Part shown: positions 1-24,076 of the stretch, piece after piece
Layout: the number at the start of each line of letters is the position of its first letter
How positions within the stretch are numbered: the first letter of the stretch is position 1
Origin: a virus
Virus record (IMG/VR): IMGVR_UViG_3300045975_000369
Coordinates: 1 to 24,076 of that record
Length of the DNA: 24,076 nt
Strand: one strand, 5' to 3'
The notes under the pieces: generated by a model
What the model was told of the DNA's origin: nothing
What the model saw: only the letters and a program-made list of their open reading frames with translations
Database searches by the model: none
Position numbers and translations under genes: made by a program

Positions 1-30
1 GTCTAGGACGTTCATCTTGTAGACCGCGTG

Positions 31-51
31 TGTACCTCCGTACATTTTTTT
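31..51 (+). terminator. weak hairpin plus T-run at the left edge
   Basis: A 5-bp stem (TGTAC, positions 31-35, pairing with GTACA, 40-44) around a CTCC loop is followed directly by seven T residues (45-51). This is the arrangement of an intrinsic terminator for a gene entering from the left on the + strand, but the stem is short. The same bases read on the - strand give GGAG, a short A-rich spacer and an ATG at 45-43 that stays open to the window edge, so a divergent gene start is the competing reading. The sequence shown cannot decide between them. Confidence 0.3.
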
Positions 52-76
52 CTCCGAATGTGAGAAATTCCCGACT

Positions 77-628
77 ATGCCCAAAGCTAAACCATCATCT
101 TTGTCTCGAAGTCATAATACCAAAGCCGAGCGCGAAGCTCGGACCGCGGCCGAGGAGTCTATGATTCCAAAGACGTTGCTGACTTCGAAGCCTCCCGCCG
201 AATTGAACGGACATAAAGTCGCGTCCCAGGTGTGGAAGCGGCTGATCAAGTTGTACGATGAAACGGAGGGGACGATCATCACATCGTTCGATTCGGATGT
301 GTTGGTGAAGTATTGCCTGGCAGAAGAGGAATTGGTAGAGTTATCTGCTTTACGCCGTGTTATCTTCCAGATGTGGGATAAACACTTGAAGATTTTGAAT
401 ACAATAAATCCGAAGGCCGACCAGTTGAAGGATTACTTCAACGCGCTCGCGCAGGCCAATGCTTTATTGCAGAGATTCCAAGGCATGGATGCGCGGCTGG
501 ATGGCAAGCGTAAACTGATCTATGCGTTGGCTCAATCGTTATATCTCACGCCGCGCTCACGCGCCGGTGTGGCTCCGACTGAAAAAGAACCCGATGAACC
601 AGGCGGCGAGATAGAGAAATATATATGA
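77..628 (+). CDS. terS: phage terminase small subunit, P27-like
   Basis: The 183-residue product looks like the P27 family of terminase small subunits, which bind the packaging site on phage DNA and hand it to the large subunit. A basic, low-complexity N-terminus (about residues 1-40) is followed by a helical region. That region contains the family-like stretch around 'AELNGHKVASQVWKRLIKLY' and the 'TSFDSDVLVKYCLAEEE' segment, where P27 proteins usually read LT..D...L..YC. The C-terminus is acidic. Position just upstream of the large subunit supports the call. No strong ribosome site precedes the ATG (a weak GAGAAA lies upstream). The stop overlaps the next ATG as ATGA, so the two genes are probably coupled. 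Family assignment is from pattern recognition, not a search. Confidence 0.8.
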   Translation: MPKAKPSSLSRSHNTKAEREARTAAEESMIPKTLLTSKPPAELNGHKVASQVWKRLIKLYDETEGTIITSFDSDVLVKYCLAEEELVELSALRRVIFQMWDKHLKILNTINPKADQLKDYFNALAQANALLQRFQGMDARLDGKRKLIYALAQSLYLTPRSRAGVAPTEKEPDEPGGEIEKYI

Positions 629-876
629 GAAAAAACGATTGGGACGATTTAGTAATCACAGGACACAAAGGCGATTTTTATTTTCATCATGATGATTCCT
701 ACATCACGATTCGTTATGGGGATGATGTAATGGATGTTGTCACTATTCCCGTCAAAGGCCCCAATTCTTGGCAGTGGAACGGCAATAGAGAAAAGCCAAC
801 ATTATCCCCCTCAATACTCGTCGGTGCTAATTTATGGCATGGCTGGATGAGGGATGGAGTATTGATTGACGCATAG
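625..876 (+). CDS. small conserved phage protein, WxWNG / PTLSPSI type (DUF6527-like)
   Basis: This 83-residue protein of unknown function has a His/Asp-rich beta-type N-terminal half and a C-terminal half with 'WQWNG', 'KPTLSPSI' and 'WHGWMRDGVL'. The W..NG...PTLSPSI...G...G pattern is one I associate with DUF6527-type small phage proteins, which often sit among packaging or structural genes; the function of that family is not established. The start is the ATG overlapping the terS stop (ATGA). Its end overlaps the TTG start of the large terminase by 11 bases, so it is wedged tightly between the two terminase genes. Base composition is more AT-rich than terL. A role in packaging is only inferred from position. 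Confidence 0.65.
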   Translation: MRKNDWDDLVITGHKGDFYFHHDDSYITIRYGDDVMDVVTIPVKGPNSWQWNGNREKPTLSPSILVGANLWHGWMRDGVLIDA

Positions 877-2473
877 GTTTCCAATGTTCGATCAAGCCAA
901 AGCCGAAAAAGCGGTTGGATTTATCCAATCGATGAAGCTCACCGGGGATTTTCATGGGCAACCGTTCGACCTGATGCCGTGGCAACACCAGATCGTTTGG
1001 GATGTATATGGCACACTAAACCCGCGCGGGGTGCGGCAGTATCGTCACGTGTATGTCGAATGTGCCAAGAAGAACGCCAAAAGCCAGTTGACTTCGGGCA
1101 TCGGCAACAAACACCTTTACGATCGCGATGAACCCAACGGGCAGATCGTCTTATGCGCGGGAGACCGCGAGCAGGCGGAACAGACGATCTATTATCCGTT
1201 GGTGGAGATGATCGAGCAGGATCCTGCATTGATCAAGCGCGTGAAGATCATTGACAGTAAAAAGTTCATCGAGAACAAAGAGACGGGCACTACATTGAAA
1301 GTGATCAGCGCAGAGTCCTACACAAAACACGGCTGGAATATCTCCTGCTGTGTTTTCGATGAACTGCATGTGCAGCCCAACCGCGATCTATATGACGTGA
1401 TGATCAAGGGCGCAGGCCTGGCGCGGCGCCAGCCGATCTGGTGGGTGATCACTACTGCAGGCGATGACCCGGACCGTGTCTCGATCGCGTGGGAGGTGCA
1501 TGAAAAAGCCGAAGCCATCCTGAAGGCGAGGGCGGCCAAGGATAAGAACAGCGATGTTGACACCTGGTACCCCGTCATCCATGCCTACAACGGCGAGGAT
1601 ATCTATAACGAGAAGAACTGGGCGAAGGCGAACCCGTCCCTTGGGATCACGCTTCAAGCGGACGATCTGCGCGATCTGGCGAAGGAGGCGAAGCTCCATC
1701 CTGCAGACGAGCGTCTCTTCCGTTGGCTGAATCTCAACCAATGGGTGACGACGAAATTGTCGAGCTGGCTGCCGCTCGACCTATTCGATTCAACCATCGG
1801 CGCGTGGGAACGCAAGGACCTGCTCGGCAAGAAATGTTATATCGGGATGGATCTCTCAACAACGACAGACCTGAGCGCGATCTGTCTCGTATTTCCTCCG
1901 CAGGATGGTTTCGAGGATTGGCGCGTCATCTGGGATTGCTGGATCCCCGAAGAGAACATGAAGGATCGCATCAAGCAGGACCACGTGCCTTACGACGAAT
2001 GGGCTGCGCAGGGATGGATCCAGCCCACCAAGGGCGACATGATCGACCACACTGTGATCGAGATGCGTATCCAGGAGATCCGCAAACTGTATAAAGTGAT
2101 CGAACTGGACGGTGACCGGACCTTTGCGACGATGTTATGGCAGCGCCTCGAACAGGACCGATTGACCTGCGTGGACATTCCCCAGCAATACGCCACGCTG
2201 ACAGACCCCATGAACACGATCGAGATTCTATTGCGCGGGAAGCAGATCTCTCATGAAGATCATCCAGTTGCACGCTGGTGTTTTGGCAATACCAGCATCG
2301 TCAAGAACGGCAACGCGCAGATCAAATATGTGAAGGAACGCAAGGGAAAGAATCTCGACCGCTCGAAGCGCATCGACCTGACCGTGGCCTGGGTGTGCGC
2401 GATGGCGCGCGCGAAGTTTCACGACAAGATCAAAAGCGTCTATGATAAGCGTGGCATTCGGGTTGTGGGTTGA
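866..2473 (+). CDS. terL: phage terminase large subunit (ATPase and nuclease), Terminase_1/HK97 type
   Basis: This is the packaging motor: an N-terminal ATPase drives DNA into the prohead and a C-terminal RNase H-like nuclease cuts the concatemer. Visible landmarks are a Q-motif-like 'MPWQHQIVWDVYG' (about residue 37), a Walker A-like 'AKKNAKS' near residues 67-73, Walker B 'CCVFDELH' with D165/E166, a coupling motif 'ITTAGDDP', and the first nuclease aspartate in 'YIGMDLSTTTDLSA' (about D329). Its 535 residues are normal for the family. I chose the TTG at 866 because GGAG (856-859) lies six bases upstream; an ATG at 884 is the alternative but has no clear ribosome site. The Walker A has Ala where most relatives have Gly. 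The TGA stop lies inside the -35 element of the next promoter. Confidence 0.93.
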   Translation: MTHRFPMFDQAKAEKAVGFIQSMKLTGDFHGQPFDLMPWQHQIVWDVYGTLNPRGVRQYRHVYVECAKKNAKSQLTSGIGNKHLYDRDEPNGQIVLCAGDREQAEQTIYYPLVEMIEQDPALIKRVKIIDSKKFIENKETGTTLKVISAESYTKHGWNISCCVFDELHVQPNRDLYDVMIKGAGLARRQPIWWVITTAGDDPDRVSIAWEVHEKAEAILKARAAKDKNSDVDTWYPVIHAYNGEDIYNEKNWAKANPSLGITLQADDLRDLAKEAKLHPADERLFRWLNLNQWVTTKLSSWLPLDLFDSTIGAWERKDLLGKKCYIGMDLSTTTDLSAICLVFPPQDGFEDWRVIWDCWIPEENMKDRIKQDHVPYDEWAAQGWIQPTKGDMIDHTVIEMRIQEIRKLYKVIELDGDRTFATMLWQRLEQDRLTCVDIPQQYATLTDPMNTIEILLRGKQISHEDHPVARWCFGNTSIVKNGNAQIKYVKERKGKNLDRSKRIDLTVAWVCAMARAKFHDKIKSVYDKRGIRVVG

Positions 2474-2495
2474 CAAAACCAAATTGTGATATACT
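2470..2495 (+). promoter_or_regulatory. extended -10 promoter at the end of terL
   Basis: TTGACA (2470-2475) is a perfect -35 hexamer and overlaps the terL stop codon. TGaTATACT (2487-2495) is an extended -10 element, with TG one base before the hexamer TATACT. The spacing from TTGACA to TATACT is short at 14 bases, although a 17-base spacing to ACTAAT (2493-2498) is also available. An extended -10 can work with a poor -35 spacing. The expected start point near 2501-2503 coincides with the first base of hairpin 1, which makes the site more convincing. Confidence 0.6.
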
Positions 2496-2501
2496 AATTT
2501 C

Positions 2502-2640
2502 GTGGTGGGTGGGGTGCCCCCCTCACCCGACCCGCCACATCTGAAAACCTAATTCTGCAGCCCTGGTCTTGTATCGGGGCGAACTGTCGGAGTGATGCGC
2601 CCGGCGATTCTCGAAAGAGAGTCGTCGGGCGCTTTGCATT
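2502..2640 (+). ncRNA. candidate structured RNA between terL and the accessory genes
   Basis: The gap after terL has no ORF with a credible start but holds three hairpins in a row. Hairpin 1 pairs 2502-2516 with 2524-2538 (15 positions, one mismatch, one G-U, 7-base C-rich loop). Hairpin 2 pairs GCCCTG (2560-2565) with CGGGGC (2575-2580). Hairpin 3 pairs 2597-2612 with 2617-2632 (16 bp including two G-U pairs) closed by a GAAA tetraloop, and is followed by TTTGCATT, like a weak intrinsic terminator. A promoter just upstream would start transcription at the foot of hairpin 1. Either a free-standing RNA of about 140 nt or an attenuating leader for the next gene (ribosome site at 2641) fits. I do not recognise an RNA family. 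Confidence 0.5.
2597..2640 (+). terminator. GAAA-capped stem with short T-run
   Basis: A 16-bp GC-rich stem (2597-2612 with 2617-2632, two G-U pairs) closed by GAAA is followed by TTTGCATT. The stem strength fits an intrinsic terminator; the T-run is short and interrupted, so termination may be partial. It ends only eight bases before the AAGGAG of the next gene, so read-through or a conditional fold would be needed for late transcription to cross it. Confidence 0.5.
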
Positions 2641-2650
2641 AAGGAGCGTG

Positions 2651-2926
2651 ATGCTCATCCCTGCAAGTCATATTGCTGTGCTGGCGCTGCTCTCTGCCGC
2701 GGAATATCTGTATCGGTTTTATTCCGATCCAATTCACAGATACGCCTCATTGGGCAAGGCGATCGGAAGATTACTTTTGGCAGGCACCTACTTGTTTATC
2801 GCATTGGATGACCCGACGGAAGCCGTGCGCATGGTATTGGTGAGATGGTCCCTGTTCATGTTTTTCTTCATCGATCTCTTCTTCATCGTTCAACGCCACA
2901 TTACGGACAGGATCCTCTCAAAATGA
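2651..2926 (+). CDS. small membrane protein, three predicted membrane segments (holin-like shape)
   Basis: The 91-residue product has three hydrophobic stretches, at about residues 5-20, 36-52 and 62-82, separated by short charged loops, and a basic C-terminus (RHITDRILSK). That topology resembles a class I holin, but many unrelated small phage membrane proteins look the same and I see no specific family signature. The ATG at 2651 is chosen because AAGGAG (2641-2646) lies four bases upstream; a GTG at 2648 sits too close to it. Its stop overlaps the next ATG (ATGA). It is the first gene after the candidate promoter and structured RNA. No holin is seen beside the endolysin, so this is a reasonable holin candidate by inference only. 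Confidence 0.75.
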   Translation: MLIPASHIAVLALLSAAEYLYRFYSDPIHRYASLGKAIGRLLLAGTYLFIALDDPTEAVRMVLVRWSLFMFFFIDLFFIVQRHITDRILSK

Positions 2927-3261
2927 GTCCAGAGTTCTATTTGAGCGTATTCACCGCCTTCAGTGTATTTGTGCTTGGTTTTCTGCAGTGGAGAAGCGAT
3001 GCCAAAAAGAAGGAAGCCGACGCCCAGTCTTCCAGTAAATCTACCGAGGCGGGCGCGATGGAAAACCTGAGCAACGCCTACAAGGAATTAGTGGACAGCC
3101 AGGCGGCGCGTATTGAAAGTCTCGAAACGAGAGTGGATGAATTGGAGAAGAAATTGCGCACTTACGTGAATTGGTCAGCGCGGCTAGTGAAACAGTTGGC
3201 AGATCACGGAATCGTCCCCGTCCCGATCGATACGGGTCCGCTGGGAGAGAAGAAGCTATGA
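2923..3261 (+). CDS. membrane-anchored coiled-coil protein
   Basis: The 112-residue product has one N-terminal membrane segment (about residues 5-22, 'FYLSVFTAFSVFVLGFLQW'), a charged linker rich in K, E and S, and a heptad-like coiled coil near residues 50-85 ('SLETRVDELEKKLR'), ending in a proline-containing tail. The layout is like an inner-membrane spanin or a membrane-tethered phage accessory protein; no family is recognised. The ATG at 2923 is chosen because it overlaps the preceding stop as ATGA. An in-frame extension to 2845 would overlap the upstream gene and give an unrelated, His-rich N-terminus. The stop in turn overlaps the next ATG at 3258, so it is coupled on both sides. Confidence 0.7.
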   Translation: MSPEFYLSVFTAFSVFVLGFLQWRSDAKKKEADAQSSSKSTEAGAMENLSNAYKELVDSQAARIESLETRVDELEKKLRTYVNWSARLVKQLADHGIVPVPIDTGPLGEKKL

Positions 3262-3776
3262 AGAAAACACCAGCCGCAATTTTGGGAGGCGGTCCCAGTC
3301 TTCCGGAGGACCTTTTGCATCTGCCTTCTGATTGTATATTGATCAGCGTCAACGACCATGCACTTCATCATTGTCATCCGCATTTTCTCGTTTATATGGA
3401 CAATGATTTTGAGAAATGTCCTGAGTTGAAACAGGCAATCGATGCATTCGATGGAACCATCGTCAGCCCGTTTTTAGATAGTCATGTGACCCTGCCCAAG
3501 GGTCAATGGTGGGATGGCGGTTTTACATCCACATTAGCCACCTGGTTCGCATGCTGGAGTGGTTTCGCGCCGGTTTTGCTGTGTGGGATGGATTGTTATC
3601 AGGGCGAGATCAAATATTGCCACCCGCGTCCGGGGTTTCATCATCCGGTCTTCGATTTTCCGCTCGAGAATCATCTTCGTGCCTGGCGCTTTGCGCTGAA
3701 AAAATGCCCGAACGCCGACGTGATCAAGGCTGTCAGCGGCCCATTGGTGGAGGTCTTTGGAGCTTATGAAGCCTAG
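3258..3776 (+). CDS. GGGPSL-motif Rossmann-like protein (DUF115/MptE-like, tentative)
   Basis: This 172-residue soluble protein opens with 'AAILGGGPSL', followed by 'DCILISVNDHAL' and 'FLVYMDNDF', then 'LLCGMDCYQG' near the C-terminal half. A glycine-rich GxGPSL loop followed by S-x-N and a D-containing strand is typical of the DUF115/MptE-like and Maf glycosyltransferase-related Rossmann folds. Those families act on nucleotide-linked substrates, including sugar transfer, but this copy is short and its substrate is unknown. The ATG at 3258 overlaps the previous stop (ATGA); an upstream extension to 3171 is out of keeping with the coupling. It is not a known virion gene and looks like cargo in the terL-portal interval. 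It could alter host surface glycans or modify phage DNA or protein; none of this is shown. Confidence 0.7.
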   Translation: MKKTPAAILGGGPSLPEDLLHLPSDCILISVNDHALHHCHPHFLVYMDNDFEKCPELKQAIDAFDGTIVSPFLDSHVTLPKGQWWDGGFTSTLATWFACWSGFAPVLLCGMDCYQGEIKYCHPRPGFHHPVFDFPLENHLRAWRFALKKCPNADVIKAVSGPLVEVFGAYEA

Positions 3777-3972
3777 ATTTTCTTCATTTTTTCAGGCATT
3801 TGTTCGGTTTATTGGCATTCATGAAGCCCTGTTTCTGCTTGGTTTTTCCGCTTTTTTTATTGGCATACGTGATTTATGGTCGATGGAGATCGCATTGACG
3901 GTCTGCGGCGCCATTTTAATGATCGTTGCGATTGCATCGATCCTTGCTAGTAGTCGGAAGTCAGGTGCTTGA
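3766..3972 (+). CDS. small two-segment membrane protein
   Basis: The 68-residue product has two hydrophobic stretches (about residues 17-35 'IHEALFLLGFSAFFIGI' and 42-61 'IALTVCGAILMIVAIASIL') and a basic tail ('ASSRKSGA'). It overlaps the preceding gene by 11 bases and its TGA shares one base with the portal ATG (TGATG), so it is coupled to both. The ATG at 3766 has GGAG close by (three-base spacing) and GGTGGAGG further off; a TTG at 3757 is an alternative that would add three residues. A two-segment protein of this size could be a holin or antiholin, but nothing specific shows it. Confidence 0.6.
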   Translation: MKPRFSSFFQAFVRFIGIHEALFLLGFSAFFIGIRDLWSMEIALTVCGAILMIVAIASILASSRKSGA

Positions 3973-5612
3973 TGGGATTTTTGACTGATGCTTTTCAAAA
4001 GCGATCTGTGACCGTGGTAGGCGATGAACTATGGCGTTCCTGGAAATCCGCGCAGGTCTATAGCGGCATGAACGTGACGCCCGACACGGCCATGAACTTT
4101 TCGGCGGTCTTTGCGGCGCACAAGATCCTCTCTGAATCGACGGCCATGCTCCCCCTGTTTCTGCTGAAACGGTTGAACCCGCGCGGCAAGGAGCCCGCCA
4201 CGAACAAAAAGTTATTCGGCGTGCTGCATGATGTCGCCAACCCGGAAATGGATTCCTACTTGGTGCGGGAGACCATGACTGCCCATCTAGTCGGCTGGGG
4301 ACGCACGCACGCCAAGATCGATTATGACGCGGATGGGCAGGTGCAGGCGATTTGGCCGATCCATCCCAAGTTCGTGACTCAAAAACGCAACGCGCAGTTG
4401 GAGTTGGCGTATGAGGTGACACTGCCCAGCGGTGAGAAAAAAACCTATCCGTCCTGGATGATGTTCACCCTGCGCGGACTGTCACCCGACGGCGTGAACG
4501 TCTACACCCCGATCCAACTAGCCAGGCAGGGAATTGGTCTGGCCCTGGCAGCAGAGGGGTTCGGAAGCACCCTGTTCGGAAACGGGGCCATGCCCAATGG
4601 TGTACTCGAAACTGACCAGGGATTGAGCGACACGGCCTATAAACGTCTGAAAGAGGATTGGAGCAATAATCACCAGGGAATATCGAATTCCAATAAGTTC
4701 GATATTCTCGAAGAAGGATTGAAATGGAAAGCCACTTCGGTCCCGAACGAAGACGCCCAATTCCTGCAGACCCGCGTTTTTCAAGTCGAAGAGATCGCCC
4801 GCTGGTACCGCATCCCAAACATGATGCTGAACATGAGCGGCGCCAACTCGACCTATGCCAGCGTCGAGGCATACGGATTGCAATTCGTGATCTATACGCT
4901 TTATCCCTGGCTGGTGCGCTGGGAGAAGGGCATCAGCATGCAGCTCCTGCTTGAACGCGAGCGCGGCAAATATTTTGCCGAGCATTCGATGAGCGCGATC
5001 TTGCGCGGAGATACCTCCAGTCGCTATGCCGCCTACGGCACCGGCAGACAGTGGGGCTGGCTGAGCGTGAACGATATCCGCGCGCTGGAAAACCTCAACC
5101 CGATCGACGACGGAGACATTTATCTGCAGCCGTCCAACATGGTCAAGGCGAACGATGTTTCGACGGCACAACGGTCCTATCTGCCTGTCTATCTGGACGC
5201 TGTTCAACGCATCTTGCGGCGTGAGGCCAACGACATCCGCGCGGCTGTGCAGAAGGTCCTGCCAAAACAGGGGATCGATGGATTTGTCATCTGGCTGGGT
5301 GAGTTCTATGCGGAGCACCAGGAGTTTATCGTCCGTAATCTCATGCCCGCCGCACAAAGTTTTGCAGAAACGGTAGCGAACGGGCTGGACCTGAGTTCGG
5401 TGAATGCAAGGGTGGCAGAGTCGTTGAAGTTGTTCGCAATTCGCCGTGCGGGCCAGATGCAGGAGAAGCTCAAAGCCGCCCTGCAGGATCCTGAGCCTGC
5501 TCGCAGTATCGAACATATTCTCGACGGTTGGGATCAGCTCTACGTGGAGCGGATCGCCCGCGAGGAGATCGGCAGGCAGACCAATGTTCTGGCAGTCAAG
5601 GAGATTTTATGA
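3972..5612 (+). CDS. HK97-family portal protein
   Basis: The portal forms the dodecameric ring at one capsid vertex through which DNA passes and to which terminase and connectors dock. The N-terminal part shows the family pattern 'FSAVFAAHKILSESTAMLPLFLLKR' broken by normal variation, then 'WGRTHAKIDYDADGQVQAIWPIHP', 'HQGISNSNKFDILEEGLKW' and 'IARWYRIPNMMLNM'. The 546 residues exceed the roughly 400 of a minimal HK97 portal because of a helical C-terminal extension (about residues 400-546). The ATG at 3972 overlaps the preceding stop as TGATG; a TTG at 3969 is a less likely start. The stop overlaps the protease ATG (ATGA). The portal-protease-capsid order is the classic HK97 order. Confidence 0.93.
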   Translation: MGFLTDAFQKRSVTVVGDELWRSWKSAQVYSGMNVTPDTAMNFSAVFAAHKILSESTAMLPLFLLKRLNPRGKEPATNKKLFGVLHDVANPEMDSYLVRETMTAHLVGWGRTHAKIDYDADGQVQAIWPIHPKFVTQKRNAQLELAYEVTLPSGEKKTYPSWMMFTLRGLSPDGVNVYTPIQLARQGIGLALAAEGFGSTLFGNGAMPNGVLETDQGLSDTAYKRLKEDWSNNHQGISNSNKFDILEEGLKWKATSVPNEDAQFLQTRVFQVEEIARWYRIPNMMLNMSGANSTYASVEAYGLQFVIYTLYPWLVRWEKGISMQLLLERERGKYFAEHSMSAILRGDTSSRYAAYGTGRQWGWLSVNDIRALENLNPIDDGDIYLQPSNMVKANDVSTAQRSYLPVYLDAVQRILRREANDIRAAVQKVLPKQGIDGFVIWLGEFYAEHQEFIVRNLMPAAQSFAETVANGLDLSSVNARVAESLKLFAIRRAGQMQEKLKAALQDPEPARSIEHILDGWDQLYVERIAREEIGRQTNVLAVKEIL

Positions 5613-6289
5613 AACCCAAAAAACAAACCGACCCTGTGGAGCGCAGGACGTTCAACGTGAAAGAACTGCGCGCCGCGACCAAAGAAGATAAGCCGGTGCT
5701 GGAAGGCCTGGCGTCTGTGTTCAACGAATACAGCGAAGATCTTGGAGGATTTGTTGAGATCATCGAGCCAGGTTTTTTCGACGATGTACTGGAAGACGAT
5801 GTACGCTCGCTGGTAAACCATGATCCGAATTATGTGCTGGGACGCACCAAGAGCGGCACGCTCGAGATCCAGCAGACTGAGGAGGGTCTTTTCCAGCGTA
5901 CCTATCCACCCATTACAGAACCCGAAGCGGCCCAGTGGGCAAAAGACGTGATGGTCTCGGTACGGCGTGGCGACGTGGACCAGATGTCGTTCGGTTTTAT
6001 CGTTAAGAGCACCTACCGCGGCGACCCGGAAGACGGTGATGATTGGTACGTGCTTGGCGATCAGATCGTTCGTCGCCTGAAGAAAGGCGGCGCCAAGAGA
6101 CTGCTGGATGTCTCGGTCGTAACCTATCCAGCATATCCGCAGACGAACGTGAGCGCGCAAACACGCTCGCGATTTGAAGAGTTCAAGGAGTCTCTCCCCG
6201 GGCAGGAGCCTGAGGAGGTCGAGGCAGGAGAGTGGCAGGAGCCGCTCGATACCCTGCAGCGACGGCTTGATCTCAAAACCAAAGAATAA
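5609..6289 (+). CDS. HK97-family prohead protease (peptidase S78 type)
   Basis: The maturation protease cleaves the capsid scaffold domain, and itself, inside the prohead. The 226-residue product has the expected motifs: 'LEGLASVFNEYSEDLGGFVE', the histidine motif 'SLVNHDPNYVLGRT' with H71, the serine motif 'DVDQMSFGFI' with S127, and 'LLDVSVVTYPAYPQT' near residues 165-177. In many relatives the last motif reads E-V/I-S; here an aspartate (about D167) stands where the third catalytic residue is expected. The start is the ATG overlapping the portal stop; a longer frame reaching back to 5528 only translates portal sequence out of frame. The acidic C-terminus after residue 185 may be removed by self-cleavage. 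Confidence 0.93.
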   Translation: MKPKKQTDPVERRTFNVKELRAATKEDKPVLEGLASVFNEYSEDLGGFVEIIEPGFFDDVLEDDVRSLVNHDPNYVLGRTKSGTLEIQQTEEGLFQRTYPPITEPEAAQWAKDVMVSVRRGDVDQMSFGFIVKSTYRGDPEDGDDWYVLGDQIVRRLKKGGAKRLLDVSVVTYPAYPQTNVSAQTRSRFEEFKESLPGQEPEEVEAGEWQEPLDTLQRRLDLKTKE

Positions 6290-6303
6290 TCAGGAGAACA
6301 AAA

Positions 6304-7614
6304 ATGAACCCTCGTGAATTACGCGATAAACGCGCAGGGCTGAAGGTTGAAGCCCAGACCATCCTCGATAAAGCCTCCGCTGAAAAGCGGGCGCTTACGC
6401 AGGAGGAACGCGATCAGTATGACAACCTGGTTGCGCAGATCGATTCGCTCGCGGCGGATATTCGCCGCGCTGAGAAGATGGCGGAATTGAACTCCGAAAC
6501 CACCCCGACCGAGGAGCGCAAGACAAAGAACCCGACCGCCCAGATCGGAATGACCGATCAGGAGATCGGAAAATATTCCATCGTCCGGGCGATCAATGCC
6601 GCGGTGGAGAAAGATTGGGCTGGCGCAGGTCTGGAGAAAGAAGCCAGCGACGCGGTCGCCAAACGTTTTGGGCGCACTCCCCGTTCCTTCTTCATCCCGC
6701 ACGATGTCATGGTTGGCCGTGAAAAACGCGACCTGGTTGTCGGGACGCCGTCGGCAGGTGGATACCTGGTGGCGACACAGCAATTGTCCATGATCGAACT
6801 GCTTCGCAACCGCATGATTCTCGCGCAGGCGGGCGTGCGCATATTGTCGGGGCTTGTGGGCGATGTTGCCATCCCGCGGCACACCGGGGCGGGGACCGGC
6901 TACTGGCTGGCGGAAAGCGGCGCGCCAACCGAGAGCACCCAAACACTTGGGCAGGTAGGTCTTACCCCGCATACGTTTGGGGCTTATTCAGACATCAGTC
7001 ACAAATTGCTGATCCAGGCGAGCCTCGATGTGGAAGCATTCGTGCGCGACGACCTGGCGCGAGTCATTGCGCTGGGCATCGACTATGCAGGCCTGCATGG
7101 AGACGACAGCGCCGATCCGAACCAGCCTGACGGCGTGATCTCCACCAGCGGGATCGGTTCGGTTGTGGGCGGCACGAACGGCGCCGCGCCCGACTGGGCC
7201 GATATCGTCGATCTCGAAAAAGAGGTTGCCATCGATAACGCCGAAGTGGACAACATGGCCTATATCACCAATGCGGCTGTGCGCGGGAAGCTGAAAAAGA
7301 CCTTTCGCAACGCCACATATGGTGAGCTTCCCATCTGGGAAGGCGACACATTGAACGGTCATCGCTCTCTGGTCTCGAACCAGGTGCGCTCGAACCTGAC
7401 AAAAGGCTCCGCCAGCGGGGTCTGTTCAGCGCTCTTCTACGGCAACTGGGACGATCTGGTCATGGGCATGTGGGGTGATGGCGTCGATGTGCTGGTGGAT
7501 CCATTCTCGTTGAGCACCCAGCGTGCAGTTCGCGTGGTGGCGTTCCAGGACGTGGATTTCGCCGTGCGCCATGCGCAGAGCTTTGCCGCCATGCTCGATG
7601 CGTTGACAACGTAA
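6304..7614 (+). CDS. HK97-family major capsid protein
   Basis: The 436-residue product forms the icosahedral shell. The N-terminal 100 or so residues are charged and heptad-like ('LRDKRAGLKVEAQTILDKA', 'QYDNLVAQIDSLAADIRRAE'), as in the scaffold-like delta domain removed by the prohead protease. The body then begins with 'SAGGYLVATQQLSMIELLR', 'VGDVAIPRHTG' and 'YWLAESGAPTESTQTLGQV', all typical of HK97-fold capsids, and ends with 'DVDFAVRHAQSFAAM'. A clear AGGAGA lies eight bases before the ATG, fitting high expression. It follows the protease after 14 bases. The exact cleavage site cannot be read from the sequence. Confidence 0.95.
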   Translation: MNPRELRDKRAGLKVEAQTILDKASAEKRALTQEERDQYDNLVAQIDSLAADIRRAEKMAELNSETTPTEERKTKNPTAQIGMTDQEIGKYSIVRAINAAVEKDWAGAGLEKEASDAVAKRFGRTPRSFFIPHDVMVGREKRDLVVGTPSAGGYLVATQQLSMIELLRNRMILAQAGVRILSGLVGDVAIPRHTGAGTGYWLAESGAPTESTQTLGQVGLTPHTFGAYSDISHKLLIQASLDVEAFVRDDLARVIALGIDYAGLHGDDSADPNQPDGVISTSGIGSVVGGTNGAAPDWADIVDLEKEVAIDNAEVDNMAYITNAAVRGKLKKTFRNATYGELPIWEGDTLNGHRSLVSNQVRSNLTKGSASGVCSALFYGNWDDLVMGMWGDGVDVLVDPFSLSTQRAVRVVAFQDVDFAVRHAQSFAAMLDALTT

Positions 7615-7683
7615 GGTGTGCTGACCACAGCCAATGCTGGCGCGCTGGTGATCCGTCCCCGGCGCTCCAGGGAGAATACACCC

Positions 7684-7947
7684 ATGAAAATCAAGATTAC
7701 AAGACCCACCATTTTCCGCAAGCAAACGGTGATGCCCGGTCAGGAATTCGACGACGTTTCCAAAGCGGAAGCCCTTGACCTGGTCGCCGCTGGCAAGGCG
7801 GTCGTGTTGAAAGACCCCACCGAAACCGAGGATACCGCATTGCCGATGGATACAGTGGAGACGAGCGCGCTGCCTGAGAGCGAGGCGGCGGAAGATAGCG
7901 CCGAGGCGGTGGAGAGCCAGCCGAAGCGAAAAAGGAGCAAACCATGA
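7684..7947 (+). CDS. small head-region protein with KxxRP...PG...V...EA..L...GKA pattern
   Basis: The 87-residue protein begins 'MKIKITRPTIFRKQTVMPGQ' and continues with 'FDDVSKAEALDLVAAGKAV', a short motif common in small genes just after phage capsid genes; the C-terminal half is acidic, low in complexity and ends in a basic 'KRKRSK' tail. The function is not established; a head accessory role is inferred from position. The ATG at 7684 is preceded by AGGGAG at a workable distance. The same frame is open back to 7618 but that stretch has no good start. Between the capsid stop and this start is a 69-base gap with only short weak stems. The stop overlaps the next ATG (ATGA). Confidence 0.7.
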   Translation: MKIKITRPTIFRKQTVMPGQEFDDVSKAEALDLVAAGKAVVLKDPTETEDTALPMDTVETSALPESEAAEDSAEAVESQPKRKRSKP

Positions 7948-8381
7948 ATTTCCATTCGATCCACTCCGACATGCAGCCCGACCTGCAATTGGTCGACCTG
8001 GATGCCGATAACGAGACCCTGTATGGCTCCGGCGTGGACATGAACGACTATGAGTCGGTATGCTTTTTTGCCACAGTGCAAAAAGGCGAGGCGGCCACGT
8101 TCACGCTCAAAGTCCAACAGGATACGGTGAGTAATTTTGCCTCCGCCGCTGACCTGACAGGGACAGCCAAGTCCATCGTCATTGCCACCAGTACCGATGG
8201 TTTCGGGTTCGTCGAGGTCAAGAACCCACAGGAACGTTATGTGCGGCCCGCCCTGGTCTGCCCGAACGTAGGCACAGCCAAGGGCGTATCGATCATCGCC
8301 ATCCGCTACGGAGCGCGCTACCTGCCCGAAACCAACAGCGACGGTGAACTGCACGTGGCGCCAGCCGAGGGTACGGCATAG
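7944..8381 (+). CDS. predicted head decoration or accessory structural protein
   Basis: The 145-residue product is rich in beta-type alternation: 'DYESVCFFATVQKGEAATFT', 'LKVQQDTVSNFASAADLTGT', 'VEVKNPQERYVRPAL' and 'SIIAIRYGARYLP'. This pattern (SV.F...V..G..TFK.Q.....F..AADL.GT...RYVR...) recurs in small proteins encoded next to phage capsid genes and is usually annotated as hypothetical; a capsid-decorating role is inferred. It is coupled to the preceding gene by ATGA. No signal peptide or membrane segment is visible. Confidence 0.7.
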   Translation: MNFHSIHSDMQPDLQLVDLDADNETLYGSGVDMNDYESVCFFATVQKGEAATFTLKVQQDTVSNFASAADLTGTAKSIVIATSTDGFGFVEVKNPQERYVRPALVCPNVGTAKGVSIIAIRYGARYLPETNSDGELHVAPAEGTA

Positions 8382-8393
8382 GAAAATTACCCC

Positions 8394-8939
8394 ATGTCCC
8401 TGCGTGTGATCACCCCGCCCGCCGCCGAGCCTGTTTCCATCGAAACGGTCAAACAGCACTTGCGCATCGACCACGACCTGGAGGATTTCCTGCTGACCGC
8501 CTACATCAAGGCGGCCCGCGAACAGGCCGAGGAATTGACGCGGCGTGCGCTCATCACCCAGACCCTCGAGCAGAGTTTCAATGCCTTCCCCGCCGACGGG
8601 ATCCTGCCGCTCTGGCGTCCGCCCCTGCAAAGCGTCACCTCGGTCACCTACTATGACAGCCTCAACGCCTCCTCCGTCTGGACCGATTACTTCACCGACA
8701 TCAACAGCGAGCCCGGCGTGATCCAATTCAAGACAATGCCCGGCGCGGCCTTACGCGCGTCGGGCGGTGTGGTGGTGCGTTTCGTCGCAGGTTATGGGAC
8801 CGCGGGTGCGAACGTTCCTGAGCGCATCAACCAGTCCATCCTGCAATTGATCGGGCACTGGTATGAGAACCGTGAGGGCATGAACGTGCCGGACGCGATC
8901 CGTACCGCCTTTTGGCGAGAGCGGGTCGTATGGATCTGA
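8394..8939 (+). CDS. head-tail connector protein (phiE125 gp8 / HK97 gp6-like)
   Basis: The 181-residue product matches the connector family that forms the first ring below the portal. Diagnostic stretches are 'PAAEPVSIETVKQHLRIDHD', 'LEDFLLTAYIKAAREQAEEL', 'RRALITQTLEQSFNAFP', 'WRPPLQSVTSVTYYD' and 'VVVRFVAGYGTAGANVPERI', then 'LIGHWYENREG'. These are the typical landmarks of the phiE125 gp8 type. It starts 12 bases after the previous gene and is followed after 9 bases by the head closure gene, the usual order. Confidence 0.9.
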   Translation: MSLRVITPPAAEPVSIETVKQHLRIDHDLEDFLLTAYIKAAREQAEELTRRALITQTLEQSFNAFPADGILPLWRPPLQSVTSVTYYDSLNASSVWTDYFTDINSEPGVIQFKTMPGAALRASGGVVVRFVAGYGTAGANVPERINQSILQLIGHWYENREGMNVPDAIRTAFWRERVVWI

Positions 8940-8948
8940 GGCGCTGAG

Positions 8949-9296
8949 ATGGCCGATTATGTGGTCGATACCGGAGATATGCGCACCCGCATCACGTTCC
9001 AAGTCCCGACCGAGGCGCGGGACGCAGGCGGTGCGCAAGCCCCAACCTATGCCGACGCGGAAGATTTCCCGACCGTCTGGTCCCGCTGGGTCAATGCCCA
9101 CGGGCAGGAACACGGGCAGAACGCCCTGAAGGATGTGCAGCGCGCCACGGTCACGGTGCGCTACCGCAGCGACGTGCGCAGTACCTGGCGCGTCATCAAG
9201 GACGGTGAAGCCTGGGAGATCATCTCGATCGACCCGGTGCAGGACCGCAACCGCTGGATCGAGATGGTGGTACAGCGCGCGAAAGGAACCGTATGA
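8949..9296 (+). CDS. phage head closure protein (SPP1 gp16-like, head-tail joining)
   Basis: The 115-residue protein carries the head-tail joining pattern: 'DMRTRITFQVPTEARDAGGA' at the N-terminus (residues 7-26), a mid 'FPTVWSRWVNAHGQE' segment, 'RATVTVRYRSDVRSTWRVIK' and 'AWEIISIDPVQDRNRWIEM' near the C-terminus. Members of this family plug or seal the head below the connector and give the tail a docking surface. The length is as expected. The stop overlaps the next ATG (ATGA at 9293). Confidence 0.9.
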   Translation: MADYVVDTGDMRTRITFQVPTEARDAGGAQAPTYADAEDFPTVWSRWVNAHGQEHGQNALKDVQRATVTVRYRSDVRSTWRVIKDGEAWEIISIDPVQDRNRWIEMVVQRAKGTV

Positions 9297-9694
9297 AATC
9301 GGCGTTCGAGATCACCGGCTTCGAAGAATATTATGAAGTACTCACCAAAGCGAGTGTGGATGTCAATCTGATCTCCCGCGAAGCCCTGGCGGAAGCCAGT
9401 GAGATCCTGTTGGCCGACATGCAGGCGCGCGTCCCGGTCGATACCGGGAACCTGCGGGAACATCTCCGCATCCACGTGCCCAGCGGCGAAGGCGATTTCA
9501 ACTACCGCGAGATCGGGATCCTTCATCACCGCTTCTTCACCGACAAAAAGACCGCCATCTATGCGCGCGTTGTCGAGTTTGGATCGATCTACGTGGGTGC
9601 CCGTTCCTACATCCGCGCCGCCATTCGCGCAAAACGCGCGCAGATCCTGAACCTGTTCTATCAGCGGTTGAAGGCGCGAGGTCTGGTGGACTGA
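9293..9694 (+). CDS. HK97 gp10-family head-tail/tail component
   Basis: The 133-residue product has the hallmark 'RVPVDTGNLREHLRIHV' (residues 44-60), a later 'YARVVEFGSIYVGARSYIRA' and a basic helical C-terminus. These are the marks of the gp10-like (TIGR01725-type) family found between head closure and tail terminator genes; the molecular role is thought to be in head-tail joining or tail tube completion. Both neighbours overlap: ATGA with the closure gene and TGATG with the next gene. Confidence 0.88.
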   Translation: MKSAFEITGFEEYYEVLTKASVDVNLISREALAEASEILLADMQARVPVDTGNLREHLRIHVPSGEGDFNYREIGILHHRFFTDKKTAIYARVVEFGSIYVGARSYIRAAIRAKRAQILNLFYQRLKARGLVD

Positions 9695-10038
9695 TGCCGA
9701 CCATCTTCGAGATCACCAACGATGCGCTCGAGACCCTGTCGGTCCCGTTCGCGATGGATATCTTCCTGGCAGTCGACGGAGTCCTGCCGGACCTGTTCCT
9801 GGTCTACCAGCTGGTGGCCGGTGTGCCCGAACAGCATGCCGACAACGCGGAGACCGAGCGCAGTTATCTGATGCAGGTCAATATCATGAGCCGCAGCGGG
9901 CTGGCCGTGCTTCCCAATGTGGATGCCGCCATGACCGCCGCGGGTTATACCAAAGGTCCCGAGCGACAACTGCCGCGTGATCCTGAAACGCGCCATTTCA
10001 TCCTGTCGAAGGACTACTACTATTTGAAGGAGATGTAA
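9694..10038 (+). CDS. tail terminator / tail completion-like protein
   Basis: The 114-residue protein sits exactly where siphoviruses encode the tail terminator, which caps the tail tube and docks it to the head. It has a helical N-terminus ('IFEITNDALETLSVPFAMDI'), a central strand pair ('PDLFLVYQLVAGVPEQHADN', 'RSYLMQVNIMSRS') and a helix 'VLPNVDAAMTAAGYTKGPER' followed by 'HFILSKDYYYLKEM'. The strand-strand-helix-strand order fits the terminator fold, but sequence identity to a named family is not evident, so the role is mainly from position. Confidence 0.75.
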   Translation: MPTIFEITNDALETLSVPFAMDIFLAVDGVLPDLFLVYQLVAGVPEQHADNAETERSYLMQVNIMSRSGLAVLPNVDAAMTAAGYTKGPERQLPRDPETRHFILSKDYYYLKEM

Positions 10039-10040
10039 AT

Positions 10041-10943
10041 ATGACTCTCAACAAAAAATCATTCGTCGGCGTGGATCAGGTCTACTATGCCCTCGTCACC
10101 CAGGACGATTCCAGCGCGTATGTGGCGGGAACTCCTGCATTGTTCGCCCCCGCGATGAACATCGTGCAGACGCCCAAAACCAATGCCAAGGTCCAGTATG
10201 CCGACAATCAGCCGTTTGACTCCATGTCAAGCGAAGGCGAAACAGAAATGGAATTGGAGGTGACCGGCGTCCCGTTGGACGTTGTAGCCACCATCCTGGG
10301 CCGTGTCTACAACACGACCACTGGCCGTTTCTACGACAACGGCGCGACGCCGCCGGACATTGCTCTCGGCTTTCGAGCCAAAATGCGTGGCGGTTATTAT
10401 CGCTACTACTGGTTCCTGAAGGGTACCTTTCAGAGCCCGGTCGAGGAGCAGGCCAGTGAGACGGACACACCGGATCCCAAGAGCATCAAGCTGAAATTCA
10501 CGGCGATCCGCACGATCAAGACCTTCACCTTGAACGGTTCGATCACGGATACCGTCAAACGTGTCGTCGGCGACACCAGCGACTCGACCTTCAGTGCGGC
10601 TACCTGGTGGAACGCGGTACAGACCCCGACCAATGTAGCCCCGTCTGCCCTGACCTGCACGCCCAGCCCTGCCGATGGAGCCACCAGCCAGGCCGTGGGT
10701 GTCACCCCCACATTGACCTTTAATAACGCCCTGCGCACCGGCGTGACGGGCATTTCGATTGTCAGTGCGGCAGGCGTCGTCGTGGCGGCATCGATCACCA
10801 TCGACGCCACGAATAAGATCGTCACGATCGACCCGAATTCCGACCTGGGCGCGGCCACCAAGTACATCATCACAGTTTCCGGCGCGGTCGATATCTACGG
10901 CCAGGCTCTGGCCCTGAGCGCCTACGATTTCACCACATCGTAA
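10041..10943 (+). CDS. major tail protein with C-terminal Ig-like domain
   Basis: The 300-residue product forms the tail tube. The N-terminal two thirds have tail-tube features: 'KTNAKVQYADNQPFDSMSSE', 'TEMELEVTGVPLDVVATILG', 'ALGFRAKMRGGYYRYYWFLK' and 'IKLKFTAIRTIKTFTLNGSI'. From about residue 200 a separate domain begins with 'SPADGATSQAVGVTPTLTF' and ends with 'TKYIITVSGAVDIYGQAL', the signature of a SbsA/Big_5-like Ig domain. Such extra Ig domains decorate the tail surface and are thought to bind surfaces weakly. AAGGAG precedes the ATG. It follows the tail terminator after two bases and precedes the tail assembly chaperone. Confidence 0.9.
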   Translation: MTLNKKSFVGVDQVYYALVTQDDSSAYVAGTPALFAPAMNIVQTPKTNAKVQYADNQPFDSMSSEGETEMELEVTGVPLDVVATILGRVYNTTTGRFYDNGATPPDIALGFRAKMRGGYYRYYWFLKGTFQSPVEEQASETDTPDPKSIKLKFTAIRTIKTFTLNGSITDTVKRVVGDTSDSTFSAATWWNAVQTPTNVAPSALTCTPSPADGATSQAVGVTPTLTFNNALRTGVTGISIVSAAGVVVAASITIDATNKIVTIDPNSDLGAATKYIITVSGAVDIYGQALALSAYDFTTS

Positions 10944-10966
10944 TCGGATCGTTCAACCTGTTAGTG

Positions 10967-10992
10967 TCCCTCCCTGCTCAGACAGGGAGGGA
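10967..10992 (+). terminator. perfect 10-bp hairpin between major tail and chaperone genes
   Basis: TCCCTCCCTG (10967-10976) pairs perfectly with CAGGGAGGGA (10983-10992) around a six-base loop. No T-run follows, so it is either a rho-independent terminator of poor quality, an RNA-stability element at the 3' end of the highly expressed tail tube message, or a translation-control fold, since it covers the AGGGAGG in front of an alternative ATG at 10992. Confidence 0.45.
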
Positions 10993-11009
10993 TGATCAAA
11001 GAAGGAACC

Positions 11010-11336
11010 ATGCGCGTCTCACCGATTGTTTTGAACCTGTATGATCCTGAGAACCAGGAGATCACCAAAACCTATACGCTGACATTCATTCCCTGGAAGA
11101 TGTTGAAAAAGGCAGTCCGCCTCAGCAAGAGTCTGAGCGCCAAGTCGATGGATCAGTTTGAGGAAACGGACATAGATGACATCACTAACTTCATCTTGGG
11201 CGTCTTCCCCAATGGACTGACTGTGGATGTGCTCGACGAGCAATCCGACCTGTCCGAAATGATCGACGTGATCAAGGGCATCATCAACCGGACGCGCGGC
11301 ATCATGGACCCTACCTTGCCGCCCAAGGCTCCCTAG
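11010..11336 (+). CDS. tail assembly chaperone (gpG-like)
   Basis: The 108-residue protein lies just after the major tail gene, where siphoviruses place the chaperone that coats the tape measure during tail assembly. Its N-terminus has two strands ('PIVLNLYDPENQEITKTYTL', 'TFIPWKMLKKAVRLSKSL') and the rest is helical and acidic ('FEETDIDDITNFILGVFPNG', 'LSEMIDVIKGIINRTRGI'), as in known chaperones. I chose the ATG at 11010 because AAGGA lies just upstream; an in-frame ATG at 10992 overlaps the 3' arm of the hairpin. An open -1 frame continues past its stop, described separately. Confidence 0.8.
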   Translation: MRVSPIVLNLYDPENQEITKTYTLTFIPWKMLKKAVRLSKSLSAKSMDQFEETDIDDITNFILGVFPNGLTVDVLDEQSDLSEMIDVIKGIINRTRGIMDPTLPPKAP

Positions 11337-11338
11337 CC

Positions 11339-11551
11339 GAGGACGGTGAAAAAGACTTCGAACCCTCCAATGACTGGGTTCTGGACACGGAATGCGCGCT
11401 GGTTGAATTGACCAACTGGTCTCTGGTCGACATCGATGAGACCGATATCGAAAGTCTGATCCCCTTCATGTTCCGTTATCCGCAATGGAAACTGGAACAA
11501 AAGAAGCCCGCGCGGCAAGAGGTCTTCGCTGACGAGGCAGACTGGTTGTGA
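11339..11551 (+). CDS. -1 frame extension of the tail chaperone (gpT-like part)
   Basis: After the chaperone stop at 11334-11336 the -1 frame encodes about 70 residues with clear protein character, including 'NDWVLDTECALVELTNWSL', 'FMFRYPQWKLEQKKPARQ' and an 'EVFADEADWL' end of the kind seen in chaperone C-terminal parts. This frame is open from 11189 to the TGA at 11549-11551. Between 11270 and 11407 it has no ATG, GTG or TTG, so independent initiation is unlikely and expression by -1 ribosomal frameshifting, as in lambda gpG-T, is the natural explanation. I could not find a canonical slippery heptamer in the overlap; G CCC AAG (11321-11327) and C TTC CCC (11204-11210) are weak candidates. 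The coordinates mark only the part past the stop. Confidence 0.6.
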   Translation, partial: EDGEKDFEPSNDWVLDTECALVELTNWSLVDIDETDIESLIPFMFRYPQWKLEQKKPARQEVFADEADWL

Positions 11552-11568
11552 ATTTATAAGGAGATCCT

Positions 11569-12042
11569 ATGACTGATTTGGTATTCAATATTGCGAAAGG
11601 CCGCGTTGGCAGTTACGTTCAACAGGTTAAGGATGGAAGCCCTGCAGATTCTCGATTGGTTGTGGTTCCGATCGAGACATCTGGAATCGAAGCGGATGCC
11701 ACGCTCAGGGACTACAACGATCTGGCCGCCCTGCTGGCAGGTTCGTCCAACGAACAGACAACGCTCGGCAGAAAATATATTCAGGCGGCGGACATCGCCC
11801 TGACCGTCGATGATACGAACGAGCGGCTTGACATCGATATAGCCGACGTTACCTGGACGGGCGGGACAGGCAACGCCATTTCGGCTCTGTTGATATGTTA
11901 CATCCCCGACGGCAATTTATCAGGAGGTGTGAGCGCTGATAGCGCAGTCATCCCGTTGACAAAGCACGATTTCGCGATCACCCCCGATGGAAGCGATATT
12001 CTCGCGCAGATCGCGTCAGCTGGTTTCTTCAGAGCTTCATAG
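11569..12042 (+). CDS. predicted tail-associated structural protein
   Basis: The 157-residue protein has 'MTDLVFNIAKGRVGSYVQQV', 'LVVVPIETSGIEADATLRDY', 'DIADVTWTGGTGNAISALL' and 'DFAITPDGSDILAQI'. I recognise the general pattern of small virion proteins from phage structural clusters but no named family. A strong AAGGAGA precedes the ATG, and a C-terminal beta-type half suggests a virion component. Its stop codon is part of the AGGAGG that serves the next gene, so the two are made together. Position between chaperone and tape measure is unusual for a tail gene. Confidence 0.65.
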   Translation: MTDLVFNIAKGRVGSYVQQVKDGSPADSRLVVVPIETSGIEADATLRDYNDLAALLAGSSNEQTTLGRKYIQAADIALTVDDTNERLDIDIADVTWTGGTGNAISALLICYIPDGNLSGGVSADSAVIPLTKHDFAITPDGSDILAQIASAGFFRAS

Positions 12043-12053
12043 GAGGCGCCTGA

Positions 12054-12506
12054 ATGACTATCAAACAAGAAGTCGGCTCGATTGTCACGCTCGGCACTAC
12101 GGCCTGGGATTCTCTCGCAGCTGGCAGCGGTGCCGAGGGCGATGAATACGACAATGGGAACAGCTCGAACCTCTACATCGAGGCGCTGTTCGAGTTGAAC
12201 GTTGACTTCGTCTCAGCCCCCGCCGCGAACGGCTATGTGGACTTGTATTTGATCCCTGCTCCAGATGGCACCAATTATGACGACCGCACCACGGGCGCAA
12301 GCGAATATGCGCCGTCCACAACGTTTGTCGGGACGTTCCCGATCCAGGCCACTGCCAATGCGCAAAAAGTTCCGCTCGCGTTGGGCCTGTCGGGTCCGAT
12401 CAAGCTGCCGCCCTGCAAGTTCAAACCGTTCCTGATCAACAACACCAATCAGGCATTCCCGTCTTCGGGTTCAACGCTGAAGATGCTTCCGAGCAGATAC
12501 CAGTAG
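12054..12506 (+). CDS. predicted beta-rich virion protein
   Basis: The 150-residue product is rich in Gly, Asn, Pro and alternating beta strands: 'YIEALFELNVDFVSAPAANG', 'YVDLYLIPAPDGTNYDDRT', 'TFVGTFPIQATANAQKVPL' and 'PIKLPPCKFKPFLINNTNQA'. The sequence of strands around Y-V-D-L-Y-L-I-P and L-P-P-x-x-F-K-x-x-L-x-N-x-T recurs in jelly-roll-like phage surface proteins; a decoration or tail-surface role is inferred. AGGAGG overlaps the stop of the preceding gene, eight bases before this ATG. Confidence 0.65.
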   Translation: MTIKQEVGSIVTLGTTAWDSLAAGSGAEGDEYDNGNSSNLYIEALFELNVDFVSAPAANGYVDLYLIPAPDGTNYDDRTTGASEYAPSTTFVGTFPIQATANAQKVPLALGLSGPIKLPPCKFKPFLINNTNQAFPSSGSTLKMLPSRYQ

Positions 12507-12509
12507 ACA

Positions 12510-13775
12510 ATGGCGATCCGTTTCGATGCAAGCGCAGACCGATTACTCAGGTCCAACCCCGATATTGGCGGGGCGGATTTATATTCGGGCTGCATGTGGG
12601 TGTATCGTATTGGGACGCCGTCACCCTACGGCGCCATCTATACGCTCAATACGAACGACGCCGCGAATAATTTCAACATCGACGCGGTCCTGGTCAACAG
12701 TTCGAACCAGCTCCAAACCTATGTCGGCGATGGGATCGACTCTGGCTTCAGCGGCAACGGCACAACGTTGACCGCTAGTACATGGTTCCACCTTGGCTGG
12801 TCCAACACGTCCCTGGGTGTGAACGGCTTCAAGCTCTACGTCAACGGTGTGCTCGACCTGCAGAACGCCTACGATCGCACTGGCCGCACGGCCGCGTTTA
12901 CCCGCGAGGAAACCGGCATGATCTATTCGGCCAACGTCTATCTGTTCAACGGGCGCGTCTTCAATCTGATGACGTTCCGCGGCGTCTTGACGGCCGAACA
13001 TTTCAAGGCGCAGATGCGGCAGTTCACACCGATCTTCTCACCGCCCATCCTGCGCACGTGGACCCCGATGCGCAATCCTGGATTTCGCGCCCGCCACTAT
13101 GACAGGATCCAAGGTGCTTACTGGACTCCTGGTGGAACGCTCACTGATGAACCCAACCCCGGATTGACAGGCAGCCAGATCCGTCGTTATTGGTTCGTTC
13201 CCATTCGCATCGGTGCTCTGAGTGGCACAGTGGGGCAGGTCACAGAGACCGATACCGCCCAGGCCATCACACGCCTGAAGAACAAACTGCTCGGGCAGAA
13301 CACAGAGACCGACACAGCGCAAGCGGTCACGAGAGTCAAGATCAAGGTACTGGAGCAGGCGGTCGAAACAGACTCGGCGCAGGCAATGACGAGCCGCAAG
13401 ATGAAGGTTGTGGCGCAGGCAGAGGAGAATGATTCCGCACAGCCGATTACCCTGCCCGGCGTGACAGTTGTGGGACAGGCGGATGAAGCTGATCTGGCCC
13501 AGCCGATCACCCGCGTCAAGGTGATGCAGGTGATGCAGGTCTCTGAAACCGACCTGGCGCAGGCTTTGTTCAAGACCAAGCGTGTGGCCGTGGTGCAGGT
13601 CGTCGAAACAGACCTGGCTTTGCCGATCGCCAATGGCGGCGCGATCGTTTTTGGGATCGCATCCGTGAGCAACTTCGCGCTGGACATTGCCGCACTGTCC
13701 GACCTCCCGCTGGAGACCGCCCTGCTGGGAGATTCCGCCTATGAACAAGCCCTCGTGGAGGATGAACCCTTATGA
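12510..13775 (+). CDS. LamG/concanavalin-like phage surface protein with 20-residue tandem repeats
   Basis: The 421-residue protein has two parts. Residues about 1-175 look like a LamG/ConA-type sugar-binding sandwich: 'TASTWFHLGWSNTSLGVNGF', 'KLYVNGVLDLQN', and 'RVFNLMTFRGVLTAEHF'. From about residue 241 come seven 20-residue repeats plus an eighth decayed one, each centred on an ETD-A-Q core ('GQVTETDTAQAIT', 'EQAVETDSAQAMT', 'MQVSETDLAQALF'). The DNA period is exactly 60 bp. The likely role is host-surface binding with the repeats as a stalk or spacer; the binding target is unknown. It starts three bases after the previous stop with only a weak ribosome site, so translation is probably coupled. 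Its own stop overlaps the next ATG. Confidence 0.75.
   Translation: MAIRFDASADRLLRSNPDIGGADLYSGCMWVYRIGTPSPYGAIYTLNTNDAANNFNIDAVLVNSSNQLQTYVGDGIDSGFSGNGTTLTASTWFHLGWSNTSLGVNGFKLYVNGVLDLQNAYDRTGRTAAFTREETGMIYSANVYLFNGRVFNLMTFRGVLTAEHFKAQMRQFTPIFSPPILRTWTPMRNPGFRARHYDRIQGAYWTPGGTLTDEPNPGLTGSQIRRYWFVPIRIGALSGTVGQVTETDTAQAITRLKNKLLGQNTETDTAQAVTRVKIKVLEQAVETDSAQAMTSRKMKVVAQAEENDSAQPITLPGVTVVGQADEADLAQPITRVKVMQVMQVSETDLAQALFKTKRVAVVQVVETDLALPIANGGAIVFGIASVSNFALDIAALSDLPLETALLGDSAYEQALVEDEPL
13230..13689 (+). repeat. 60-bp in-frame tandem repeats, seven copies plus one decayed
   Basis: The ETD-type codon triplets start at 13245, 13305, 13365, 13425, 13485, 13545 and 13605, exactly 60 bp apart, with a diverged eighth at 13665. 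The DNA of copies 1 and 2 shares 'cacagagaccga'; later copies diverge at synonymous and hydrophobic positions, so the array is old enough to have drifted but keeps its phase. Confidence 0.9.
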
Positions 13776-14041
13776 CCAATCTGTATAAAAAAGGCCAGAA
13801 GGTGCGCTGCGCTGCCATGTTCAGGGTCAACGGCGTTCTGACCGACCCGACCAGCGTGACCTTCAAAAGCAAAGATCCCAGCGGCAATGTTTCCACAGAA
13901 ACACCCGTGCGGGATTCTACCGGCAACTATCACGTCGACGTGACCACCGACGAGAACGGCGAGTGGCCGTACCGCTTCGAAGGCACGGGCCTTTGCACGG
14001 CCGTCGAAGAGGACGTCTTTGTCGTGACCAGCGCTTTCTAA
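13772..14041 (+). CDS. small Ig-like/tail-surface protein
   Basis: The 89-residue protein reads 'KKGQKVRCAAMFRVNGVLTD', 'PTSVTFKSKDPSGNVSTETP', 'VRDSTGNYHVDVTTDENGEW' and 'PYRFEGTGLCTAVEEDVFVV'. The pattern of G..V...A.F...G...DP..V.F...DPSG...........G.Y..D...D..G.W.YR..GTG is frequent in small phage proteins with an Ig-like sandwich, often near tail or baseplate genes. It is coupled to the repeat protein by ATGA and followed after nine bases (with GGAG) by the tape measure gene. The function is not established. Confidence 0.7.
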   Translation: MTNLYKKGQKVRCAAMFRVNGVLTDPTSVTFKSKDPSGNVSTETPVRDSTGNYHVDVTTDENGEWPYRFEGTGLCTAVEEDVFVVTSAF

Positions 14042-14050
14042 CGGAGATCC

Positions 14051-16450
14051 ATGACCAACGAACTTGGCGCCAAGCCCAGCATTGATACCGGTCAATTCAA
14101 GCAAAGCATCACGGAAATGAACCGTGAACTGCGCGTGCTCGAATCGGGTTTCCGCGCCAACGCTGCGGCCCTGGGTGACTGGGCCAACGATGCCAGCGGC
14201 CTGGAAAGCCGCATGAGGTCTCTCAACTCCCAGATCGAGATCCAGCGCCAGAAAGTGGCACTCACACGCTCTGAATATGAACGCATTGTTCAGGAGAAGG
14301 GCAAGACATCCAAAGCCGCGCAGGACCTCGAGATCAAACTCAATAAGGAGACCGAGACGCTCGGCAAAATGGAGAGCGAACTGCGCGATACGGAAGGCGC
14401 CCTGAACGAAATGCAGAGCGAATCCGATCAGGCAGGAGACTCGGTGGAGGAGCTGGGCGACAGCACAGAAGAGACCAGTGGAAAACTCAGTGCCTTCGAG
14501 GGTGCGCTTTCCACGATCGGCGGGGTTGTGGCAGGAGTCGTGGCTGCTGTGTTGGCCCTGGGCGCCGCCCTTATTGCGGTCGGTGTCGGCATTACAAAAC
14601 TGATCTTCAATTCAGCCAGTGCGGCCGCCGATCTGGTGGATCTCTCCAATCAGACCGAGATCAGCACCACACGTCTGCAGGAACTTGCCTATGTCGGAGA
14701 CCAGGTCGGGACCAGTCTGGATACCATCACGGACGCGCAGGCCAAATTGATCCGCTCGATGAACGCTGCGCGGGATGGAACCGGCGACCAGGCCGAGGCC
14801 TTCAAAACACTCGGCGTGAGCGTCACAGATACGGAAGGAAACCTGCGGGATTCCGAACAAGTCTTCAGCGACCTGGTCGATGCGCTGGGGCAGGTGGAGA
14901 ACCCAACCGAACGCGATGCACTGGCGATGGCGATCTTCAGCAGGAACGCCCGGGAACTCAACCCGCTGATCAAGGCGGGTTCGGATGAACTGGCCAGACT
15001 GGCACAGGAGGCGCATGACGTGGGCGCCGTGATGGATGAAGATACCGTGGCCGGGTTGGAAGCCTTCGACGATACGGTCTCCAGCATCAAGGCTGGTGTA
15101 AAGGGTCTGTTGGGTACGTTCGCCGCGGAGTTCCTGCCGGTCTTTACCACCCTTGGCGATGCCCTGCAGGACCTGTTCTCGTCAGAAGAGTTCAAGCAGA
15201 ATCTCGCAGTTTTTACGGGCCTCATCCGTGATTTCGTGGAAGGCTTCGTAGAGGTACTGCAAAAATTAGTGAGCGGAGATTTTGAGGGCGCGCTGGGAGA
15301 TATCTTCGGCGTCGAGAACGCCGCCCAGATCGTCAGCTTCTTCACAGCGGTCGGAGACTTCATTCAGAACGTGTTGATCCCGTTCGTGACCACGCATGCT
15401 GAAGAGATCAAGGCGGCCCTCAAAGGGATCGGCGCCGCGCTGGCTGTAGCAGGTGTGGTGGCAGGCATATCGGCCATCGTTGCCGCCATCAATCCAGTCA
15501 CCCTCATCATTGCCGCGATCGTGGCGCTGGTCGGTCTGTTGTCAGCGGCCTGGGCCGGGAACTGGGGCGGCATACGCGACACGGTTACGCAGGTCTGGGA
15601 AGGCACGATCAAACCGGCCCTCGACCAGTTGATCGCATGGCTGTCCGTCAATATTCCCCTCGCCCTGCAGACGCTCAGTCAATTTTGGACCACGATATTA
15701 TTGCCCGCCATCCAGCTTGTATGGAGCTGGCTCAGCACGAATTTATTTCCGCTCCTCTCTGCATTGGCCGAATTACTCCGCGCAGGGCTGGGTCTGGCGG
15801 TGCAGGTCATTGCGGCATACTGGCAGAACGTACTGTTGCCCGCCATTCAGTTGGTCTGGGCCTGGATGAGTGAAAACCTCTTCCCATTGCTGTCTGCCCT
15901 TGCTGAACTGATCGGCGCCGGGCTAAACCTGGCGGTCACCGCTTTGGCTGGTCTCTGGCAGAATGTGCTCCTGCCCGGCCTGCAGGCGGTGTGGGCTTAT
16001 CTCCAAAATAATATTTTCCCGATCTTCATCAAGCTCGCGTCCCTAATCGGAGAGAAACTTCAACCGGTTCTACGGATAGTTTCAGGGTTGTTTTCAGCTT
16101 TGAGGTCTACTATGGGCGGGATCTCGACCGCGATCCAAAAGCTGATCGGATGGATCGAGGATCTGACTGAGTCCCTGCAAAATGTCGAACTGCCTCCCTG
16201 GCTGACACCCGGCTCACCCACTCCCTGGGAGATCGGTCTCGTGGGCATCAACAAGGAAATGGAGGCGCTCAACCGCCAGCTGCCTATCATGGCCAGCAAC
16301 CTGAACATGCGCCCGAACAGATTCGGCTCAGCTGCAGGCGGCCAATCCATTCAGAACAGTGAACAGATCGATATCTTTGGAAATGTGATCATCCAGGGCG
16401 CGACCCCGGCTGGCAGTGTCGGCGCAGCTCTGAAGGCGAGGAAATTCTGA
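14051..16450 (+). CDS. phage tail tape measure protein
   Basis: The 799-residue protein sets tail length and is ejected with the DNA. Residues about 15-135 form a long coiled coil ('EMNRELRVLESGFRANAAAL', 'LEIKLNKETETLGKMESEL'); about 155-186 form a first hydrophobic segment ('VVAGVVAAVLALGAALIAVG'); the next region ('SASAAADLVDLSNQTEISTT') is typical of the tape-measure core. A second hydrophobic block lies near residues 461-510, and residues about 551-685 hold three 45-residue amphipathic repeats. By the general rule of about 0.15 nm of tail per residue, a tail of roughly 120 nm is expected. No lytic domain is evident. It is separated from the tail chaperone by four genes, which is unusual. 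Confidence 0.92.
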   Translation: MTNELGAKPSIDTGQFKQSITEMNRELRVLESGFRANAAALGDWANDASGLESRMRSLNSQIEIQRQKVALTRSEYERIVQEKGKTSKAAQDLEIKLNKETETLGKMESELRDTEGALNEMQSESDQAGDSVEELGDSTEETSGKLSAFEGALSTIGGVVAGVVAAVLALGAALIAVGVGITKLIFNSASAAADLVDLSNQTEISTTRLQELAYVGDQVGTSLDTITDAQAKLIRSMNAARDGTGDQAEAFKTLGVSVTDTEGNLRDSEQVFSDLVDALGQVENPTERDALAMAIFSRNARELNPLIKAGSDELARLAQEAHDVGAVMDEDTVAGLEAFDDTVSSIKAGVKGLLGTFAAEFLPVFTTLGDALQDLFSSEEFKQNLAVFTGLIRDFVEGFVEVLQKLVSGDFEGALGDIFGVENAAQIVSFFTAVGDFIQNVLIPFVTTHAEEIKAALKGIGAALAVAGVVAGISAIVAAINPVTLIIAAIVALVGLLSAAWAGNWGGIRDTVTQVWEGTIKPALDQLIAWLSVNIPLALQTLSQFWTTILLPAIQLVWSWLSTNLFPLLSALAELLRAGLGLAVQVIAAYWQNVLLPAIQLVWAWMSENLFPLLSALAELIGAGLNLAVTALAGLWQNVLLPGLQAVWAYLQNNIFPIFIKLASLIGEKLQPVLRIVSGLFSALRSTMGGISTAIQKLIGWIEDLTESLQNVELPPWLTPGSPTPWEIGLVGINKEMEALNRQLPIMASNLNMRPNRFGSAAGGQSIQNSEQIDIFGNVIIQGATPAGSVGAALKARKF
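15701..16105 (+). repeat. three 135-bp in-frame repeats in the tape measure gene
   Basis: The motif 'LLPAIQLVW' begins at 15701 and 15836, and its variant 'LLPGLQAVW' at 15971, giving an exact 135-bp (45-residue) period. Each unit continues with a W-rich segment, N-L/I-F-P and a leucine-rich helix ('LFPLLSALAEL' in units 1 and 2). Whole-unit gain or loss would change tail length in fixed steps. Confidence 0.85.
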
Positions 16451-16451
16451 T

Positions 16452-18380
16452 ATGTTCCATGTCAAAACCGTCGACGGGCATAACATCAATGATGGCACCA
16501 ACTATCGCGCCAGCGGACGCTTCGACCTGCTGCCCGCCGCCAAGACCGTGTTCATCGAACAGGAACAAGCCGACGCGGTCGATTCAGGCGCCTGGACTGT
16601 CGAACCGCGCACCGTGCCGATCACCATCCGCATTCGAAACCATGCCAGCCGCGACACCCTGATCGCACAATTGAAGGAATGGTTCAAGCGTGGCGCTGAG
16701 GTGGTGCTTGTGGCAACCGCCAGCGAAGACAGCGTGGATTATCAACTCACCTGCCGTGTGGTCAGCCTGTTGAACCAGGAAGGATATCCGCTGGTCTTTA
16801 CGGTCCTGATGCAATCGGGGCAGACCGCCTGGCGCAGCGTGGCGCTGCAGACGGATTCGGCGTCGCTGACAACCACGGGCGGGAACAAAGTCATTACCGT
16901 TGGAGGCAATTACGAGACACGTCTGAACGTGACATTCACGCCCACGTCAGGGCCGACGACGGGATTCCTGTATCAGAAATTGTATCGACTGCCGAACGTG
17001 CCAGGCGTCGATTTCGGCTTCGATCCGTGGTGTTTGGAAATCGACCATGCGGCGCTGGTGAGCGGCGCGAAGTCACAAGCCGATGGAGACGACCTGCGCA
17101 TCTTCATCAACGGTGTGGAGACGCCGCGCTGGCTTTCGGGAACGAACACAGCCACCTGCAAGATCTGGTTCAACCGCCTGCATAGTGCGGGTTATTCGCT
17201 GACATTGGGCGTGGCGGTCGACAGCTCGACTGACGTGCCTTACATCGAGTTCCAGAACACAGCCAACAACAAGACCGCGCTGGCGAAGATCCCCCGCAGC
17301 GGCATTCTCTATCACGGCACTGAGTGGATGCAGTACGACGGCATCAATACTTCGACACGGCGGGCGACCATTACAAAGCGCGGCGTGCTGGGGACGACGA
17401 AGCAGGCCCATTCGGCGGCGGATGCGTTCGTGTATATCCAGAACGTGATCATGCTGGTATATGGCAATTCGAGCGTGAGCGCGCCATCGACCAACGACTC
17501 ACATTATGACGACACCAAGCCGCTCTTCAGCCTGTCAAGTTCAGATAACACGCAATGGGTATACGACACAGCCACGCTCTTCCGCGATGTGCTCCAGACG
17601 GGACGCACGGGAGCATGGACCACCGCCGAGAAGAAGAGCGGAACAGTGACCAAGCTGTATGACGTCACGCAGGATGCGGAGAGCGGCAACCCAGCGCTCG
17701 GGCAGAAGATCGGCACCTATCCCAAGGGGAGCGGCTGGGTGGCGGACAATGCGACATTGCGTCATCTGTTCTATCGCGCGTGCGGCCTGAACGAGATCAC
17801 GATGACGGGTCAGAAATACCGCAATAACAATGGCTGGCCTGCCACAGCGAAGCTGGAAAAATCGAAGGACGGTAAGACCTGGGCACAGGTGTTCGCCGAG
17901 GGTAAACCGACCAATGCGGATTCATGGACAGCCTGGAGCAGTCATTCGAACGTAAGCCTGGGCAGCGGCATGAAGTGGCTGAGCCTGACCTTTGCGGGCT
18001 CATTCAGCGGCGTGGATCAGTATGCGATGCAGGAATGTCAGACAGCGACGGTGGAGTTCGTGACCGCAAACCTGCCGACAGGATCGCTGGGTTCAGAGAC
18101 CAGCAATGCCTACCTGAGCGTGACCACGAAGAACACCGAGAACAACGACCAGTTCGATATCCTGGGTCCGCTTCTTTTGAACAAGTCACTGGTGATGGAC
18201 GGCGAGAATTTCACCATCCTTTACGATTCGGTGAATGCGCACGATATCATGCGGCTGGACGATGAGAGCCGCTCACCGTGGATCCGATTGAAGGCGGGGC
18301 AGACGAACACGCTGAACTTCAGTTCGAGCGACCTGGGCAGTTTGAGTGTTTCGTTGAGCTGGTACAGGAGGAGGGTGTAA
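16452..18380 (+). CDS. distal tail-like protein, large form
   Basis: The 642-residue product follows the tape measure, the usual place of the distal tail (Dit) protein that forms the hub joining tube and tip. Its N-terminal 140 residues have a Dit-like beta pattern ('ASGRFDLLPAAKTVFIEQEQ', 'PRTVPITIRIRNHASRDTLI', 'YQLTCRVVSLLNQEGYPLVF'). The long remainder is beta-rich ('WCLEIDHAALVSGAKSQADG', 'DDLRIFINGVETPRWLSGTN') and looks like added carbohydrate-binding or insertion domains, as in evolved Dit proteins. The C-terminus is basic ('WYRRRV'). The family call rests on position and pattern. It could instead be a side-fibre protein fused to a Dit-like head. Confidence 0.75.
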   Translation: MFHVKTVDGHNINDGTNYRASGRFDLLPAAKTVFIEQEQADAVDSGAWTVEPRTVPITIRIRNHASRDTLIAQLKEWFKRGAEVVLVATASEDSVDYQLTCRVVSLLNQEGYPLVFTVLMQSGQTAWRSVALQTDSASLTTTGGNKVITVGGNYETRLNVTFTPTSGPTTGFLYQKLYRLPNVPGVDFGFDPWCLEIDHAALVSGAKSQADGDDLRIFINGVETPRWLSGTNTATCKIWFNRLHSAGYSLTLGVAVDSSTDVPYIEFQNTANNKTALAKIPRSGILYHGTEWMQYDGINTSTRRATITKRGVLGTTKQAHSAADAFVYIQNVIMLVYGNSSVSAPSTNDSHYDDTKPLFSLSSSDNTQWVYDTATLFRDVLQTGRTGAWTTAEKKSGTVTKLYDVTQDAESGNPALGQKIGTYPKGSGWVADNATLRHLFYRACGLNEITMTGQKYRNNNGWPATAKLEKSKDGKTWAQVFAEGKPTNADSWTAWSSHSNVSLGSGMKWLSLTFAGSFSGVDQYAMQECQTATVEFVTANLPTGSLGSETSNAYLSVTTKNTENNDQFDILGPLLLNKSLVMDGENFTILYDSVNAHDIMRLDDESRSPWIRLKAGQTNTLNFSSSDLGSLSVSLSWYRRRV

Positions 18381-18421
18381 TCAGCTATCAGCGATCAGCT
18401 TTTAGCGATTAGCCTTCAGGA
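18380..18421 (+). repeat. tandem heptamer repeat array in the gap before the hub gene
   Basis: Six consecutive 7-mers follow one pattern, W-T-Y-A-G-C-N: ATCAGCT, ATCAGCG, ATCAGCT, TTTAGCG, ATTAGCC and a decayed TTCAGGA. The first base is the last base of the preceding TAA stop. The final unit supplies the AGGA used as ribosome site of the next gene. The rest of the late operon has almost no spare intergenic DNA, so this stretch stands out. Confidence 0.6.
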
Positions 18422-18430
18422 TGGAATGGC

Positions 18431-19462
18431 ATGAGTAGAGTTGTGGTATTTGATCTGAATCATCGAGCGGTGGGAGAGTTTAGCGCCATCGTGAACCGAG
18501 GCTATATGATGTATGGCAACCCTTCAGTGAGCGGGGAAGCCAGCACGCAGATCGTCATACCAAACAATGTGGCACGCAAGCCGTGGCTGAACTTCGGGCG
18601 GCCAATATTGATCGAGGGCGGCGGCCTGCCTGCATGGATGGGAATCATCGACCCGCCGTGGAAAGCAGATACGCCCGTCAGCCTGACAGCCTATAGCGGC
18701 GAATACCTACTCTCGCTGCGGGTTCCCGATGTAATCAAATTGCCTGTCAATGGGTCTTCGGAGCAGATCATCAAGGAGCTGATCGCGCAGGCGAACAGTC
18801 AGGCAGATATGTTCATCCGTTTGGGAGATGCCAGCCAAAGCGATGGGGCGACGCGGCAGGAGACCATCACGCAGAAAAAGGTGTGGGAACAGATCCGCGC
18901 GTATTGCGAGCGAACTGAAACTGAGCTGGTCCTGCGCCCTGTCCGCGAGGGCGACCGATTGAACTTATATATCGATATCGGCGCGCAGGGAACAGATACA
19001 GGGATGCTTCTGCATGACGGCGAGAATGCCAATATGCGCATCACTAACGCGACGGTGATCGGCGATCTGACCAACCGATTGACGGGCATCAGCAGTCAGA
19101 GCACAACATCGAGCCGCCTGGCAACGGAGCCCTATCTGAACGATGAAACCGTGGATCTGTATCGTTTGCGCAGCGACGTGGCCCAATTCAGGGACATCAG
19201 CGAGATCACAACACTACAGAAACATACGGAACGGGAGCTGGACTGGCTCTCGAGGCCGAGGCTGCAGATCACGGCAGACATCATTATCAAAGACGCGAAC
19301 CTGGCGCGCAACATGCGGCTGGGCAATACGTTCATGGTGCACGCATCGAAGATCCTTTTGCCAGGCGGCAGGCAGGGCTGGCGGGGAACGATGCGCGTTC
19401 CGAAGTTTTTCTTCACTGAGAGCACGAACACAGTAAACATAACAATGGAGGCTTTCTTATGA
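18431..19462 (+). CDS. tail hub / ReqiPepy6 gp37-like tail protein
   Basis: The 343-residue protein resembles siphovirus tail proteins of the ReqiPepy6 gp37-like group, hub proteins at the tail tip. It starts 'MSRVVVFDLNHRAVGEFSAI', has 'GRPILIEGGGLPAWMGIIDP' and 'AYSGEYLLSLRVPD' in the first third, a helical linker 'GSSEQIIKELIAQANSQ', then 'KKVWEQIRAYCERTETELVL' and 'RLNLYIDIG', and ends with 'LGNTFMVHASKILLPGGRQG' followed by strands. These are the fold marks of the gp27-type hub with two barrel-like domains. AGGA at 18418-18421 is the ribosome site. Its stop overlaps the next ATG (ATGA). Confidence 0.82.
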   Translation: MSRVVVFDLNHRAVGEFSAIVNRGYMMYGNPSVSGEASTQIVIPNNVARKPWLNFGRPILIEGGGLPAWMGIIDPPWKADTPVSLTAYSGEYLLSLRVPDVIKLPVNGSSEQIIKELIAQANSQADMFIRLGDASQSDGATRQETITQKKVWEQIRAYCERTETELVLRPVREGDRLNLYIDIGAQGTDTGMLLHDGENANMRITNATVIGDLTNRLTGISSQSTTSSRLATEPYLNDETVDLYRLRSDVAQFRDISEITTLQKHTERELDWLSRPRLQITADIIIKDANLARNMRLGNTFMVHASKILLPGGRQGWRGTMRVPKFFFTESTNTVNITMEAFL

Positions 19463-20757
19463 CAGCAGGTGATTTCAACAAACAAACCGATCCGAGTGAT
19501 CTGCGGAACGTGGTCTATGCTATGGACCAGCGGCTGAAGGCACTGGAGCGTTCGGTGCTGGACCTGAACCGCATCGACGAGATCGCGCAGGAGGCAGGCA
19601 ATCTCCTGCGCGCAGATGGTGTAGGCATCGACACGTATGGATCGGTCATGAACCTGAACTCATTTGCCACGACCAACGGCGAAGTATTGTCCGATTACAT
19701 CCCCATTCCTTCCCATATCATCCCGATGGGAGGACGGTTGGAGATCCGCTTGACTGGAACGATCGTAAACAATTCGGGTGCTACCCGCACGTTTTGGATT
19801 AATGCGAGCCCATCATTGAACGGCACCAACACATTTTCAATGACCGACGTGCACAGCGTGGGCGAGGCTTCGATATCGGTGACGAGCAGCGCTTCGATCA
19901 GGATGTGGGAATATATTCTGCGCATCACGCGCGCGGGAGATCTAGATCCCGAGCGGATGATCTTCGACGAAACGCTGGTGGTGGACGGGACGATAGCGAA
20001 TCGATCAACACTATTCGATTGTGGTTCTAATCTGGATACATTGGACGAGATCACCCACCTACTCTTTTCAGCAGGATCGAACGCAGCCAATCCGATCCTT
20101 TTGATCATTGTGAATACATTGGGCATCCAATCTCTGCAGGAGGTGAACGCGCCTTCTCAACGCTGGCTCTCAATCTCAGCGGATAATAAATATGACACAT
20201 TCATCCGCAGTACCACTCCCACCAACAATTTTGGAACTGCAAATATCCTGGTCGGTGAATCGAACGCGGCAGTGGGACAGGTCAACCGCGGACTGATTCA
20301 TTTCCCTGCATTGGACTACCTGGTCGCAACGTATCCGAACGCAGTCGTTCTGGATGCGCGTTTGAGCCTGACAATGATCACCGATCTGTCGGACAATGCG
20401 CGGACAATGCGCGTCTATCCGATCCTGGTCAGCTGGTCGGAACTAGGCGCGACCTGGAACACGCGCGACGGCTCAACGGCCTGGAGCGCGCCAGGGCTGG
20501 GCTCGGGGACCGATCGGGGCGCCACGCAGCTTGGTCAATATGTGTTCGATGCGGCAGAAGCTATTAATCAAAAAAAGATAGTCACGCTTTCCGCCACCGA
20601 AATGCAGAAATATTTCACGGGCGAGTATGCCAATTATGGCTTCCTGTTGCAGATGGACACCGAGACCAACGATGCGTACAGCTTCAGCCCGGCAGACAGC
20701 GCCTATGAAGATTCGCCCGTACTGTATATCCGATTCTCGCTGCCTGCGGAGGTCTAA
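19459..20757 (+). CDS. tail fibre / receptor-binding protein with DNRLRE-type domain
   Basis: The 432-residue protein begins with a short helical stretch ('ALERSVLDLNRIDEIAQEAG') that could mount on the hub, followed by a beta domain (residues about 60-210). The C-terminal 195 residues carry the DNRLRE/CBM96-like pattern: 'KYDTFIRSTTPTNNFGTANI', 'NRGLIHFPALDYLVATYP', 'ARLSLTMIT', 'SWSELGATWNTRDGSTAW' and 'DSPVLYIRFSLPAEV'. Such domains occur in secreted and surface-binding proteins and bind polysaccharide in some cases. Coupling to the hub gene by ATGA supports a tail-tip role. The true ligand is unknown. Confidence 0.78.
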   Translation: MTAGDFNKQTDPSDLRNVVYAMDQRLKALERSVLDLNRIDEIAQEAGNLLRADGVGIDTYGSVMNLNSFATTNGEVLSDYIPIPSHIIPMGGRLEIRLTGTIVNNSGATRTFWINASPSLNGTNTFSMTDVHSVGEASISVTSSASIRMWEYILRITRAGDLDPERMIFDETLVVDGTIANRSTLFDCGSNLDTLDEITHLLFSAGSNAANPILLIIVNTLGIQSLQEVNAPSQRWLSISADNKYDTFIRSTTPTNNFGTANILVGESNAAVGQVNRGLIHFPALDYLVATYPNAVVLDARLSLTMITDLSDNARTMRVYPILVSWSELGATWNTRDGSTAWSAPGLGSGTDRGATQLGQYVFDAAEAINQKKIVTLSATEMQKYFTGEYANYGFLLQMDTETNDAYSFSPADSAYEDSPVLYIRFSLPAEV

Positions 20758-20762
20758 CTACC

Positions 20763-21833
20763 ATGAACCGCAAGATCGCTTCCGCTTCGCACAATCTCTA
20801 TTATTTCGTCAACGGCACTGAGGTCATCACGCCGCGGGCGCATGGGATCGATCTCAGCAAATACGACCTGTCGTTCTATCCAGAGACCGCCACGGGGCAA
20901 CTGGATTTTGTCTTTCAGCGTGTTTCGTATCGGGTGACGCGGGATGAGGCCTTCGAGGCCCTCCTGCCCGGGGTGCTCAAGGTGCCCATCCGTATGGGAT
21001 ATCACTACCTGGCGACCGATCACACCTGGCGTGAACAGGCGGACAAGTACCTGCAATGCATCAAGGGCGTGCCCTATCATGCGCATGTGTGCGATTTTGA
21101 AACCGCCTTTAACACGGTCAACATGGAGTTCGTGCGTTCGACCTGGAACTGGATCGACTACGTGGCGCAGAGAACGGGGCAGCCGACCCTGCTATATACG
21201 AACTACAGCCTGTACGGCACGTGGATCTACCCCAGCGAAAAGCAGTTCGGCATTGATTGGGACAAGGTCCCATTCTGGCAGGCGCAATACCTGTTCACGC
21301 CCGACCCGAACAAGAACCCCTCCACGCCGACAGGCCGAACGAACCCGTGGAAGTTCTGGCAATACACTGAAACAGGCAATGGTTATCAGTATGGCACCGG
21401 CCGACCGAAGGCCCTGGATCTGGATGTCTTCAACGGCACGGTGACCGATCTCAAACAGTTTCTGGGCATCGACGACGGGACGGTCCCGCCGACCGACCCA
21501 CCCCCCACTGGAGGAACCATGAAAAAAGGAACTTTGAAAACGGGCACCAGCGCCCTGAACGTGCGATCGGGACCCAGCCAATCCTATCCCGTGATCACCG
21601 TGCTCTATACAGGGGATACGGTCTACGGCCTGCTGGAGGCCTCGGGTTGGCTGAACGCCCAGAAGATCGTGCGGAAATCGGGCGCGACTGAGACCCTGAA
21701 CGGATACTGCAACGCTTCCTATTTGGATCTGAGCGACGTGCCCGACCCCTCGAACGGCGCCTACCCCATGAGCGTTTCGGTGGAAACGGATACGCATCAC
21801 GGCTCGGGCGAACTGACGATGACGCCAAACTGA
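20763..21833 (+). CDS. endolysin: GH25 muramidase plus C-terminal SH3b wall-binding domain
   Basis: The enzyme cleaves the MurNAc-GlcNAc bond of peptidoglycan at the end of infection. The 356-residue protein has a GH25 domain (about residues 20-225) with 'HGIDLSKYD' (D30), 'LDFVFQR', 'IRMGYHYLA', the catalytic D-x-E in 'HVCDFETAF' (D111, E113) and the closing 'FWQYTETG' and 'ALDLDVFNG'. A proline-rich linker ('VPPTDPPPTGG') leads to an SH3b domain starting 'ALNVRSGPSQSYPVITVLY'. No signal peptide is visible, so a holin should release it. A strong internal start at 21519 is annotated separately. Confidence 0.92.
   Translation: MNRKIASASHNLYYFVNGTEVITPRAHGIDLSKYDLSFYPETATGQLDFVFQRVSYRVTRDEAFEALLPGVLKVPIRMGYHYLATDHTWREQADKYLQCIKGVPYHAHVCDFETAFNTVNMEFVRSTWNWIDYVAQRTGQPTLLYTNYSLYGTWIYPSEKQFGIDWDKVPFWQAQYLFTPDPNKNPSTPTGRTNPWKFWQYTETGNGYQYGTGRPKALDLDVFNGTVTDLKQFLGIDDGTVPPTDPPPTGGTMKKGTLKTGTSALNVRSGPSQSYPVITVLYTGDTVYGLLEASGWLNAQKIVRKSGATETLNGYCNASYLDLSDVPDPSNGAYPMSVSVETDTHHGSGELTMTPN
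21510..21521 (+). promoter_or_regulatory. internal ribosome site and start codon inside the endolysin gene
   Basis: GGAGGAA (21510-21516) is followed after two more bases by ATG (21519-21521), in frame with the endolysin (codon 253) and exactly between the proline linker and the SH3b domain. It is stronger than the ribosome site of the full-length gene. It looks like an internal translation start. Confidence 0.7.
21519..21833 (+). CDS. predicted separate SH3b wall-binding subunit of the endolysin
   Basis: Translation from the internal ATG would give a 104-residue protein, 'MKKGTLKTGTSALNVRSGPS' onward, containing the whole SH3b domain and the C-terminal tail but no enzyme part. Several characterised endolysins make such a wall-binding subunit from an in-frame start and assemble it with the full-length enzyme to improve binding. 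Here the evidence is the strong ribosome site, the correct frame and the exact domain boundary; production is inferred. Confidence 0.55.
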   Translation: MKKGTLKTGTSALNVRSGPSQSYPVITVLYTGDTVYGLLEASGWLNAQKIVRKSGATETLNGYCNASYLDLSDVPDPSNGAYPMSVSVETDTHHGSGELTMTPN

Positions 21834-21836
21834 TGT

Positions 21837-22088
21837 ATGAAGCTGACCCAACGACAACAGGCCATCTTATGGCTGGGCATTTGCAACCAGACGCAGCATG
21901 CGATCGCGCAGACCCTGGGGCTGCATTTCCAGATGGTCAAACGGGAGTGCCGGAGGATCGTGATCGGGATGGGAGTGCGAAACTTCCATCATGCCTGCAA
22001 GAGGGCCGTCCGCCACGGCGATCTGCTGTTGCCCGACGAAGAACTGCATTACAGTGATGTGAACTATGCGCGTACATATCCATACTGA
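21837..22088 (+). CDS. small LuxR/GerE-like HTH protein
   Basis: The 83-residue protein is almost entirely one DNA-binding domain: 'MKLTQRQQAILWLGICNQTQ', 'HAIAQTLGLHFQMVKRECRR' and 'MGVRNFHHACKRAVRHGDLL'. Compared with the LuxR/GerE pattern (LT.R...VL.L...G....IA..LG.....VK......+LGV.N...A...A), the order and spacing agree. It has no receiver or ligand domain. It follows the endolysin after three bases and overlaps the next gene by 23 bases. A role as a small transcription regulator is likely; what it controls is unknown. Confidence 0.75.
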   Translation: MKLTQRQQAILWLGICNQTQHAIAQTLGLHFQMVKRECRRIVIGMGVRNFHHACKRAVRHGDLLLPDEELHYSDVNYARTYPY

Positions 22089-22836
22089 TCATCCGATCAA
22101 TCTACGGTCCATCAACCTTCACGAGGGGAAAGTCCAGCCGCCCGCCCCCGAGCCGAGCGTCTATTTCCGCGTGCTGCACGATTACGAGATCTGGGTGCGG
22201 CAGTTTTCTCATTCCGAGCATTCCCAGTATTATCATCCCGTCGAGGGCTGGGATTGGCGCGAGGGCATGCCCGAAGTCTTCTGGTTATTCGGTTCGCACA
22301 TTGTTCCCCTGAATCGTTCCTGGCAGATGCTGTTCAAAGAGATGAACCCGACGATGAGCCCCAATGCATCCACGTCCACGTGGGGCTATGGAACCGCATT
22401 TTCGAACGGCAAAGGCAAGGGCTTTGATACCCAATACCCATCCAGCGATCCGCGTTTCGTGCCTGTGCAGAACTATTTCGAGAACAGGGATATCAAGCCT
22501 GGGGTGCCGATGCTATCCAAGGACAAGGTGAGAACGTGCGGCGGAGCTTCGATCCGCGGGTACATCGATGGAGATATGCTGGTGGTGGAAACGCTGAACG
22601 GGAACGAGGATGCGCCAGACTGGTCGTGGCTGAAGCAGCGGCCGTGGCTATACTTCGAGGCAGTCAGCGCTGAGAAGAACAAGGTCACGAAACAGCCACA
22701 GATCGTTCCTTTCCCCCAAGGCGGCGGAAAGCCCGTGCTGATCCCGCTGGTGGCCCGCTTCCCAGTTCGGACCCCGCTCGGGTCGCTGCAGAAGATGGAC
22801 AAGATCGCCGACCCGTACAAGATCTATATTTCCTGA
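22066..22836 (+). CDS. unknown 256-residue phage protein
   Basis: I do not recognise this protein. It is soluble-looking, rich in aromatic residues and proline, with 'EPSVYFRVLHDYEIWVRQFS', 'GWDWREGMPEVFWLFGSHIV', 'MSPNASTSTWGYGTAFSNGK', 'TCGGASIRGYIDGDMLVVET' and 'WLKQRPWLYFEAVSAEKNKV'. There is no signal peptide or membrane segment and no obvious catalytic motif; the many W/Y/F residues suggest a folded beta-rich domain. The ATG at 22066 overlaps the HTH gene by 23 bases, which implies coupled translation, though no clear ribosome site is seen. It is the last gene of the late operon before the convergent recombinase. Confidence 0.7.
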   Translation: MRVHIHTDHPINLRSINLHEGKVQPPAPEPSVYFRVLHDYEIWVRQFSHSEHSQYYHPVEGWDWREGMPEVFWLFGSHIVPLNRSWQMLFKEMNPTMSPNASTSTWGYGTAFSNGKGKGFDTQYPSSDPRFVPVQNYFENRDIKPGVPMLSKDKVRTCGGASIRGYIDGDMLVVETLNGNEDAPDWSWLKQRPWLYFEAVSAEKNKVTKQPQIVPFPQGGGKPVLIPLVARFPVRTPLGSLQKMDKIADPYKIYIS

Positions 22837-22912
22837 TCGCCCCTCTTTTGGCGAGCAACATCGAGTAACCGATGTCTCATGACTTTCCCCAAAGTGGTGA
22901 GACTTCGGGATG
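22837..22912. other. intergenic palindromes between the late operon and the recombinase gene
   Basis: Three dyads crowd 76 bases. TCGCC (22837-22841) pairs with GGCGA (22850-22854). ACATCG (22858-22863) pairs with CGATGT (22870-22875). The largest pairs GTCTCA (22874-22879) with TGAGAC (22898-22903) and, inside it, ACTTT (22882-22886) with AAAGT (22891-22895) around CCCC. The two genes converge here, so a bidirectional terminator is the simplest reading, but none of the stems ends in a T-run on either strand. A recombinase binding or attachment site is the alternative. Confidence 0.45.
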
Positions 22913-24076
22913 TTATTCCTGCCAGACGAAGCGGATGTCATTTTTGGTGAGGACGATCTTTTGGATGAGGGCGGCGAGGAGCTGGTTGATACGGACTGGG
23001 TCATCGTTCTTGATGAGGGCAGGAAGATGGCGAAGGACTTTTTGGAGATCGCCCAGGCGCTGTTTCCATTCGGCCCTGGTGCGTTCGTGATCCTGAGCCT
23101 GTTCGATGCTTCGCGAAATTCTGGCGGCGTCCGCTTCGAGCTTGCTGAGTTTGGCCGAGGCCTCAGCTGAAGTGTAGAGTCCGCTTTCGTAGCCGTCGTG
23201 GATGCGGGCGCGGCGCGAGGCGATGGCATCGAGTCTGGTTTTGAGCGGGGTGATATCGACAGGGCGGACGGGCATGGATTGGGCGCGCTTGAGTTCATCG
23301 ACCAGGGCGTTTGAGATGTAATCGATGGCAGCGTCATATCGCATACACCAGTGACTGGATTTTTCACAGCCATAATATTTGAACTCTTCCCTGCCGTGCC
23401 TGTGGATCCTGCCGCCGCAGACGCCGCAGACAGTGAGGCCCGTAAAAGGGTAGCGGGCATTGTAGTTGCGTTTGCCTTCGAGGCGGCGGGATGCTTCAGC
23501 CAAAATGGCGTAATGAGTGGCTTCATCCCAGAGCGGTACATGTTTGCCGTGTTCGACCTGCCATTGAGAGGGCGGCGCGGGGACACGCTTTTTGTGTTTG
23601 CCGATCGAGACAATGCCGGCATTATATTCGCTGGTGAGCATTTGCTTGATGACCTGGCCCTGCCAGTATTTGCCGCGGGCGGGGCGAAGGATCTTATCGG
23701 AGCGGCGGGCAATTTCGGCATAGGAAAGACCCGAGAGCATCCAGTCTTTCATTTGGACGAGGAGCGCGGCGCGTTCGGGGATCTGTTCGGCGGGCTGACC
23801 TTTTGCAGTGGCTTGATAGGCATAGTTGAGGGAAAGAGGATGGAGTCCCCTTTCAACACGGGCGGGCACTCCGGTCTTCCAGGCGCGACGGAGTTTATTG
23901 AGACGGTAGGCTGTCAGGATGGCTTCAACGTGCATGTCGATGTCGGTGGATTCGTCGCGGTGCGGGTCGTATTGATCGGCGGGGATGACGGAGCCTGACT
24001 GGCGGGCGGAGACCAGCTGGGCATTATGTTTTTTGAAGCGGGTGCTGAGCATGGGGGCGATATCGCCGAGACGGTC
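22913..24076 (-). CDS. large serine recombinase (phage integrase), N-terminus outside the window
   Basis: The gene runs off the right edge: the frame is open to 24076 without a start codon being needed, giving 387 visible residues. An ATG at 24052-24050 is in frame, but the bases before it still translate as 'DRLGDIAP', as expected for the tail of a resolvase catalytic domain, so it is not the start. The visible part has a recombinase domain ('RGLHPLSLNYAY', 'AEIARRSDKIL', 'YWQGQVIKQMLTSEYNAGIV'), a zinc ribbon ('GLTVCGVCGGRIHRHGREEF' then C and C), a coiled-coil arm ('ASAKLSKLEADAARISRSIE') and a C-terminal 'QLLAALIQKIVLTKNDIRF'. Large serine recombinases integrate phage DNA between attP and attB. 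The catalytic serine lies outside. Confidence 0.9.
   Translation of the reverse strand, partial: DRLGDIAPMLSTRFKKHNAQLVSARQSGSVIPADQYDPHRDESTDIDMHVEAILTAYRLNKLRRAWKTGVPARVERGLHPLSLNYAYQATAKGQPAEQIPERAALLVQMKDWMLSGLSYAEIARRSDKILRPARGKYWQGQVIKQMLTSEYNAGIVSIGKHKKRVPAPPSQWQVEHGKHVPLWDEATHYAILAEASRRLEGKRNYNARYPFTGLTVCGVCGGRIHRHGREEFKYYGCEKSSHWCMRYDAAIDYISNALVDELKRAQSMPVRPVDITPLKTRLDAIASRRARIHDGYESGLYTSAEASAKLSKLEADAARISRSIEQAQDHERTRAEWKQRLGDLQKVLRHLPALIKNDDPVRINQLLAALIQKIVLTKNDIRFVWQE

Follow-up and report, generated by a model that had tools for sequence, protein, structure and literature searches.

The window, the whole 24,076-nucleotide stretch of DNA analysed here, makes up positions 1 to 24,076 of the IMG/VR virus record IMGVR_UViG_3300045975_000369. 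Between the end of terL at 2473 and the next start codon at 2648/2651 lies an interval free of genes, as a sequence-only reading of this DNA had stated when it placed a promoter-driven structured RNA there. The interval holds two RNA elements, a hairpin, A, and a larger element, B, whose copy in the window, B2, spans 2549-2641. The features of the locus are as follows.

866 to 2473, plus strand: terL, the upstream gene, whose last codons overlap the promoter region.
2470 to 2495, plus strand: putative promoter, with the -35 element TTGACA at 2470-2475 and the extended -10 element TGATATACT at 2487-2495 (sequence coordinates).
2502 to 2538, plus strand: hairpin 1, element A, promoter-proximal; nine plus five pairs and one 1x1 mismatch, with the apical loop TG-CCCCCCT-CA (loop 2517-2523).
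2556 to 2559, plus strand: 5' strand of helix P1 of B, TGCA, partner of 2596-2599; paired over 4 bp in 43/45 elements, where compensatory changes occur.
2560 to 2580, plus strand: hairpin P2 of B, the middle hairpin, GCCCTGGT..ATCGGGGC; eight pairs in the MFE structure, seven of which show two-sided changes in the family.
2586 to 2590, plus strand: 5' strand of helix P3 of B, GTCGG, the antiterminator, partner of 2601-2605; 5-bp pairing in 44/45 elements.
2596 to 2599, plus strand: 3' strand of P1, TGCG, inside the P3 loop, creating a pseudoknot and overlapping the terminator foot.
2601 to 2605, plus strand: 3' strand of P3, CCGGC, a portion of the terminator 5' arm (shared, hence mutually exclusive).
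2597 to 2640, plus strand: intrinsic terminator, a 16-bp GAAA-capped stem (2597-2632) with the tail TTTGCATT, from scan and covariation.
2641 to 2926, plus strand: ribosome site AAGGAG (2641-2646) and the first gene past the leader, for a 92-aa membrane-type protein.
3969 to 7614, plus strand: genes for portal, protease and major capsid protein, forming the block that B2 precedes.

Both parts of the promoter proposed earlier are present, but a standard scan with spacers of 16-18 nt does not call it, because only 14 nt separate TTGACA from the -10 element. The poor spacing makes the -35 element doubtful, and this promoter is therefore probably driven by its extended -10. At the equivalent position the close relatives L002, L006 and L007 have a spacer of 17 nt, and promoter-like sites are enriched ahead of the family's B elements (mean score 9.1 versus 7.1 in shuffles). 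The stretch 2490-2650 folds with an energy of -80.5 kcal/mol, and 200 shuffles of it average -53.7 +/- 4.2 kcal/mol, giving z = -6.4. The first hairpin, with its foot at 2502, and the GAAA-capped 16-pair terminator stem with its tail, here a weak T-tract, are present as the earlier reading described them, and the middle hairpin is where it was placed, with eight pairs rather than the six given for it. That reading lacked three features: the status of hairpin 1 as a separate module, the pseudoknot 2556-2559/2596-2599 and the antiterminator helix 2586-2590/2601-2605. Elsewhere in the window a large serine recombinase (Pfam Recombinase, 22913-24052, minus strand) suggests that the phage is temperate, and a GH25 endolysin lies at 20763-21833. 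A family search with the 92-aa protein gave no match, and a tRNA/tmRNA search of the sequence found none.

Searches with TerL found a homologous RNA directly after terL in L002, L006 and L007, and more diverged versions in L008 and in L035, a Villigracilaceae prophage. The first alignment, of four relatives, had changes on both sides in 10/35 pairs, and the first covariance model, built from those relatives, picked up additional copies in the same phages. In L003, L005 and L048, B does not adjoin terL; one copy lies upstream of the terminase genes and another follows terL at a distance of about 0.7 to 2 kb. A second covariance model, R2, consisting of the middle hairpin and the terminator only, matched 10/14 records, 6/7 new records picked by DNA pattern and 16/17 new records picked only via two neighbouring proteins. 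Among 400 Anaerolineales genomes four matched, and 298 genomes sampled from the class yielded a single true match; matches in G033 and G130 (L145, L146) were dropped as generic terminators. In all, 35 phage or prophage records contain B according to covariance models, mostly with two copies per genome. Long records mostly carry two, and a 67.7-kb contig carries four, arranged as two complete B1/B2 pairs with 36 kb between them (L149, contig G312), probably two related phages within one record. The window and eight relatives gave no matches in Rfam 15 at the gathering threshold, permissive Rfam searches with four B elements gave chance-level matches only, and blastn against 50,697 phage records gave no match, in keeping with the earlier statement that no known RNA family fits. 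By sequence comparison, the RNA after terL is thus a member of an undescribed family in phages of Anaerolineales (Chloroflexota), an unpublished or subscription-only account being possible. Two B copies per genome provide a searchable marker for this phage group.

The gene order is Z-B1-X-HNH-TerS-TerL-B2-accessory genes-portal, such that B1 precedes the packaging genes and B2 follows terL, ahead of the portal and head genes. Only B2 is visible in the window, because the window opens at TerS. In most of 19 Z loci B1 starts 24 to 65 nt past the Z match, which places the B1 promoter within the end of Z. The TerL proteins of B-carrying phages range from 86% down to 26% identity to that of the window, so B tracks position rather than one terminase type; the order from Z to portal is kept even in records whose TerL is merely 26-34% identical. 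A terminase-linked RNA, such as a packaging RNA, is disfavoured, as B is kept twice per genome alongside TerL of 26-34% identity, and several phages with 76-78% identical TerL have B elsewhere, not next to terL. Most members have a ribosome site and start codon no more than a few tens of bases past the terminator, as judged by a loose motif search without control. The accessory genes behind B2 vary, with HD-GYP or GH25 endolysin genes in several phages. The earlier suggestion of a leader for the membrane protein gene is favoured as far as the leader goes and not for that particular gene, since the genes following B2 differ between relatives and B2 heads the head/tail block.

Covariation was counted in 47 elements (45 distinct) aligned to R2, with L007 left out of these counts. 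In P2 and the terminator 96.5% of cells are paired and 19/23 pairs have changed on both sides, a level reached by 0/500 shuffles. The R2 alignment model contains neither P1 nor P3, and their covariation therefore provides independent tests. For P3, a linker RUCGG, which is a copy of part of the terminator 3' arm, can pair with CCGAY in the 5' arm. All five pairs are possible in 44/45 elements, versus 29.6 +/- 1.8 after exchange of linkers among elements (maximum 37 in 2000 trials) and 2.5 with shuffled linkers, and 3/5 pairs show changes on both sides. For P1, NGCR ahead of P2 pairs with YGCN in the P3 loop over 4 bp in 43/45 elements (swap null 30.3 +/- 1.7, maximum 37 in 5000 trials), or in 30 versus 14.2 +/- 2.7 when only Watson-Crick pairs are allowed; the alternative pairs are G-C for A-U, and C-G, U-A and G-C. 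P1 is not clearly kept in the divergent copies L007, L008 and the second copy of L035. The strand order P1, P3, P1', P3' is that of an H-type pseudoknot. Both helices are mutually exclusive with the terminator, P3 having CCGAY in common with it.

Such element counts overstate independence, because the elements are related by descent, and the cleanest covariation evidence is found in near-identical pairs. L138 and L164 differ in four columns, two of which are a matched P1 change (G-C/A-T). Similarly, L212 and L216 differ in five, three of which are changes matched across the linker and both terminator arms, and in L126/L162 the linker and 5' arm change together while the 3' arm stays unchanged (G-U). 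The sequence-only reading had staked its structured RNA on compensatory changes in relatives; these are abundant, and the proposal withstands the comparison. What the comparison shows is the family itself, the positions of its members, P2, the terminator, and that P1 and P3 covary, and the compensatory changes specify exact mutations with which B can be tested.

These helices bear on the simplest explanation of the locus, an ordinary module boundary at which a promoter and a terminator flank inserted accessory (moron) genes and the structure is merely that of the terminator. The accessory genes near B2 do vary and terminators are common at such borders, but a terminator has no need of P1, P2 and P3, which nevertheless covary, and the same RNA occupies two fixed places beside unrelated terminases, making this explanation very improbable. 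The comparative evidence also bears on the earlier choice between a free RNA of about 140 nt and an attenuating leader. In the former case B would be the gene of a trans-acting small RNA that its terminator simply ends, the late genes being transcribed from elsewhere. Its own promoter-like site and terminator, intergenic location and two copies per genome would suit such a gene, and phage-derived sRNAs are an established class according to a review (PMC12197685). A plain sRNA terminator, however, has no need of helices that exclude it, whereas these are kept by compensatory changes; a gene start lies close downstream in most members (the same loose, uncontrolled motif search), and the alignment of B elements has no long conserved unpaired seed. 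The small RNA gene is for these reasons unlikely, and the leader is favoured by the pairing of a pseudoknotted antiterminator against a terminator, with a ribosome site and start nearby downstream. A free regulatory RNA is possible as a by-product or alternative of that leader.

We consider it likely that the B elements form a new, riboswitch-like family of transcription attenuators heading late operons in Anaerolineales phages, in which a pseudoknotted antiterminator competes with a terminator. A sigma-70-type promoter would initiate a short leader; as this emerges, P2 would form and the linker RUCGG would pair with CCGAY, which is also the terminator 5' arm, while YGCN between the P3 strands would pair back to NGCR just ahead of P2 to yield the H-type pseudoknot. 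If some factor stabilises this antiterminator, polymerase would continue into the late genes (ON); if the knot is not stabilised, the longer terminator hairpin would prevail and transcription would end after about 90-140 nt. With B1 before the packaging block and B2 before the portal/head/tail block, both would be switched together, and B is probably an on/off switch for virus particle production. Consistent with this scheme, nearest-neighbour folding with the terminator 3' arm absent gives P3 a mean probability of 0.83 (above 0.5 in 39/45 elements), and with the full element gives the terminator 0.99. Next to the terminator with its 11-16 bp, P1 (4 bp) and P3 (5 bp) are by far the weaker helices and would need a factor to stabilise them, candidates being a phage protein, a metabolite or a polymerase/Nus factor. 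Leader transcription, the switching, its direction and its control by a factor are what we infer from these structures. Two riboswitch features are found, namely a conserved aptamer-like fold in a 5' leader (P1/P2/P3 covariation, with a gene start following by a loose test) and a mutually exclusive antiterminator and intrinsic terminator (the shared CCGAY, three-strand covariation, and truncated versus full folding); B is called riboswitch-like rather than a riboswitch because the class needs a demonstrated ligand.

Late-gene control is understood in few phages, the known systems depending on put RNAs or on proteins that load at sites in DNA or RNA, and Chloroflexota phages are almost unstudied. 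If the scheme is true, phage assembly in Chloroflexota hosts would be switched by an RNA, through a conserved pseudoknot that opposes a terminator ahead of each of the two late blocks. The lambda pR'-tR' unit is a short terminated leader heading the late operon, with readthrough late in infection, and in this respect would be a functional analogue of B. Recruitment of lambda Q depends on a DNA element together with a pause near the promoter (PMC7171158), whereas the conserved feature of B is an RNA structure, present in two leaders per genome. The nearest RNA-only phage antiterminators, by analogy, are the put RNAs of HK022, a class marked by two stem-loops that bind the beta' zinc-binding domain and antiterminate factor-free. 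HK022 has two such promoter-linked RNAs, each about 70 nt long, which work without any phage protein (PMC9378689). The likeness of B to them raises the possibility that B, A or both are put-like RNAs which bind the emerging polymerase and make it terminator-resistant (processive antitermination), their own terminator being overcome first. As in HK022, B occurs as two structured, promoter-proximal RNAs per phage that would act on transcription, and the near-invariant loop and variable stems of A are expected of a binding site. The put RNAs, however, have no overlapping, built-in terminator switch, antiterminate early operons in trans at any downstream terminator where B precedes late genes, and differ from B in sequence, fold and architecture, all of which makes a put-like action improbable.

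The attenuator reading has closer structural parallels in riboswitches. The preQ1-I riboswitch of B. subtilis is a small H-type pseudoknot in a 5' leader that competes with an intrinsic terminator or antiterminator (PMC11625349), and B resembles both preQ1-I and ZTP/pfl riboswitches in having such a knot upstream of, and competing with, the terminator/antiterminator. In B. subtilis preQ1-I folding of the knot favours the terminator, whereas in B the knot takes the terminator 5' arm and would be ON. B further differs from these pseudoknot riboswitches in the hairpin inside loop 1, the lack of an Rfam match and the phage late genes downstream. C4 antisense RNA is, like B, a phage-encoded structured RNA (listed in PMC2864571), to which B has no Rfam match.

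A bolder claim is that Anaerolineales phages time their late, virion-building genes by this dedicated pseudoknotted RNA switch, twice per genome, through the sensing of a specific signal, be it a phage protein such as Z, a metabolite or a second messenger; this we regard as tentative, and as somewhat less probable than not. If true, such sensing by RNA would take the place of Q-type late antitermination, and the A hairpin would add a second RNA element that is recognised separately. Z, an orphan protein of about 105 aa, conserves cysteines and the motifs LCTG and C..C..W and lies directly upstream of B1 in most phages (L165 1145-1468, L187 4001-4321 and homologues). As the nearest conserved gene it is a candidate late regulator or trigger, and B is also present without an adjacent Z in L005, L189 and L190. 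Z, the one conserved neighbour tested for the Q family, had no match at a meaningful level in Pfam and PHROG, and its predicted structure (pLDDT 71) had no fold match in the PDB. Genes with HD-GYP-like domains lie directly behind B2 in several phages (L005 7291-7857, L007 2687-3262, L008 2140-2832, L147 4450-5007), hinting at second-messenger metabolism near the switch; a nucleotide second messenger as the trigger is a thinner lead than Z. In most phages B1 is followed first by the gene for protein X (L006 2542-2970, L003 2101-2529 and homologues), a hydrophobic, membrane-type protein of about 142 aa that gave no family match and could be a holin.

Element A is a separate module with a near-invariant C-rich loop on completely different stems. 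Three variants of its loop 11-mer, searched in 1.6 Mb of DNA, occur in 19/19 distinct contexts as hairpin-like structures, and the contexts checked lie upstream of B2 only. In L003, L005, L048 and L150, A lies upstream of B2 with a promoter-like site of its own, and L002, L006, L007 and the window have it joined to B2, in the window at the 5' end of the leader. Because the loop is near-invariant while the stems vary, A has the pattern of a putative sequence-specific binding site. A leader peptide within A, considered because several members have an ATG/GTG at the predicted start, was rejected, as in L007 it meets a stop after three codons and the A hairpins of L156 and L169 have no start codon there. 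L206 and L207 carry two A hairpins in tandem upstream of B2, with different stems and the same loop, and some A hairpins (L223) themselves resemble terminators. The terminator loops of the near-identical L002 (5569-5574) and L006 (5755-5760) are mutual reverse complements (TTGT and ACAA, respectively), as an inversion of the hairpin tip would produce.

G-rich stretches complementary to the A loop CCCCCCUC occur at the HNH-TerS border of some relatives and look like a coding or cos-like feature rather than a target of that loop. The relatives conserve a G-rich stretch between HNH and TerS, after which come AATCTCTG and TAGACCGnCGnGGG (L002 3150-3230, L006 3335-3415, L048 1385-1460, L005 3040-3130), an arrangement that in sequence looks like a cos-type site. 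The left end of the window (1-60) aligns just past this cos-like stretch, and the record may therefore begin at a natural or near-natural end.

Follow-up and report, generated by a model that had tools for sequence, protein, structure and literature searches.

From a single reading frame, the lysin gene of an uncultivated phage very probably gives rise to two polypeptides: the full-length lysin and its SH3b tail alone, with the short chain likely joining the full-length one. Two products are considered very probable because relatives of the lysin keep the inner ribosome site while the linker around it changes, and because other relatives encode the tail as a separate gene.

Genomic Setting and Domains of the Lysin

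The stretch of DNA analysed, called the window here, is the 24,076 nt of IMG/VR record IMGVR_UViG_3300045975_000369. This 24 kb record encodes a terminase, an HK97-type capsid, tail genes and a serine recombinase. The terminase shares 63% identity with one from a Candidatus Villigracilaceae MAG, and because of that resemblance, the host group is probably Anaerolineales (Chloroflexota); the nearest relatives have hosts in this order, in the Villigracilaceae. The anti-Shine–Dalgarno sequence CCTCC is found in the family Villigracilaceae. The serine recombinase (22913–24052, minus strand; PF07508, PF13408) lies close to the end of the record, which suggests a temperate phage.

The lysin gene occupies 20763–21833 and has 356 codons; it and its parts given below are on the plus strand. 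It comes after the tail-region genes; Pfam found no tail domain within the ORF, and no adjacent holin was identified. The protein encoded just before it (19459–20757) matches CBM96 and disaggregatase-related repeats and is perhaps a tail-tip carbohydrate binder. In the single lysin ORF, Pfam recognises a catalytic domain, PF01183, and a wall-binding domain, PF08239, one of each. The first is a GH25 muramidase domain (20841–21467; E 3.4e-12, 47.5 bits against a cut-off of 27), for which the profile, the fold seen by Foldseek and the acidic catalytic residues all agree; D30, D111/E113 and D219 are invariant in the alignment of relatives. The second is an SH3_3 domain (21549–21728; E 1.5e-8 on the whole protein). 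When the predicted short product is searched by itself, the SH3_3 match improves to E 1.6e-9, with 38.2 bits against a cut-off of 27 and 54 of 54 profile positions covered by residues 11–70. The two domains are joined by a proline-rich linker of residues 236–252 (21468–21518). An AlphaFold2 model, whose confidence in the SH3 part is low, has pLDDT below 50 at residues 239–253, indicating disorder, and opens the C-terminal part with a strand at 253–258. After the SH3_3 domain is a C-terminal beta-strand tail (21750–21830), which alignments show in the relatives too, with strands at 334–341 and 346–353 modelled at low confidence. The best structural match to the whole model is the phiSM101 endolysin (PDB 4krt), a GH25 plus SH3 enzyme; the identity is 16%, and the catalytic domain matches it alone too. 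The matches to the GH25 part include CTP1L (5a6s).

A Predicted Internal Start at the Border of the Wall-Binding Domain

The first-pass annotation had called attention to GGAGGA and an in-frame ATG at codon 253, at the border of the linker and the SH3b domain. This is borne out by the sequence, the Pfam borders and the disorder in the AlphaFold2 model. The Shine–Dalgarno sequence (21510–21515) is spelled by linker codons for Thr-Gly-Gly-Thr, and the ATG (21519–21521) follows GGAGG at a short spacing of four bases (AACC). The reading frame from there to the stop (21519–21833) would give a 104-residue SH3b wall-binding subunit. Pfam's GH25 match stops at residue 206 and its SH3_3 match starts at residue 263, which is residue 11 of that short product.

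The annotation had also rated the internal site above the main start, and this depends on what is counted. By Shine–Dalgarno pairing alone it does not hold: the main start has GGAGGT (20748–20753) 9 nt before its ATG, with an energy of −10.2 kcal/mol, slightly stronger than the −9.3 kcal/mol of the internal site. It does hold when spacing and local mRNA folding are included, the total energy being 0.2 kcal/mol for the internal start and 4.9 for the main one in a simplified RBS-calculator model that is parameterised for E. coli and leaves transcript ends out of account. Initiation at the main start could be higher than modelled if translation is coupled to that of the upstream gene. Among the 19 internal in-frame starts of the gene, the one at 21519 ranks first and carries the best internal Shine–Dalgarno sequence; the next has a total of 10.3 kcal/mol. 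In-frame ATGs with a Shine–Dalgarno energy of −7.3 kcal/mol or better have a background frequency of 9.7e-4 per codon (34 of 35,148 codons), or about 3% per 30-codon linker.

Internal starts at 2.0 kcal/mol or below are found 7 times among 1542 in other ORFs of these phages. Three of the seven are within 27 codons of the start of the ORF, and those are probably the true starts of ORFs annotated too long. Two more are one and the same site in the near-identical contigs L002 and L006, where it marks the border between a ClpP-like protease and the scaffold-like part that follows; a similar protease/scaffold border site in L003 scores 2.1 kcal/mol. The ORFs in question encode ClpP-like prohead proteases (L006 13763–14959, with its counterpart in L002, and L003 16195–17508), with the strong in-frame starts CAAGGAGCAAATATTATG and ACAGGAGATTCAAATATG before the scaffold-like part. 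Nested protease and scaffold genes are known in phages, as in C and Nu3 of lambda. Since the border starts resemble such nested genes, they serve as a positive control for the energy scan.

Fused Relatives Keep the Border Start

Members of the lysin family were gathered from IMG/VR and from Villigracilaceae genomes by searching with profiles. Counting the window, there are eight distinct fused ORFs: the window lysin, L035/L036 (the same as L042/L043), L112, L113, L114, L037, L226 and L241. All eight have a strong Shine–Dalgarno sequence and an ATG bordering the C-terminal domain. The site reads GGAGG-CAGT-ATG in L035/L036, GAGGAGATACCAAAC-ATG in L112, AGGAGAGGACGAC-ATG in L114 and ACAGGAGAGTCAGGC-ATG in L241. 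In L113, it is AAAGGAGTCAAAT-ATG and comes after an intervening NAGPA domain; L037 has the same architecture, with AGGAGATCAAGAT-ATG. L226 (808–1872) is a chromosomal NAGPA-SH3 gene without GH25, and its site, AGAAGGAGGCAGC-ATG, lies ahead of the SH3-like domain and belongs to an internal start that is very strong (GAAGGAGGCAGCATG). In each fused ORF, the border site is the top internal in-frame start, ranking first of 19 in the window and then first of 23, 22, 35, 8, 55 and 20. L241 was met after this rule was set and fits it, with a border ATG at 1.8 kcal/mol and the next internal start at 10.2.

The peptide in which the site is written is not the same in these proteins. The four residues before the methionine are TGGT in the window, NGGS in L035/L036, EIPN in L112, KESN in L113, GDQD in L037, GEDD in L114, EGGS in L226 and GESG in L241. 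About half of the GH25 residues differ between the window and L035, while the GGAGG and its spacing are unchanged. All the GH25-SH3 fusions, at 50–58% GH25 identity, retain a Shine–Dalgarno sequence of working strength and the ATG. The three NAGPA-SH3 ORFs (L113, L037 and L226) are colinear across both domains at 29–34% identity and keep the site with different bases and different peptides.

Outside this group, the site is rare. In a sample of 62 GH25 lysins with a tail, a strong linker start after GH25 is present in five of six close relatives and in 1 of 56 distant lysins (Fisher p 5e-6, a value that ignores relatedness). The sixth close relative, L113, has its site at the later domain border, after NAGPA. 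The one distant exception, L127 (2498–3304), is a GH25 lysin whose frame continues into a C-terminal part that is transmembrane and holin-like; AAAGGAGAATGTT-ATG (AAAGGAG) falls exactly at the border, and L127 is a possible nested lysin–holin gene. The 54%-identical lysin L174, which lacks a wall-binding domain, has no such internal site, and the border start is likewise absent from the LysM-type GH25 lysins of Anaerolineales genomes and from the SH3 lysins L118/L123, L119/L120, L125 and L128, which served as a negative comparison. L133 and L062 also carry a Shine–Dalgarno sequence and an ATG; they were left uncounted because these fall within a domain. A different arrangement is seen in L082 (1448–3180), where two GH25 lysin genes (283 and 294 codons) stand in tandem; both the length of their polyproline stretches and a short helical tail, which replaces the SH3b, set them apart. 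A search for close relatives of the lysin alone gave none in the viral or genome contigs scanned and one weak match, at 27% identity, in phage records. The check that had been proposed, whether the internal ribosome site is retained among relatives to a degree that coding needs alone would not require, thus comes out positive, given the eight fused ORFs with their varied linkers and the near absence from distant GH25 lysins.

It could be argued that the linker hinge needs codons for Gly-Gly and Met and that the look of a ribosome site is accidental. Synonymous recoding gives the argument some room: 28% of the synonymous recodings of the window site match its Shine–Dalgarno strength. Recoding yields an equally strong site in 13–28% of cases for five of six lysins and in 2% for the sixth (combined p 0.02), and every one of the six exceeds the average strength of its own recodings. 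Because recodings so often equal the strength of the real site, the signal is mostly in the choice of amino acids and the methionine and weakly in silent sites, and we do not build the case on a silent-site test this weak. If selection on the internal site is real, it acts jointly on the peptide and the codons. The predictions of Pinto et al. also put sites of this kind in 15% of portal genes, a false-positive background. An accident should nevertheless not follow the domain border while the linker peptide differs from relative to relative, nor be confined to so few of the distant lysins, and homologues of the domain begin as genes at the same methionine (see below). We therefore regard chance as very improbable.

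The Same Domain as a Separate Gene

In L085 and L087, a GH25 gene is followed by a gene for an SH3-like protein of 121–122 residues whose ATG overlaps the preceding stop codon as ATGA. The SH3-like domain profile matches in 32 of 152 Villigracilaceae genomes. Where a GH25 gene lies upstream (22 Villigracilaceae loci), the junction is an ATGA overlap in 19, ten of them located by script and the others from locus coordinates; in the remaining three, 9 to about 100 bases separate the genes. The Shine–Dalgarno sequence of the second gene is nearly always of the AGGAG type and lies inside the end of the GH25 gene; in L203/L204, it is GCGAGGT. Comparing profiles relates the window-type domain to this stand-alone family (E 2e-6, probability 89.5%). 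The internal methionines of L113, L037 and L226 align with the start codon of the stand-alone SH3-like genes within 1–2 alignment columns, and therefore the same subunit is encoded as a free polypeptide in sister systems. Many Villigracilaceae genomes carry such pairs, with the ATGA overlap, on the chromosome (L205–L225). The neighbours of L206 do not look phage-like, so the chromosomal pairs may be domesticated lysins or wall enzymes of the host.

The split pairs also open a way to see the internal site as a relic. A small frame change may have joined a GH25 gene to the SH3b gene downstream of it, leaving the ribosome-binding site and ATG as an unused scar that is read as linker codons. With an ATGA overlap, fusion is an easy step, and the scar of such a fusion would resemble the window site. 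A DNA scan of IMG/VR for the protein motif PPTGGTM found no lysins but two ordinary gene starts, so that elsewhere this motif is the read-through of an ordinary start. Against this stands the retention of the Shine–Dalgarno sequence and ATG in all of the colinear NAGPA-SH3 and GH25-SH3 fusions described above. At such distances, an unused scar would be expected to decay, unless every fusion were recent and independent. We consider an unused relic improbable, and a start still in use the better account of the site.

For the Anaerolineales phages and their hosts taken together, we lean slightly toward a general statement: GH25 and NAGPA enzymes would form a two-subunit system in which the SH3-type binding subunit is always translated separately, either from an overlapping gene or from an internal start. 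Switches from one form to the other, split or fused, would have occurred among lineages, with the dosage of the binding subunit kept independent.

Comparison to Known Two-Polypeptide Lysins

The window lysin agrees with the single-gene, two-polypeptide type represented by CTP1L, Lys170 and LysIME-EF1 in its domains, in a border start above background and in the retention of that start in relatives. CTP1L-like genes mostly carry GGAGG in the linker, and an in-frame internal start yields the wall-binding domain separately (PMC4777826). The Clostridium phage lysins CTP1L, CD27L and CS74L share with the window the in-frame internal start with a Shine–Dalgarno sequence in the linker; they differ in having another wall-binding domain and hosts in the phylum Bacillota, and the CTP1L start is GTG. 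The short product and the complex of CTP1L were shown experimentally (PMC4777826), whereas the window lysin is known from its sequence. LysIME-EF1 and Lys170, from Enterococcus phages, are like the window lysin in being single genes with an internal ribosome-binding site but serve other hosts. Their short wall-binding and full-length chains form a 1:3 assembly (PMC7098653, PMC9430671); for the window lysin, such assembly would be by analogy. PMC9430671 also describes LysP7951, with the same gene arrangement and a 1:5 complex, and predicts that about half of the endolysins of Gram-positive phages have such internal starts, against 15% for portal genes. The set surveyed was cultured Gram-positive and mycobacterial phages, not those of Chloroflexota, and the sections consulted do not describe split-gene homologues (PMC9430671). 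The Staphylococcus phage lysin Ply2638A likewise has an internal start that gives a short SH3b-containing isoform, but there the start precedes the second catalytic domain rather than the SH3b alone. When both isoforms are made, phage 2638A releases progeny faster and lyses its host in a timely way (PMC12203907).

Initiation at 20763 would give the 356-residue GH25-SH3b lysin. The GGAGGA at 21510 would recruit ribosomes to the ATG at 21519 and give the 104-residue SH3b alone. That this internal start is translated, with the free domain probably in excess, is a prediction from the comparison with relatives that we hold with high confidence. The free SH3b may then join the full-length lysin through SH3b–SH3b or linker contacts, adding wall-binding units and raising avidity. 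We favor this second step with moderate confidence because CTP1L, Lys170/LysIME-EF1 and LysP7951 assemble in that way.

The short chain might instead be made and act free, without a complex, as a wall binder or as a competitor that limits the activity or diffusion of the lysin. Such a role is possible because some two-isoform lysins form no complex: LysJavan488 has two isoforms without a detected interaction, so complex formation is not universal in the family (PMC9430671), and CTP1L is repressed by added CBD (PMC4777826). For lysins that have one catalytic domain and a start just before the wall-binding domain, which is the arrangement in the window, complexes are what has been reported. We therefore think a purely free role unlikely, though less so than either chance or a relic, and prefer assembly with the full-length lysin.

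Implications

The single-gene, two-polypeptide endolysin is an already known arrangement, extended here to phages of Chloroflexota. What is new is its conservation in uncultivated Chloroflexota phages, its occurrence after an additional enzyme domain (NAGPA) and the existence of split-gene homologues encoding the subunit alone. In an incomplete coverage of the literature, we found nothing on internal starts in metagenomic endolysins, nor in the titles of articles on Chloroflexi endolysins. Codon-optimised recombinant versions of such lysins may miss a subunit. The finding carries the single-gene, two-polypeptide strategy into phages of uncultivated Chloroflexota, where a separate gene for the same domain in sister systems is natural evidence for use of the short chain. 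The split and fused homologues together provide a handle on why phages keep the dosage of a wall-binding subunit independent.
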